Source of the DNA: Candidatus Endolissoclinum faulkneri L5
GTDB lineage: Bacteria > Pseudomonadota > Alphaproteobacteria > Thalassobaculales > Thalassobaculaceae
Reading direction: 5' to 3'
DNA: 64,000 nucleotides
Assembly (NCBI RefSeq): GCF_000510265.1
Contig: NZ_CP006745.1
Span: forward strand, 1,075,654-1,139,653
The notes under the pieces are model-generated. The model saw nothing but the letters and a program-made list of their open reading frames with translations, was not told the DNA's origin and ran no database searches. The position numbers and the translations under genes were made by a program. Below, one piece after another: positions 1 through 64,000 of the stretch; within the stretch, counting starts at the first letter, position 1; each line of letters starts with the position of its first letter.

Positions 1-208
1 TTTAAATCTTTCGCTTTATTATTTATAAAAATAACTTAATTTATAATGGCGTGGATTTTTGAAACATTCTAAAAGCGCTAAATTATAATATTGTCTTAAC
101 AAGCTTAACAAGAATAATTTACCACTATACGATTATTACTATACTATTATTGTTTTTTTATTTCATTCTCTAATCTTACTGTTTAAGACAGCTGACAACT
201 TTTATTAG

Positions 209-1132
209 ATGAGTTGCTACTTAGGATCCAAGCTAGCTCGTAGCTGTACAGTAGTAATTGTCTCTTACCACACAGGTGAAATACTTTTACACAGTGTGCA
301 GTCAGCTATTCAGCAAAATGGGGTATCTTCTGTTGTCCTAGTAGATAACGGAAACTCTTCAGATACACAATGCGCTATAGATCTACTCGCTGCACAGAAT
401 CAAACTCTAATGGTCATTCGTGGGCAAGGTAATGTTGGCTTTGCACGTGGGTGCAATATGGGCGTTGTTCATGCTAATACCGCCTATGTACTTTTGCTAA
501 ATCCTGACTGCATCCTGCATCCTAATGTAGTCGTGCGTGTCTTCTCGGTATTTGAGGAAAATTCTTCTGCGGCAATGGCAACAGTATTAGTTAAAAACCC
601 CGATGGTAGTGAACAAGATGAATGTCATCGTAATTTAATGACGCCATGGTCATGCTTGGTAGATTTATTTAAATTACAATGGTTAACTTTTAATTATATA
701 AATTTAAAACAATTTAATATAAAAAAAACTCAAAGATTTAGCAGAGTTAGTACTGTTCAGTGTATTTCTGGAGCTTTCATGATGATACCGACCAATACTT
801 ATAATAAGTTAGGTGGCATGGACGAAGACTATTTCCTGCACGTGGAGGACATAGACCTATGTATGCGAATAGCTAAATCCGGCAGGGATATTCTTTACGT
901 TCCCGACACTTTTGTTACTCACATAAAAAGTACTAGTCGAGTTTCACCGTTTATCATAGAATGGTATAAATCAATAAGTGCTATAAAATATTTTCGTAAG
1001 CACTTCCGTACTAAACATGCTTATCCCATCTTGCTAATTATTAATGTAACAATATTTATTCGCTTAGCTGCACGAATATTTCCAATCATTTTATACTGGA
1101 TTAATAAAAGATTACTTAGTGGTATTCGTTAG
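209..1132 (+). CDS. Family 2 glycosyltransferase, rhamnosyltransferase-like
   Basis: This 307-residue protein is an inverting GT-A glycosyltransferase that probably adds a sugar from a nucleotide donor to a cell-surface glycan on the cytoplasmic face of the inner membrane. The N-terminal half has the nucleotide-binding fold (VVIVSYHTG near residue 15, VLVDNGNSSD near 43, GNVGFARGCNMG near 75) and a DxD-like LLLNPDC motif near 96. The C-terminal half carries the acceptor-side signature HVEDIDLCMRIAKSG near 215 to 229. The last 35 residues are hydrophobic and basic and may associate with the membrane. Length is normal for WbbL-like enzymes. The gene stands alone, with long gene-free spacers on both sides, so donor and acceptor cannot be read from context. 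The family call is firm and the substrate is unknown. Confidence 0.85.
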   Translation: MSCYLGSKLARSCTVVIVSYHTGEILLHSVQSAIQQNGVSSVVLVDNGNSSDTQCAIDLLAAQNQTLMVIRGQGNVGFARGCNMGVVHANTAYVLLLNPDCILHPNVVVRVFSVFEENSSAAMATVLVKNPDGSEQDECHRNLMTPWSCLVDLFKLQWLTFNYINLKQFNIKKTQRFSRVSTVQCISGAFMMIPTNTYNKLGGMDEDYFLHVEDIDLCMRIAKSGRDILYVPDTFVTHIKSTSRVSPFIIEWYKSISAIKYFRKHFRTKHAYPILLIINVTIFIRLAARIFPIILYWINKRLLSGIR

Positions 1133-2779
1133 ATATATTTTACTGTAAATTTTTTGCTAATTTTAAATAATTTATAAAGTTTGCTAAAGAAAAAGCAAAA
1201 CATTTTATGTAATTTACAATGTTATAGGTAATCGCTCAATTTATTGTTAGTTTAGTAAGCAAATAAATTAGTATTATTTTACTATTTATCAATAAAACAA
1301 TTGTAATAGATTATTCAGAGATATTAAGCAGTAGTACTGCCATCACTAAATATAGTATTTATTTAGTGAATTAAAAAAATCAAGCAATCAAAGTATTGCC
1401 ACGGATAGTTTCTAGTTTATTATCCAACCACCCTCAGGGAGCCTTTTGTATAATTGGAAAACAATAGCTATACAAGATACACTAAAAATAAATTTTAGTT
1501 CTTAACTCAGTAGCAGTAAGGGGATTATTGATTATTTAAGTTTAAGAGGCTTAATTGTGTTTAGCGCCAGCATGCGACGAGTAATGCTGGTAAATATTTA
1601 TGAAGATAATTATAATGGAAAAATTAATTCAATGCTAATTGACTTAATTTTATGTTTTTCGCAAGAAAAAAAATAAACTTAGTGATCAAACTATTTATCA
1701 AATAGCTTACTAAAGACTATAATTTCAACCAAAAAAAAAATAATTATATCTTACTGTCTTTAATAGTATATAAAAAAACTATCTCATTACTCTAGCTAAA
1801 ATTATTTGTAAGTAATTTTGCTTTAAATGTATGCTTAATTAACTCTTAATATTTTTGAAAAATTTGTTACCAATTTATTAAATTAAAAATACTCTATTTA
1901 TCTTTATAATATAAAAAGCTTTTAAATGTTATTATTGTGCTCTTACAATAGCAAGATATAGGTGTATTAAACAGTCTTATGCTATTATATTAGATTTTAT
2001 GCAATAAATGATGATTAATTTGCTTGAAATGATAAATTATCGTAATAATTTTATTGCTAATTACAGCATTAGTACAATAGCTCCAGTTAATTAATATTAG
2101 TAATACTATAAAAATGTTATTATATGCTTAATTTTTAAAAGCAAAAAAAATTATTACTTAAAAATCGAAAAAGATTTATGTTGTTATCTTCTTGAACCAC
2201 CATAATTAAAGAACTTAATTGTTTGTTAAATATACTTTTAGATTATCTAAAAGATAAGAAAATTTTATAATCTTGTGCAATATTTATAATTGTTGTAATT
2301 AGAATATACTTTGCGTTTAATCCTCTGTGTTAAGGCAATATAATTATTTTTTAGTTAAAATCTTATAAAAGTTATAATTACCTATAAAAGTATAGTTATA
2401 GTAGCTTCACAGTATCATCTGTTGTTATTCGAAAAAAAAATTTTCGTACAAAAATGATTAATTATCGTACATCTTGTTTCGATTACTCATATGCTAAAGC
2501 AATTCTAAGAACTTGTTTGTTAAATGCTAAATTTGTTTATTCAACAAGTATAATAAAAACATTACGCCAATAAAAATGAAAAACAATATCCATTGAGTAC
2601 TCAAATAGCTACATTTATTATGATAATAAAATAGCAAAAATGTATTTATTTTTGAAATATTTTACATTTTATAAAATCTAGATAGATCAATAATCTACCT
2701 TATGTTTTTACAACTAAAGCATATAGCTTCTTCATACTTTTGAAAAAAATATTACTTTATCTACAAGTTTCTTCTATTA
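1133..2779. other. Gene-free AT-rich spacer, 1.6 kb
   Basis: No reading frame with protein-like composition is seen on either strand. The sequence is A/T-run rich with only small patches of higher GC, for example near 1550 to 1590, where a 7-base inverted repeat flanks a GC-richer loop. It may be fully eroded coding DNA, but no family can be recognised. Confidence 0.6.
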
Positions 2780-3523
2780 GTGATTAGGCTAGTGCTAATG
2801 AACCAGATACACTCTCATAATCTTTTAGCTATGTCTCGACGCCAAGCAAAACCACGTAAATTTATCAAATATCAACGCACCCGTTTCTGGAAGCCCCGTA
2901 AGGGGAAAATAATACGTTCGGCTGCAATGATTATCGGTATTATAGTTGCATTAACCTCTGGATCCAAAAAATTTAATCCAATACATAAGCAATTTGACCG
3001 TGCACTTTATCGTCATTGGAGCGATTTTGATAAAGACTGCCGAGATACTCGTCAAGAAGTTCTGATTTCCGAAAGTTTAAAAACTCCGGTGCTAAGTCGT
3101 GATGGTTGTAAGGTAATATCTGGCAAATGGTACGATCCATTTAATGGCAAAAGCTTCAATGATCCTTCGGATCTTGATATAGATCATCTAGTTCCATTAT
3201 CAGAAGCACACCGCTCAGGTGCCTCTCGTTGGAACGCTAGCCGACGCGAAGCTTATGCTAACGATCTTTCCCATCCTGATACATTAATAGCTATTGATAA
3301 AAAAACAAACAGATCTAAAGGAGACTCTGATCCACTATCTTGGATGCCACCCAAGCTGAGTTATTGGTGCCAGTATGTAGCTAATTGGCGCGCTACAAAA
3401 AAACGTTGGAAGCTAAAAGAGGACTTATTAGAAAGCTTGTGGATCAATATAGTAATAAAAAGCTGCTCGCTTAAAGATACTCATAATAAGATCATGATGG
3501 TCCTTAGGTCCTATTTAGATTAG
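2780..3523 (+). CDS. Membrane-anchored HNH-family endonuclease
   Basis: The product (247 residues from the GTG at 2780) has a very basic N-terminus, one hydrophobic stretch at about residues 48 to 62 that looks like an uncleaved signal anchor, and then an HNH nuclease domain of the DUF1524/GmrSD C-terminal type. The core motif DIDHLVPLSEAHRSG lies near residues 131 to 145 and supplies the catalytic His. The downstream N-R-S-K-G-D and P-L-S-W-M-P elements are typical of the family. Such proteins are usually exported or periplasmic non-specific nucleases. The start is uncertain: ATGs at 2798 and 2831 are in frame and none of the three has a clear ribosome-binding site. There is no partner restriction or toxin gene beside it, which argues against a GmrSD system. 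Role inferred: nucleic-acid scavenging or defence. Confidence 0.75.
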   Translation: MIRLVLMNQIHSHNLLAMSRRQAKPRKFIKYQRTRFWKPRKGKIIRSAAMIIGIIVALTSGSKKFNPIHKQFDRALYRHWSDFDKDCRDTRQEVLISESLKTPVLSRDGCKVISGKWYDPFNGKSFNDPSDLDIDHLVPLSEAHRSGASRWNASRREAYANDLSHPDTLIAIDKKTNRSKGDSDPLSWMPPKLSYWCQYVANWRATKKRWKLKEDLLESLWINIVIKSCSLKDTHNKIMMVLRSYLD

Positions 3524-4148
3524 CACTCTTCTCCCCAATGCTAAACTGCGATTAGAAAATTGATTGTTGACCACCAAGTTAAATGGGTTATATTGTTTAA
3601 TTTTGATACAATTAAAAATAAAAAATATAACCTTCTATGATAATAGTAATAAATGACAAGACAACACTATAAACAACTAAAACAAAACTAATTAATATCA
3701 GTTAATGTAAATTGCTAGTTTATTAGCCTCTTTATAGCAAGATCAATTTAAAACATATTATTAGATAAAAATCAAGTTTAGTTTTTGTAAAACGGCTAAA
3801 AATATTGACCTATTTAATGACTTAAGCTCATATTAGAATCAACAATCTCTTACTATTTTTAATAATAATTTATTGTTGTATAGCTTAGTTTATGTGTTAA
3901 TGCAAAAATTCTTATCGACCCTCTCAAGATATTACAGCTCAGGAACGAGTATTTTTACAAAATATTATAAAAAACCAGATATAAACAGCTAATTAGATGG
4001 AAAAGTTAGCTGCATTAGCAAGCAAGTAGAAAGACAATAGCTTGTACTGCTACTTATTTAGACAGCACAAGCTATTGTCTTAATTTTTAGACCAAGCATT
4101 TAAAATACACGCAGCGATAATACTTTTTAAGTAAGCAACCTGAAAATT
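3524..4148. other. Intergenic region between convergent genes
   Basis: This is an AT-rich spacer between the HNH gene and xthA, which converge. The only structure seen is the strong hairpin at 4031 to 4081, described separately. No gene is visible. Confidence 0.6.
4031..4081. terminator. 15-bp stem hairpin, likely bidirectional terminator
   Basis: Two 15-base arms (4031-4045 and 4067-4081) are perfectly complementary around a 21-base loop. On the plus strand the stem is followed by TAATTTTT. On the minus strand the stem ends in CTTTCT, 68 bases past the xthA stop. It is well placed to end transcription of the convergent HNH and xthA genes. Confidence 0.55.
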
Positions 4149-4940
4149 TCATGGCATTATTTTAGTCATACTGCGGTCTGCTAAAGTACACCAAACTGGC
4201 GTGTGGTCACTTGCCTTCTTTTGACCACGCGGATTGGTATCAATACCGGCATCCTCCAGTCTATCAGCTGCTTGAGGGGATAATAGCAAATGATCGATAA
4301 GAAAGCCACGATTATTTTGCCAAGCCCGGCCACTGTAATCCCAGTAACTGTACCTGTGCTTGGTAGGGTTTTTGGCGCGAAAGGCATCAGTATACCCAAG
4401 CCAAAGAATTTCACGGAAAGCAGCCCTAATTTCCGGCTTAATAACTGCATTCCCTTGTAATTCATTGTGATCATAGACATCATCATCAGTAGGAATTACG
4501 TTATAGTCACCACCAAGAATTACAGGCATTTCATCAATCAACAACTCCTTTGCACGCATCTTTAAGCGCTTCATCCAGCTAAGTTTATATATGTATTTTT
4601 CACTATTAGCTGGATTACCATTAGGTAGATATATATTGACTACACGTACATCATCTATTGTAGCCTCTAAATAGCGTGCATCTTCCTCTTTACCACCTGG
4701 AAGATAAGGCAAAACGTCGCCAAAGCCACGATTAGAAAGTATTGCGACACCATTATATCCTTTCTGGCCGTGAACAATACATTGGTAGCCCAGTTCTTGA
4801 ATCTTTAAACGCGGGAAGCATTCATCGACCACCTTAATTTCCTGTAACATAACCACGTTTGGATTAGCTGCTCTTAGCCAGCTTAAAACATTTGAAATAC
4901 GAGCTCTAATTGAATTGACGTTCCAAGTAGCAAACTTCAC
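4149..4940 (-). CDS. xthA: Exodeoxyribonuclease III
   Basis: This is an AP endonuclease and 3'-5' exonuclease of the EEP superfamily, acting in base excision repair. The product opens with the family signature KFATWNVNSIRAR and has VMLQEIKV near residue 34 (metal-binding Glu). It continues with NGVAILS, GDYNVIPTDDDVYD near 145, RYSYWDYSGRAWQNNRG, IDHLLLS and the closing SDHTPVW with the catalytic His. The chosen start is the GTG at 4940, which gives the canonical MKFATWN beginning and 263 residues, the normal length. A GTG 24 bases further upstream is also in frame but adds an atypical extension. The gene lies 94 bases downstream of erpA on the same strand, a pairing common in Alphaproteobacteria, so the two are probably co-transcribed. 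Confidence 0.95.
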   Translation of the reverse strand: MKFATWNVNSIRARISNVLSWLRAANPNVVMLQEIKVVDECFPRLKIQELGYQCIVHGQKGYNGVAILSNRGFGDVLPYLPGGKEEDARYLEATIDDVRVVNIYLPNGNPANSEKYIYKLSWMKRLKMRAKELLIDEMPVILGGDYNVIPTDDDVYDHNELQGNAVIKPEIRAAFREILWLGYTDAFRAKNPTKHRYSYWDYSGRAWQNNRGFLIDHLLLSPQAADRLEDAGIDTNPRGQKKASDHTPVWCTLADRSMTKIMP

Positions 4941-5034
4941 AAACTTTAACCCACATTTCGGCACAAAAAAGCAAGCTCCTAATGCTTAAAAAGCCTTATA
5001 TTATCAATTAATTGCTTAAGAAGCAAGGAGTTGT

Positions 5035-5391
5035 TTAACTTACCGAAAAACTTGTCCCGCAACCGCAAGATGATTTAGCATTAGGATTTTTTACAGCAAA
5101 ATAAGCACCCATAAGCTCTTCCTTATAATCAAGCTGAGCCCCCGTTAGCAGATTTAAGGAGAGGTCATCAACCAAAACTTCGACTCCATTACTTTCGAAG
5201 ATATGATCATCATCGTTCATTATACTGTCAAAATCAAAAACATAATGAAAGCCAGCACATCCTCCGCCAAGAACAGATATTCTCATTCGTAAATCACGCA
5301 AGCTACTTTCTTTACTTTTTAAGAAAGCAATTCGCTTAGCTGCATTTTCCGTAATGATAAATGTACGCTCCTGCGACGAGCATTTTGTCAT
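5035..5391 (-). CDS. erpA: A-type iron-sulfur carrier (ErpA/IscA-like)
   Basis: This 118-residue HesB/IscA-family protein carries assembled Fe-S clusters to apo-enzymes. The three conserved cysteines are visible: GGGCAGFHYVFDFD near residues 42 to 55 and the C-terminal SSCGCG motif near 107 to 112. The residues between them follow the family pattern (V-D-D-L-S-L-N-L-L-T-G-A-Q-L-D-Y). The ATG at 5391 is preceded by AGGA ten bases upstream. It is first of a probable two-gene unit with xthA. Assignment to ErpA rather than another A-type carrier rests on length and on the xthA neighbour, so the paralogue name is less certain than the family. Confidence 0.88.
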   Translation of the reverse strand: MTKCSSQERTFIITENAAKRIAFLKSKESSLRDLRMRISVLGGGCAGFHYVFDFDSIMNDDDHIFESNGVEVLVDDLSLNLLTGAQLDYKEELMGAYFAVKNPNAKSSCGCGTSFSVS

Positions 5392-5586
5392 TATTGAGTG
5401 TCCTGATAAAAATAAACAACAGTAAGGTAAGCGCTGTAATCTACAGCTTCAATAACTAACTCAATGAAAATTACATCAAAGCGATAGTTTATTAAAGCAA
5501 CTATAAAAGCAAGTCCGCTTATAGCAAAGATCCAAGATAAACGCAAATTAAGTTTTAAGGTTAGAAAACTTGTAATAAATTTATAG

Positions 5587-5644
5587 TATAGCGTATCTTT
5601 AATGTTAGCTACAGCTATAGCGTATCTTTAATGTTAGCTACAGC
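5587..5644. repeat. 29-bp direct tandem duplication
   Basis: Two identical, directly abutting 29-base copies at 5587-5615 and 5616-5644. Exact identity implies a recent event. No coding sequence is affected. Confidence 0.95.
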
Positions 5645-7200
5645 TAAATAATTTATTGCAGTTTTTGAGCGATAGTTTGATTCATAACATAAATTAAGAA
5701 AACAAATGGTATTTATCCACTATAGGTTATCAGCACAGTAATATCTTATGCAAAAAAAAATATAACTAAAGATTTATTGTAAAAAGACAATCACTCAACC
5801 AAAGCAAATTAAAAAAAATAATAACCTAAGCAATTATTGTTTCAGTTGAAAATTGATGCGACTAGCTTAATTTATTTTAGTCAATAATATGGTATAAATA
5901 CTCCATAAAATTGACGGCAAATATAACATTACCATTTAAAATGCCCATACTATGAAATGAATCATTCTTCTTTGAAGTTAGTGATTTGGTTTAATTATTT
6001 TAATTAACATAGAAAATAGACTATAAAACGTTTTCTATGCACTTACTATCTAAATAAAAGTAAAAATCTTGATGTATTATTTACAACAGCAAGCGGAACA
6101 AATTTCATCCTTTGATGTTGCTCAGAAGAACTAGTATATTAATTAAGTACCTTTCCAAGACACGGCTGCGCACGCCTGTAGCAATCTGGCAACGTATTAA
6201 CTATAAACTGGCTATACTATCTCAACCAATCAAGAGATCTTCGACAAAAACTACTTTTATATATTAACTCAACAATTTGAGTGTGATTATTTATAACTTA
6301 AACCATATTCTTAAACAAAACCTTAAACTTTGTAAAACTTTAAACTTTATAATCTAAACAATTCATCATCGGATGATTTACCGCCAAATATTTTATCTTA
6401 ATTTTCGCATGCTATTGTAGTAACTAGCTAGTTTAATTTATTTAAAACAAATAGCACTTAATTGCGGCAGATTTTTACAATAAAAAATAATTCTAATAAA
6501 GCAAATTTCTAGATTAATTATTGCCTATCTTGTCAAACAAATTCCTTTCGACTCACACTCTAATATCAAGCATTATTTATGCTAAAATTACTCACATCCA
6601 CTATTAGCTTTCAGCAAGCGTTTGACTGTTACACTACCTGGGTAATTGATAAATTTCTTTAATGCTTTAGATCATATCTATCGAGAAGGTTTACTAAAAT
6701 TCTAATTTTAGCTATTAATATCCTCCAAATTTCGATATAAAAATTAGACTGTCGACTGACATTATCATTTTTTTTACAGTAACAGTCAAAATACATGCAG
6801 CAATTGTATAAATTGATTACCCCTCCCCTAATAATTGCTGTAGTTTTACTAGATAGTATTTTCTAACTAAAAATTAAATTTTGTTTTATATAAACATAAT
6901 TTTATATAAAACATATTATAAATTTACCATGTTATCTAGCATATCAAAAGCAACTTCTCTTGTTACTGTCTTGATGAGGTATACTATATCAGGCTGATTT
7001 GTCCACTAGGAGTAGATAACACGGAATATATAGTGGAATTTTATTAAGCATCTCGCTCGAAGTTCATAAATTTTTTATTCATGTTGCCCTAATAAATTAA
7101 ATATGGGTCCATTCTTTAAGACAATCATAAGGTAGGCAGTTAAAGTGGAAATAATTAATAATTTCAAGGCATAAATCTCTAAAATATACATACTTTTTAT

Positions 7201-7262
7201 AATAAATATCTTACTTATAGATAAGTAATTAAATAAATATCTTACTTATAGATAAGTAATTA
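7201..7262. repeat. 31-bp direct tandem duplication
   Basis: Two identical 31-base copies at 7201-7231 and 7232-7262. Each contains a short palindromic core (CTTACTTATAGATAAGTAA), so each copy could itself fold. Confidence 0.95.
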
Positions 7263-7368
7263 TTATAAACGATGTAGAACATATTAGCCTACCAATTAAT
7301 ATTTAGATTAAAAATATCAGGAATGTATCTAGAGAAATTAAGCGGTAGTCTAAAATGACGATCGGTTT

Positions 7369-7401
7369 GCAGCATCAGCTATTTATAGCGAATGACGCTG
7401 C
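7369..7401. promoter_or_regulatory. Imperfect hairpin upstream of the carbonic anhydrase gene
   Basis: The GCAGCATCA/TGACGCTGC arms pair with one mismatch, and an inner GCTAT-TT-ATAGC stem continues the helix across a three-base bulge. It ends 48 bases before the carbonic anhydrase start. It could be a leader structure or the terminator of a lost upstream gene; no T-tract follows, so neither is established. Confidence 0.3.
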
Positions 7402-7449
7402 AGCCAAGATATATGTAAACAATAATTGAATTATTTTTAGGTAAATTAG

Positions 7450-8043
7450 ATGAATGATATCAAACGAATCATAGATCGTAACCGTCAATGGGCAACGCGT
7501 ATAAAAACTGCTGATCCTAGCTATTTTGATCAAAATTCTCTTCAACAAACCCCTGATATTTTATGGATAGGCTGCTCGGACAGTCGATTGCCTGTTAACC
7601 AAATTTTGGATCTACCTTCTGGGGAAGTATTTGTCCATCGCAATATAGCAAACCTGATTGTGCCCTCCGACCTGAATTGTTTGTCTGTTATACAGTTTGC
7701 CGTAGAAGTGCTTGGTATCATTAACATCTTAGTATGCGGTCATTATGGCTGTGGTGGTATACGTGCAGCAATGGCTGGTAATAATAACAATTTAATTGAT
7801 AACTGGCTAAATCATATACGACTAGTGCATCGTTTGCATGTACGAGAATTGCCAGAAAATATGCTCCAAGAAAAGGCCCTTGAACAGCTTGCAGAGTTTA
7901 ATGTTATCGAGCAAGTAGATAATCTATGTCACACCACGATTGTGCAAAATGCTTGGTCGAATTCTATTAATTTGCAGGTTTACGGTCTTATGTATGATAT
8001 GAGAAATGGAATTTTAAGTGAATTGTGCCGAAGGGATTGTTGA
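7450..8043 (+). CDS. can: Beta-class carbonic anhydrase
   Basis: This 197-residue zinc enzyme interconverts CO2 and bicarbonate in the cytoplasm, supplying bicarbonate to carboxylases such as acetyl-CoA carboxylase, whose accBC genes lie elsewhere in the window. Zinc ligands and catalytic residues are intact: WIGCSDSRLP gives Cys42, Asp44 and Arg46, and VCGHYGCGG gives His98 and Cys101, the same numbering as in the E. coli Can enzyme. The C-terminus is slightly shorter than in typical 210 to 220 residue homologues but keeps the final strand (LQVYGLMYDMRNG). The ATG at 7450 follows a weak TTAGGTAAATTAG leader. The gene is isolated, with more than 1.4 kb of non-coding DNA on each side. Confidence 0.93.
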   Translation: MNDIKRIIDRNRQWATRIKTADPSYFDQNSLQQTPDILWIGCSDSRLPVNQILDLPSGEVFVHRNIANLIVPSDLNCLSVIQFAVEVLGIINILVCGHYGCGGIRAAMAGNNNNLIDNWLNHIRLVHRLHVRELPENMLQEKALEQLAEFNVIEQVDNLCHTTIVQNAWSNSINLQVYGLMYDMRNGILSELCRRDC

Positions 8044-9476
8044 ACAAGGTATTTATTAAAAATTTTCACCATTCAGAGGTTTTGCAAAAATTGAATAAAT
8101 TTTTATGGAAGATAGCAACTATATAAACTACTTCCAAAACAAGCTTTATAATTGTTATAGTAATTGTATTTTTAACAATCTGCCCTAGATCTTAATTTCT
8201 AAGAATTAAAAATTGTTGCCTGTAAGAAAGTGTCTTAAAATTGACTTTGATATTTTTAAATTTACGCACTGTGGCGTTCTAAACAAAATCAAGATATCTA
8301 CAATAAATTCGCTTAAATTATAATCAATAAATTGAAAATAAGCGTTAATTTATACAACTTAGTTCATCTATAAAATGGCAAATTGCTTTTTCTTATTTCT
8401 AATAAGTTTATTTTACAAAATAGCTTTTCAGTAATACATCAGAGGTAGTTGCATAAGCATAATCTTTTATAATTGCTTATATAAGCTGCAACATAAGTAG
8501 TATTATTATTTGAGCTATATCTTTTCAACAAATAAGAAAAGAATAAAATAACATGTAAATAATCATAAATGTTTATATTATTAATTATGTAGATTGTAAA
8601 TTTTAACATTTATACTTAGTGATTATTCAATAGTATACTCTATCAGATATCAAATGATAATACCAAAAATGAACCTAATAACTTGGTAATCTTTAATGTT
8701 ACCAGAAAATTCATGCTGCTTTTTAATTATTAAGAACAAAACGTTGTTTTATTTAGCAAGTTAAAGTTTAATTTTCTATATTATTGAATAAACTAAACAC
8801 GTAAGCATAACAAATTTTTATAGTACTATTAGAGATTGTAGTGTCATAAAAAAGTTAGATTGCCTTTTGTTACGATTTATGATGATCAATGATTATAATT
8901 TACGACCAAGGAAAGCAATTGAAGAAACCTTAAACTACAAAATTAAATCATTCAAAAAGTTAATTTATTCACGATATGTTAAACCAAACATTAGCTTATC
9001 TAGCCAGCTTGCTATAACCAAGTAAATCAACAATGAGTTTACTTGGTTATTTATGAATATTTTATTAAGAATATTATTAAAAATACTCACGCAAAAACCT
9101 TCACCGCAAACACAGCTATAATTTCGAACAATGTTTTGCTATTACTTAACAATTACTCTAAAATATAAATTAACTTATTTTATCGTTACCGATATTACGT
9201 ATTTTGATTATCGCTAGCGGTCAATACTAGAAACAAAATTTAGTAAATCTTCGAGGGAAAGTTTCGTGAAATTTCTAAATAGAATAATAGATTTTACCTA
9301 CACACTCGAACTAATCAATTAGTTTTTTTTAGTCAAAAAAATTATATCATAAGCTAAGATAAGTAATACGCTACCGCAAACCACTATTTCCTATCTATAG
9401 AATAGCCCAGTAAACAAGCATAATTTTATATAAAAACTAACTGCCGGTCGTTGATTAGTTGAAGGAAAATATATTA
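8044..9476. other. Gene-free AT-rich spacer between convergent genes
   Basis: No coding frame is recognised between the carbonic anhydrase gene and pyrF. One clear hairpin lies at 9014-9050. Confidence 0.6.
9014..9050. terminator. 13-bp perfect hairpin, possible terminator
   Basis: Arms 9014-9026 and 9038-9050 are perfect complements with an 11-base loop, followed on the plus strand by the T-rich TTATGAATATTTTATT. It lies about 1 kb past the carbonic anhydrase stop and 430 bases past the pyrF stop, unusually far for a terminator of either gene. Confidence 0.4.
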
Positions 9477-10187
9477 TCATAGCAGCATATTTGATATAGA
9501 TTTAGCAGCAGCAGCAGGATTAGGTGCTTGAGTTATGGGCCTACCAATTACTAAATAGTCAGCTCCAGCAGCAATCGCTGCTTTTGGGGTCATTTTCCTT
9601 TTTTGGTCATCCTTGGTCAAATCAAATGGCCGTATACCTGGAACAACTAACCTAAAACCATCCCCGCAATTTAGTCTAAGTATCCGAATCTCATGAGGAG
9701 AACAAACTACCCCGTCGCAGCCCGATTTCTTGGCTAGTAGCGCTAAACGTTTAACTTGAATACGAGATGGACAAGATTGTCCAATCATTGCAAGATCATC
9801 GTCATCAATGCTTGTAAGCACAGTAACTGCGATCATCAGCGGCGGAGTAATACCGATCTTGTCCGCAGTTTCTAGATTAGCTTCGACTGCCGCCAACATC
9901 ATCGCTACTCCGCCTGAGGCGTGAACATTAATGATCTTTGGCCTACAAACGCTCACAGCGGAACGAACAGCTCCTGCAACAGTATTAGGAATATCGTGAT
10001 ATTTTAGGTCAAGAAAAAGCGGTATATCCTCAGCAATTTTTCTAACTCCGTCATGTCCATTAGTGTTATGAAAATTGATACCTAATTTAATGCCACCTAC
10101 GTGCTTACGCAGCCTGGTGACTAAAGATTTAGCTTCCTCCATGTCCGTAGTGTCAATAGCAACAAATATTCTTTCGCAAGTATTCAT
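9477..10187 (-). CDS. pyrF: Orotidine 5'-phosphate decarboxylase
   Basis: This enzyme performs the last step of de novo UMP synthesis. The 236-residue TIM-barrel protein shows the full signature: VAIDTTDMEEA at the N-terminus, GIKLGINF near 32, the catalytic LDLKYHDIPNT block (Asp60, Lys62, Asp65), NVHASGG, VCSPHEI, VVPGIRP and the phosphate-binding GADYLVIGRPITQAPNP. Length is normal for the short bacterial subfamily. The ATG at 10187 shares its first base with the TAA stop of the preceding lapA-like gene, so the two are translationally coupled. Retention implies that the organism makes its own pyrimidines. Confidence 0.96.
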   Translation of the reverse strand: MNTCERIFVAIDTTDMEEAKSLVTRLRKHVGGIKLGINFHNTNGHDGVRKIAEDIPLFLDLKYHDIPNTVAGAVRSAVSVCRPKIINVHASGGVAMMLAAVEANLETADKIGITPPLMIAVTVLTSIDDDDLAMIGQSCPSRIQVKRLALLAKKSGCDGVVCSPHEIRILRLNCGDGFRLVVPGIRPFDLTKDDQKRKMTPKAAIAAGADYLVIGRPITQAPNPAAAAKSISNMLL

Positions 10188-10558
10188 TAGCTTATTTGTT
10201 TATCAATAAAATTAAAACTCTTGGATGCTTTTGGCAACTGAGTCCGGATCTCTTCTTCACGAACACGCATAAAAGTAAGCTCACTTTCCAAAGTTTTTAA
10301 TCGCTTCTCAGCTCGATTAGCGCGCATATTATGATTAAACCCCCAGCTCCAAGCGATCACCGCCCCTACAATAAAGCCAATAACGAGCGCCAACACGAAT
10401 ACAAGGGACATCGGAATATCTAATACTCCTGGCAAAGGCCATAGCTTCAACGATATCGATTTCCAATTAGATACGGCAAAAAGTATTACCGCAGCAGTAA
10501 TTGGAAGCTTAATACAAAAATAAATTAAAGTAAGCACCCAATTATTAACATACCTCAT
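10187..10558 (-). CDS. LapA-domain (DUF1049) inner-membrane protein
   Basis: This 123-residue protein has two hydrophobic segments at about residues 8 to 30 and 47 to 72, followed by a charged, heptad-like coiled coil (residues 80 to 115) and a short tail. This is the layout of LapA/YciS-type lipopolysaccharide assembly proteins, in which the cytoplasmic helical part helps tune LpxC levels together with LapB. In many Alphaproteobacteria a gene of this type sits between ihfB and a trpF or pyrF gene. Here the pyrF side is kept and no ihfB is found upstream. Since lpxC is present in this window, a role in LPS homeostasis is plausible, but it is inferred from the family only. Confidence 0.75.
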   Translation of the reverse strand: MRYVNNWVLTLIYFCIKLPITAAVILFAVSNWKSISLKLWPLPGVLDIPMSLVFVLALVIGFIVGAVIAWSWGFNHNMRANRAEKRLKTLESELTFMRVREEEIRTQLPKASKSFNFIDKQIS

Positions 10559-10966
10559 TATAAACCTCTAAGGGTACTGTAAGCTGAAGTCAAACACAAT
10601 GTCGTAATCGAATGACAACTACAAGCATACTTTTAATTAATAAGTATATTATGTCAAGATAACTTGAAATTATGTGCAGTTAGAATTGCAAATAAACAAT
10701 TTATTACAAAACTGCTTAAAATGCTCTACTTCTTAGATTTAAGAAACAAAAATAATCTACATGTTAAAGTAATTATTAGCTAACTACGAGCAAAGTATAA
10801 ATTTGCATCAATCAAGTATAGTAACTTAATAAAAAAAACTTAATAAAACTTGCTCTGGTTAACTATCTGATACTTATCCCAGTTAAGTTATGCAAAATAG
10901 ATATTGTTCTACAATAAAACGATAAATCGACCGTCATATAATTATTTGATTAGCTGTTCTATCTTG

Positions 10967-10999
10967 CTCGTATAAAATAATCTCATTATTTTATACGAG
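10967..10999. repeat. Perfect inverted repeat, 15-bp arms, 3-base loop
   Basis: Arms 10967-10981 and 10985-10999 are exact complements around the loop CTC. It lies about 400 bases upstream of the minus-strand lapA-like gene, with no gene ending nearby. Confidence 0.9.
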
Positions 11000-11592
11000 A
11001 GCAGTGCACTATTTTGTAAAAAGCTACTAATAAAAGCTAAGATTGATTATTGGAAAGTAAGATCTAAAAGATGCTTGAAGATACATCACTAAAATGAAGT
11101 TTTTTTGGTAAAAATTAATCAAATCCAACTCAAAATTAGTAGTACCAAAATAAATGCAAGTTATGTTCTAGAGCTCTAAAATGTCGGAGGTCTTAAGATA
11201 AATATCTTAGACCTAAGTATTTAGCATGCCTTTTGATTTACTTTAATATTGAACATAGGCAATAAACTGCTCTGATTGAGCATAGGAAAATATAATGAAG
11301 GCGAATAATCGAGAGAAATTGTAAAAATATGCTATATGTTACCTTAAGAAAAATCAAGAGTCAAGTTTAATAATAGTTTACCTTTAGAAGTGTGGAAACA
11401 AGAATTAATGGGAGAGGGCAAAATAAATCGCAAAATGCATAAATAAGCACTATATTTGAGAGATTTAGAATATTCAATTGATCTTAAAGAATTATTTTTA
11501 AATCCTCTTGACTGCTTGTTCAAATTCGACCTATAGTGATTAGGTCAATGGGTTACTTAAAGTATTTAATGTAGCCAAGAATCACTAAGTCC

Positions 11593-11642
11593 TAACATTC
11601 TTCTATGGTGTTAAGACTAACATTCTTCTATGGTGTTAAGAC
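11593..11642. repeat. 25-bp direct tandem duplication upstream of speD
   Basis: Two identical 25-base copies at 11593-11617 and 11618-11642. The second copy provides the left arm of the hairpin at 11628-11667, so either copy can pair with the single right arm. Confidence 0.95.
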
Positions 11643-11667
11643 TACCTTACTAGTCTTAACACCATAG
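11628..11667. promoter_or_regulatory. 17-bp perfect hairpin in the speD leader
   Basis: Arms 11628-11644 and 11651-11667 pair perfectly around CCTTAC, 130 bases before speD. Because the left arm is duplicated just upstream, two alternative stems are possible. A leader-control role for the speDE unit is conceivable, but no T-tract or known riboswitch is seen. Confidence 0.35.
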
Positions 11668-11797
11668 ACTTCGAGAAATATTTTACTTAGCTTAATTGAT
11701 TATGTCCAACTATACTTTTCATCATTAATTTTTACTTTTAGGAAACAACTATTTTAGGAATCAACTATGATAGTTTATAAATAGGGGGTTAAATTAT

Positions 11798-12304
11798 ATG
11801 CAGACTAAGAGGTCATTGGAGCTTGATTCAAAAACCAAAACGGAACAGTGCAATGATGCATTAGATGGCAATCATCGCACTGACAACATTGTTCTTCTTC
11901 CTTCGACTAGCTTTACTAGCTCAGATGAACGCTTCGATCATTTTGTTAAACGTGATGGGCTAACGTTTGCCGGTACTCATTTAGTCATTGATCTATGGGG
12001 AGCATCACAAATTGATGATATAGAACATATAGAAACAACGCTAAAGCAATGTGTAAAAGAAGCTGGGGCAACCTTATTAAATATTCACTTGCATCGTTTC
12101 TCGCCAAATGGCGGTGTATCCGGTGTAGTTGTGCTTGCAGAATCTCATATCTCAGTACATACTTGGCCAGAATGCTACTATGCGGCATTTGACATTTTCA
12201 TGTGCGGAGAAGCTCAACCGTACAAATCAGTGGATGTGCTTAAAACAGCCTTTAAGCCTGAACGCATTAATGTAGGCGATCATCGTCGGGGTATTGTAGC
12301 GTGA
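11798..12304 (+). CDS. speD: S-adenosylmethionine decarboxylase proenzyme
   Basis: The enzyme makes decarboxylated SAM, the aminopropyl donor for spermidine. The protein is 168 residues. Self-processing residues are intact: AESHISVHTWPE places the cleavage Glu115-Ser116 (Ser becoming the pyruvoyl group), His121 and, in DIFMCGEA, Cys136, matching Ser63, His68 and Cys83 of the Thermotoga enzyme. The conserved core begins at about residue 60 (THLVIDLWGAS), so there is a polar N-terminal extension of 50-odd residues compared with minimal SpeD proteins. A strong GGGGG purine tract precedes the ATG. The stop overlaps the speE GTG by four bases, so the two polyamine genes are coupled. Confidence 0.95.
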   Translation: MQTKRSLELDSKTKTEQCNDALDGNHRTDNIVLLPSTSFTSSDERFDHFVKRDGLTFAGTHLVIDLWGASQIDDIEHIETTLKQCVKEAGATLLNIHLHRFSPNGGVSGVVVLAESHISVHTWPECYYAAFDIFMCGEAQPYKSVDVLKTAFKPERINVGDHRRGIVA

Positions 12305-13149
12305 CTAATTGGTTTATCGAAACTTTACATCCCTGGTGGAACCAGGGCCTTCGTACCGGAAAACTTCTTTACCGCGGGGAAACTAACCATCAGGAATTGA
12401 TCATATTTGAGAATGCAAAATTTGGTAGAGTGCTTGCGCTTGATAATGTAATCCAAACTACCGAAGGAGATGAGTTTATTTATCACGAGATGATGACTCA
12501 TGTGCCATTAAATGCTCACGGTAATGCTAAACGTGTATTGATAATTGGCGGCGGCGATGGTGGCATGATTCGTGAAGTACTTAAACATCCCGAGGTTGAG
12601 CAGGTGACGATGGTAGAAATTGATCGCGTAGTGGTTGATATGAGCAAAGTGTATCTACCATCTATTAGCTCAGGTGCTTTTACGGATTCGCGTTTGGAGC
12701 TGATAATTACGAATGGTGCTAGCTATATCACTGAAACACGTCGTCGATTTGATGTTATTATAATCGATAGCACCGACCCTGTTGGCCCAGGTGAAGTTCT
12801 ATTCACTGAAGAATTCTATAACGCATGTAGTCGTTGTCTAACGGATGACGGAATTGTGGTAACACAAAATGGTGTTCCTTACTTGCAAGGCTCATTGATA
12901 ACCGATTCTTGGAACCGTCTTAGAAAAAGTTTCATAGATGTTTGGTTCTTTGTTGCTCCAATACCAACCTATCAGGGTGGTTTCATGGCATTCGGTTGGG
13001 CAGCTAATAATAAAAGAGCACGTAATATTAAACTCTCTACTATTGAGAATAGATTTGCTAATGTTAGTTTTAAAACCCAATATTATACGCCGTTGATCCA
13101 TTTAGGTAGTTTTGCTTTACCAAAGTTTGTCTTGGACTTATTGCAGTAG
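12301..13149 (+). CDS. speE: Spermidine synthase (polyamine aminopropyltransferase)
   Basis: The enzyme transfers the aminopropyl group from decarboxylated SAM to putrescine. The 282-residue protein has the N-terminal beta domain (WFIETLHPWW, GETNHQELIIFEN), the nucleotide-binding IIGGGDGGMIREVLKHP near 85 to 100, VEIDRVVVDM, and the substrate-gate DSTDPVGPGEVLF near 160, which contains the catalytic Asp. Length and motif order are normal. The start is GTG inside a GTGA overlap with the speD stop, typical of translational coupling. The putrescine source (ornithine or arginine decarboxylase) is not in this window. Confidence 0.95.
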   Translation: MTNWFIETLHPWWNQGLRTGKLLYRGETNHQELIIFENAKFGRVLALDNVIQTTEGDEFIYHEMMTHVPLNAHGNAKRVLIIGGGDGGMIREVLKHPEVEQVTMVEIDRVVVDMSKVYLPSISSGAFTDSRLELIITNGASYITETRRRFDVIIIDSTDPVGPGEVLFTEEFYNACSRCLTDDGIVVTQNGVPYLQGSLITDSWNRLRKSFIDVWFFVAPIPTYQGGFMAFGWAANNKRARNIKLSTIENRFANVSFKTQYYTPLIHLGSFALPKFVLDLLQ

Positions 13150-14092
13150 ATTTTTTTAAGATAGATCGAGGATGTAGTGTATTTTTATCTTTGATAATTC
13201 TGATTATAGGATCCGTATTTTATGCTTTAGATTGGCTTTGTACTATCTGCTATAAATACTGATGATTTATTCTGATTTAGTTTTAATTATCTTGATATAG
13301 CTTGTATGATTAATAAATTCCTTCGATAATCTTTTTCTTTTGTATAAAGAGTAATTGCATGTCGATAGTAATGGCTTGATATTCGATATCATCTATTCTT
13401 TATAATTAAATTGCATTATTTAATAATAATTTAAAACCTACCTGGACTTTTTTAAAAAGTCACCCCAATTTAGGTCGAGCTAGGTTCTTGTCAGACAAGA
13501 ATTTGTGATAGTTAGCTACGAACATATTTCATTAAAGTTATACTAGGTATGGTACCAGAAATTTCTTGGCTAGTATCATAAAGTGCATTTAGCCGTTTAG
13601 TAAAAAATTTGTACCTTATGTGATCATTGCCTTATGTCAAAAGTTGAACATAAGTTGTGCAGCTGTTTTCTTGAACAGAAGGTAAGCATGACATCGAAAA
13701 TATTTAGAGAGTCATAACTACAGATAAAATCGTTGTCTATCTACCATTCTTACAAAATGCGTTAAATATTTTATCTTGATGTTATAATTTAAGCATTAAA
13801 TACTAAAGCTAAATCCGTCGAATGTAACTTGCGATTCAGAAATAATCATCTAAAAAAACTGGCAACATAAATTTATAATTATTAAACTTAAGCTGTATCA
13901 GATTGAAAGAATCTATCATCGCTGGATGATAATAGAAGAGTTTAGTAAGTTTATCGCTACTGATAGCTTTACTTTAGATTATACACAAGATATCATAATA
14001 TACAAGATATCATAACAATTATGACTAGATAGACACAAATGTTTCTATGTATATTATGCTACGAAGTTTTGGATACTTTATAGAGTAAGCTA
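13150..14092. other. Gene-free AT-rich spacer
   Basis: Nothing recognisable as a gene. Small structures only: short perfect hairpins near 13448-13466 and 13487-13505 (8-bp arms with 1-base loops) and a 14-base direct repeat around 13988-14016. Confidence 0.55.
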
Positions 14093-16018
14093 GTGAAGGC
14101 CGCGCCGGTATCACATACTTTTGCATCTATTTTAATTGTGGCGTATCAGTCTGGCTTTAATCTAGGTCGCTGTCTAAAAGCTCTAGATCATCAAAGCAGA
14201 AGAGCGTTTGAGGTGATCTTGGTTGATAATGCGTCAACAGATGGTTCGATTGAATCAATCCCCTATTACAATTGGTTACGAATAGTAAGCTTACCAAATA
14301 ATATAGGCTTTGCGGCCGGTATTAATTTAGCAGTAAAATTAGCCAAAGGAAATTACCTGGTAACACTGAACCCAGATGCTTTCGCTACACCTGGATGGTT
14401 AGATGCTCTTGTTGCTGCAGCTAATCGTCACCCCGAAGCGGCCGCTATCGCCTCCGTACAACTTAGCGAGAAGAATACAAACAAGTTAGACGGAATGGGC
14501 GATATGTATTCTCCCTGGGGGGCAGCATGGCGAGGAGGAAAAAATAGTCTAGCAGTCCCAATAAAAGAAAGTATAGTTTTTGGCGCATGCGCTACTGCTG
14601 CATTGTACCGGCGTGAAGCATTCGATATGGTAGGAGGATTCTGTGAACGATTTTTTTGCTATTATGAGGATGTAGACCTTGCCCTACGGCTAAGAAGAGC
14701 CGGATGGCAAGCGGTAATTACTCCATGGGCAGTTGTGCAGCATGTAGAATCAAGCTCAGCATCTTCAAATTTTGTCTTACGATTTGCCACAAGAAATCGT
14801 GTTTGGACTTATGTGCGATGTATGCCTGGTTTAACGGCTTTAATGTTTTCTCCAGTAATGATTGTTCTAGCGCTTGCAAGTGTGTTAAAAGTACTTTTGT
14901 GCGGTAAATTTGTAAATGCAAGAATACGAGTAAGTGCACTACGAGAGGCGATTCAAGCTTTTCCAGAAATCTTACGAGAACGTTCAATTATTTCTCAAAC
15001 GAGTAAAGTAAGCGCACTTGATGCTATGACTTGGTCTCCGCTACGTTTCTTACAAAGAGGAATTGATGCGCGACCAATTTCTAATAACCTACAAGACCAT
15101 TGCTTAGCAAGCAGCCCGAATAGCGAAATTATTATCTCAGTAGTTGTTAGTCATGAGCCGGATACAAGGTTAAATGATGTCCTACAGTCTGCTTTAGCAC
15201 AAAGCTCTCAGGTCATTCTGGTGGACAATGCAAGCACAAAAAATGTACGCCAGTATCTACGCAAGAAAATAACAACAGATTCAGCGTTAATAATTATTGA
15301 AAATACTACTAACCTGGGAATAGCATCTGCCCAGAACCAGGGGCTGGAAATTGCCCGTAGTGCAGGAGCTGACTGGATCTTGCTACTAGATGACGATAGT
15401 GTCCCAGCAGATGATATGGTAGTTAAATTGCTCGATGGCTGGCGATCACTAGCTTCAGATCGTAAATACGTAGGTCTATTATCGCCTAGACTCTGCGATG
15501 CAAGGGGGAATCTAAAACAATATATGTTATCCAGCGACACAGGCTGGGATTTACATCGCACTGCAATGCTACCCGGGCAACTGGTCCGTTCTGCCATCTT
15601 CGCTATTGCTTCAGGTAGCCTAATTAGACGAGATGTGCTTGATTTGGTTGGATGGATGCCAGTGCCGTTCTTTATCGACTACGTTGATATCGAGTTTTGC
15701 CTGCGCATGCGTCAGACAAAATTTGAGATAATTGGCGTAGGCAACGCAACACTTGATCATCGATTAGGGGATTTTCAACATATCACATTACTTGGATGTA
15801 AATTCGCAATAATTACTCATCCAACATGGCGAATCCATATGATTTACCGCAACCGAGTAAGAGTTTGGCGAAAATTTTTTTCTGAAGTTCCGGCGTGGGT
15901 CGCATGGGATTTTTGTGCTGCGCTGTATTATGTATGGAAAGTGATAGTCTACGATACTAACACAATTACTAAACTTTATGCTGTCTTTCGTGGTTTTTTA
16001 GCTGGTTGGCGGAAATAG
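14093..16018 (+). CDS. Twin-domain family 2 glycosyltransferase (GT2-GT2 fusion)
   Basis: This 641-residue protein holds two complete GT-A family 2 domains. Domain 1 (about residues 10 to 270) has ASILIVAYQSG, VILVDNASTDGS, NNIGFAAGINLA, LVTLNPDAF and the acceptor motif YYEDVDLALRLRRAG. A hydrophobic stretch near 248 to 265 follows. Domain 2 (about 346 to 600) has IISVVVSHEPD, VILVDNAST, NLGIASAQNQG, the DxD-type LLLDDDSVP and DYVDIEFCLRMRQ, closest in pattern to rhamnosyltransferases. The start is GTG at 14093, preceded by AGAGTAAG. Two different sugar-transfer steps in one chain would suit synthesis of a repeating or two-sugar surface glycan. The gene is isolated, so acceptor and sugars are unknown. 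Confidence 0.85.
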   Translation: MKAAPVSHTFASILIVAYQSGFNLGRCLKALDHQSRRAFEVILVDNASTDGSIESIPYYNWLRIVSLPNNIGFAAGINLAVKLAKGNYLVTLNPDAFATPGWLDALVAAANRHPEAAAIASVQLSEKNTNKLDGMGDMYSPWGAAWRGGKNSLAVPIKESIVFGACATAALYRREAFDMVGGFCERFFCYYEDVDLALRLRRAGWQAVITPWAVVQHVESSSASSNFVLRFATRNRVWTYVRCMPGLTALMFSPVMIVLALASVLKVLLCGKFVNARIRVSALREAIQAFPEILRERSIISQTSKVSALDAMTWSPLRFLQRGIDARPISNNLQDHCLASSPNSEIIISVVVSHEPDTRLNDVLQSALAQSSQVILVDNASTKNVRQYLRKKITTDSALIIIENTTNLGIASAQNQGLEIARSAGADWILLLDDDSVPADDMVVKLLDGWRSLASDRKYVGLLSPRLCDARGNLKQYMLSSDTGWDLHRTAMLPGQLVRSAIFAIASGSLIRRDVLDLVGWMPVPFFIDYVDIEFCLRMRQTKFEIIGVGNATLDHRLGDFQHITLLGCKFAIITHPTWRIHMIYRNRVRVWRKFFSEVPAWVAWDFCAALYYVWKVIVYDTNTITKLYAVFRGFLAGWRK

Positions 16019-17414
16019 GTTACGGATTAAGAATCTAATTCTAAATCCATATTCAGATTATTCTATTCTACCTTCCCTGCGAAAATGTATTAATGCTATG
16101 CTCACAAGAAATCAATTATTTTTAGTATATTAATTGTTTGGTATGAGAATATATAGCAGATATTGTTAATAATATTTTAAAGATTATTGCGTGCTTTTGC
16201 ATGATGTTACATGCTCTTAACTTTTTATTCAAAAATTAACAATAGTAGTCTTAAGGTTGATATTTCTTCAAAATTAAGTCATGCGTAATTTTTGTAATTA
16301 GTAATAGAAAGATTGTTAGGTAAAATTGAATCACTTTCAGTGAGCTATGAGTATAAAAGCACCCTAGAATAGAATAAACCATAAATTTAGCCGAATTAAT
16401 AGTGCTTGTTGTATAATTTTCATTTAAAATCTTCTAAGAAGAATTTTTGCATGTAAGCAATAATACAAATACAACTCACCGTTATTTATATGACATTGCT
16501 AATAAAGATTTATGATGCAGATAGTTTACTACTTGTATGACCTTTTATAGTTTCTTCAATGCACACTAAGTTCAATGCATCACTTTATTATACATTGTTA
16601 TTGTTCCTCACATCAATAGGTAATTATAATTGTACATGGTTACGATGGTTGTATAATAAGTGCATTAAGGTATATCTGGCTAATACGAGGAAGCCCATCT
16701 CTACTTCAACATAAAGATCGTTATTTTTATCTAAAAAAAACAAATAGTAATTATTGCTACTTCAATTACTGCTATTAATTTATAAAGAATTAGCCTACAC
16801 AGCTTTTTATTTGATTTTAAAATAATCCTAACATAAATTGAGCAAGCTTTGTTGCTGTTCCACTTAAGTAATAGCGTTTGCTAAACACAAAATCTATGGT
16901 ACTAAAAATATTTGCACAGTCAAAAAACATTGACCTTTTGCATTAAAGGCCTTGTTGGCAGCAAAAACCAGTAAACTTAGCTATAATCCAACGTATCTAG
17001 CTATATTAAGCAATACTATATGTCAATATAAGAATATTGACAATAAGAAAATTTACCTAATAATCATTATTTAATAATTTTGCTTGATTATGTAAATAAA
17101 GTTATATTGACACATAAAGCTCTAAATTTGAAAAATAACAATAACCTGTGCGAAAGAACTTGGTTGTTGATTAAAACTTATAGCTTATTAAATTTTGAAT
17201 GGAACTTTGCATATTGATTAGATAAACGCTTAGTTTTCTATATATCATTGACTTGTATATTAAATGGATTGAATTCTATATTATTCTATATACAATTTTT
17301 ATCACGACAATTCATTAAGTTAATATGATTTATTTAATAAACATAAGTTTAAAAAATTTATAGCTAATTACTCTTTTAATAAAGACTACGCATCCGATAA
17401 GTAAGGTAGTTTGT
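16019..17414. other. Gene-free AT-rich spacer
   Basis: No gene is recognised in 1.4 kb. A 9-bp perfect inverted repeat with a 4-base loop is seen at 17021-17042. Confidence 0.55.
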
Positions 17415-18074
17415 ATGGATAAGTTCGCTATAGCACGAATGAATATGGTTAAAAGCCAAATTCTAGCTAATAAAGTAACCAATCAAGATTTAATCAACGT
17501 CTTTCATACCATCCCTCGTGAACTCTTCGTACCAAAAGCTATGAAAGAAATTGCTTATGTAGATAAAGCGCTAGAAATTGGTGATGGTCGTTACATCTTG
17601 GAACCAATGGTGTTAGCACGTTTATTACAGGCAGCTTTGCCAAAATCAAATGACGTAGTATTAGATATTGCTTGTGGAACCGGTTACTCTACTGTGATTA
17701 TATCTCAATTAGTCTCTTTTGTCATAGGGGTAGATGATATGCAAGGCATGGTAGATGCAGGAAATTTTAATCTACAAACCTTGAATATAGACAACGCACT
17801 TATCATTAACGTTCCGCTTACTTTGGGATGCGCTAAGCAAGCTCCTTATGACATAATCATCATTGATGGCGGTGTTGAAACTATTTCACAGAGTCTATTA
17901 GATAAACTATCTGACAAAGGAAGACTTGTCACGGTTGAGTATGATTTACCTAACGGACCTGGCATAGCAGTACTATATGAAAAAGTCAAATCACATATAG
18001 GACGAAGAGTTCTTTTTAACGCAAACACTCCTTTACTCTCTAACTTCCGTACAAAGACAAGGTTCGTATTTTAA
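17415..18074 (+). CDS. pcm: Protein-L-isoaspartate O-methyltransferase family protein
   Basis: This 219-residue SAM-dependent methyltransferase belongs to the PCMT family, which repairs isoaspartyl residues in aged proteins. Features: N-terminal MVKSQI element, PRELFVPKAM near 35, GRYILEPMVLARLLQAA, the SAM-binding VLDIACGTGYST near 90 to 101, VIGVDD, and YDIIIIDGGVE near 153. The SAM loop reads ACGTGY where classical Pcm has GTGSGY, common in the alphaproteobacterial branch that precedes tolC; whether this branch repairs isoaspartate is not certain. It sits 72 bases upstream of the preferred tolC start on the same strand, an arrangement conserved in Rhodospirillales and relatives. Confidence 0.85.
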   Translation: MDKFAIARMNMVKSQILANKVTNQDLINVFHTIPRELFVPKAMKEIAYVDKALEIGDGRYILEPMVLARLLQAALPKSNDVVLDIACGTGYSTVIISQLVSFVIGVDDMQGMVDAGNFNLQTLNIDNALIINVPLTLGCAKQAPYDIIIIDGGVETISQSLLDKLSDKGRLVTVEYDLPNGPGIAVLYEKVKSHIGRRVLFNANTPLLSNFRTKTRFVF

Positions 18075-18146
18075 GAAAATTATATTATGATATTAATCTA
18101 TGATTTTTTATCTTTTTATAAAATACACCTAATTAAAGAGAGTGCC

Positions 18147-19484
18147 ATGATATTGCTTGCTAAGTTACTCAATTTTCCAGCCAAGAGCTTAGCCCTACTA
18201 ACCTTAGTTGCTGTGATAAGCGGCATTTCAATTGCTCAAGGACAAAATTTGAAAGAAGCTTTATCACTAGCGTATGAAACTAATCCTGAATTGCATGCGG
18301 CGTGCCTACGTCTACGTCAAACAAATGAATATGTTGCTCAGGCTAAAAGCGGTTGGCAGCCCACCATCAACCTTACAGCTAATTTTGGAATTACCCATGT
18401 TAATGCAGCCAGCGCTGGTGTAAAGACAGCAGATAGCAGTTCTTACCCGATTACTGGATTACTTACTGTCGATCAACCTCTTTACACATTTGGCAGAGTT
18501 GCTTCAGAAATAAATAAAGCAAAAATCAATGTAAAGATGGATCGTACTGACCTGTTTCAAACCGAACAAAATACGTTATATGACGCGGTTGTTGCATACA
18601 TGAACGTTATAAGAGATGCCGCGATTCTTGATCTACAAATAAACAATACTCAACACTTAAATAAGCAATTAGAAGTTACGAAAGATAGGCTCAGATTAGG
18701 TGAAACCACCCATACAGACGTCGCGCAGTCTAAGGCCCGTCAAGCTAGCGCTCAGGCAGAACGCACCAAGGCAGAAAGCGATTTAATCAAATCACGTATC
18801 GCTTTCGAGCGTGTTATTGGTAGCTTGCCAACTGCACTAACTAAACCAAAAATCCCGAATGGTTTGCCGGATACTAGAGAAGAAGCAATCAATATCGCTG
18901 TACGCGAAAACTATAGCATAAGTCAAGCAAAATCTAAGGAAATGGAAGCGCAGTATGCCCTATCTCACGCTGAATCTGAGCTTTTACCGAAAGTTTCGTT
19001 AATTGCTCAAGCAGAACAATCTTATAATACAAGAGGATACGACAATAATACAACTGCTCTGACCGCTGAGCTTCAACTTGTTGTGCCCATTTACCAGAAA
19101 GGTATCGTGTATTCTCAAATTAGATCCGCTAAAGAAGAAATTAATCGATTGCGCCTATTGATAGACTATACACGTCGTGCAGTAATAGAAAAAGCTACTA
19201 ACGCTTACGAAGATTATAAAACTGCAATAGAGCAAATTAAATCGCTAAAATTAGCGGTTATTTCCTCCCAACTAGCGCTTGAAGGGATACGCCAAGAGGC
19301 GAATATCGGTAACCGTAGCGTGCTAGACATTCTCGATGCTGAACATGAGCGATTGAAGACTAAAGTAGCTTTAGTAACTGCTGATAGAAATGCTGTCGTC
19401 GCAGCTTTCTCACTACTTGCTTCACTGGGACGCCTGTCAGCTCAAAAACTAGCTTTACCAGTCAAGATTTATGACTATAGCTAA
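18147..19484 (+). CDS. tolC: TolC-family outer-membrane channel protein
   Basis: This is the outer-membrane efflux duct that works with inner-membrane pumps and periplasmic adaptors for type I secretion and drug export. The start at 18147 is preferred over 18087 because AAAGAGAG lies just upstream and the product then begins with a clean signal peptide (positive start, hydrophobic core LALLTLVAVISGISIA, cleavage near AQG). The mature part has two repeated outer-efflux-protein domains with long helices, the second starting near residue 230, and the usual LKEALSLAYETNPEL opening. The protein has 445 residues, normal for TolC. It is probably co-transcribed with the methyltransferase gene upstream. 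It may serve export of metabolites, but no pump gene is adjacent. Confidence 0.92.
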   Translation: MILLAKLLNFPAKSLALLTLVAVISGISIAQGQNLKEALSLAYETNPELHAACLRLRQTNEYVAQAKSGWQPTINLTANFGITHVNAASAGVKTADSSSYPITGLLTVDQPLYTFGRVASEINKAKINVKMDRTDLFQTEQNTLYDAVVAYMNVIRDAAILDLQINNTQHLNKQLEVTKDRLRLGETTHTDVAQSKARQASAQAERTKAESDLIKSRIAFERVIGSLPTALTKPKIPNGLPDTREEAINIAVRENYSISQAKSKEMEAQYALSHAESELLPKVSLIAQAEQSYNTRGYDNNTTALTAELQLVVPIYQKGIVYSQIRSAKEEINRLRLLIDYTRRAVIEKATNAYEDYKTAIEQIKSLKLAVISSQLALEGIRQEANIGNRSVLDILDAEHERLKTKVALVTADRNAVVAAFSLLASLGRLSAQKLALPVKIYDYS

Positions 19485-21059
19485 CACTGTACAGAAAATT
19501 AAATAATTCAAGGTATATAGTTTAGGTATTAAATATATAATTATGTATAGGTATTTAAGTATATAATTATGTATTAAGGCGCAAAAATCTTGAAAATTCT
19601 ACTTAGCAAGTAATTAAAAAATTAATCTCAAATATTATGTTACGAAATGTGCTTACGTATAAAGAATGTATAATTAAGGGGATGTATAAATTCAACCGGG
19701 CTAATCATTAGTCTATTGCTTTAACGCGGCCACTAAGGCATATCACATAAAATATATTACTAACTCTATCTGACATAAAACTATCTTTAGAAATTCGGGT
19801 GGCTAGAGTAAATCCAACTTTACATCTAGATTTACAATATCGCCAGCAGTCCTCATAGAAATGTATGACTACTTTGAGTTAGATCACGGCAACATATCCT
19901 GTCGATAATCTTTCAGAAAAATTTTTTGTGATCTAATGAAGTATTAGTTTAATTGAACAGGCATGATGGTTGCATTATTACGAAGTAAAAGTTAAACATT
20001 TTGTAGAATATTAGCAAGGAAATTATACAAGTCAACCTTTTACTTTGCATAAGTATACTCTAAAAGATAGATTCTTCAACAGCTAAATTTATGGAATAAA
20101 CTAATTTAGAAAACTGTTTCTAAAATAAATATCCATATCTAGTATCGATGGATACAGAGAATAGGCATTAATTTATATTTAAATAAATGCCTATTGGCTA
20201 TAATCTGCACGCTTTAATTTTAGGAAAATTATATCGATAACATGATAAAATCACTTTTAATAAAACCCACTTGAGATTTTTTTTAATCATTAATTGTGCT
20301 TTAAGCATACGCTTTATGATAAAAAATCCCAAATAAGATTGAATTGCATACAAAAAAGTGCTACATTCTAGCTCTTTGTATGCTGATGCAGTTATCTATA
20401 CTTTAGTAGTAATTGATGAATTCTTAAAAATTTATCAAAACATGCTAGAGTTAATTTAAGTATTTTAACAGTAAATTGCATTATCAGCCACCTGTTAAGA
20501 ATTTATAAATGCAATTTTATTGGTTGTATATTTTTATTAACTAAGATTGATATCTAATCTCAAAGATGTTTAGGAAATATAAACAAGCAATACACTAAAT
20601 TACTCTGATTAAATTTAGTTTGCTAATAAATATACAGCTTATTGAATTAATGTTTATTTTAACAGTCTTTAGTGTAGATTTAGTAATTATTCAGGCATTG
20701 TTTATACCTTAATTAAGCGTGGTATAAGCAGGAGTTATGTTGAGGGAAAGAAATATTTATTCACAATATTAATAAGGTATCTTATTAAGATATCTTAATT
20801 AAGGAAGGTAATAATTAGTCAAATTTGTTACTATAAATCTAACTGCTTGGTTTGCTTATTGGATTTACCAAGAAAAATCTCAGTATTCTAGTGAATGCAA
20901 ACAAACTGATTGGCCCCTTTAAAGCCATAATAAATTACGATTAATGCATATTGGTGCTTTTTTGTAAGATTATTTATCTGTATTTCATTGATTATGCGCA
21001 ATCGTACGCTGAATTGATTGTAGTTTAGTGATAATTTATCGCGATAAGGAATACAAAAA
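19485..21059. other. Gene-free AT-rich spacer
   Basis: No gene is recognised in 1.57 kb. Structures: an approximate 25/26-base tandem duplication around 19523-19575, a near-perfect hairpin at 20160-20195, and a 16-base palindrome within 20784-20799. A GC-richer patch near 19690 to 19745 may be eroded coding DNA. Confidence 0.55.
20160..20195. repeat. Inverted repeat, 16-base arms with one mismatch
   Basis: Arms 20160-20175 and 20180-20195 pair at 15 of 16 positions around a 4-base loop. It lies 676 bases beyond tolC, too far for an obvious terminator of that gene. Confidence 0.8.
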
Positions 21060-22508
21060 ATGCTACGCAAGACTAACTTCTACATCAATGGCACTTGGAC
21101 TCCTCCCATGGTTCCTAACGATTTTGATGTAATTAATCCAGCGACTGAAGCTCCCTTTTGTGTAATCTCGTTAGGATCTAGTCACGATGTTAATAAAGCA
21201 GTTGCTGCAGCAAAAAATTCGTTCGAAGTCTGGAATGATACCCCAATAGAAGAGCGTATACTAAAAATTGAGAAGCTAGCAGAAATTTATGAACTTCGCG
21301 TCGAAGAAATGGCAAAAGCAATTTCCATGGAGATGGGAGCTCCTATTGATTTAGCAATTAACGCTCAAGCTGCAGCTGGACTAGGACACATTAAATCATT
21401 TATTCGAGTGCTAAGGGAGTTCAAATTTGAACATCGTTTACGTGATAACACACCAGATGAATTCCTGATACATGAGCCAGTGGGTGTTTGTGGGTTGATT
21501 ACTCCATGGAATTGGCCAATGAATCAAGTAACAATGAAAGTTGTACCTGCGTTAGGAGTTGGCTGTACCGTAGTCCTGAAACCATCAGAGATTGCGCCTA
21601 TGTCTTCGCTACTTTTTGCAGAGTTTATGGAAGAAGCTGGTTTTTTAAACGGTGTATTCAACTTGGTAAATGGTGATGGTCCAACCGTAGGTGAGGCAAT
21701 AGGCAGCCACCCCGATGTTGACATGATAAGCTTTACCGGATCTACAAAAGTTGGTATTGCTTTAACTAGATCCTCTGCCAATACAGTTAAACGCGTAGCT
21801 CTAGAAATGGGTGGAAAAGGAGCAAACATTATATTTGCTGATGCTAATATCCCTGAAGCAGTCAAGCGTGGTGCTATCCACTGCTTCAACAATACCGGAC
21901 AATCATGTAACGCTCCAACCAGAATGTTGGTAGAACGCTCAGTTTATGACAAAGCACTAGAAATTGCCTCTGCTACAGCTAAAAGCACTGCTGTAGGTCA
22001 ACCAAATGAGCACGGTACTCATATTGGCCCTCTAGTTTCTGAAACGCAATTTAACAAAGTACAAGGCCTCATTCAATCTGGTATCGACGAAGGAGCGCGT
22101 CTAATAGCCGGAGGTATTGGTCGGCCAGATGGCTTTAATATCGGATATTTTGTGCAAGCAACAGTTTTTGCCGATGTAGATAATGCAATGAGAATTGCTC
22201 GCGAAGAAATCTTTGGGCCTGTCTTATCGATAATGCCATTCGATAACGAAGAAGAAGCAGTAAGGATCTCGAATGATACTAGATATGGTCTGACTAACTA
22301 TGTGCAGAGTGGTGACATAGCTCGTGCTCAGCGTATAGCTCGTCGCCTACGTTCCGGTATGGTTGTAGTAAATGGAGCTTCTCGACACTCAGAAAGTCCA
22401 TTTGGTGGCTATAAGCAATCCGGCAAGGGTCGTGAAGGAGGGATATATGGACTAGAAGAGTTTCTAGAAATTAAGGCAGTATCAGGATGGAATACACCAA
22501 TACTGTAA
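21060..22508 (+). CDS. Aldehyde dehydrogenase family protein
   Basis: This NAD(P)-dependent aldehyde dehydrogenase has 482 residues, the usual size. The cofactor-binding GLITPWNWPMNQ and VLKPSEIAP lie near 145 to 180, the FTGSTKVG turn near 228, the general-base Glu in ALEMGGKGANI near 250, and the catalytic Cys283 in NTGQSCNAPTR. The C-terminal EEIFGPVLSIMPF and PFGGYKQSGKGREGG motifs are intact. The ATG is preceded by AAGGAA eight bases upstream. The substrate cannot be told from motifs, and no pathway partner is adjacent. Retention in a reduced genome suggests a detoxifying or central role. Confidence 0.92.
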   Translation: MLRKTNFYINGTWTPPMVPNDFDVINPATEAPFCVISLGSSHDVNKAVAAAKNSFEVWNDTPIEERILKIEKLAEIYELRVEEMAKAISMEMGAPIDLAINAQAAAGLGHIKSFIRVLREFKFEHRLRDNTPDEFLIHEPVGVCGLITPWNWPMNQVTMKVVPALGVGCTVVLKPSEIAPMSSLLFAEFMEEAGFLNGVFNLVNGDGPTVGEAIGSHPDVDMISFTGSTKVGIALTRSSANTVKRVALEMGGKGANIIFADANIPEAVKRGAIHCFNNTGQSCNAPTRMLVERSVYDKALEIASATAKSTAVGQPNEHGTHIGPLVSETQFNKVQGLIQSGIDEGARLIAGGIGRPDGFNIGYFVQATVFADVDNAMRIAREEIFGPVLSIMPFDNEEEAVRISNDTRYGLTNYVQSGDIARAQRIARRLRSGMVVVNGASRHSESPFGGYKQSGKGREGGIYGLEEFLEIKAVSGWNTPIL

Positions 22509-23915
22509 CAGGATTATTGTTTTGAAGTAGCAACACATATCCATGAAGTCCACTATAAACTAAAATAGCATTATATTTCTCTTTTGTAGTTAAATAAGTT
22601 CTAACCTCACCTACAATATATCTTAAACAACAGGGACAGCTACTTTAAACTACTCGTATTTTAACCAAGGCCCTCTGTAGATATACTTATGCAGTTCAGC
22701 ATAATAAGTAACCAGCCTTAAAGTAGAACATATGTAAATCCAAATTAAAAAAATAAAGAGAACACGATGATAGTTCGAAATGGCTTAGATTATCGATGGT
22801 TAAAAACTTCTGTAAGTAATAGTCTCCGTTATAACAGTCTACATCATCTTATTCTATGATAACTTGAAAAACATTTTTACAAACAAAAAACTTATCGTCT
22901 TCTGTAAAAAGGTAGATTTTTAATCTCAGTTAAATAATCAAATCAAGATTTATACTTAATATATTATATTTCTTCAATAAAAAAACTAGACTAAGCTATA
23001 GAGTTATATTGCTTTTCTTAAAAAGGATTCTTAGAAGTATATCTTCACTTAACTATTAACAACTCAAAAGCTAGATAATTAGCTTATAGAGTAATAAAAC
23101 TTACTTAAGTATTTAAACCGTATGATAGTTGTTTTTGGATAATTCATCAAAAATCATTGCTTAAATTCGATAATATTTCTTATAACTAACATACAAAACG
23201 ACCTTTGACTTTTTTTTAATTACACTATGAAGAATTTATAACAGATAAACAACTATAAAGAGTGTAATTTACTTTACTGAATTTATCAACTTTGGTCAAT
23301 ATCAAATTAAGTAAGCGAAAATATTTCACAAATAGCAACTTTTTAAAGTAAAAACAAGTATTTATATCGATCACTATCAGTTTATTATTGCCTTTTCACT
23401 TTAAGATAACAATAATAACTATACTATTAGTATCATTTTCTCAATTGAATTGAAATCTATTACAGCGTCCCTGCTAATATACGAAGCGTCTATTGTAACG
23501 TTAGAATTTTGAATTAAGTCGTCGATCACATTGCAAATATAGCCTCATATCTTGACAAAGAATTTAATAAATAATTAAAGAGATTACTGTTAATTATTTA
23601 TTAGTACGTATAAAAAGAACCAAAAATATGAACAACTTTCTATAGTTTAACAATAAAAAGTGATGATTTAGCTTAACTCAGCCACTATTTTCTAGCGAAA
23701 TACATTCCTAAAGAAAAAAACATACCATGTTAAAGTATATAATAATAAGCCAACCGATTTAGTCAGGGGTAACGACTACACTTGCTCTACTAGTAGTAAT
23801 TTTAAATTAAATCGAAGATCATAGTCTTATTCAAATAAAATGGCTGTATCAACTGGCTAGTACAAATATGAGTAAACTATTAAGAGAACAAAGTAACGGT
23901 TGTTATTAAATATGC
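22509..23915. other. Gene-free AT-rich spacer between convergent genes
   Basis: No gene is recognised in 1.4 kb. A 9-base inverted repeat with a long loop spans 23221-23272. Otherwise only A/T-rich low-complexity sequence is seen. Confidence 0.55.
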
Positions 23916-25355
23916 TTAGAGCACCTTACCAGGATTAAAAATCCCACCCGGATCCATGACATTTTTGATAGTTTTCATAAGATCCATAGAAACTTTATCT
24001 TTATAACGAGCAAGTTCTTTTCGTTTAAGACGGCCTATACCATGCTCAGCACTGATAGATCCTCCCATTTCCAAAACAATATCGTTGATAACCCCATTAA
24101 ACTCTTCACAACGAGCTAAGAAGGCATTCTTTTCACTGTGTTCTGGAATTTGTAAATTGTAATGCAAATTGCCGTCACCAATATGACCAAAAGCAACCAA
24201 CCGTATATTAGGTTCCATTTCTGCGACCTTAATCCAAGCAATATCATAAAACTCAGCGATGCGCGATATTGGCACTGAAATGTCGTTTTTGATCGAAGCA
24301 CCCTCAATTCTTTGGCTTTCGGAAGCATTTTCACGCAGCTTCCAAAATGCTTGGCGCTGGGTTTCGTTCTGAGCAATAGCGGCATCAATCACTAGCCCAG
24401 ATTCAAAAGCATTACTCAAAATCAATTCTAGCCGCTCTGATAACCTAATATCTAGCGAAGCAGTGGATACTAATTCCAGTAAAACGTAGAAATCATAGCG
24501 CTCACTCAAAGGATCCTTGCAATCCGCAATATGTTTAATTACTAGATCAATCATCAAACGAGGCATCAACTCAAAAGTTTCTACCGCATCGCCACTCTCG
24601 CTTCGAGCAAGTTCTAACAAAGCAACCGCAGCAGCAACATTGGGTACAGCACAGAATGCACTGCAAACTTCAGTTGGTTCAGGAAAGATTTTTAAGACGG
24701 CTGCGGTTATAATACCAAGTGTTCCCTCGGAGCCAAGAAAAAGCTGCTTAAGGTCATAGCCAGTATTATCTTTTCGCAATCCACGTAGCCCGTTCCATAT
24801 CCGCCCATCCGATAGTACAACTTCGAGTCCAAGAACCAGATCACGAGCATTTCCATATCTTAGTACGTTGGTACCTCCGGCATTAGTAGATAAATTACCG
24901 CCTATCATCGCGCTACCTTCAGCAGCCAAGGATAAAGGAAAGTAGCGTTTAGCTTTAGAAGCAGCATGCTGTAAATCTTTAAGAATGCAACCAGCTTCTA
25001 CAGTTATAGTGTAATTATCAGGATCAATATTTCTAACTTTATTCATTCGTGCAAGCGAGACGATAATCTCGTTACCACTATTCTGTGGTATTGACCCACC
25101 ACATAGCGAAGTGTTACCGCCTTGAGGAATAATCGAGATAGATGCTTCTGCACAGAGCGCAACTAATTTAGCAATCTCCTCTGTATTTTTAGGCCTAACT
25201 ACCATAAGAGCTTCGGTTCCACACATACCGCGCCAATCTGTCATATATGGCAGCATAGACTCAAGATCATTAGTCCAACCTTTTGGTCCAACTACTTGCT
25301 TAATACGTTTCAGCGCCTCAATAAAATCTACTCTATTGGCAGTAACCGAAGCCAT
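23916..25355 (-). CDS. FAD-linked oxidase (GlcD / D-2-hydroxyacid dehydrogenase type)
   Basis: This flavoprotein of the VAO/PCMH family oxidises a D-2-hydroxy acid such as D-lactate, glycolate or D-2-hydroxyglutarate. The start at 25355 is chosen because GAGGAGAAG lies seven bases upstream; a second in-frame ATG at 25370 has none. The product is 479 residues. The FAD-binding half (about 35 to 215) shows IIPQGGNTSLCGGS, GGNLSTNAGGTNVLRYGN and LFLGSEGTLGIIT. The C-terminal cap has FGHIGDGNLHYN with metal-binding His, SAEHGIGRLKR and the final PGGIFNPGKVL. The gene follows tsaC on the same strand after 209 bases, a neighbourhood also seen in other Rhodospirillales. The exact substrate is not decided by sequence. 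Confidence 0.88.
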   Translation of the reverse strand: MASVTANRVDFIEALKRIKQVVGPKGWTNDLESMLPYMTDWRGMCGTEALMVVRPKNTEEIAKLVALCAEASISIIPQGGNTSLCGGSIPQNSGNEIIVSLARMNKVRNIDPDNYTITVEAGCILKDLQHAASKAKRYFPLSLAAEGSAMIGGNLSTNAGGTNVLRYGNARDLVLGLEVVLSDGRIWNGLRGLRKDNTGYDLKQLFLGSEGTLGIITAAVLKIFPEPTEVCSAFCAVPNVAAAVALLELARSESGDAVETFELMPRLMIDLVIKHIADCKDPLSERYDFYVLLELVSTASLDIRLSERLELILSNAFESGLVIDAAIAQNETQRQAFWKLRENASESQRIEGASIKNDISVPISRIAEFYDIAWIKVAEMEPNIRLVAFGHIGDGNLHYNLQIPEHSEKNAFLARCEEFNGVINDIVLEMGGSISAEHGIGRLKRKELARYKDKVSMDLMKTIKNVMDPGGIFNPGKVL

Positions 25356-25563
25356 AGTTCTTCTCCTCATAACGAGGTAATAAAAATTTTATAAAAAGTT
25401 AACACAAAACCCTACTAAAGCACAAACAAGATACACTATTGAATTGATAATAATAAAAGCAAAACCTTTAATCAGCAACAATCTTCCTTACAATGAATGC
25501 ATTACCTAATTGATTATTAAAACTTAGTATTCGCATTATTTTTGTGCAATTATAATCATACAA

Positions 25564-26502
25564 TCAAGCTGCAGCACGCTGCAGACGATCATTAATAGCG
25601 ATTCCAACTCCTGTACGAGGAATAGGAGCTACTGCAATAGTTTTAATTCCTGGCGAATCAAGAGCGTGCAAATAAGCAAATAAATTAGATGCAGCTTCCA
25701 ACAAATCACCTAATGCACTAAGATCTACAGCTAAGCCTAGCTGGCCAGCAAAATCTAAGCCTACCTCTCCATCCCACAATTCGGTAGCGTTTAACCGCAG
25801 GGATGCAATTGGTGCATAATGACTAGCAAGCATTCCAGGAGACAATAGTCCAACATTATTATTGGTAAGTTCGATAGGGCCTACTACTGCCTCTATTTGC
25901 TCCTGAGTAATAGCTCCTGGACGTAGTAATCTTGGTATCGCGCCAGAAACATCTAAAACAGTACTTTCCACTCCAATCGCGCAACAACCGCCATCTAAAA
26001 TAATTTTTAATCCATCAAAATCTTCTGCTACTACATGATCAGCTGTAGTCGGACTCAAACGTCCAGAGCGATTAGCACTCGGAGCAGCAACAGGTCGACC
26101 AATTTCAGAAAGCAAAGCTCGAGTTGTAGGATCGCCTGGTATTCGAATAGCAACAGTACTCATATTTGCTGACGTTAAACAAGCAAGCGGAAATCCATCC
26201 ATTAGTTTCATCACTAACGTTAACGGGCCAGGCCAAAAAACATCTGCCATAGCAAGCGCTGCAGAAGTAGCTTGACCAATAGCAAAAGCAGATCTCACAT
26301 CATGTACATGGCTAATAAGTGGATTATACAAAGGACGTGCTTTATAAGCAAATATCTTCGCTACAGCCGTTTCATTGGTTGCATCTCCACCAAGTCCATA
26401 TACTGTCTCAGTAGCAAAAGCAACCAAACCTCCACTAAGTATAACTCTTCCAGCTTCGGCTCGAGCAATTGGATCTTTTATAGAATAAACACGTGCATTC
26501 AT
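25564..26502 (-). CDS. tsaC: Threonylcarbamoyl-AMP synthase, Sua5 type
   Basis: The enzyme makes threonylcarbamoyl-adenylate from threonine, bicarbonate and ATP, the first step of the universal t6A tRNA modification. The 312-residue protein has a YrdC domain (about 1 to 190; FATETVYGLGGDATN, KARPLYNPLISHV, WPGPLTLVM, RIPGDP, APSANRSGRLSPTTA, GVESTVLD, LLRPGAIT) and then a Sua5 C-terminal domain ending in RTGVGIAINDRLQRAA. This long two-domain form is usual in Alphaproteobacteria. The ATG is at 26502. It probably leads a two-gene unit with the FAD oxidase. The name Sua5/ywlC is equally valid. Confidence 0.93.
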   Translation of the reverse strand: MNARVYSIKDPIARAEAGRVILSGGLVAFATETVYGLGGDATNETAVAKIFAYKARPLYNPLISHVHDVRSAFAIGQATSAALAMADVFWPGPLTLVMKLMDGFPLACLTSANMSTVAIRIPGDPTTRALLSEIGRPVAAPSANRSGRLSPTTADHVVAEDFDGLKIILDGGCCAIGVESTVLDVSGAIPRLLRPGAITQEQIEAVVGPIELTNNNVGLLSPGMLASHYAPIASLRLNATELWDGEVGLDFAGQLGLAVDLSALGDLLEAASNLFAYLHALDSPGIKTIAVAPIPRTGVGIAINDRLQRAAA

Positions 26503-26877
26503 AAACTATTATAACACTTAAAAAGTGCAGCAAAAAATAAACTTAAATTGCGGAGTTAATAACGCATAACAGATAATTATCATATAGTAATAACAACAAT
26601 TAAACGCACATACTAGCGAATACTTTGGCATAATCAAAAAGGATTAATCAAAAATACGGCTGAGATTGCAAGAAATATCTGTGCATTAAGGATATTTTCT
26701 CCTAGGCGAATGAGGCATTTAGCAATAAAACGCAAATGATAAAACCAAAAAAAAGATATCCAACTGTAAAATATTTTATGCAATAAGGGATACTCTACAG
26801 AGGGGATTAAAGATCGAGATCATTTCATAATCAATTTAACAAAACATTAACAAGAAAAACCCTCCCCTAATATCCGT

Positions 26878-26917
26878 AGTTAATTTATCGGTATTTGATA
26901 ATACCGATAAATTAACT
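26878..26917 (+). terminator. Orphan terminator-like hairpin, 18-bp perfect stem
   Basis: Arms 26878-26895 and 26900-26917 pair exactly around TGAT and are followed by TTGAATCTTTTTC. By form it could be an intrinsic terminator on the plus strand, but the nearest genes are divergent and start, rather than end, on either side. It may mark the end of a vanished gene. Confidence 0.45.
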
Positions 26918-27361
26918 TTGAATCTTTTTCATAATAATTCTCTATTGTTAGGATAATAGCTTAAAGCTGAAAAGCTTGTTAAAAAAGCTGCTTATTATAC
27001 AACCATTGCTTATTTTGTATTATATTAACGAGATTATTAATTAGCAAGAAAAATCAACTAAATAATTTCAAATAAGTAGATTTGAACTTCGTTTAGTTGT
27101 ATGATATCGTTCTTTCATAGATAATCTCTAACTAGATAGAGAGCCTGGTGAGTAGAAATACACTACACAAATTATTTTTTGGGACTTATCACAATCTTAT
27201 TTTGAATTACACGTTTTTAGCCTATACTTAGGAAATAAATTACTAAATTAATTATTATATTCTTGAACACATAAGCTTATACTAAAATCAGCTCTTTAGA
27301 ATTTTAATCTAAAATTGAATACTGAGTAGTTTTTAGAAAATAATAATTGTTACTTTATAAG

Positions 27362-27397
27362 CCTAAAGTTTATATTGTACCTAAAGTTTATATTGTA
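27362..27397. repeat. 18-bp direct tandem duplication in the accB leader
   Basis: Two identical 18-base copies at 27362-27379 and 27380-27397, ending 43 bases before the accB start, so it may lie in the promoter or 5' leader. Confidence 0.92.
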
Positions 27398-27440
27398 ACT
27401 TTAAAAAATTATGATTAGCTGCAATTCAAGGAAAATTTCC

Positions 27441-27887
27441 ATGAAGAGTAATTTGGATGAAAATTTGATTCGCAAATTAGTCGAATTATTAAAAAGTAAT
27501 GAATTAGGCGAACTGGAGTACGCAACAAATGATCTACGCATTCGCATATCTAATACAAAGATTAATGCAGCTTATGCTACACAAGTACCCGCTTCTTCTA
27601 CTACACCTAAAGCAATATCAGCTTCAACGACAAGCAAAAACACAGTAGAGGATGGCGATGTTATACAATCACCAATGGTTGGAACCGCCTATCTTGCCCC
27701 AGAAGCAAATGCAGCAGCCTTTGCGCCCATTGGTTCAAGCGTACTTACTGGCCAAACAATTATGATAGTCGAAGCTATGAAAACCATGAACCCAATCTCT
27801 GCTCCAAGAGACGGTAAAGTTAAGGCAGTCCATGTAAAAAATGGTCAGCCTGTAGAATTTGGTCAGCCGCTTTTGGTGTTAGAATAA
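27441..27887 (+). CDS. accB: Biotin carboxyl carrier protein of acetyl-CoA carboxylase
   Basis: This protein carries the biotin that shuttles CO2 between AccC and the AccAD transferase in fatty-acid synthesis. The start at 27441 is preferred over 27411 because AAGGAAAA lies just upstream and MKSNLDENLIRKL is a family-like opening. The 148-residue protein has an N-terminal helix, an Ala/Thr/Ser-rich linker (about 45 to 75) and a biotinyl domain with VEAMKTMNPI, biotinylated at Lys114, 34 residues from the end as usual. The residue after the biotinyl Lys is Thr rather than the common Met or Leu. It is followed 31 bases later by accC. Confidence 0.95.
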   Translation: MKSNLDENLIRKLVELLKSNELGELEYATNDLRIRISNTKINAAYATQVPASSTTPKAISASTTSKNTVEDGDVIQSPMVGTAYLAPEANAAAFAPIGSSVLTGQTIMIVEAMKTMNPISAPRDGKVKAVHVKNGQPVEFGQPLLVLE

Positions 27888-27918
27888 TCTGTTTTATTGC
27901 TCAGGGAGCTAGCAAAGC

Positions 27919-29259
27919 GTGTTTAGTAAGATAATGATCGCCAACCGCGGGGAAATTGCTCTTCGTATCCATCGCGCTTGTCGAGAAATGAATATCAAAA
28001 CAGTAGCTATACACTCCACTGCAGATGCTAATGCCATGCATGTAAGATTAGCAGACGAAAGTGTATGTATAGGCCCAGCATCAGCCATAGATAGTTATCT
28101 CAATATACCAGCTATTTTATCAGCAGCTGCTATCACTAATGTTGATGCAATTCATCCAGGTGTTGGCTTCCTATCGGAAAACGCAGCCTTTGCTGAAATT
28201 GTTGAGGCTCATGGTATTACGTTCATTGGACCTAGGTCAAAGCATATCCATTGTATGGGCAACAAAATTACAGCTAAAAAAACAATGACTAAACTTGGAA
28301 TTCCGTGTGTACCTGGATCTGAAGATCCAGTAGATGGAATAAAAACAGCTAAAGATGAAGCCAATCGCATCGGCTATCCTGTGCTAATTAAAGCTGCGAA
28401 TGGCGGCGGCGGGCGCGGTATGAAAGTTGCAAACAGTCCAAATAACATTGAAGAAGCATATACAACTGCTCGGCGAGAAAGTGCTGCTGCCTTTGGCAAT
28501 GAGGCAGTATATATGGAGAGATATCTTGAACGTCCTCGACATATCGAAATTCAAATTGCTGCTGACAACCACAACAACGTAGTCCATCTTGGAGAGCGCG
28601 ATTGCTCTATTCAGCGACGTCACCAAAAAATCATCGAAGAAGCTCCATCTCTAGTTCTTACGCCGGACGAGCGCGATAAGATCGGTAGACGGATTGTCAC
28701 TGCAATCTGCAATATGGGATATTCCAGCCTTGGTACTATGGAATTTCTTTACGAAGATGGTGAGTTTTACTTTATCGAGATGAATACTCGATTACAAGTT
28801 GAACACCCGATCACCGAAGCGATAACCGGCATCGACTTGGTACGTCTACAAATTGAAATAGCAGCTAACAAATCGCTAGAGATCACACAACAGGACATAA
28901 TTTTTAACGGACATGCTATTGAATGTCGTATAAATGCTGAAGATCCTTACACATTTCAACCACACCCAGGAAAAATTAATGATTATCATCAACCTGGTGG
29001 TTTAGGTGTGCGTGTAGATAGCGCACTCTATGCTGGTTATAGTGTGCCAGCACATTACGATAGCTTAATAGCCAAAATAATCATACACGGTAGCAATCGT
29101 CAAGAATGTCTAATGCGTGCTGAGCGAGCGTTAGGTGAGTACGTAATCAGCGGAATTTCGACAACTATTCCGCTACATGCAAATCTGCTGCTAGATCCGG
29201 TTTTTCGTAGCGGTGAATACTACATTCGTTGGCTGGAAAAGAATTATCTAAAATCCTAA
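27919..29259 (+). CDS. accC: Biotin carboxylase subunit of acetyl-CoA carboxylase
   Basis: This ATP-grasp enzyme carboxylates the biotin of AccB with bicarbonate. It has 446 residues, the normal size. It starts with the FSKIMIANRGEIALRIHRAC fold and has the glycine-rich ATP loop NGGGGRGMKV near 158 to 168, ERDCSIQRRHQKIIEEAPS near 215 to 235, EFLYEDGEFYFIEMN and TRLQVEHPITEAITGIDLV near 280 to 300, and the C-terminal INAEDPYTFQP block. The start is GTG at 27919 with AGGGAGC upstream. It forms an operon with accB. The aat gene that often follows in Alphaproteobacteria is not present. Confidence 0.97.
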   Translation: MFSKIMIANRGEIALRIHRACREMNIKTVAIHSTADANAMHVRLADESVCIGPASAIDSYLNIPAILSAAAITNVDAIHPGVGFLSENAAFAEIVEAHGITFIGPRSKHIHCMGNKITAKKTMTKLGIPCVPGSEDPVDGIKTAKDEANRIGYPVLIKAANGGGGRGMKVANSPNNIEEAYTTARRESAAAFGNEAVYMERYLERPRHIEIQIAADNHNNVVHLGERDCSIQRRHQKIIEEAPSLVLTPDERDKIGRRIVTAICNMGYSSLGTMEFLYEDGEFYFIEMNTRLQVEHPITEAITGIDLVRLQIEIAANKSLEITQQDIIFNGHAIECRINAEDPYTFQPHPGKINDYHQPGGLGVRVDSALYAGYSVPAHYDSLIAKIIIHGSNRQECLMRAERALGEYVISGISTTIPLHANLLLDPVFRSGEYYIRWLEKNYLKS

Positions 29260-29913
29260 TTAATCTTCTTGCTAGCAGATCAATTAATAATTGATCAAAT
29301 ATCTGATATACAAAAGAAACTAGTACTTCAATACTGTAACAGTAGATATTTTTCCTCATTGCTAGAAAAGCCAAAACCACCTAAAATATTTCTCTTTGAC
29401 CATCCAAATAGTTTGACACTATTCCATTTTAAAAACTTAAATATATCAACCAATATTAGCAATAACATAACATTCATCGATATCAAATTAAATACACGTA
29501 GGATTTTAGGATTATCGTCTGTAACTGTGTAAAACTGAGAGACTAACATTTTAATAAATGAATTAGTCAAGATATTCAATGATTTTTAGATGGCTTTGTA
29601 TAATCACAGTTTGCTTCTTCTATGAAGTTTTGACAACAGAGCAATTTGATAGTGATTTTTTTTAAAGCATTGTTACGCTAAGCATTTTCTCTACAGAATG
29701 CTCATTTAAATCTGGTAATCGATACTTAAAAATAACATAATTATTTCAATTGCTTAACTTAAAAACAAGTTACTTTACTTTATTGATATTGAGTTCGCTA
29801 GCAATTATCCAGTCTTTTTCAATATAATAACAGTTCTCTGCATATAAACAGAGGCGTTAATGCTTGATATTAACAATAGCAAAAATCATATAGCCTTAGC
29901 TATAAGAAAATTA
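29260..29913. other. Spacer at the position usually held by aat
   Basis: In many Alphaproteobacteria aat (leucyl/phenylalanyl-tRNA-protein transferase) lies between accC and the opposed DUF2155 gene. Here the 654 bases hold only short AT-rich frames (for example an 87-codon frame at 29269-29532) whose translations show no Aat motif. Loss by erosion is the simplest reading. Confidence 0.5.
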
Positions 29914-30339
29914 CTAGTCATCTATAAAATCACTTCTACAAGACATTAACCAAACACTGTAGACAGAATGTTCTACCGCATGCAAACTGACGCTAGAAGC
30001 AAACATCCAGCCATTAAACACATCATGTGTTTCTTCATCCGGCAGCTGATCTTCAATGTGCAAAAATGCTGCACTTTCTGGCGGCAGAGTTGGAGGTAAG
30101 TCTTGACAAGTATCAACGCGTATTTTAAATGTGCCAAAATATGCAACATTCCCAAGCATCACCTTAAAAGTAGAAACTCTCCCCGTCACCTTATCCAATC
30201 CCCGCAAAACAGCAACATTATGCTGGCGCCATTCGTTTTTGAGTCTAATAATGTGGGGACAAACAGCAATGGATTGTAGGTTCACACTAGTCACCACACA
30301 CACACATGCAAGAACTCTTAATAAACCTGATTTACTCAT
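29914..30339 (-). CDS. DUF2155 domain-containing exported protein
   Basis: This is a 141-residue alphaproteobacterial protein of unknown function. It begins with a signal peptide (MSKSGLLRVLACVCVVTS, cleavage around residues 20 to 26). The DUF2155 domain follows: VLRGLDKVTGRVSTFKV near 43, GTFKIRVDTCQDLPP near 70 and the best-conserved part FNGWMFASSVSLHAVEHSVY near 108 to 127, then VWLMSC. The two Cys residues of the domain are kept and may form a periplasmic disulfide. It lies downstream of mlaD and the NDUFA12-type gene on the same strand, as in other Alphaproteobacteria, but is separated from mlaD by a 719-base gene-free gap. Confidence 0.85.
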   Translation of the reverse strand: MSKSGLLRVLACVCVVTSVNLQSIAVCPHIIRLKNEWRQHNVAVLRGLDKVTGRVSTFKVMLGNVAYFGTFKIRVDTCQDLPPTLPPESAAFLHIEDQLPDEETHDVFNGWMFASSVSLHAVEHSVYSVWLMSCRSDFIDD

Positions 30340-31058
30340 TCTTTACGCAAAGAAATAAATACTCTATTTTCTCAATAATTTCTATTCTTCTGTAAAGAAG
30401 AGATTTATATTTTGATCACAAATCAATCTTTCTTTAAATCTAATTACTAATTAATTATTCAAAATATATTGATATTAATTAAAATGGTATTTTAAATTTT
30501 TTTAAAAAGCTAATATGTTTACATATTTCTCAAATATATTCTGAAACAGCCACTTCAGCGAAGTTAAATAAAAACTATTTGTACCGCTAAGGCGTTTAAT
30601 CATTATGAGTTAATATTTTCAATTAAAAAATATAAAATAATTAATTAGCTTAAGATGAAACTAATTATGAATTCCACATACTTGTCAGCTTACCTGCATA
30701 AAGTGAATTTATACAAAAAATTAATTAAACCAAAAGTACTGCATTAAAAAATAATCTTTAATAATATGTATATTATACGATTTTAACTAAAAATAATCAC
30801 AAAATTTAAACAAGAAACACAACAAGATTTTGATGCAACATCGATTAATCCTGGTATTAATCTACTTCACTCACTGAGTACATTTTAATGATCATCTAAA
30901 GCATATACCAAAAATAAGGCTAATCTATTGATAATATTTAAAGACAAATAGGTTTGTAAATTCTTTTATCTTCAACTTAAAAAAAACGAAACACCCATTA
31001 AAATATCTATGCAAAATGCATACTATTTAAGGTTTGAAGCTTTGTGAAGACTAAAAAA
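30340..31058. other. Gene-free spacer between mlaD and the DUF2155 gene
   Basis: In relatives these two genes are usually close. Here 719 AT-rich bases separate them, with no recognisable gene or strong hairpin. Confidence 0.5.
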
Positions 31059-31562
31059 CTAACTTGCCTGATTGGATCTCTTACGAGGATTCACCTCGCT
31101 TAAGCGGGATCCGCTACCTATTCCACCTGACTGGAACATAAAACGACTCATCATCTGAACAAAATCAATAGCTTCTTGAGTTATTTCGATCCTTTCACCA
31201 GGCTTAAGTATCTTCTTATCGCCCCCAGGCACCAGATTAACATAATTATTACCGAATAATCCATCAATGGAAATAGCAGCGCTAGTATCTACAGGAAGTT
31301 TAATTGAATTGTTAATACTCAAAGTAACTTTTGCTAAATAGGTCTTTGAATCCAAAGATTGCCTCGATACGGTACCGATTTTAAGCCCAGAAATACGAAC
31401 ATCGCTACCTGGCTTTAGCCCTCCTACAGTAGTGAAATGAGCAATGACATCATATTCATTTCTGGTGCTGAATTGCGAAACGGTATATACATAGAATAGA
31501 AACATTCCAGCAATGGCTAAAACGATCGCTCCCATCAAAGTTTCAACTACATATTTACTCAA
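31059..31562 (-). CDS. mlaD: Outer-membrane lipid asymmetry protein MlaD
   Basis: This is the inner-membrane-anchored MCE-domain subunit of the Mla phospholipid transporter. The preferred start is the TTG at 31562: AGGA lies nine bases upstream and the product then begins SKYVVETLMGAIVLAIAG, the usual family opening with one transmembrane helix. A TTG at 31586 abutting the NDUFA12 stop is the alternative. The MCE domain spans about residues 30 to 120 (YDVIAHFTTVGGLKPGSDVRISG, VTLSINNSIKLP, SIDGLFGNNYVNLVPGGD). The protein has 167 residues. No mlaE, mlaF or mlaC is nearby, as is usual in Alphaproteobacteria where mlaD sits with ndufA12. It is probably co-transcribed with that gene. Confidence 0.9.
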   Translation of the reverse strand: MSKYVVETLMGAIVLAIAGMFLFYVYTVSQFSTRNEYDVIAHFTTVGGLKPGSDVRISGLKIGTVSRQSLDSKTYLAKVTLSINNSIKLPVDTSAAISIDGLFGNNYVNLVPGGDKKILKPGERIEITQEAIDFVQMMSRFMFQSGGIGSGSRLSEVNPRKRSNQAS

Positions 31563-31586
31563 TGGATCATTTTCCTGCCAAATCAA

Positions 31587-31946
31587 TCAATCGGGGGTCC
31601 ATGCTTCGTAATCTCCTGTTGCTTTATCGCGCTTACCAGCCTTTAAAAGGTGGCCTTGTGGGCGATAGGCATAGAGTGTGCCAGTAAGATTTGGAACATG
31701 TTTCTTCTGCCAAGCAAAGCGACATGAATCGTTACCATCGGGCACATCATCGGTAACATGATGTAGCCAGTGATGCCAATTCGGTGGAATTTTAGATGCT
31801 TCTACAAGACCATTATAGATAACCCACCTCATCTCGCGACCATTCCGCAAAGCACCGCGGCAGTGGATATAATATTTGTTACCATAAATATCTTTGCCAA
31901 CAAATTTGCCATTTATAAATGTATAAATCCTCATTTCAAATTTCAT
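31587..31946 (-). CDS. NDUFA12-like accessory subunit of NADH:ubiquinone oxidoreductase
   Basis: This 119-residue homologue of the mitochondrial B17.2 (NDUFA12) subunit attaches to complex I and is restricted to Alphaproteobacteria and mitochondria. Diagnostic stretches: GKDIYGNKYY near 18, RWVIYNGLVEASKIPPNWH near 41 to 59, WLHHVTDD and the C-terminal PNLTGTLYAYRPQGHL near 88 to 103. This is a strong taxonomic marker and implies a proton-pumping complex I encoded elsewhere. Its TGA stop is followed within a few bases by the possible TTG starts of mlaD, so the pair forms an operon. Confidence 0.92.
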   Translation of the reverse strand: MKFEMRIYTFINGKFVGKDIYGNKYYIHCRGALRNGREMRWVIYNGLVEASKIPPNWHHWLHHVTDDVPDGNDSCRFAWQKKHVPNLTGTLYAYRPQGHLLKAGKRDKATGDYEAWTPD

Positions 31947-33474
31947 TGTTCAGCCTTAATTAGCATATTAGTTAGCATATTAGATTATAATTATCCCTAA
32001 GCACTTTCGTAAATTCGATATAATTTTTGGTAGTGATAATTTAGTTTAGTAACTTAACCAAAGCTACTAAACATTAAACTTAACAATTAAAATAATACCT
32101 AAAATACACCAAAATATAAGCAAATTAACGAACAGATAAAAACTAACGGCTCGATAATAGACTATAGTTATTTTACTTAAATAAACAGCACAAACTTAAA
32201 CATTATTTTATAACAAGCACTATGTCATATAAAAACATTCGAAGCTAGAAAACTTTCACAAAAACCTATATTCACCACAGAATACTCCATCACTTAAAGA
32301 ATAATATAGCATTATAAATCGCAATTTATAATGCGTAAAAATATTCTAGCAGAAGAATATTCCTCGAAAATAACAGTAGCTGAGCTCTTGATAAGCTAGT
32401 ATAAAGTAAAAACTAAGGTTACAAAGATAGCATCCAATTTATCTTTCTATAGAGGCATAGAATACTAAATTTAAGTACTGCCAGCAAATACAATAAAATA
32501 TTTACAAATTCACTAAGAATTAATTAAAAATTATTAGAAATAGAATACTAAACTAGTAGTGTGTTAGAGATAATCTAAAAATTAATTCGTCGAAAGTAAT
32601 TTCGAATATTTATTTGTTTTCGTCAAATATCAATCAACCTTGTTTATGCAATAAAGAATCTTTTTTCACTTCTTTGTAGGCAGACCAAATAATTCTTTAA
32701 ATTTCCAGCAAATCTTTTTGACGACTATCGACAAAAATTTTTACACAGGCTTGGCAAGACTTAAACAATAAAGCTGAGCGTCTAGGCCAAGTGGTCAATT
32801 GCAGTTTCGATCCGTAAACATAATCTAAATGGCTGTATCAATTGAGTAAAATACGCTTGCTATACAAAGATTACGTTTAATTTTATTCCAATTCAATAAA
32901 ATATTGAACAAAATATTGAACTAAGAACAGAATAATTAATCTATTAATATTAGTGCCAATAATCCTTAAGATTTGCAAAGCAAATTATACTTAAAATTTA
33001 CACTCTAACTAAATTATCTGAATGTATTAATATCTTAAGCCTAGAAAAGCAATAAAAAATTAACAATTATTACGGCCAAATAAATGTTTGGAAATTCTAC
33101 CGGTGAAAAATAAATAAAACACAGTAGAATAATAGATAAGATATCTGAAATATATTAAAAACTAATTGAATGTAACTAAAGATTAACATAAGCAAAATAT
33201 TATATCAAATCAAAATACCGTATCTTGCTTACATTACTCCAACTTAGTTAATGCAGATAAATAGCATTACAGTCACTATCTCGTACTGACGGCTAAAATG
33301 ATTGCTCTATCTTAATAAATTATTTTATGTACATAATGATCGTATCAAAGCATTCACTTAAATTGAAGTATAAAATCTAGCTCTAATCAAAACTGCTTGC
33401 ACCTAGCTCATTAAAAAAATTACCAGTTGGAAAAATGAGCAAAGAATCCAATTATTCATATAAAAACAACTACT
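31947..33474. other. Gene-free AT-rich spacer upstream of the tRNA-Leu genes
   Basis: No gene is recognised in 1.5 kb. It contains the 11-bp perfect hairpin at 32309-32334, an 8-bp hairpin right after it (AATATTCT/AGAATATT near 32340), and a 12-base direct repeat near 32889-32914. Confidence 0.55.
32309..32334. repeat. Perfect inverted repeat, 11-bp arms, 4-base loop
   Basis: Arms 32309-32319 and 32324-32334 are exact complements around CGCA. No gene end is nearby. Confidence 0.85.
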
Positions 33475-33562
33475 TGGTGCCCCCGGTTCGACTCGAACGA
33501 ACAATTTCTTGCGAAAAACAGATTTTGAGTCTGTCGCGTATACCATATTCCGCCACGGGGGC
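33475..33562 (-). tRNA. tRNA-Leu (anticodon CAA)
   Basis: The minus strand folds into a full class II cloverleaf: acceptor GCCCCCG/CGGGGGC, D arm GCGG...CGC, anticodon stem ACAGA/TCTGT with loop CTCAAAA, long variable arm with a TTTC-GCAA-GAAA stem, and T arm GTTCG-TTCGAGT-CGAAC. The 3' CCA is encoded (33475-33477). It decodes UUG. Confidence 0.97.
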
Positions 33563-34476
33563 AAGAAGCTACATTCATACCATATAATTTTGGATAAGTC
33601 AATATAAATTATTAACGCTACATCACACCGAAAATTAATCCAAAATATTATTGCTAATTCTTATCAATTAAGCATGCTAGCTTATTCAAATACAATTACA
33701 GTACTCGATTGCCATATTAGTTTATGGAGTATATTGATGTACTAACACATAAAGTACTCTGAGAAGAAACGTGAATTATTCAGCAAATAATTCAAAAGCC
33801 TCTTGCGCAAGAACTATAGAAGTTAGACATAAAGCTACATAATCAAATGTACGATTTTATCAGTTAATAACTTCCATGAGTAAAATTACCTCAAACGTTT
33901 AATGGCTAATTGACTAGCACTTTACAACTATGAAAATAATAAATTACTTATCGCATTGATACACACTTTACGATTAAAAGAAATAATAATGATAACTTTA
34001 AGAAGAAACTACTAACTTATAAAATCAATCGATTAGTTTTGTATCTTTTAAAAAAATCCTATTAAACTGAGTAGGAGAATTAGTTTTTAATAAAAAAAAA
34101 TAATTGTTTAGTTACACTAAAGACAACTAAATGAAAAATTCGAAGCGGACTACCTAAAAACTTAAAATTAAAGTCAGCAATTATACTCCAGACAAATCAA
34201 AGCCTGTCTCTTAGCTATGAGAGAATAAAAATATTTATATCTTTTCCGTATAGGCTATTAAGTTACAATATAAGTTTATGAATCATAAAAGTATTTAAAA
34301 AATTTTATTGACTTGCTTATCAAGCAGAATCTTTTTAAAAATACTAAGTAGCAATAAAAAATTATTTATTATTTAATAATTATGAAAACAAAAAAACTAT
34401 ACTATAAATGAACTTAATCTAATGTTTTATTATAATAAATTTAAACGAGTACGACATTAGATTATTTTTTGTTGTT
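33563..34476. other. Gene-free spacer between the two tRNA-Leu genes
   Basis: No gene or strong hairpin is recognised in 914 AT-rich bases. Confidence 0.55.
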
Positions 34477-34560
34477 TGGTGGCCCCGGAGGGACTCGAAC
34501 CCTCACGCCAAAAGCCCGCGATTTTAAGTCGCGTGCGTCTACCGATTCCGCCACGGGGCC
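34477..34560 (-). tRNA. tRNA-Leu (anticodon UAA)
   Basis: Class II cloverleaf on the minus strand: acceptor GGCCCCG/CGGGGCC, anticodon stem CGCGA/TCGCG with loop CTTAAAA, variable arm GGCTTTTGGCGT, T arm GAGGG-TTCGAGT-CCCTC, encoded CCA. It decodes UUA and UUG, frequent codons in an AT-rich genome. Confidence 0.97.
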
Positions 34561-34616
34561 GTAATATCATGCAGGCAAACCACTCGTAAGTATGTCTTAT
34601 CAATAATTTCTTTTAA

Positions 34617-34761
34617 ATCTAATTTATTCTGATTCTACCTGAATAGCATTTTGCTATGTGAAGCTTAATATATTTATATGAACATATAAATATCTAATTT
34701 ATTCTGATTCTACCTGAATAGCATTTTGCTATGTGAAGCTTAATATATTTATATGAACATA
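34617..34761. repeat. 70-bp direct duplication with 75-bp period
   Basis: The copies at 34617-34686 and 34692-34761 are identical over 70 bases, separated by 5 bases. This is the longest direct repeat in the window. Confidence 0.95.
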
Positions 34762-34768
34762 TTAATAT

Positions 34769-34812
34769 ATTATTAATAAAGATATTATTAATAAAGATAT
34801 TATTAATAAAGC
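34769..34812. repeat. Three tandem 15-bp repeats
   Basis: ATTATTAATAAAGAT is repeated, with the third copy ending in GC instead of GAT. It directly follows the 70-base duplication. Confidence 0.95.
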
Positions 34813-35215
34813 AAAAATAGAACCTAAAATCTCAATTTTCTCTAATTGGCTAGTTAATATATCATAACAAAACAACTAAGATATATATCTTACTAAGTCA
34901 AATGTACTACATTTCATATAACTAACAAAATAATTTATTGTTTTCGTCTATCTTAGAAGAAAAACTCAGTACTATCATATATGGCATTAATTATTTTTAC
35001 ATGATCAAAAATATATTGATTTATGATTATTAAAATTAAAGTAATCAAACTTATAAGATTAATAATGTATATACAATATTGTTTTTATACTAACAAAACC
35101 TTTAACTATAATAGAATACTACCGTATTTAAACAAAATTTTTTATCTATCTTCTAATAATCTTCCAAATTAACCTACTAAGATTTTTAATAAACTTAAGA
35201 TTAAAGTAAGAAATA

Positions 35216-36202
35216 ATGAATAATAAAATACATATTCCTGTGCTGTTATCTGAAGTATTGAATGCACTAGCACCTACTTCAGGGAAGTGCTATCTAGATG
35301 GTACTTTTGGGTCTGGCGGTTACACTCGAGCAATACTAGAAAAAACTGATTGTACTGTTCTTGCCATTGATCGAGATCCTGACTCAATTGCTCGTGCCAA
35401 GATCATGAAAAAAGAATTTGACTATAGAAAGGGCAAGCATCTAATCCCTTTGCAAGGCAGGTTTAGCGAAATGTATATGCTTGCTAAAAATGCTGGATAT
35501 TCTACTGTAGACGGTGTAACTCTTGATTTAGGCTTTTCTTCTATACAAATGGATGAGGCTGAACGCGGCTTTTCTTTTCGCTGCGATGGTCCACTTGATA
35601 TGCGCATGGAGAGTAGCGGGATAACAGCAGCTGATTTAGTCAACACAGCAAGCAAAAAAAAATTGTCTGATATTATTTTCTATTTAGGCGAAGAGCGTTA
35701 TGCCTGTCGCATTGTTAAAGCAATTATCAGGGCAAGGAAGATTGCTCCCATTCATAGGACAAGTCAGCTTGCAACTCTTGTCCGCCGTTCAATACCTTAT
35801 TCAGGTCATAAAAATATTGATCCTGCTACTCGTACCTTTCAAGCCTTACGCATTTATGTAAACAATGAGCTAGAAGAGCTCGAGCATGGTTTGGATGCCG
35901 CAGAACGACTGCTAGCACCAGGTGGTAAGCTTGCAGTCGTTTCCTTTCATTCACTGGAAGATCGTAAGGTAAAGCTTCTATTACGTAAACGTTCTGGACA
36001 TACTTCCAACCCATCGCGGCATAATCTAGAAGCTATTGCTGGCAATTATGCAGGGCTTTTGCCTACTTTTGCCATTACAGCAACGCAACTAATCCTTCCA
36101 AAAAAAGATGAGATCTCTCACAACCCGCGTGCTCGTTCTGCTCGTTTACGGATTGCTCATCGGACTGAAGCTTTGCCATGGCAATCACAAACAAAACAAT
36201 AA
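35216..36202 (+). CDS. rsmH: 16S rRNA (cytosine1402-N4)-methyltransferase
   Basis: RsmH (MraW) methylates C1402 in the decoding centre of 16S rRNA and is normally the second gene of the dcw cluster. The 328-residue protein has HIPVLLSEVLNAL, YLDGTFGSGGYTRAILE near 24 (SAM binding), AIDRDPDSI, DGVTLDLGFSSIQMDEAERG near 106, FRCDGPLDMRM, and the C-terminal LAVVSFHSLEDRKVK near 240. Length is normal. Usual neighbours mraZ (before) and ftsL-ftsI (after) are both missing. A 64-base perfect palindrome begins 23 bases after its stop, so it is probably a single-gene unit. Confidence 0.97.
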   Translation: MNNKIHIPVLLSEVLNALAPTSGKCYLDGTFGSGGYTRAILEKTDCTVLAIDRDPDSIARAKIMKKEFDYRKGKHLIPLQGRFSEMYMLAKNAGYSTVDGVTLDLGFSSIQMDEAERGFSFRCDGPLDMRMESSGITAADLVNTASKKKLSDIIFYLGEERYACRIVKAIIRARKIAPIHRTSQLATLVRRSIPYSGHKNIDPATRTFQALRIYVNNELEELEHGLDAAERLLAPGGKLAVVSFHSLEDRKVKLLLRKRSGHTSNPSRHNLEAIAGNYAGLLPTFAITATQLILPKKDEISHNPRARSARLRIAHRTEALPWQSQTKQ

Positions 36203-36224
36203 AATTGCTTAGCGTTTTTCTTTG

Positions 36225-36288
36225 GTTATCGATCAGTAAATAGTATTAAATAATGATCATTATTTAATACTATTTACTGATCGATAAC
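36225..36288. repeat. 64-bp perfect palindrome after rsmH
   Basis: The sequence from 36225 to 36288 is its own reverse complement, with 32-base arms and no spacer, centred on GATC at 36255-36258. Such a loopless palindrome could extrude a cruciform or form a very stable RNA hairpin just after rsmH. No T-tract follows, so it is not a classical intrinsic terminator. Confidence 0.95.
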
Positions 36289-37026
36289 TTATGATATGCA
36301 ATCCTAGCACCAATCCAACTGTGTTAATTAATAAATATTCTTAACTTAATTAGTTTTTTTAATTATCATTTCTCTTGCGATATCTACGTAACTTATATTC
36401 TTTTTAAAAAATCTACTTATTGTTAAACTGTTTTTACATATCGCCGTTACTGTATAAATTTTTATCCAATATACTATCTATTACTACACAGACCATCGCA
36501 ACCTAATGCAGATGACAATTAGTTCGCAAATTATCTAAATTTACAATACTGACTTCAAAAATTACTAGTTGATTCTTATTAAGATATACATTGGTCATGC
36601 ACCTAAAGATACTCATCTAATCGGAATAACGAACGTCCATTGTAACAAATAGATAGCAAATTCATTATACAAAAAAGATTATAACCATCCCTCACATAAG
36701 AAGCTAAATAGCATCTTAATTGGAGATTAGTGGGTAAATTCGTTTTTTTTTGCTGAACACAAATTATTGCATGCTTTATCACCGTAAGAGTAATATAGTG
36801 GGATATTTTTTAAAGTAGCTAGAAGCTAGGACATTAAAGGAATGTGCAAACTAGCAAATAAGTCATTTAGACTTACCTTAAGTAACTTTAACTTCAACAT
36901 AATTATAAACTAGCGTTATTAAGTAATACTTAATAAATTATAAATTACGATAAAATCATAAACTGTGCTATATTAAGTCGTTTATGTATTATTAAAAATT
37001 AGTAATGCTATCTTTAAAGATAGACT

Positions 37027-37049
37027 AACCACGCAAAGTGGTTAAAATT
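37027..37049 (+). terminator. Small hairpin with T-tract ahead of murE
   Basis: AACCAC-GCAAA-GTGGTT forms a 6-bp stem and is followed by AAAATTTTTT. It has the form of a weak intrinsic terminator on the plus strand but no plus-strand gene ends nearby. Confidence 0.4.
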
Positions 37050-37085
37050 TTTTACTTAAATCATTATAAATTATATAAATGGCTA

Positions 37086-37119
37086 AATAAACTGTGTACT
37101 TGAAAGTACACAGTTTATT
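37086..37119 (+). terminator. 15-bp perfect hairpin with TGAA loop ahead of murE
   Basis: Arms 37086-37100 and 37105-37119 pair perfectly around TGAA, with TCTTTGG after it. It lies 232 bases before the preferred murE start and could end read-through or be a fossil terminator of the lost upstream genes. Confidence 0.45.
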
Positions 37120-37351
37120 TCTTTGGATAATATGCTTGTAAAAAACAAGTTTTATCATTTTTACGACAATGTTATCTATTGAACAATCTGCATTATATAT
37201 ATTTGAAATATTCAAAAGTATATCGCATTATCATCTAAACCATTTATTTAACATAAAAATACAATAGCTGAGATCGTTTTGTTTATTATGAATGGTTTTA
37301 AATTTTAACTCTATCTATGATTTAATTTACCTAAATGCTGGAGGTAGAGCC

Positions 37352-38815
37352 TTGCGTCTTTCTGCTCTTATTAATTATCAAGATTTGTCTTCTATAGCAC
37401 TGATTTCAGAAGATCCAGAAATACTCGGATTAACAACAGATAGCCGTAAGATACAGCCCGGATTTTTATTTGCTGCCATACCCGGCTCTAGAGTAGACGG
37501 CCGAAACTATATACCTGAAGCTATCGCTAACGGTGCGGTAGTTGTATTAACTACACCAAATATTATTGAATGCGCAGTCGGAATACTACGCGACAAAAAC
37601 CCTCGCCGACAACTAGCTTTAATTGCCGCTCGCTTTTACGGCAAGCAGCCGAAGATATGCGTCGCTGTAACTGGTACTAACGGAAAAACCTCAGTAGCTG
37701 ATTTTACCAGACAAATATGGAATAGTGCTGGGTATTTAGCAGCATCGATCGGCACCTTAGGAATCACTATCGAAGACATCATTACCAATCCAAACTTAAC
37801 TACTCCGGACGCAGTAGAACTTCACAGGACACTGCACAATCTCGTTCAAATAAATATTAATCATGCTGTTTTAGAAGCTTCTAGTCACGGACTAGACCAG
37901 TCTAGGCTTGATGGTGTTGATATTAAAGCTGCTGCTTTTACTAATCTAACTCGCGATCATTTCGACTACCATGTCAATATTGAGGATTATCGTACAGCTA
38001 AACTTAGCTTGTTTGAAAAAGTAATGCCCCCGGGCGGGACTGCTGTAATAAACATCGATTCGCCAGAATTTAATAATTTCTGTGAGGCAGCAAAGCATAA
38101 TCAACACAAGATTTTATCCTACGGAATGCGTCCGAGTGCCAGATTGCGTATCATTAGACAAAGGATCCAATCGAACGGCCAAGAAGTAGAAATTACTATT
38201 GATGGAAATTACTATTTGATTAAAATGGCCCTGCTTGGTAATTTCCAAGCTTGGAATGCTCTATGCGCCTTGGGTCTAGCGATAAGTAGCGGTACGCCAA
38301 TAAGACTGGCTTTAGAAGCCTTGCCTTTTTTAACCAGCGTACGTGGACGCTTAGAGCGAGTAGCAGTACTAGAAAATGAAGCTACAATTTATGTCGACTA
38401 CGCTCATACTTCAGATGCCCTGAGAACGGTTTTGCAAGCAATGCGGCCTCATACAAGTGGGAAACTATGGTGTATATTGGGCTGTGGTGGCGATCGTGAT
38501 CCTGGGAAACGATCAATAATGGGTGCTACTGCTGGCGAATACGCTGACCGAACAATCATTACTGATGATAATCCTCGTTCCGAGGACCCGGCCAGTATTC
38601 GGGCCGCCATTCTTGCAGCCTGCAAGAATGGCGTAGAAATTGCTGACCGTCGTACTGCAATATACGAGACTATTGCCCAACTCGATACTGGGGACGTACT
38701 AATAATAGCCGGAAAAGGTCATGAGAATGTACAGGAGATTAACGGGATAAAATATTCATTAAATGAGTCATACATTGTTCGTGATGCAATTGCCGCACAA
38801 AAGTATTTAGGATGA
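37352..38815 (+). CDS. murE: UDP-MurNAc-tripeptide synthetase
   Basis: MurE adds the third amino acid, meso-diaminopimelate in Gram-negatives, to UDP-MurNAc-dipeptide. The start is taken as the TTG at 37352: an excellent GGAGGTAGAG site lies just upstream and the product then opens MRLSALI like other MurE proteins. An ATG 60 bases earlier (37292) has no site. The 487-residue protein shows TTDSRKIQPGFLF, the ATP loop TGTNGKTSVADF near 110, the TTPDA substrate motif, LEASSHGLDQSRLDGV, YVDYAHTSDAL and DNPRSEDP near 410, a sequence associated with meso-DAP specificity. The stop overlaps the murF ATG (ATGA). A perfect 13-bp inverted repeat lies inside it at 38605-38633. Confidence 0.96.
   Translation: MRLSALINYQDLSSIALISEDPEILGLTTDSRKIQPGFLFAAIPGSRVDGRNYIPEAIANGAVVVLTTPNIIECAVGILRDKNPRRQLALIAARFYGKQPKICVAVTGTNGKTSVADFTRQIWNSAGYLAASIGTLGITIEDIITNPNLTTPDAVELHRTLHNLVQININHAVLEASSHGLDQSRLDGVDIKAAAFTNLTRDHFDYHVNIEDYRTAKLSLFEKVMPPGGTAVINIDSPEFNNFCEAAKHNQHKILSYGMRPSARLRIIRQRIQSNGQEVEITIDGNYYLIKMALLGNFQAWNALCALGLAISSGTPIRLALEALPFLTSVRGRLERVAVLENEATIYVDYAHTSDALRTVLQAMRPHTSGKLWCILGCGGDRDPGKRSIMGATAGEYADRTIITDDNPRSEDPASIRAAILAACKNGVEIADRRTAIYETIAQLDTGDVLIIAGKGHENVQEINGIKYSLNESYIVRDAIAAQKYLG
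38605..38633. repeat. Perfect 13-bp inverted repeat inside murE
   Basis: Arms 38605-38617 and 38621-38633 pair exactly around GCC, within the codons just after the DNPRSEDP motif. It would fold in the mRNA and in single-stranded DNA. Confidence 0.92.
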
Positions 38816-40206
38816 GTGCCCTATGGACACGTACCGCGGCCACTGAGGCGACCAAAGCTCAGGTATTCGGGAACGATTGGTTTGCTTATGGAATAAGTAT
38901 CGACAGTCGTAAAATTAAAATAGGTGATATTTTTATTGCACTACCTGGAAAACGTGTGGACGGTCATCAGTTTGTCATCTCTGCCCTGAATGCAGGCGCT
39001 TCTGCCGCTCTGGTCTCACATGTACCAAGTGGCCTAGATAATGCGCCTTTGTTAGTAGTAAAGGATGTCTTCGAAGCGCTGAAAAATTTAGCACACATGG
39101 CGCGAGCACGCTCTCATGCTCGAATAATCGCTGTAACCGGCAGCATCGGTAAAACTACGACCAAGGAAATGCTAGCCAGTATGCTTAGTGCACATGGAAA
39201 AACCATAGCCAGCGTTGGCAATCTAAACAATTCTATAGGCGCCCCAATATCCTTAGCTCGCTTACCGGCAGATTGCGATTTTGCAGTGTTTGAACTTGGT
39301 ATGAACCATGCCAATGAAATTAGACCTCTGGCCCAAATGATAGCGCCGCACGCTGCTATCATAACTAATGTTGAACCCGTGCATACTGAGTTTTTTGATA
39401 GCATCAACGATATTGCTGACTCCAAAGCTGAAATCATGGAAGGACTTCTACCTGGCGGAGTGATCGTCTTGAATGCTGATAACAATAGCTTTGTAAGATT
39501 AAGCAAAAGAGCTCAAGCGCTATGCATAAATCGAATCGTTACTTTTGGGCATAGTGCAATCTGCGATATACGTAGTATAAAAATTGAAACTTTTAGCGAT
39601 GGTACAAAAGTAATTGCTAGTGTAGAAGGTAAAGAAATTAACTGGACAGTCAGATGCATCGGTCGTCACTGGGGCTTGAATAGCCTTGGAGCTATTGCCG
39701 TCCTTCATGCCTTAGATCTTTCATTTGTACCATTACTCAACCAATTATCTGTATTTTCACCCATAAGTGGTCGAGGTAATCAGGTAATGATTCATACTAT
39801 AGATAACGGCACTGCTTTATTGATCGACGAAACCTATAATGCTAACCCGAAAAGTATGCGAATAGCGTTGTCTGTATTTGCTGTAACCCAAGGAAAGCGT
39901 AAAATTGTGGTACTAGGTGATATGCTAGAGCTAGGTACCATATCCGCGATTGCACATGTTAACTTAAAAAATGCTATTGAGGAGATAAAACCAGACTTAA
40001 TCTACTTATGCGGAGACGCCATGTCGTATTTACGTGACGCCTTGGGTAGAGAGCGAATAACCTTATGGACTAAGACAGCCAACGCACTTGCAAAATCAGT
40101 CGCAAATAACATAATGAATGGTGATGTAATTCTGATAAAAGGGGCTTTTGCAATGGGTATGCAAGAGATTGTATCTACTCTTAAAAGTAAGAGAAAGATT
40201 TTGTAG
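38812..40206 (+). CDS. murF: UDP-MurNAc-tripeptide:D-Ala-D-Ala ligase
   Basis: MurF joins D-Ala-D-Ala to the UDP-MurNAc-tripeptide, completing the cytoplasmic pentapeptide. The 464-residue protein shows SIDSRKIKIGDIFIALPG near 28, the ATP loop VTGSIGKTTTKEML near 105, ELGMNHANEIR, TNVEPVHTEFF, and the later DETYNANPKSM near 345 and VLGDMLELG near 368. All are canonical for the Mur ligase fold. The start overlaps the murE stop by four bases and mraY follows after 29 bases, so murE-murF-mraY-murD read as one operon. Confidence 0.96.
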   Translation: MSALWTRTAATEATKAQVFGNDWFAYGISIDSRKIKIGDIFIALPGKRVDGHQFVISALNAGASAALVSHVPSGLDNAPLLVVKDVFEALKNLAHMARARSHARIIAVTGSIGKTTTKEMLASMLSAHGKTIASVGNLNNSIGAPISLARLPADCDFAVFELGMNHANEIRPLAQMIAPHAAIITNVEPVHTEFFDSINDIADSKAEIMEGLLPGGVIVLNADNNSFVRLSKRAQALCINRIVTFGHSAICDIRSIKIETFSDGTKVIASVEGKEINWTVRCIGRHWGLNSLGAIAVLHALDLSFVPLLNQLSVFSPISGRGNQVMIHTIDNGTALLIDETYNANPKSMRIALSVFAVTQGKRKIVVLGDMLELGTISAIAHVNLKNAIEEIKPDLIYLCGDAMSYLRDALGRERITLWTKTANALAKSVANNIMNGDVILIKGAFAMGMQEIVSTLKSKRKIL

Positions 40207-40235
40207 AAATGCGGCATTAAAATAATAACCACAAT

Positions 40236-41321
40236 ATGATCTACGATTTTATCACTAATAAATTTAATATTATTAACATATTAAGCCCTTTAAGCTTCCG
40301 CTGCAGCGGAGCCGTGCTAACGGCATTATTTATTTCTTTTATACTTGGGCCATCAGCTATCCATTGGTTAAAAAGTAACCAAGTGAACGGCCAACCCATT
40401 CGAGATAACGGACCAGAAAGCCATCCTATAAGTAAAAAAGGTACACCTACTATGGGTGGATTGCTCATTTTGAGCGCGCTAATAATCTCCACTGTATTAT
40501 GGGCAAAACTATCAAATGTATATATTTGGATTACTTTATTTATTAATATTAGCTTTGGCGCAATTGGCTTCCTTGACGATTGGCTAAAGATAAATAGAAA
40601 GAATATCAAGGGATTAAAAGTTAAATTGAAGTTAGCAGCCCAAGTTGCTGTTGCGACTGGAGCAACTTTGGCTATCCTTTCCACCTTCGAAAGGACAACA
40701 GCCTTTGATATAGTCTTACCATTCTTTAATAATGTACTATTAGATCTAGGATGGTTTTTTATCCCATTTGCTGTTTTTACGATAATTGGCGCTGCAAACG
40801 CAGTAAATCTAACCGATGGTCTTGACGGGTTAGCTATAATGCCAGTAATAATCATTGGTAGTGTATTTGCTTTGATATCTTATATTGTCAGTAACACAAT
40901 ACTAGCGAGTCATCTACATATTTACCACTTACCGAACACTAGCGAACTGACAATTTTATGCAGTGGGCTGGTAGGAGCATGCTTAGGTTTTCTATGGTTT
41001 AACGCTCCGCCAGCTATGGTATTCATGGGAGACACTGGATCATTATCTTTAGGAGCAACGCTTGGAACCATAAGCATCATCACTAAGCAAGAATTAATGT
41101 TAGCGATTATTGGTGGTTTATTCGTATTTGAAACAATTTCAGTAATCATCCAGGTCGCTTCTTTTAAGCTAACGGGCAAACGCGTCTTCCGCATGGCTCC
41201 ATTACATCACCACTTCGAAAAAATAGGTTGGAAAGAATCCGCTATAGTAATCCGATTTTGGATTATCGCAATCATTTTAGCTTTGACCGGTTTATCCATA
41301 ATAAATTTTAGTTTTGCGTAA
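40236..41321 (+). CDS. mraY: Phospho-MurNAc-pentapeptide transferase
   Basis: MraY transfers phospho-MurNAc-pentapeptide to undecaprenyl phosphate, making lipid I at the inner membrane. The 361-residue protein has about ten hydrophobic helices and all the family landmarks: ESHPISKKGTPTMGGLLIL near 65 to 83, FLDDWLKI (catalytic Asp pair) near 111, NAVNLTDGLDGLA near 188, FMGDTGSLSLGA near 263 and the MAPLHHHFEKIGW histidine cluster near 321. Length is normal. The stop (TAATG) shares a base with the murD start, showing tight coupling. Confidence 0.97.
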   Translation: MIYDFITNKFNIINILSPLSFRCSGAVLTALFISFILGPSAIHWLKSNQVNGQPIRDNGPESHPISKKGTPTMGGLLILSALIISTVLWAKLSNVYIWITLFINISFGAIGFLDDWLKINRKNIKGLKVKLKLAAQVAVATGATLAILSTFERTTAFDIVLPFFNNVLLDLGWFFIPFAVFTIIGAANAVNLTDGLDGLAIMPVIIIGSVFALISYIVSNTILASHLHIYHLPNTSELTILCSGLVGACLGFLWFNAPPAMVFMGDTGSLSLGATLGTISIITKQELMLAIIGGLFVFETISVIIQVASFKLTGKRVFRMAPLHHHFEKIGWKESAIVIRFWIIAIILALTGLSIINFSFA

Positions 41322-42715
41322 TGATAAAATTAGATTTCGCAAAAAATAAGTGTTACGCTGTCATGGGACTCGGGATATCTGGGAGATTAGCGGCTCGAGC
41401 ACTAGCAAAGGCCGGTGCTAATGTTTTAGCCTGGGATGATATAGATAATGCTCGCAATCAAGTTTTGGGCATAAAAGGTGTGCAACTAGAAAATCTAAAT
41501 TTTCATGGACTTGATAAAGTCCATGCTTTAATTCTTTCCCCTGGCATCCCTCATACCTACCCAAAACCACATCCAGTAGCTGCAGAAGCCAAGAGAAGAG
41601 GTTTACCGATCATAGGTGACATAGAGCTATTACTTCGTGCTCTGCCTAATCGCAAAAATATAATCATTACAGGCACCAACGGGAAATCTACCACTACTGC
41701 ACTAATCAGCCACCTATTAACCTCAAATGGACTAAGAGTTGAAGTCGGTGGCAATCTGGGACGTCCTGTATTAAATTTTAATGACCCAGGCCGCGATGGG
41801 ATACTAGTATTAGAACTAAGTTCATACCAACTTGAACTTACCCCGTCAATTGCACCGACTATAGCAGTATGGCTTAATATAAGTATTGATCACATAGAGC
41901 GGCACGGTAACTTGGCTGGCTACGTTGCAGCTAAACAACGAATATTTGCTAACCAATGTTCCGACAATATAGCTATAGTAGTTGTTGATGATGAGCAATC
42001 TAGTATAGTCGCTAATACATTGCGCCAAAATGGAAATAATTTAATTGAGGTCTCTAATAAAAGACCAATCCTTGGTGGTATTTATGTTGATCAAGGCTTT
42101 CTAATCGACGCACGATCAAGCCAACCAAATAAAATATTTGATCTTAAGTCTGTTCAATCCTTGCCGGGTGCGCATAATGAACAAAACGCCGCCGCAGCTA
42201 CTGCCGCTTGCTTGGCTCTCGGCTTTAGAAAAGAAGTAATAGCAAGAACTATTACTTCTTTTCTAGGACTAGCACATCGTCTAGAATTAGTTGCTGTGTA
42301 CGACAATGTCACTTATGTGAATGATAGTAAAGCAACCAATGCTATTGCTACAGCACAGGCGCTTGCCACCTACAATCCAATTTATTGGATTGTAGGTGGA
42401 CGCGCTAAGGAAGGTGGTATTGAGAGATTAACGCCTTGGCTTAATCGAATTAAGCGAGCATATCTAATCGGCGAAAGTGCAAAAAATTTTTTACGCCAAA
42501 TTGGCAATAATTGCCCTACTGTACTATCTTACACACTCGAAAATGCAACATGGCAAGCACATGCTGAAGCACAGGAAGATAATATTTTGGGTGCAACAGT
42601 ACTGCTATCACCAGCCGCAGCTAGCTTCGATCAATTCCCTAATTTTGAAGTACGCGGTGAACAATTCAAGGCGCTAGTCCGCGCCCTAACTTACAATTAC
42701 AGTAAAAAATATTAA
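41321..42715 (+). CDS. murD: UDP-MurNAc-L-alanine:D-glutamate ligase
   Basis: MurD adds D-Glu as the second residue of the peptide stem. The 464-residue protein has an N-terminal VMGLGISGRLAARAL Rossmann element, LILSPGIPHTYP, the ATP loop ITGTNGKSTTTALI near 115, LELSSYQLE, NISIDHIERHG, NDSKATNA near 332 and IVGGRAKEGG near 357. All catalytic blocks are intact. Two long perfect inverted repeats lie inside the gene (42226-42265 and 42366-42399), unusual for coding sequence. In standard clusters ftsW follows; here 774 non-coding bases follow instead. Confidence 0.96.
   Translation: MIKLDFAKNKCYAVMGLGISGRLAARALAKAGANVLAWDDIDNARNQVLGIKGVQLENLNFHGLDKVHALILSPGIPHTYPKPHPVAAEAKRRGLPIIGDIELLLRALPNRKNIIITGTNGKSTTTALISHLLTSNGLRVEVGGNLGRPVLNFNDPGRDGILVLELSSYQLELTPSIAPTIAVWLNISIDHIERHGNLAGYVAAKQRIFANQCSDNIAIVVVDDEQSSIVANTLRQNGNNLIEVSNKRPILGGIYVDQGFLIDARSSQPNKIFDLKSVQSLPGAHNEQNAAAATAACLALGFRKEVIARTITSFLGLAHRLELVAVYDNVTYVNDSKATNAIATAQALATYNPIYWIVGGRAKEGGIERLTPWLNRIKRAYLIGESAKNFLRQIGNNCPTVLSYTLENATWQAHAEAQEDNILGATVLLSPAAASFDQFPNFEVRGEQFKALVRALTYNYSKKY
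42226..42265. repeat. Perfect 17-bp inverted repeat inside murD
   Basis: Arms 42226-42242 and 42249-42265 pair exactly around CAAGAA. They cover codons for roughly FRKEVIARTITSFLG, before the conserved AHRLE motif. A 17-bp perfect stem in coding DNA is far beyond chance for one gene. Confidence 0.95.
42366..42399. repeat. Perfect 16-bp inverted repeat inside murD
   Basis: Arms 42366-42381 and 42384-42399 pair exactly around two T bases. They cover codons for the conserved YNPIYWIVGG segment. Confidence 0.95.
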
Positions 42716-43489
42716 CATTTGTGTAAATAATTCTATAAATAATATTTAATGATATCAACTATTCAGATTGCTGATAGCAATAAAAAGCAATACGCTTATT
42801 ACTTATTTCGTTAATTAATATAATGAGTAGTATCCTTCTCTATTTTACGCATGGCTAAGCCAATTAACATCAAAAATTATTAGTTGACAAATAAATAATT
42901 TATTAAATTGTTATTATATAATTACCAGAATAATGGCTATTAAGCCATTTGCTAAGCTATATGTTATTGTAAATAGCGATATTATTAGATCACATTCTGT
43001 AAAAAATATTGCTAGCTATACAAACCATTATCTAGTTCAAAAAACTATTCATAATTGATATTATCTTTGATTGTTTGCTTCAAAGTTTTATTATACAGCT
43101 AAGAAATTGCTATAGAATAGAACAACTTTATAATAGTTATTTATTTAATTTAATACATTATTGTAATGTATACTTTAGGCAAAATGAATACTTTGATATT
43201 TTAGCATAAATTATCATTATTATGGCTTTATAGCTTAATCGCTATCGCAATAGCGCAATATTTCTATTTAAGAAATAACCTTTTGTACTTATTATTCTCA
43301 GTAATAGGGAAACATGCTTGTCAAGCAAAGCAGAATAAAGTAACCTTAAGACAGCATAAAAATGCAAGATGCTTGCATTAAGTACCATCTCTTAAACGTA
43401 ATGCCATTATACAGAACCTTTACTTCGTTATTATCATAATACTGAGTATTAAATTCTACTCTGGCGAAGATTAAGAAATTAATAATAGA
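42716..43489. other. Non-coding gap where ftsW normally lies
   Basis: Between murD and murG a standard dcw cluster has ftsW, about 1.1 kb. Here 774 AT-rich bases show no frame with SEDS-family membrane helices. The only structure seen is an 8-bp hairpin at 43361-43379. murG must therefore have its own promoter or depend on read-through. Confidence 0.75.
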
Positions 43490-44608
43490 ATGATCGATAA
43501 GCGTACTATTGTACTAGCTGCCGGAGGCACTGGGGGACATTTCTATCCAACTCAAGCTTTGGCTGAATTGTTAGTTGCAAGCGGTTACCGAGTAGTCCTA
43601 ATCACTGACACTCGTGGCTACTCTTTCAAAGAATCATTGCCCGATATTGAGGTTTATATAATCAAAGCATGCGGCATTGCCAAACTCAGCATTATTAAAA
43701 AAATAAAAGGTGCAACTAAACTATTGTTTGGATATTTTGATGCTTGTCGATTAATAAGTGAATTACATCCTACCGCTGTACTTAGCTTTGGAGGATATGC
43801 CTGCGTACCTACAGTACTTGCAGCGAGTCGCCGCGGTATTCCTATTATTCTTCACGAACAAAACGCTATAGCTGGTAGAAGTAATCAGCTATTGGCTAAA
43901 AAAGCTTCAATTATAGCTACTAGCTTTGAGCGAATCGAAAAAATTCACGAGCAAGATCAATACAAGATTATATTAGTCGGTAATCCAGTGCGCGCAGAGA
44001 TTAGAGCTATCCGGACAATGGATCCGCCACCGCTAACACCAGATGGCCCATGCGAAATTTTAGTGACTGGAGGTAGTCAAGGTGCTAGTATCTTTGCTAA
44101 GCTGATCCCAGATGCTATTGCCCTAATGCCAAAGCGAATTAGCTCTCGAATACGCATAGTTCAACAAGCTAGATTAAACGAAATTAACCAAGTAATAGCT
44201 GCTTATCGTAAGATAGGTATTAATGCTGATGTAAGCCAATTCTTCAACGATATGCCACAACGTCTTCGCGCAGCAAACTTGCTGATTTGTCGCTCTGGTG
44301 CTTCCACATTAGCAGAAAATACAGTCGCTGGGCGTCCAGCGCTGCTAGTCCCATACCCTAACTCAGTTGACGATCATCAAACCGCTAATGCTCGTGCTGT
44401 AGAAGCAGCAGGAGGCGGTATGCTTTTACCTCAGGCTAATCTTACGCCAAAATATCTCGCTCAATTACTCACAGATTTATTGAACAACACTAAACAGTTA
44501 TCTTACATGTCATCTGCTGCTCGCGCCTATGGCAGGCCAAACGCGGCAAAAGATCTCGCAAGCATTCTTCTATCTGTTATTGGTTTAGATAAAAATCTTT
44601 CAACTTAA
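43490..44608 (+). CDS. murG: UDP-GlcNAc:undecaprenyl-PP-MurNAc-pentapeptide GlcNAc transferase
   Basis: MurG adds GlcNAc to lipid I, making lipid II on the inner leaflet. The 372-residue GT28 protein has the N-terminal G-loop AAGGTGGHFYPTQALAEL near 10 to 27, LSFGGYACVPTVLAA, HEQNAIAGRSNQLLA near 124, VTGGSQGASIF near 193 and the donor-binding CRSGASTLAENTVAGRPAL near 264 with PYPNSVDDHQTANA. The loop reads HFYP where many enzymes have HLFP or HVFP, a mild variant. It begins the second block of the cluster and is followed by murC after 41 bases. Confidence 0.96.
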   Translation: MIDKRTIVLAAGGTGGHFYPTQALAELLVASGYRVVLITDTRGYSFKESLPDIEVYIIKACGIAKLSIIKKIKGATKLLFGYFDACRLISELHPTAVLSFGGYACVPTVLAASRRGIPIILHEQNAIAGRSNQLLAKKASIIATSFERIEKIHEQDQYKIILVGNPVRAEIRAIRTMDPPPLTPDGPCEILVTGGSQGASIFAKLIPDAIALMPKRISSRIRIVQQARLNEINQVIAAYRKIGINADVSQFFNDMPQRLRAANLLICRSGASTLAENTVAGRPALLVPYPNSVDDHQTANARAVEAAGGGMLLPQANLTPKYLAQLLTDLLNNTKQLSYMSSAARAYGRPNAAKDLASILLSVIGLDKNLST

Positions 44609-44649
44609 CACTAAAACTAGCTCCCAGTATCATAACAAAGTATCCTTGC

Positions 44650-46092
44650 ATGAACACCATACCTTTTACAATAGGTATTATACATTTTATCGGCATTGGC
44701 GGCATAGGAATGAGCAGTATCGCTGAAATACTGCATAGCCTTAGTTATCAGGTGCAAGGAAGTGACATTGTCGAAAATACAAATACAAAACGACTTGAGC
44801 AACTTGGTATTGGTATATTTATAGGTCATTCTGCAAATAATATAATTGATGCTTCCGTTGTGGTTATTTCTACCGCTATTAAGCTAGATAATCCAGAATT
44901 GATTGCCGCTCGAGAACGAATAATACCCGTAGTACATCGCGCTGATATGCTGAAAGAACTAATGCGCCTAAAAAGATCTATTGTAATCGCTGGGACTCAC
45001 GGCAAGACGACGACTACTTCCATAGTTTCAGCAGTATTAAATAGTGGTGGAATTGACCCTACGGTAATTAATGGGGGTATTATCAATGCTTATGGTACTA
45101 ACGCTCACCTGGGGAAAAGCGAGTGGATAGTACTAGAGAGCGACGAGAGCGACGGTAGTTTTACGAAACTACATGCAACAATTGCAATAATAACCAGCAT
45201 TGACCATGAACACCTAGACTTCCACGGCTCCTTAGATAACCTAAAGCAAGCCTTTGAAATATTTGTGCTAAATACATCATTCTACGGCTTCGTCGTACTT
45301 TGCCTAGACCATAAAGCGGTTAAGAGTATAATTTCGCAAGTATCAGATAGAAGAATTATTACTTATGGATTTAGCGCGCAGGCAGATATTCGCGCCGTTG
45401 ACGTGAATACAACCTCAAACGGAGTAAACTTTACGGCAGTAATTACCGACCGTACACACAGACAAACAAGGAGCATAGATAATATATTTTTTCCAATGTA
45501 TGGAAGACACAACATCCAAAACGCATTAGCTTCTATTGCTATAGCTGCTAACTTGGGTATTGATGATAGTCAAGTCCGCAATGCATTAAAAAAATTCACG
45601 GGTGTGCAACGTAGATTCACCACAAGAGGTGAATCTGCCGGCATAAAAGTGATAGACGATTATGCACACCATCCCGCAGAAATTGCTGCTTTATTATCCG
45701 CTGTTCGAGATATAACCAGGAAAAATCAAATAATTGCAGTTGTTCAACCGCACCGTTATACTCGTCTACGCGACCTATTTGAAGATTTCTGCTCTTGTTT
45801 TAATGAAGCCGACGCTGTAATTGTCTCTGAAGTCTATGCTGCGGGCGAAACAAGCATAACAGGCATTAGCCGAGATGATCTGGTATCTGGTATACGAGCC
45901 CATGGTCACCGCAAAGTAATAGCGTTAATCAATCCCATAGAACTTGCAGGCATGATAGTTAATCTTTGCGAGAAAGGTGATATAGTAGTTTGTCTTGGCG
46001 CAGGTAGCGTTACTGAATGGGCTCAGGCTTTGCCAGCCCAAATTGATCATATTATCAGCAGAAATGCATCCCAGAAATTAGCAACAGTATAG
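44650..46092 (+). CDS. murC: UDP-MurNAc:L-alanine ligase
   Basis: MurC attaches the first amino acid (L-Ala) to UDP-MurNAc. The 480-residue protein has HFIGIGGIGMSSIAEIL near 13 to 29, ISTAIKLDNPEL, the ATP loop IAGTHGKTTTTSIVSAVL near 116, LESDESDGSF near 163, SIDHEHLDFHG, GVQRRF and DDYAHHPAEI near 338, QPHRYTRL and GAGSVTEWA. Length and motifs are complete. A 9-bp inverted repeat (AGATTCACC/GGTGAATCT) falls near the GVQRRF codons at 45613-45636. It is followed by murB. Confidence 0.96.
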   Translation: MNTIPFTIGIIHFIGIGGIGMSSIAEILHSLSYQVQGSDIVENTNTKRLEQLGIGIFIGHSANNIIDASVVVISTAIKLDNPELIAARERIIPVVHRADMLKELMRLKRSIVIAGTHGKTTTTSIVSAVLNSGGIDPTVINGGIINAYGTNAHLGKSEWIVLESDESDGSFTKLHATIAIITSIDHEHLDFHGSLDNLKQAFEIFVLNTSFYGFVVLCLDHKAVKSIISQVSDRRIITYGFSAQADIRAVDVNTTSNGVNFTAVITDRTHRQTRSIDNIFFPMYGRHNIQNALASIAIAANLGIDDSQVRNALKKFTGVQRRFTTRGESAGIKVIDDYAHHPAEIAALLSAVRDITRKNQIIAVVQPHRYTRLRDLFEDFCSCFNEADAVIVSEVYAAGETSITGISRDDLVSGIRAHGHRKVIALINPIELAGMIVNLCEKGDIVVCLGAGSVTEWAQALPAQIDHIISRNASQKLATV

Positions 46093-46180
46093 TAATCTAC
46101 AGCTCTGTTGATTATTTAGCTGTCTAACAAATTAAGTAATAAATTCTTCATATTTGAGTAAACCATTAATACAGCTAGCA

Positions 46181-47095
46181 ATGAGTAAACTTATCGATCA
46201 ACTTCCTCAACTACGCGGTCAATATTATGAAAACATCTCACTCGCACCGTTAACATGGTTTAAAGTTGGCGGCCCCGCTGAAATTTTATACTATCCTGCT
46301 GATGAAAAAGATTTGATTTTTTTGCTTACTAATAAGCCCAAAGGCATGCCAGTAACAGTGATTGGTATCGGTTCTAATCTGCTGATTCGCTCCGGTGGGC
46401 TAGATGGTATAGTAATTCGTTTACGCAAACCATTTGCCAAGATCACAATTAATGATGACAAAATAATCGCTGGCGCAGGTGCTTTAGATGTGACAGTCGC
46501 CGCTAAAGCACAAAAATCTGGATTAAGTGGAGTAGAATTCTTATCCGGAATTCCGGGATCTATAGGTGGTGCACTGCGGATGAATGCTGGTGCTTATGGT
46601 AAAGAAGTATGCGATGCACTAATATCAGCACAAGTCATAGATCCGCTTGGCAAGCTTTATACTCTTTCTACTAAAGATATGGGTCTTTCATACCGTAATA
46701 GCAATTTACCACTTGATTGGATTATCATGAACGCAACTTTCCAGGTAAAACCTGGGATTGATCCGGAAAATATTTCTAAAACGATGCGCGAAATTCAGAA
46801 TGCTCGTAATAGCACTCAGCCATGCCATGAACGTACATGCGGGTCTACCTTTACTAATCCTGTAGGATATAAAGCATGGAAATTGATCAATAAAGCCGGC
46901 TGCAGCGGTTTGCGCATAGGCAGCGCTATGGTATCAGAATTACACTGTAATTTTTTGATTAATACTGGCAACGCTACCTCAGATGATATCGAAAGTCTTG
47001 GAGAAGAAGTACGTTTTCGGGTTAAGAAAACAAGCGGCCTTGAACTAGATTGGGAAATTCACAGAATTGGCAAAGCACTAGATATAGGTAAGTAA
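46181..47095 (+). CDS. murB: UDP-N-acetylenolpyruvoylglucosamine reductase
   Basis: MurB is the FAD enzyme that reduces enolpyruvyl-UDP-GlcNAc to UDP-MurNAc with NADPH. The ATG at 46181 gives 304 residues and a family-like start (SKLIDQLPQLRG). A TTG at 46154 in the same frame would add nine residues and neither has a clear ribosome site. Motifs: APLTWFKVGGPAEI near 22, GIGSNLLIRSGGLDGIVIRL near 64 to 83, LSGIPGSIGGALRMNAGAYG near 125, the type I catalytic CGSTFTNP near 217 and ELHCNFLINTGNAT near 250. ddl begins two bases after its stop. Confidence 0.94.
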   Translation: MSKLIDQLPQLRGQYYENISLAPLTWFKVGGPAEILYYPADEKDLIFLLTNKPKGMPVTVIGIGSNLLIRSGGLDGIVIRLRKPFAKITINDDKIIAGAGALDVTVAAKAQKSGLSGVEFLSGIPGSIGGALRMNAGAYGKEVCDALISAQVIDPLGKLYTLSTKDMGLSYRNSNLPLDWIIMNATFQVKPGIDPENISKTMREIQNARNSTQPCHERTCGSTFTNPVGYKAWKLINKAGCSGLRIGSAMVSELHCNFLINTGNATSDDIESLGEEVRFRVKKTSGLELDWEIHRIGKALDIGK

Positions 47096-47097
47096 AA

Positions 47098-48018
47098 ATG
47101 AATCGTAAAAGTATTCATGTAGCTGTTCTAAAAAATGGCTTTTCGCTAGAAAGATCAGTATCTCTATCGTCTGCTCAGTCATGCGTCAAGGCTTTGCACC
47201 AAGCAGAATTTCAGGTTACTGAGATTGATGTCGATCGTAACATTATCTGTAAACTGAAAGAAGTACAGCCAGATGTGTGCTTCAACGCTTTGCATGGATC
47301 ATTTGGCGAAGATGGTACAATCCAAGGTCTGCTAAACATATTGAATATCCCATACACTCACTCTGGCGTACTTGCTTCTGCTATAGCAATGAATAAACAA
47401 ATAGCAAAAGCTACCTTTGTTAGCATAGGGTTACGCTGTCCTAGCGATAAAGTAGTTACACCTATCTCGTTTAAATATAGCGAACCGATGGAGCCACCCT
47501 ACGTAATAAAACCACTTGACCAAGGTTCTAGTATCGGCATTCATGTTATCAAAAAAGGTGATAGTTGCCTTCCAGCTTGGGATAAATGGAATTTCGGTAA
47601 TCGAGTTTTAGTAGAAAAATTCATTGACGGCCGTGAATTAACTGTCTCTATTCTTGACAATAATCCACTAGAAGTAACTGAAATAACCTCTTCAAACAAG
47701 TTTTACGATTATGACGCTAAGTATGGCAAAGAAAAATCGCATCATGCTACACCAGCTCAAATACCTTCATCAATTCGTAATGAAGCATTGAATATGGCTG
47801 TTCAAGCACATAAATTTATCGGCTGTCGTGGAGTGACCCGCTGCGATTTTCGTTATGATGATACTAAATTAGATCCCGGTACCTTATACCTTCTAGAATT
47901 AAACACACAACCAGGTATGACACCAACATCCATCCTAGCAAAACAAGCTGCTTATTGTGGAATATCTTTTCCAGAACTAGTTACTCGCATGGTAAATAGT
48001 GCTCAATGTGACCATTAA
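47098..48018 (+). CDS. ddl: D-alanine--D-alanine ligase
   Basis: This ATP-grasp enzyme makes D-Ala-D-Ala for MurF. The 306-residue protein has VAVLKNGFSLERSVSLSSAQ at the N-terminus (the usual GG-x-SxERxVS region reads KNGFSLERSVS), FNALHGSFGEDGTIQGLLN near 62, YTHSGVLASAIAMNK near 82 to 96, YVIKPLDQGSSIGI near 138, and the C-terminal LELNTQPGMTPTS near 267 with metal-binding Glu and Asn. Length is normal. In nearly all dcw clusters the next genes are ftsQ, ftsA and ftsZ; here lpxC follows at once. Confidence 0.95.
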   Translation: MNRKSIHVAVLKNGFSLERSVSLSSAQSCVKALHQAEFQVTEIDVDRNIICKLKEVQPDVCFNALHGSFGEDGTIQGLLNILNIPYTHSGVLASAIAMNKQIAKATFVSIGLRCPSDKVVTPISFKYSEPMEPPYVIKPLDQGSSIGIHVIKKGDSCLPAWDKWNFGNRVLVEKFIDGRELTVSILDNNPLEVTEITSSNKFYDYDAKYGKEKSHHATPAQIPSSIRNEALNMAVQAHKFIGCRGVTRCDFRYDDTKLDPGTLYLLELNTQPGMTPTSILAKQAAYCGISFPELVTRMVNSAQCDH

Positions 48019-48116
48019 CCTATTCGTTTGTCCCAAAAGAACATCTGTCACTATATAAATCTTGGCATAAACTTACAAATAATCCACAGTGAAGATGATT
48101 AATGCTAGGAATGACA

Positions 48117-49028
48117 ATGGCGATACGATTTTCAAAATATAAGGCAACGTTTTGTCAAAAAACTCTTAAGCAATCCATTGCCTGTAGCGGAGTAGGGCTA
48201 CACTCAGGCAAGGATGTTACTATGAGACTCTGTCCAGCTCCGATAAATCATGGAATAGTCTTTCATCGTACCGATATAACTGATTGTAAGCAACTAATAT
48301 CTGCAAGATACGATAATGTAGTTGATACAAAACTTTGTACAGTTATCGCTAATAAAGACAATATCTGCGTCGGTACGATTGAGCATTTGATGGCTGCCTT
48401 TGCTGGTTGTGAAATTAACAATGCATTAGTTGAAGTTGATTGTACCGAACTAGCGATCATGGACGGATCTTCTGAGCCCTTTGTCTGCATGATTGATTGT
48501 GCTGGCATCGTCGAGCAAGATGCACCTCGCCAAGTCATTGAGATCCGCAAACCGATTACTGTTGACATAGACGATAAAAGAGTAACTTTAAGTCCTTCTA
48601 ACTGCTACGCAATCGATTTTGAGATTGATTTTGCAAGTAAAGCTATTGGTCGTACTGTATGGGGAGTAGAGATGGTAAATGGTACATTCCGTCATGAGAT
48701 TGCCCAGGCACGCACTTTTGGATTATTAGAAGAAGTAGAACGCCTACAAGCTAACGGATTAGCGCGTGGTGGAAGCTTAGATAACGCTATCGTAGTTGAC
48801 GGAGACAAAGTATTAAACCATGAAGGTCTGCGCTTTAAGGATGAGTTCGTACGCCATAAAGTACTAGATTGTGTAGGTGATTTATACCTTGCTGTTGCAC
48901 CGTTAATTGGCCGTGTAAACGCAGTAAAAGCAGGCCACCAGATAAACAACGCTGCCCTGCGAGCCCTTTTCGCTGATCCAAGTGCATACAAGATTGTCGA
49001 CTATGAGGATAGTCATGCTATCGAATAG
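48117..49028 (+). CDS. lpxC: UDP-3-O-acyl-GlcNAc deacetylase
   Basis: LpxC performs the committed step of lipid A synthesis and is zinc dependent. The ATG at 48117 is preferred because AGGA lies six bases upstream; ATGs at 48102 and 48111 are in frame. From 48117 the protein has 303 residues. Landmarks: QSIACSGVGLHSGKDV near 19 to 34, GTIEHLMAAFAG with zinc-ligand His90, AIMDGSSEPFV near 113, QARTFGLLEEVERL near 197 to 210, and HKVLDCVGD with His247 and Asp251, then AGHQINNAALRALFA with catalytic His274. It ends the dcw-derived cluster. Its presence shows that the cell still makes lipid A. Confidence 0.96.
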   Translation: MAIRFSKYKATFCQKTLKQSIACSGVGLHSGKDVTMRLCPAPINHGIVFHRTDITDCKQLISARYDNVVDTKLCTVIANKDNICVGTIEHLMAAFAGCEINNALVEVDCTELAIMDGSSEPFVCMIDCAGIVEQDAPRQVIEIRKPITVDIDDKRVTLSPSNCYAIDFEIDFASKAIGRTVWGVEMVNGTFRHEIAQARTFGLLEEVERLQANGLARGGSLDNAIVVDGDKVLNHEGLRFKDEFVRHKVLDCVGDLYLAVAPLIGRVNAVKAGHQINNAALRALFADPSAYKIVDYEDSHAIE

Positions 49029-49220
49029 CTGATATCAAGGAGATAAATTTAACCACCCTATTAAACAATAGAAACCTTCAAATAAACATTAGCTTGAAAT
49101 TATATAACTAGCAAAATTCAAAACAAATGATTTAAACGCTCCGCGAAGATGTAATTATCTAAAAAAAATATTATCTGATAACAAAAATCCTATAAGGTAT
49201 TTTAAAAATAGCAATCTAAT

Positions 49221-49586
49221 TTACACTATATCTCCCGCAGCGATAGACTGCTTTGACTTGGCATCTATCCCACAGTTATTAAATAATTCAACCAGTTCAC
49301 CCGAATCAAACATTTCACGCACGATATCACATCCACCAATAAACTCACCTTTTACGTAAAGCTGAGGAATAGTAGGCCATTTCGAGTACTCTTTAATAGC
49401 TTCACGAATCATTTGGTCTTTGAGTACATTGACGCCTTTAAATTTAACACTAAGATTGGATAAAATTTGCACGACCATAGAAGAAAAACCACATTGCGGA
49501 AATGCCGGAGTACCTTTCATAAACAATAAGACATCACTTTTAGCAATTTCCTCATTAATTTTTCGTTTTATACAGTCATCAAGCAT
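49221..49586 (-). CDS. grxD: Monothiol glutaredoxin, Grx4/GrxD type
   Basis: This 121-residue monothiol glutaredoxin binds a bridging [2Fe-2S] cluster with glutathione and works with BolA in iron-sulfur trafficking. The active site Cys32 lies in FPQCGFSSMVVQIL, the CGFS signature. The N-terminal KSDVLLFMKGTPAFP and the later WPTIPQLYVKGEFIGGCDIVREM near 70 to 92 complete the glutathione-binding groove. The C-terminus runs about ten residues beyond the usual end. It lies on the strand of purL and bolA, but purL separates it from its partner bolA. Confidence 0.95.
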   Translation of the reverse strand: MLDDCIKRKINEEIAKSDVLLFMKGTPAFPQCGFSSMVVQILSNLSVKFKGVNVLKDQMIREAIKEYSKWPTIPQLYVKGEFIGGCDIVREMFDSGELVELFNNCGIDAKSKQSIAAGDIV

Positions 49587-49911
49587 TTTAAACCTTCCTT
49601 TTAGTTTTTAGAATTTTAACCACTTCATGATATCGTTTTATATGAATAATAAGCACGAAAAATATTATTTAATCGGTACTTATTAGGTTAGTTATCGACA
49701 AACTCTTATCTGGTATCTTCTAACTGCTCTTCATGTAAGAAAATACTTATCACAATTAAAATATCGAAATACAGAACATAAAAAACTATCTTCTACAACA
49801 AAATAACTTTTTTCAATCAAATCCTTTAAGGAAAAGCAGCTTTGTTAGCGTAAATAAGCCAAATTTCCATAGGCTTGTATAGTTTTTGTTCCTATTCAGC
49901 TTACTCTATAG
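49587..49911. other. Short non-coding spacer between purL and grxD
   Basis: 325 AT-rich bases with no gene and no strong hairpin. In relatives bolA commonly lies here. Confidence 0.5.
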
Positions 49912-52134
49912 TTAATTTTTATAACTCATGTATCCTGGCAGCCATTTTTCATACTGATAGCTTAATTCTTTCACAGTAATTATAATCTCCCCATTAAGTG
50001 TCAACATACCACTTTTATTCACAACACCAACTACAGCTGCAGGAACACTGGCTGATAATGCAGCTTCAATAACTTTCATAGGAGATGAAGTAGCAACAAT
50101 GTATCGACCTTGATCCTCCCCAAAGCCCCACGCATGCACCAAGATGTCCTCAGGTGTAACTATATCGACGCCAAAAACTTTTAAGACTAGTGCCATCTCG
50201 GCGATTGACACCAACAATCCTCCATCAGAAACGTCATGACAAGCACTTATTGTATTTTCAGCGATTAAATTACGGACCAAATTACCGGCTTGCTTTTCAG
50301 CAACAAAATCAATTGGTGGAGGTGCGCCCTCTTCCCGACCTTCTATTTCACGCAAATAAAGTGAAGAGCCAAGCCAACCGTCCTTGCGATTAGCCGGCTG
50401 TCCAAGAGCTAAAAGAGTATCTCCGACATTTCTTAGGGCTGAAGTAACAATTTTAGAACAATTATCAATCACACCAACACCACCAACAACTGGGGTAGGT
50501 AAAATTGCATTACCATTTGTTTCATTATACAGTGATACATTACCTGATACGATGGGATAATCTAAAGCCTTGCAAGCCTCTCCCATGCCTTTTATACATC
50601 CTACCATTTGACCCATAATGGTAGGATTTTGGGGGTTACCAAAATTTAAGTTATTTGTCACCCCTAGTGGGGTAGCACCAACTGCAATAATGTTGCGCCA
50701 AGTTTCTACCACTGCTTGGGCACTACCGATTTTTGGATCAGCTAAACAGTATCGCGGAGTAGAATCAACTGTGACGGCTAAGCATCGTTGAGTATCATTG
50801 ATGCGTATAACGCCACTATCAGCTTCTCCCGGCTTGATCATAGTGCACCCCATCACTAGATGATCGTACTGTTCCCATATCCAACGCCGGCTAGCAGTAT
50901 CCGGGCATGAGATTAACTTAACTAAAACCTCTCCCAGGGAAAACTGCGGTGCGGGAACATCGGCAGCTGCAATCACCGAAGGAGACAATATCGGTAAGTA
51001 GGGGCGGTTATATTCTGGCGCTTCGCCAACCAATCTTCTAATTGGGATATCACACTGCACAGTGCCATCCTTTTTCAATACCAGACGCCCAGTTTCAGTC
51101 ACAGAACCAATTATTGCAAAATCCAATTCCCATTTTTTAAATATCTCCTGTGCTTTATCCACACTTTCCCAGCGCATGATCATAAGCATACGTTCCTGGC
51201 TCTCTGAGAGCATGATCTCATATGTACTCATTCTTAACTCGCGCACTGGAACGCGATCTAGGTCAAGTTCTATACCAACACTCCCCTTGTCTGCCATTTC
51301 AAGGCTTGCAGAGGTAAGGCCAGCAGCGCCCATATCTTGGATAGCAATTATGCATTCTCTCTCCATAAGTTCCAAGCATGCTTCTAATAAGAGTTTTTCA
51401 GTAAATGGATCACCTACTTGGACTGTAGGCCGACTATCCTCACTATTCTTGTCAAATTCCTTTGACGCCATAGTAGCTCCATGAATGCCATCACGACCAG
51501 TCTTAGCACCTACATAAACTACTGGGTTACCTGGTCCAGCAGCAGCTGAATAAAAAATCCGATCAGTTGTAGTTATACCTACAGTCATAGTATTAACCAG
51601 AATATTATCATTATAGGAAGGATGAAAGTTAACCTCGCCAGCTACAGTCGGTACGCCAACGCAGTTGCTATAGCCCCCTATGCCAGCTACTACACCTGAG
51701 AGTAAATGACGGGTCTTAGAATGCTGTGGATCCCCAAAACGCAAAGCGTTTAGATTTGCTATTGGCCTAGCACCCATTGTGAATATGTCGCGTAAAATGC
51801 CGCCAACACCAGTAGCAGCTCCCTGGTATGGGTCGATAAAGGATGGATGATTGTGGCTTTCAATCTTAAAAACTACCGCAATACCACCGCCAATATCGAT
51901 AACTCCAGCGTTTTCTCCTGGTCCCTGAATAACATGACTGGCTTTTGTTTCCAGCGTCTTCAACCAACGTTTAGATGATTTGTAAGAACAATGCTCTGAC
52001 CACATTACTGAGAATATACCCAACTCATTTAAGTTAGGCTTTCTACCAAGTATATTTATTATCACTTTATACTCTTCTTGTGTCAAGCCGTGCCTAGATA
52101 CAACATCTTCAGTAATAACAGTGTCTACAATCAT
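49912..52134 (-). CDS. purL: Phosphoribosylformylglycinamidine synthase, large subunit (PurL)
   Basis: PurL converts FGAR to FGAM in purine synthesis using ammonia delivered by PurQ with PurS. It is the small, 740-residue type that needs those partners, neither of which lies in this window. Motifs: [17 protein letters not shown] near 43, [12 protein letters not shown] near 70, [20 protein letters not shown] near 92 (ATP site), [38 protein letters not shown] near 268, [14 protein letters not shown] near 498 and [10 protein letters not shown] near 533, then [15 protein letters not shown] near 640. The gene is intact. An 11-bp perfect inverted repeat lies at 50598-50627 inside the [10 protein letters not shown] codons. 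Confidence 0.97.
50598..50627. repeat. Perfect 11-bp inverted repeat inside purL
   Basis: Arms 50598-50608 and 50617-50627 pair exactly around an 8-base loop, in codons for the conserved PTIMGQMVG stretch. Confidence 0.85.
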
Positions 52135-52417
52135 CTTGTTTGGTTCATAATCATAAAAATCAAAGATTAGTTGCTCTAATTATAATTAAAAATATCAAAG
52201 ATTAGTTGCATCTTTGATGCTCTATAGGGATAATCAAAACAGTCAGATATACAAGGCTTGGGTAATGTCAAGGCATATCACAGATCAAATAAAATCTATT
52301 GCATTGCCCAACATAACTGTTTAATGAATATAAGTCTACTGTATCCAAGGAATTTTACGCTTATAAACTTACCATTTGTTATTAAAAGCTGTAATGGTTA
52401 GTGAAAATCTTTCTTAA

Positions 52418-52495
52418 TTATGACTGCGACAAAGCTTGATCGATTGCATCGCTTTGCTCTCCTTTTGTAGGAGGAGGGGGAGGTAGAGCAAATAA
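52418..52495 (-). pseudogene. Possible C-terminal remnant of an unknown protein
   Basis: On the minus strand one short frame reads LFALPPPPPTKGEQSDAIDQ followed by ALSQS and a stop. Its composition (Pro run, charged and small residues, higher GC) is unlike the surrounding AT-rich sequence and looks like the tail of a real protein. An in-frame stop just upstream and AT-rich sequence beyond suggest that the rest has been lost. The parent family is not recognised. Confidence 0.25.
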
Positions 52496-52646
52496 TTAAC
52501 TTGGGTGTTAACTAAGATGCTAATTTTATAGATTTTAATCCTTAAACACTGTTTTTTGATGTACTTACGCTGGAAAATCTTAATTAAACAATGAAGAAGG
52601 TAGTTAAATAATAACTGTTTTTGCAAGAAAAATTCACTAGCTTTAT

Positions 52647-52701
52647 AAAATGCTATACATTAACTAAATCTTGCTGAGATTTAGTTAATGTATAGCATTT
52701 T
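52647..52701. repeat. Perfect inverted repeat, 25-bp arms, 5-base loop
   Basis: Arms 52647-52671 and 52677-52701 are exact complements around TGCTG. On the plus strand the stem ends in TTTT and runs into CCTATTCTTCCTT. No plus-strand gene lies nearby. The stem would be extremely stable. Confidence 0.95.
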
Positions 52702-53483
52702 CCTATTCTTCCTTATATGCAGAACATAAAACTTTAAGGATTAATGTTTGGCAAGTAATTTTAAGAAAGATTTTAAAAAATCCTCTAAAATATTACATTA
52801 CCTACTAGCGTATAAATTGATAAAAAGATAAACGATCTTGCTACAAATTAAATTTTAAACCATAAAATATATATTTTTAATGACAATAATAATTAACAAT
52901 AATAACGGTATACATAAATTTACATAGCTTAACACTCCCGTATTTGCTTGTTTTAAATTAATCACCCTAATACTAAAGCTTTAGTTGAAAGTTGGCGTTA
53001 TTCTTAACTAAGTCGTCATTCAAATTAAGCGATAGTCTACCGAGTATTAAAATAGTGGGCTATGACGTTAGTGGGAAAAATAAAGTTGTTTGGCAATTAG
53101 AATCTTCTTCATAACTTCTTAGCTATCAGAAAGAATAGTTTTTGACTTTTATACTATATAATAAAACAATTTAATTAGAATATTAAGATAAATTAAGAAT
53201 AGCATTTTCGATAGCAATCCCCGCCTAAGCTTTCTAAGCGCATTTTTGCTTAAAAGTATTGCTATAACGTCAGCTAGAATAATTGAACAAAAATACTAAC
53301 TTTCCAAAAAGTTGTTAAAGTTATTAATAATAAAATTACTACACATAATAATTTATTCAACCTAGCTGTATGTATTTTACAATGATTATTATTAGAAAAT
53401 AATCTTATCGCTGATGAATAATAAATTTTATTTATTAACAAATTTTTTATAAGTTCAATTTTATAAGATAATTATAAGCATGA

Positions 53484-53711
53484 TTACTTTGGAGTAGCGG
53501 TTTGCATGGTAAGAGCATGAATATCCTTGCCTAGAAGTCCCCGAAGAGCATTATACACTATCTGATGCTGTTGTACACGACTTTTCCCCTCGAAAGCAGA
53601 AGATTCGACGTAACAAGAATAATTATTGTCATGCAAATTTTTAATCGATACACAAGCGTCTGGAATAGCTTGTTTGATTAAATAGTTAATTTCATTTACC
53701 TTCATAAACAT
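53484..53711 (-). CDS. bolA: BolA-family protein
   Basis: This 75-residue class II KH-like BolA protein partners monothiol glutaredoxins in iron-sulfur cluster delivery. It shows the family core: AIPDACVSIKNLHDNNYSCY near 15 to 34, F-E-G-K-S-R-V-Q-Q-H-Q-I-V-Y-N-A-L near 40 to 56 with the conserved His, and a final IHALTMQTATP. This short form matches the BolA/YrbA proteins that sit next to grxD in Alphaproteobacteria. Here it lies about 3.9 kb upstream of grxD on the same strand, with purL between. The start could be either of the first two ATGs (53711 or 53705). Confidence 0.9.
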   Translation of the reverse strand: MFMKVNEINYLIKQAIPDACVSIKNLHDNNYSCYVESSAFEGKSRVQQHQIVYNALRGLLGKDIHALTMQTATPK

Positions 53712-56324
53712 TGTAACCTTTGACCCATTGATATTAAATTTAACTATTTCTTCTCGTATATAGTCTAGATCATAATCAATATGCTTAATGAATTAAATTT
53801 TAACTAATTTATTTAAAATCATATCTTGCCACAGCAACTGAATATAATTTCAGCTGTAAAATCAGCTATTCAATAATAAAATTAAACACAACCAATTCAA
53901 GTTAGGAACTTAATAAAATTAACATAGCGTCGACAAAAATTTGCTTTAGCTTACAATCATACTATTCAGAATACATGAAAAAACTTGCAAATCCTACTGC
54001 TTAACATGCTTCTCCAAAAAGAGATAAAATTCTAATTGAACTACTATGAATCAATCATGATATTGGTAGCTACGCCAAGATTATTAAATGATGCGTTAAA
54101 AATAAAAATAGTCTAATAACCCATTGTTATTAGAGAATGCTTGTATTTTTATTGATCTACAAAGTAACCATAATACCTACAAATCCAATGTATCTAGCTC
54201 GGCATATTTTAATTCATAAAATGCAACATTCATACACTGCAAAGTGTATCCTTGATATCACGTTTATGAGTAAAAATTATTCTATAATCTTCATAAAAAC
54301 TATCGTATACACAATCATCAAACAATTTAATACTATTTTTTAAGTTTATATTGGCGACAAGAATATAATAATTTAAAAATATTATAAGGCTATTTTATAG
54401 CTAAAGTAAAATAAAAGATATTTAGAAAGAAATAAATATCAAAAAGCATCATACTCAATTGAATCAAAGTTAGTAAATAGCAATTTTAGTTGCATATCAT
54501 TTTTTTGAATAGATTTTAACAAATCTAACCGTTTGTAATAAACAAAATGATTTTTATTAAAAAATAAAGCATGAGATTAAAATTAAATATATGACATAAC
54601 TTGTTAGCACTTGTTTTTTTTTGATACTAAGTCGAATAGCTTTCTTATTTATTCACAAGACAAAATCTAAATCTTTTATTTTACTTGATTAATAACAGCA
54701 CATATTATTAATGCACTGACATTGATGATTACGATAGAAATATATTCTACTATCTTAATTAAGATACTAATGTAGCGATCAGCACATTAGTAATATTCAA
54801 TGAGATATACAAAATTAATAATTTGCTATGCTAGTAGTAATTTTAAAAGCTAGGCTTTATTATTGAATTATTTAGATATAGAGAAAAGAAACTTGTCCCC
54901 ATAGTAATTCAATTAATTTATTGTGCTGATAGAAATCCTGAATAAATAAAAATTATATTGACTTGCTTAAAAATTAATTCTTACTCAAATAGAATACACA
55001 AACTGCTCATATAAATATATTGTAGCACACAAAGCCAGTACTAATATCTTTTATCTTTTTTGATGCAAAAAAGTTACTCACGCAGACAGCTGCAATAAAT
55101 CATTTATGAAGATTAATTAATAATTACTTGAGGTAATTTAAAATCCTCAAGGACTGCGTGAAGAAATTCAGCAAAAATTTTTGCTCGATAGCTCGTAGAC
55201 GAACTGCGTTAGTCTTACATTTCGTAAAATACAAACTCCATAAAATCTTTTTTTACAGTTCAGCAGGTATTCTATTATAGACATACCATTAAGTTATTGA
55301 TTTTAGTAATTGCTCCTTGTTTAAATTGCATAACCTATGCCTTGTATAGATAACTATTTATTGTTAGATAAATAGTTATCTATACACATAAGCAAATATT
55401 GGATTACATTATAGTGTTTATTGGTATCCTGTTAACCAGTATATTTTTAACAGTCTTTCCAAATGTAGAGGTATTAGGTTAGTAATTTATTTAGACTCAC
55501 TTCTATAAAGAATTAAAGTAGATTCAAGAATTAACACCTGCAAAATTTTAATTTTACCAATCAATAAAAGCCTATTCTTAAAACACTAAGAATAAATTGC
55601 TTTTAGCTATAACTTTAAAACAACAAACAAAAACTTCTATTTAGCACAGTTTGCTCCAGTGTGTACAATACAAGCAGATGTTACTACAATAACCTTAATT
55701 TAGTATACTGAAAAGATATTCCAAACGAGGCTAATGTATTATGAAAGGAATACCTTTTTAAGCTTACATCAAAATAAGCCATAGATAAGGCAAAACCAAC
55801 AGAACATTTTAATAAAAAGCGATAATACTGTCAAGGAAGATAGTTCAATAACAAATGCATAGCCGCTAAGAGCGTTTACCTCGTAGTAATATCAGTAAGA
55901 TGCTGTTATAAATAATAACCAAATTGCTATTTTATTCTCACGGCTAATTATAATTTATATAGCATAATCAACAGTATTCTAATTAATTGATAATGTTTTA
56001 AAAAATAATAATTTATCTTATGTACTCTATCTTGCAAATAAAAATTTATTTTATAGCTAATCAAAACACATTACTGTATATTTCACCCCGCCTGACTTAT
56101 CGAAACAACCTAATTAGACGAAACCTTATCCTTATCGGAATAAGAAATAAGACTAATTTAAATAATTAAAAATTAAAATAACTATACCTATTAAAACAAA
56201 AAACAATACAAGTGGTATTAAAATATAATTTGTATTGCGCCATACAAGTTTACTACATCTCTTGCATTTAAGATTCATTTTTAGTTAACAGCATTCTTTC
56301 TTAAGAGTACAAAGCAAAAAAAAG
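53712..56324. other. Longest gene-free stretch, 2.6 kb
   Basis: No gene is recognised. A 68-codon hydrophobic frame at 54137-54343 is AT-run derived and shows no family features. The perfect 18-bp hairpin at 55343-55386 is the only strong structure. A 40-odd codon open frame on the minus strand around 55120 to 55250 has fairly protein-like composition but no recognisable motif. Confidence 0.55.
55343..55386. repeat. Perfect inverted repeat, 18-bp arms, 8-base loop
   Basis: Arms 55343-55360 and 55369-55386 are exact complements. It lies more than 900 bases from any recognised gene. Confidence 0.93.
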
Positions 56325-56725
56325 ATTCAGACGGTCTATAAGCCGGGTTCTGTACCTAGAAAACCTAGGTGACGGCCATTCATCTAGGACGGTCGTTACC
56401 GACCATCTCACGCAACCCACCCGATGACTACGCGGGAACGCGTCTACCTAATCTTTTACAAAACTAGCATGTCATCCCTATTCGGTCTTGCTCCCGGTGG
56501 GGTTTACCTTGCCAATCCCGTTGCCGGCATCGCGGTGAGCTCTTAACCGCACCCTTTCACCCTTACCTAGAAGCTCCAATTCAAGAGGGCTAGGCGGTTT
56601 ACTTTCTGTGGCACTATCCCTAGAGTCGCCTCCGCCGGGCATTACCCGGCACCGTGTTCCCGTGGAGCCCGGACTTTCCTCCCATACCATTTTAACTGTA
56701 TCGGTGGCCGTCCAACCGACTGATT
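56325..56725 (-). ncRNA. rnpB: RNase P RNA, bacterial class A
   Basis: This is the catalytic RNA that matures tRNA 5' ends. On the minus strand the conserved blocks occur in order: the 5' P1 strand CAGTCGGTTG with GGACGGCCACC, then GAGGAAAGTCCGGGCTCC (P4 side, about 56664-56683), GCCCGGCGGAGGCGACTC, the tRNA-3'-end binding loop GGTAAACCCCACCGGGAGC near 56495-56513, and the 3' block ACAGAACCCGGCTTATAGAC closing P4 and P1 near 56331-56350. The 3' P1 strand (AGACCGTCTG) pairs with the 5' end. Exact ends may be off by a few bases. It stands out from its surroundings by much higher GC. Confidence 0.95.
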
Positions 56726-58677
56726 GGCCATAAAATAATTTATGTTTTTATAAATGTCAAGCAAGCGATTAGCTTATAAAAAACCACTCGTCTTTAATTG
56801 CATTCATTGCAAGCAAGTTAATATACCAGATCAAAATTTGATGGCTTGCGGCATAAGTAGCGCAGAATTATGTTCAAATCCATACCTTGCAGCCAATACA
56901 AAATAATAGTTACCTTGAAGCTAATAAACGCCATATAAGAATATTATCTATTATCAAAGTAAACCTAAACTATCTTAGTATATAAGAAAACAACATATGA
57001 TAGCACAAAAATTAATTTTTAATAAACTTTACAAAAGTTACATGTGCTAACAAAATTACTAGTATTAAGATATTTTAAAACAGCAGCTTACAAAACAAGC
57101 TTTTGCCAACTTGCTAAATTAATAGCAAGTATATTAAGCAATCTTAAAACGATCTCTTTGTGCACAAAAACTATTTTACGATAACAAAACTACCAGTAAA
57201 CAAAGATTACTGACATACTTTTTATCAGCATAGTGATTTCTGTATTAGAGAATAGTTTTTCATGATTCTAGCTACTCGCTAAGCAACAATTATAACACCA
57301 TGATTAATAACATTGCTGGCAATTAAGTATTAAATCCTATTACGCTTATGATGTTACTGATGCTATAAAATCTCTCAACCGTAAAGACTAACACACTCAA
57401 GGGAAGAATCAGCTACCATTGTATAATTATGGATTTTTGTTTTAGAAATGTAACATATTTAACTACAGAAATTTACTTGATGAAATAATATATTGATTTT
57501 GCTAGCCTTAGCCAACAAGCATAAGCAAGTTAAAATTCCATCTTCAGGAACATGGACCTAATATAGCACCTGTTTATATCTTAAGACGATCTAGTAAACC
57601 ATAATGCACTAGATAATGACGATAGATGATAGCTAGTCAGCACTATACTTATTTAAAGCATAGTCGTTATTTATATTTTAGGTGTATTCTGTGCACTAAA
57701 ATAGCTTTGGTGTATGAAGTGTTATCCATCAAACAATCAACAAGATAAACTACCTGAACATTATCAGTGGATTTATAATAGCAAAGATCCCTCTTCCGTT
57801 AAGCTGCATTCTGCTCCAGATTGCAATAATCTGCTCTCTTGCCGATAATAACTAAAAGTATTCACGTAAAAATCCGCGCTTATCCTGGTTTTATTAGCCT
57901 TATCCTTATAAAAAACAAGCCTGAACACTGCCATTATTTTGCGTAAATAAAAGCCAGGCTGCAAGCGAACATTAATTAATGTTTGCTATTGAGTGAGATT
58001 CTTATATTCATTACCTGAAGCTATTACTAAATCGCAGATAACTTTTATAATCTCATCAAATAACTGCGCTACTAGACGCCATAATTTATTAGATTATTTA
58101 GTAATTATCCTATAAAATATCTGTAATTATCCTAAAATATCTATTGTTAATATGCTAATCTCCACCTGGTACACTGAACAACAAAGTAGAATTAGAAAAC
58201 TATTTATGTATTGCCTCTAAGGCATCCACAACTACTATATATTCTAGTTGTGGATGTTGTCTTCTAATGAAATAAGTAAACAAATTTGCAATCATAGCAG
58301 ATAAGGATTACAATAGCAGTTTGCCAGTTTGTTTTTTGATTATTAAAAATAATACTACTCTTAATTAACGAAATATTTTTGAGTAATTATTTATCGGCTA
58401 ACATAACAAAAACCTTACCATCCTCCTCTCTGATTTAAAACGTTGGTTTAATGGCTTCTCATTCAATGAAATATTAGACTTTTTAATAACAAACAATCAT
58501 TCATTTAATTAATGAAACGATTTTCAATCGAAAGCAAATTTTATACTTCTGCTCTTTAACAAAGAGCGACTAGAATAACGCCTTTGCGAAGAAATACGTC
58601 AAACACATAGCTAAGATGATTGTAATTTCTTTATCTTAATAATAATCCACAATTAGAAATTAATTATTGTTGCTTAG
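56726..58677. other. Gene-free spacer, 1.95 kb
   Basis: No gene is recognised. A 63-codon frame at 57773-57964 on the minus strand lies in a slightly GC-richer patch and could be a remnant, but no family is seen. A 12-bp hairpin lies at 58223-58256 and a near-repeat of about 18 bases around 58101-58140. Confidence 0.55.
58223..58256. repeat. Perfect inverted repeat, 12-bp arms
   Basis: Arms 58223-58234 and 58245-58256 pair exactly around a 10-base loop, 420 bases past the hydrolase stop on the minus strand. It is GC-richer than most hairpins here, so a terminator function is possible. Confidence 0.8.
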
Positions 58678-59421
58678 CTATACCTCTAGCAGATCAGAAG
58701 TTGCTCTCATCAACAATGTGAGATCAGAATCATTTAACAATCGGTGTCCACCATCCTTTACAAGATGCACCTGAACATCTTCGCTTTCTAAACGATCTGC
58801 CAAAATAATTGATAGTTGATACGGTACGCTAGTATCACGCATACCATGAAGCAAACGAACTGGCGCTTTAATTTGTATTGGCTCACGCATAATAAGATGA
58901 TTACGACCGTCCTCAATTAAATCCATTGTGATAATATAAGGTTCATCAAAAGAATCTGAGTTTTCTAGATACACTCCCTCAGTAACAAGAGTGTGCCGAA
59001 TATTTTCTTCAAACTTTGCCCACATCAAATCTTCAGTAAAATCTGGCGCGGCAGCAACGCCCACTATTCCAACAATCCGCTCAGGGCGGGCTAAGGCAAT
59101 TAGCAAAGCTATCCATCCTCCCATAGAAGAACCTACTAAAACTACTGGCCCTGACGTCAATGAATCAAGAACGGTAATCGCATCCTTTTTCCATTTACTA
59201 ATATTGCCTTCACAAAACAAACCTGATGATTGACCATGGCCACGATAATCAAATCGAGTAAAGGCTTGGCCACGTTTCCGAGCAAACTTTTCTAGTGCCA
59301 TAGATCTAGTACCAGTCATATCAGACATAAAACCGCCACAAAACATTATACAAGGTTTCCTTCCCAGAAGGTGATAATATGCGATTCTTTCCCCATCTTG
59401 CGTAATCATAGTATCAACCAC
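58678..59421 (-). CDS. Alpha/beta hydrolase, ABHD10-like
   Basis: This serine hydrolase has an intact triad: nucleophile Ser in VGSSMGGW, Asp in LLHGMRDTSVPY and His in KDGGHRLL. The stretch CGGFMSDMTGTRSMALEKFA and FDYRGHGQSSG resembles the ABHD10-type esterase or depalmitoylase branch found in Alphaproteobacteria and mitochondria. The start is taken as GTG at 59421, where AGAGG lies six bases upstream, giving 247 residues. An ATG at 59409 also fits, and an ATG at 59487 has no ribosome site and adds an unlikely N-terminus. It is divergent from the GT4 gene, with a short gap between them, so the two may share a promoter region. The substrate is unknown. Confidence 0.85.
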   Translation of the reverse strand: MVDTMITQDGERIAYYHLLGRKPCIMFCGGFMSDMTGTRSMALEKFARKRGQAFTRFDYRGHGQSSGLFCEGNISKWKKDAITVLDSLTSGPVVLVGSSMGGWIALLIALARPERIVGIVGVAAAPDFTEDLMWAKFEENIRHTLVTEGVYLENSDSFDEPYIITMDLIEDGRNHLIMREPIQIKAPVRLLHGMRDTSVPYQLSIILADRLESEDVQVHLVKDGGHRLLNDSDLTLLMRATSDLLEV

Positions 59422-59587
59422 AGCCGCCTCTATTTTTATTATATGACAATTAGCTCTTGTTAAAATTAATTTACGATATATCATCAAAAGTTGATGTACT
59501 TGCTTATGGTAAACGGTAACAAAAAAACTTAACTGCTTTTAGCATTTACTTGAAAGATTTTGAAACATTTTCAGCCAAAACCGTAAT

Positions 59588-60742
59588 ATGAATAGTCCAA
59601 CTATCTTACAATTGCTGCCTACTCTAGTTTCTGGAGGTACTGAACGCGGTGCTCTAGATATGGCTAAATCTATTGTCCAGGCTAATTGGCGTTCGCTAAT
59701 AGTTTCGTCAGGTGGTCCACTTGTGCATGAAGTAGAGCAAATAGGTGCGACTCACATAAAACTTCCTATTCATTCTAAAAACCCTCTACACTGGCGAGCG
59801 ATATTTAATTCATTAGTTAATCTGATTTATAGTGAAAATATCGATTTAATTCATGCACGTTCCCGCATTCCCGCTTGGATTGGGCTAAAAGTAACGAAAA
59901 AGACCCGATTACCATTTGTTACCACCTTTCATCAACACCCAAGCACCTCTAATTTTATAAAACAAACTTACAACTCAGTAATGGTACGTGGAGATAGAGT
60001 AATTGCAATCTCGCAGTATATAGCCAATCGTTTACTTATCGAATACAAAATAGATAAAGCTCGGCTGAGGATAATTCCACGCGGAGTGGATCTAGAATTA
60101 TTTGCTCCAAACAAAGTGCCAATAGAGCGTATGATTAGGTTGATCAACAAATGGCAAATACCTCAGAGTATACCAATACTCCTGATACCAGGACGCCTTT
60201 CCGAATGGAAAGGCCATCGACTTGTGATTGATATGCTAGCTCATCACCTAAAGCGTGGTTCTCTATATTGCTTAATCGTCGGTGACTACATGGCTAAGCC
60301 AAAAATTAAGAAAGAGCTAGAATCTTATGCTCGTACTTGCGGTATAGATGAATTTATTCGAATCACTGGCTGTACTGACGATATGCCTGCTGTCTATAAG
60401 TTATCTGATGTGGTTGTTTCAGCCAGCCTAATCCCCGAACCATTCGGTAGAGCAATGATCGAAGCTCAAGCTATGGGTCGACCAATTGTTGCTTTCGATC
60501 ATGGTGGTGCGCGAGAGACAGTGATTACGGGTGAAACTGGTTGGTTAGTAAAACCAGGCGATCCTAAAGCATTAGCTAAAGGAGTACTTACAGCACTTAG
60601 TTTAAATAAGCGCGAGCGCGCATCTCTTTCCATAAAAGCGATAGATAACGTACGAGCACATTTCTCATGCAGCAAAATGTGCAACAGCACACTAGCAGTC
60701 TACAAAGAACTATTAAATACAAGAGGGTATAAGCATTTATGA
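59588..60742 (+). CDS. Family 4 glycosyltransferase
   Basis: This retaining GT-B glycosyltransferase has 384 residues. The N-terminal domain starts ILQLLPTLVSGGTERGALDM, the glycine loop that contacts the acceptor and donor. The C-terminal domain has IPRGVDLELFAP near 157, LIPGRLSEWKGH near 200, and the E-x7-E donor motif EPFGRAMIEAQAMGRPIVAF near 280 to 299 followed by GGARETVITGETGWLV. It probably builds a lipopolysaccharide or capsule sugar on the cytoplasmic side. A divergent hydrolase lies upstream. An 8-bp perfect inverted repeat lies in the RLSEWKG codons (60195-60214). Confidence 0.92.
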   Translation: MNSPTILQLLPTLVSGGTERGALDMAKSIVQANWRSLIVSSGGPLVHEVEQIGATHIKLPIHSKNPLHWRAIFNSLVNLIYSENIDLIHARSRIPAWIGLKVTKKTRLPFVTTFHQHPSTSNFIKQTYNSVMVRGDRVIAISQYIANRLLIEYKIDKARLRIIPRGVDLELFAPNKVPIERMIRLINKWQIPQSIPILLIPGRLSEWKGHRLVIDMLAHHLKRGSLYCLIVGDYMAKPKIKKELESYARTCGIDEFIRITGCTDDMPAVYKLSDVVVSASLIPEPFGRAMIEAQAMGRPIVAFDHGGARETVITGETGWLVKPGDPKALAKGVLTALSLNKRERASLSIKAIDNVRAHFSCSKMCNSTLAVYKELLNTRGYKHL

Positions 60743-61192
60743 ATATTATTAAAAATATCGCCCTCGATGATAATGCTTGGCTGCATTCTGTTTTACATGG
60801 TTGTAAAAAAGATTAAAACACGACAGATAATGCGAAACTCAGTATATTAGCTCAGTATATTAGTAGAACTAATACATAATAGATTAAGCAAGAAAATCCG
60901 CTGATTATTAAATAAACCTAACTATCTTCTTCAACATTCATTTAAAATATAAGAAAGATTAGACAATATGTGTTATCTGTACAATCATCTAATTAAGTAC
61001 TCATCGTTTAATAGTACGATAACTTTGATTAAAAAATCAACTATTTTTTATCACCTGCATAATCTAAAAAGAATTTAAGCTAAATATAAAATTATTATTT
61101 TTCATATTGTTATAATATTTTATAAATAAAAATTATAAAATAAATCTTTGCTAAAGAATTTTATTATGTAACATTACATATGTTTGATTTTT

Positions 61193-61223
61193 AAAGTTAT
61201 CTATCAGCCAGATAGATAACTTT
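61193..61223 (+). terminator. 13-bp perfect hairpin, terminator-like
   Basis: Arms 61193-61205 and 61211-61223 pair exactly around AGCCA, the right arm ending in TTT and running on as CTTACG. It lies 450 bases after the GT4 stop, so it may end that transcript or be an orphan. Confidence 0.4.
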
Positions 61224-61726
61224 CTTACGAAGTGTACTTAATTAGTTAATCCTTATTCCCTACTGTTAGAACAGTCGTATAAGTTGAATTAAATTCAATA
61301 TTTATGAACTGATATACTTCTATACTAATCAATTGACATATTAGCTATAAAATTTGCCTAATTAATACAAACCCAGCAAAGTAGCTTAATAGCTTAGCGC
61401 GCCTGAATATTCATGATAATGTTATTGCTCTACAGTATTTGGCATTAATTCCATACTAGTATGGCAAATTTTTAAAGACTCAACATTTAGCTAATATCTC
61501 TTCTTAAATACAGTTAAGTGCCGTTCGAGAACGGATAAAGAAATTAGCTATGTTGCAATATACTAAATATTATATTATGACAGCTATTTTTAGGTTTATC
61601 TAACGATGAATTAATCAAAGTGATGCGATGGTTTTTAAACTTTGTTAAACTAGGGTAAATAAATTGCTAGCGGAATACTTATTAGTTTTTAATTTGTTTG
61701 ATCATCATCCTATATTGTATTCTCTC

Positions 61727-61781
61727 ATCTGTTATAAGTAATTTTTTGCGTCATACTACAAAAAAATTACTTATAACAGAT
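61727..61781. repeat. 21-bp perfect inverted repeat
   Basis: Arms 61727-61747 and 61761-61781 are exact complements around a 13-base loop; two further G-C and T-A pairs can form with a slipped base. It lies 278 bases before the WecA-like gene. Confidence 0.92.
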
Positions 61782-62058
61782 TTAGCTATTGGTTAGCATT
61801 TAACCTAATCACCCAGCTAGTAGAATATTAAAAGTATTATTATAAAGTATTGATTTTATAGTTGTTTATTGTACAATTATCTTTAATGATTGCTTCCATG
61901 TTACTATAAATCAAATTTTTAGTTACTGAAATAACTTTTGTATTCACTAGAAAAAATCATCAGCTGATGCGCTGGTATAGTTTCCGTGCTATCAAGGCAG
62001 CTGTATTGTGGCTTGTCTTGATAACAGATAAGATGCAGTATACTTATAAATCGAAGTT

Positions 62059-63069
62059 ATGCATATAATATTAATATTTACTGTTTTTGCTGCTTTACTT
62101 TCCTTCTTTGCAACACAAGTTCTGCTGAATATATTGCGACATTCAGCATTCCTTGACTATCCTAACAATCGTTCCAGTCATGCGATCCCAACCCCGCGGG
62201 GAGGGGGAATAGCAGTAATCGCTACTATTACAGTTACGGCTATAAGCTGGGAGATTTGCTTTGGAAAAACCAATGGTAACCTCAGTATTATGCTTTGTAC
62301 TACAATAGCACTCAGCGTTATCTCTTTCATCAACGACTTGAGTAACCTAACTGCTAGTTTACGTCTTATCGCTCATGGCATAGCTGTGATGGTAGGGCTT
62401 TGGTCGTTAGGAGGTCGTGGAGCTTTTGGAGCTTATTTACCGCAAATAGCAGATCTAACCTTAAGTGCAATAGCATGGATCTGGTTTATAAACCTTTATA
62501 ATTTTATGGATGGGATAGACGGCATAGTTGCTGGCGAGACGGCATTTCTTGGTTTTGGCATCGAGAGTCTTGCTTATCTCGGGCTAGCTCCAACCTCATT
62601 AGTAAGTTTAAGTGTAGCTATCTTCGGCACTTCTTTAGGATTTTTAATGTGGAATTGGCATCAAGCAAAAATATTTCTTGGCGACTCAGGAAGTATACCT
62701 CTTGGCTTCATGATAGGCTATTTACTAATAGCCACTGCAAAATTGGGAGGTCCTGCTTTAGTAGCTTCTCTGATTTTACCGCTAGTTTTCGTAGTAGATA
62801 GTTCACTAACCTTGTTGCGGAGAGTTATTCAAGGAAATAAAATGACAGCAGCACATCGAGAACACGCCTATCAGTTAGCTACTCAGGCTGGTTGGTCACA
62901 TGATAGTGTTTGCCTAATAGTATTGGCTACTAACTGCATTCTTATGGTTTTATCATGGGGGGTATTATTAATAAACCCCTTGTTTTCACTATTCCTTGGA
63001 ATGATTGTAGCTTTAGGATGTTTTTTCTTTCTTTTAAAGATTGGAACTAGAGCTCAAAGAACTGCATAA
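62059..63069 (+). CDS. WecA/WbpL-like undecaprenyl-phosphate sugar-1-phosphate transferase
   Basis: This polytopic enzyme of the MraY/WecA superfamily starts O-antigen or capsule repeat units by moving a HexNAc-1-phosphate onto undecaprenyl phosphate. The 336-residue protein has about ten hydrophobic helices, LDYPNNRSSHAIPTPRGGG near 31 to 49, FINDLSNLTASLR near 94, the NFMDGIDGIVAGE catalytic loop near 150, FLGDSGSIPLGFMIGYL near 212 to 228, and the cytoplasmic AAHREHAYQLA motif near 270 typical of the WbpL-like branch. This differs from the MraY of this window, which has HHHFEKIGW. The gene is isolated. With the three glycosyltransferases here it implies a retained surface polysaccharide. 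Confidence 0.9.
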   Translation: MHIILIFTVFAALLSFFATQVLLNILRHSAFLDYPNNRSSHAIPTPRGGGIAVIATITVTAISWEICFGKTNGNLSIMLCTTIALSVISFINDLSNLTASLRLIAHGIAVMVGLWSLGGRGAFGAYLPQIADLTLSAIAWIWFINLYNFMDGIDGIVAGETAFLGFGIESLAYLGLAPTSLVSLSVAIFGTSLGFLMWNWHQAKIFLGDSGSIPLGFMIGYLLIATAKLGGPALVASLILPLVFVVDSSLTLLRRVIQGNKMTAAHREHAYQLATQAGWSHDSVCLIVLATNCILMVLSWGVLLINPLFSLFLGMIVALGCFFFLLKIGTRAQRTA

Positions 63070-64000
63070 GAATTGCTGTCTCAGGACAAAAAACAACACA
63101 TGCTAGAATTTATTTTAAATACATTAATCAGATAGCCTTTTATAAAAATATTTAGTCGGGTAGACTAGCATAAAGAAAAGCGTACAGGTATAAAAATACG
63201 TATTGCTAATCAATTATTATTTTTACTAACTTGCAGATATACTAAAAATCAATCTAGTTACGCTTCTCTCTTCGAGAACTGTCACTAAAAATAGGCGCAG
63301 AAAATAACGCAATCTAACAAAATGACTAAACCTTATAGTCTAATCCTCTTAACTGCGTATATATACTAGATTGTAGCTGAAGATTATACCCTAACCGCAT
63401 AGCCGGTTTTTGTTTTATCTATTAGAGTAATAAATTTTTTAAGCTATTAAAGTGAGAATAAATTATAGCTAGTAAAATATGCTTAATAATTTTTATTAAA
63501 AATTTGGCATTGTTTGTGGATAAACAAGTAAAGTATACTTTTATAAGAAATACATTTTATTTAAAGAAGCATATTTTTTTGACAACTTAATTTAAGAATG
63601 CAAAGGCATTCTTAAATTAAGTTGTCATTTTTTATTGTACGGTATCTTTTAATAAAGAGTATCAAATTAAGTTGGATAAAAATCCGGCTTTCGTATTTAC
63701 CAAAATACAATCTAGAAATGAGTGAAACTTGTACAGTCCTCTAATTAAATAATTTATCTATATGATTTATAATAAGTTTATATTATAATTTATTGTTATT
63801 CATTCAAACCTTGAAAATTTACTATATCATAAATAACAATCTTAAGTAAATTTCATGATTTATTTAATTTAGGGGGTACAGAAGCTAACTGCTTAGCTAT
63901 TATATAAATATTGTTTTAACAACTAGTAACAATGAACTCTCCCTAATTGCTAAGATATCACGTTCCATACTACTTACTCGATATCTAGTAACATATAGCT
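63070..64000. other. Gene-free terminal spacer
   Basis: No gene is recognised to the end of the window. It holds one exact DnaA-box match (TGTGGATAA, 63515-63523) and the strong hairpin at 63580-63627. Confidence 0.5.
63580..63627 (+). terminator. 22-bp perfect hairpin with T-tract
   Basis: Arms 63580-63601 and 63606-63627 pair exactly around AAAG and are followed by a TTTTTT run. This is the most terminator-like structure in the window on the plus strand, but it is 510 bases beyond the nearest plus-strand gene. Confidence 0.6.

Follow-up and report, generated by a model that had tools for sequence, protein, structure and literature searches.

The perfect 64-base palindrome downstream of rsmH in Candidatus Endolissoclinum faulkneri L5 and the shorter hairpin at 37085-37120, ahead of murE, are best explained as products of neutral, genome-wide quasipalindrome correction by template switching. 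We give this reading a probability of about 0.75; under it, the two repeats are not deletion scars, do not belong to an element family, and are mostly not terminators. Most likely, a mutational process that is already known, and that shows itself unusually clearly in this organism, produced the palindrome along with many other repeats.

Candidatus Endolissoclinum faulkneri L5 is a genome-reduced tunicate symbiont with a single-contig genome of 1,518,636 bases, of which we analyzed a stretch of 64,000 nucleotides (the window; positions below are those of the window unless stated). A search with rsmH identified the sister strain, Candidatus Endolissoclinum faulkneri L2 (NC_019566.1). A paper on strain L5 reports the loss of recA, mutSLH, and ftsZ, as well as low coding density and, in both strains, strongly degraded intergenic DNA, and its main text does not mention palindromes or inverted repeats (PMC3851785).

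The palindrome and the slot between rsmH and murE

The features of this part of the window are as follows.

35216-36202, plus strand: rsmH, 83% identical to L2
36203-37351, no strand: noncoding slot between rsmH and murE, the position of ftsI in a free-living relative, with no ftsI remnant
36225-36288, no strand: loopless 64-base perfect palindrome, unique in the genome (arm comparison, genome search, and fold)
37026-37044, plus strand: short stem-loop with a T run, a plausible intrinsic terminator (terminator scan)
37085-37120, no strand: perfect inverted repeat with 17-nt arms and a 2-nt loop, of the same class as the genome-wide perfect repeats
37352-38815, plus strand: murE, with a probable TTG start
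42716-43489, no strand: noncoding slot between murD and murG, the place of ftsW in relatives, without a perfect inverted repeat with arms of at least 12 nt

Cluster genes named without a family search carry presumed names or those of an earlier sequence-only reading of this DNA, and these names are backed by matches to relatives.

The palindrome noticed in the sequence-only reading is real. Its two 32-nt arms (36225-36256 and 36257-36288) are 100% complementary with zero loop, and 22 bases separate it from the end of rsmH at 36202. Its fold has a z score of -13.3, and none of 200 shuffles equaled it. It is the longest loopless repeat in the L5 and L2 stretches examined; longer arms, of 37 nt, occur in an L5 repeat with a 7-nt loop.

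That reading also placed a lost ftsI in the slot, and this is borne out by free-living G003, in which an ORF with a transpeptidase match sits between rsmH and murE. The gene order in G003 is rsmH, this ORF (ftsI), murE, murF, mraY, murD, an ORF with an FTSW_RODA_SPOVE match (ftsW), murG, murC, and murB. G001 shares this order, although its murE could not be placed (off-frame query), and ftsL was not identified in any relative. L5 and L2 each encode two transpeptidase proteins, compared with four or five in each of four free-living relatives, and one SEDS protein, compared with two in relatives. The transpeptidase proteins of L5 are PBP2/MrdA and a PBP1A-type protein, and its single SEDS protein is RodA, which adjoins mrdA. 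On the basis of these tallies and the cluster order, both sisters have lost ftsI and ftsW. Neither slot holds an ftsI or ftsW remnant at E ≤ 10, and the ftsI slot is 1149 bases long in L5 and 499 in L2. Read from the TTG at 37352, which is probably its start codon, the murE product is 64.7% identical to that of the relative.

Losses in the dcw cluster (35216-49028) extend beyond ftsZ, the loss of which is already in print, to ftsI and ftsW in both strains; despite this, L5 retains PBP2, RodA, PBP1A, and the mur genes. The gene next to lpxC, which we take to be ddl, lies 83 bases from it in L5. The ORFs at this place in G003 are presumably ftsQ and ftsA, judging from their position, and they have no match in the window at E < 1e-3.

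Perfect inverted repeats across both sister genomes

We counted perfect inverted repeats with arms of at least 14 nt and loops of at most 12 nt. The window holds 12, compared with 0.2 in simulated sequence (5 simulations). This count and the fold of the palindrome against its shuffles exclude a chance origin. The excess extends to 50 repeats in 404 kb of L5 and 53 in 400 kb of L2, compared with 0.0 simulated for each strain (3 simulations each), and arms reach at least 20 nt in 18 and 21 of the repeats, respectively. Six of the L5 repeats and 10 of the L2 repeats are loopless. With 4th-order null models trained separately on coding and noncoding DNA, and with genes defined as ORFs that have a match in the sister, noncoding DNA held 43 repeats versus 0.0 in L5 and 46 versus 0.2 in L2, and genes held 7 versus 0.0 and 5 versus 0.0. 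An excess over chance of perfect arms with short spacers, as expected of quasipalindrome correction, is therefore what both genomes display. Further perfect inverted repeats in the window include the following.

11627-11668, no strand: 18-nt arms, 6-nt loop
26878-26917, no strand: 18-nt arms, 4-nt loop
52647-52701, no strand: 25-nt arms, 5-nt loop
55343-55386, no strand: 19-nt arms, 6-nt loop
63580-63627, no strand: 22-nt arms, 4-nt loop

The repeats are private to each strain. Orthologous places could be assigned to 49 of the 50 L5 repeats and 51 of the 53 L2 repeats, and a perfect repeat with arms of at least 14 nt lay near that place in only two cases for each strain. The 103 L5 and L2 repeats gave no cross-matches to one another at E ≤ 1e-4. 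Private positions, missing T tails (see below), and the lack of shared sequence are therefore easier to reconcile with mutation than with selection or with a mobile family.

For comparison, we sampled 1.43 Mb of distinct stretches from 36 other genomes, with G+C contents of 0.20-0.68 apart from one stretch taken as masked. They yielded 33 repeats with arms of at least 14 nt, 26 of them from three small genomes (15 in G520, 6 in G507, and 5 in G641). Arms of at least 18 nt occurred four times and arms of at least 20 nt not at all, a comparison limited by the probably higher gene density of most of these genomes relative to L5. Arms of at least 20 nt at the density of L5 and L2 are thus unusual. 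The excess in G520 (20% G+C) is milder, with 15 repeats in 160 kb, compared with 1 in one simulation, and no arm of 20 nt or more. The small genomes G507 and G641, with six and five repeats per 80 kb, have more than most genomes sampled, and G507 includes a loopless repeat of 36 bases.

Other readings of the palindrome and hairpins

The palindrome and hairpins could instead be selected terminators, or stabilizers of mRNA 3' ends, that close the rsmH unit and shield murE. Strong folds and a location downstream of rsmH speak for this, as does a terminator scan of 36100-37500, which returned three sites (37026-37044 on both strands and one inside murE; shuffle mean, 0.5). At 37026-37044, a 7-bp stem with a 5-nt loop is followed by a T run; these are the elements of an intrinsic terminator, and from its sequence this hairpin alone plausibly resembles one. 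The scan lists neither the 64-base palindrome, which has no T run behind it, nor 37085-37120, whose T-rich tail is mostly its own stem; neither joins a GC-containing stem directly to a T tract. Both hairpins that had been called terminator-like in the sequence-only reading exist, and the description suits only the first of them; the division of the operon into at least three units, put forward in that reading, is a hypothesis. The same scan found no site in the L2 slot.

As a class, the repeats also lack the marks of terminators. T-rich tails follow 0.16 of intergenic repeats in L5 versus 0.24 of random sites, and 0.20 versus 0.25 in L2. The repeats are not located at gene ends as intrinsic terminators are: the 60 bp next to gene 3' ends show no enrichment (0.05 versus 0.04 in L5 and 0.05 versus 0.05 in L2), and their positions are not conserved between the sisters. 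Within 200 bp of gene 3' ends, the fractions are 0.14 versus 0.14 in L5 and 0.23 versus 0.15 in L2. L2 repeats also lean slightly toward convergent spacers (17 versus 11.9 expected), a lean that is absent in L5. Because of these two tendencies in L2, a minority of the repeats could be terminators, and a single hairpin possibly has a fortuitous effect on transcription. Selection for termination or stabilization is nevertheless an unlikely explanation of the palindrome and hairpins together. Without the genome-wide background, it would be unwise to take long hairpins in such genomes for terminators, scars, or regulatory elements.

In the sequence-only reading, a deletion scar or a cruciform was suggested for the palindrome. 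On this view, the deletion of ftsL/ftsI left the palindrome behind, or the palindrome brought the deletion about as a cruciform. Its place inside the slot, 22 bases past the rsmH stop codon, agrees with this, but the sister strain largely refutes it and leaves it very improbable. L2 carries the same loss, and its slot holds no perfect inverted repeat with arms of at least 12 nt. Moreover, L2 matches bases 1-174 of the L5 slot, palindrome site included (70%, E = 3e-9, blast); because L2 DNA aligns across the site, the palindrome is not an L5 deletion junction. A scar would sit at the junction and be present wherever the deletion is, and the palindrome does neither. Perfect inverted repeats with arms of at least 12 nt are likewise missing from the ftsW slots of L5 and L2 and from the ddl-lpxC junction of L5, while about 50 repeats similar to the palindrome are spread over 404 kb. 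No relative with ftsI was seen to carry the palindrome; in a search of 40 other genomes, the slot had matches in L2 and to 28 bases of G012 and no others. The palindrome has no importance as a sign that ftsI was lost.

An artefact of sequencing or assembly, arising from fold-back in the library or the assembler, is equally improbable. The genome is a short-read metagenome assembly made with Velvet at k 61 and 67, which would allow such an error, but re-mapping reported 96 variant sites (PMC3851785), and the 101-bp reads are long enough to span 64 bases. L2, a separate assembly, has the same repeat density, and repeats occur inside conserved genes. Finally, a dispersed palindromic element (REP, MITE, or Rickettsia-type) would account for many repeats of similar geometry, but it would exist in multiple related copies, and within the stretches examined it is refuted by the missing cross-matches among the 103 repeats and by the palindrome itself, whose arm, with up to 3 mismatches allowed, matches nowhere else in the genome. 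A plasmid collection gave no match to 36150-36350.

Template switching, repair genes, and known systems

The preferred reading, quasipalindrome correction by template switching, can be compared with repeats inside genes, where the sister alignments are reliable.

38605-38633, no strand: perfect inverted repeat inside murE, imperfect in L2
42226-42265, no strand: perfect inverted repeat inside murD, imperfect in L2
42366-42399, no strand: perfect inverted repeat inside murD, whose right arm is identical to L2 and whose left arm departs from L2 so as to match it

In the last of these, the right arm is identical to L2 at 16 of 16 positions and the left arm at 12 of 16. Another L5 gene has a 39-base repeat that differs from an imperfect L2 form by a 6-nt gap and substitutions. 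In the other direction, a loopless 52-base perfect palindrome lies inside a gene at 854375-854426 of the L2 genome, and its L5 counterpart is a quasipalindrome. Such gene repeats with imperfect sister forms bear the marks of quasipalindrome correction. The L5 counterpart of the L2 palindrome also shows one or more paired changes that match across its two arms, and the arms of that palindrome may evolve in concert.

We then compared the repeats with their sister segments more broadly. Sister sequence could not be aligned for one of eight gene repeats (arms of at least 12 nt) in L5 and two of eight in L2. Opposite L5 gene repeats, the L2 segments are more hairpin-like than randomly chosen gene segments (mean fold rank, 0.24; five of seven in the best quarter). 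The L5 segments opposite L2 gene repeats are not unusually hairpin-like (mean rank, 0.55; one of five in the best quarter), and neither are the sister segments of intergenic repeats (mean ranks, 0.51 and 0.54). Identity in intergenic flanks is little above that of shuffles (0.588 versus 0.569 for L5 and 0.676 versus 0.615 for L2), and at this divergence the sister alignments did not identify the donor arms of intergenic repeats. Among intergenic repeats, the arms differed significantly in L2 (P = 0.0087, flank identity of at least 0.6) and not in L5 (P = 0.97), and repeats in genes showed no significant asymmetry. Compensatory changes showed no clear excess. An imperfect sister version is thus clear for several gene repeats; for the slot palindrome and for intergenic repeats as a group, the comparison did not show one.

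At the slot palindrome itself, the flanks are 0.76 identical between L5 and L2 and the arms 0.69 and 0.66, about equal, with neither arm clearly original. We considered an imperfect hairpin in L2 as the precursor and rejected it: 88 of 200 shuffles fold as well as the L2 segment, which is average among L2 noncoding segments (fold rank, 0.52). Because no precursor was found, neither arm is clearly original, and intergenic alignments are poor, we infer the template-switch origin of this palindrome from the class to which it belongs. During replication, a nascent 3' end would fold back on, or switch to, a nearby inverted copy, and extension from that copy would turn one arm into an exact reverse complement of its partner. 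Where the DNA is noncoding, as in the ftsI slot, there would be no selection against the products, so they would last until point mutations decayed them.

In E. coli, exonucleases I and VII act to limit quasipalindrome mutation. Neither sister has a match to xseA or recA, and recJ is present. A mutS match is missing from L5, and L2 has only a scrap with four stop codons. This short mutS-like stretch (G005:C1:1004828-1004968 in the L2 genome; E = 6.6e-5) is probably the remnant of a mutS pseudogene. SbcD had no match in either sister, from which little follows, because two free-living relatives also gave only matches below the cut-off.

We examined whether these losses could explain the excess. 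No xseA match was found in 18 of 387 genomes of the class, both sisters included. We rejected the idea that losing exonuclease VII alone is the cause, as the 12 genomes sampled from the other 16 without xseA show no repeats with arms of at least 14 nt in 368 kb, a sample that includes 2,946 bases of G314 without counted G or C, taken as masked. Joint loss of xseA and mutS as a sufficient cause was rejected as well, as G200, G275, G170, and G317, which have neither, show none in 160 kb. recA is absent from both sisters and present in the other 14 of 16 genomes tested. In a wider set, 11 of 299 genomes had no recA match: the genome of the window, G520, a draft with 96% completeness, and eight drafts that are less than 90% complete. 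G520 is a complete single-contig genome, and its repeat excess is the milder one described above; G507 and G641 are recA positive and still hold their six and five repeats per 80 kb. In E. coli, constitutive template switching is not raised in recA mutants and is increased 13-fold in recB and 9-fold in non-cleavable lexA mutants (PMC6357072). Taken together, the missing excess in genomes without xseA and mutS, the milder excess in G520, the recA-positive G507 and G641, and the result with E. coli recA mutants do not let us assign the excess to any one repair loss.

Repeats would also build up if neutral DNA were lost slowly. Tentatively, and at somewhat less than even odds, we suggest that in a lineage without recA, mutS, and xseA, template switching runs nearly unchecked and that fold-back copying is a major force on dead DNA and surviving genes alike. 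A new long perfect palindrome would then arise about once per hundred point substitutions, a rough steady-state estimate that divides all repeats, genic ones included, by noncoding length and assumes neutral decay. Template switching is a candidate route by which multi-residue changes enter surviving genes, such as murD and murE, of a clonal symbiont, and template-switch mutations in L5 and L2 are perhaps dense enough for direct study with two sister strains.

Literature searches returned no work on Endolissoclinum repeats, by title or opening of the abstract, among the matches listed, and none on endosymbiont genomes with perfect palindromes or on quasipalindromes and exonuclease VII. The available passages of PMC7202029 and PMC13155455 contained nothing on repair or symbionts. 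Template-switch correction of quasipalindromes is established in E. coli reporters (PMC6357072) and in yeast genes (PMC8604942). The repeats described here resemble the Ripley model and the E. coli lacZ QP reporters in that imperfect repeats become perfect, changes and indels cluster in an arm, and spacers are short, here inside murD and other genes. They differ from the reporters in being known from fixed differences between two symbiont strains, in their high density, and in arms of up to 37 nt. Earlier work reportedly described a genome-wide excess of such repeats over random expectation and attributed it to mutation, as we do for L5 and L2. Unlike in that work, arms of at least 20 nt are common in the two strains and were found in none of the 36 comparison genomes.

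In a survey of inverted-repeat frequency in bacterial genomes, 28 of the top 200 belong to endosymbionts, which account for 1% of the lowest 200 (PMC10434271). Because endosymbionts were already among the genomes richest in inverted repeats, the novelty of our finding is lowered. The main text of that survey does not use the term Endolissoclinum, and no comparison of sister strains was seen in its passages (PMC10434271). Nematomorph mitochondrial genomes offer a further likeness, with many perfect inverted repeats in a small genome and within genes; their coding palindromes reach 284 bp, and template switching has been proposed as the origin (PMC6649704). Four of those palindromes lie at the same place in all four species (PMC6649704), whereas the repeats of L5 and L2 are mostly noncoding and private to each strain.
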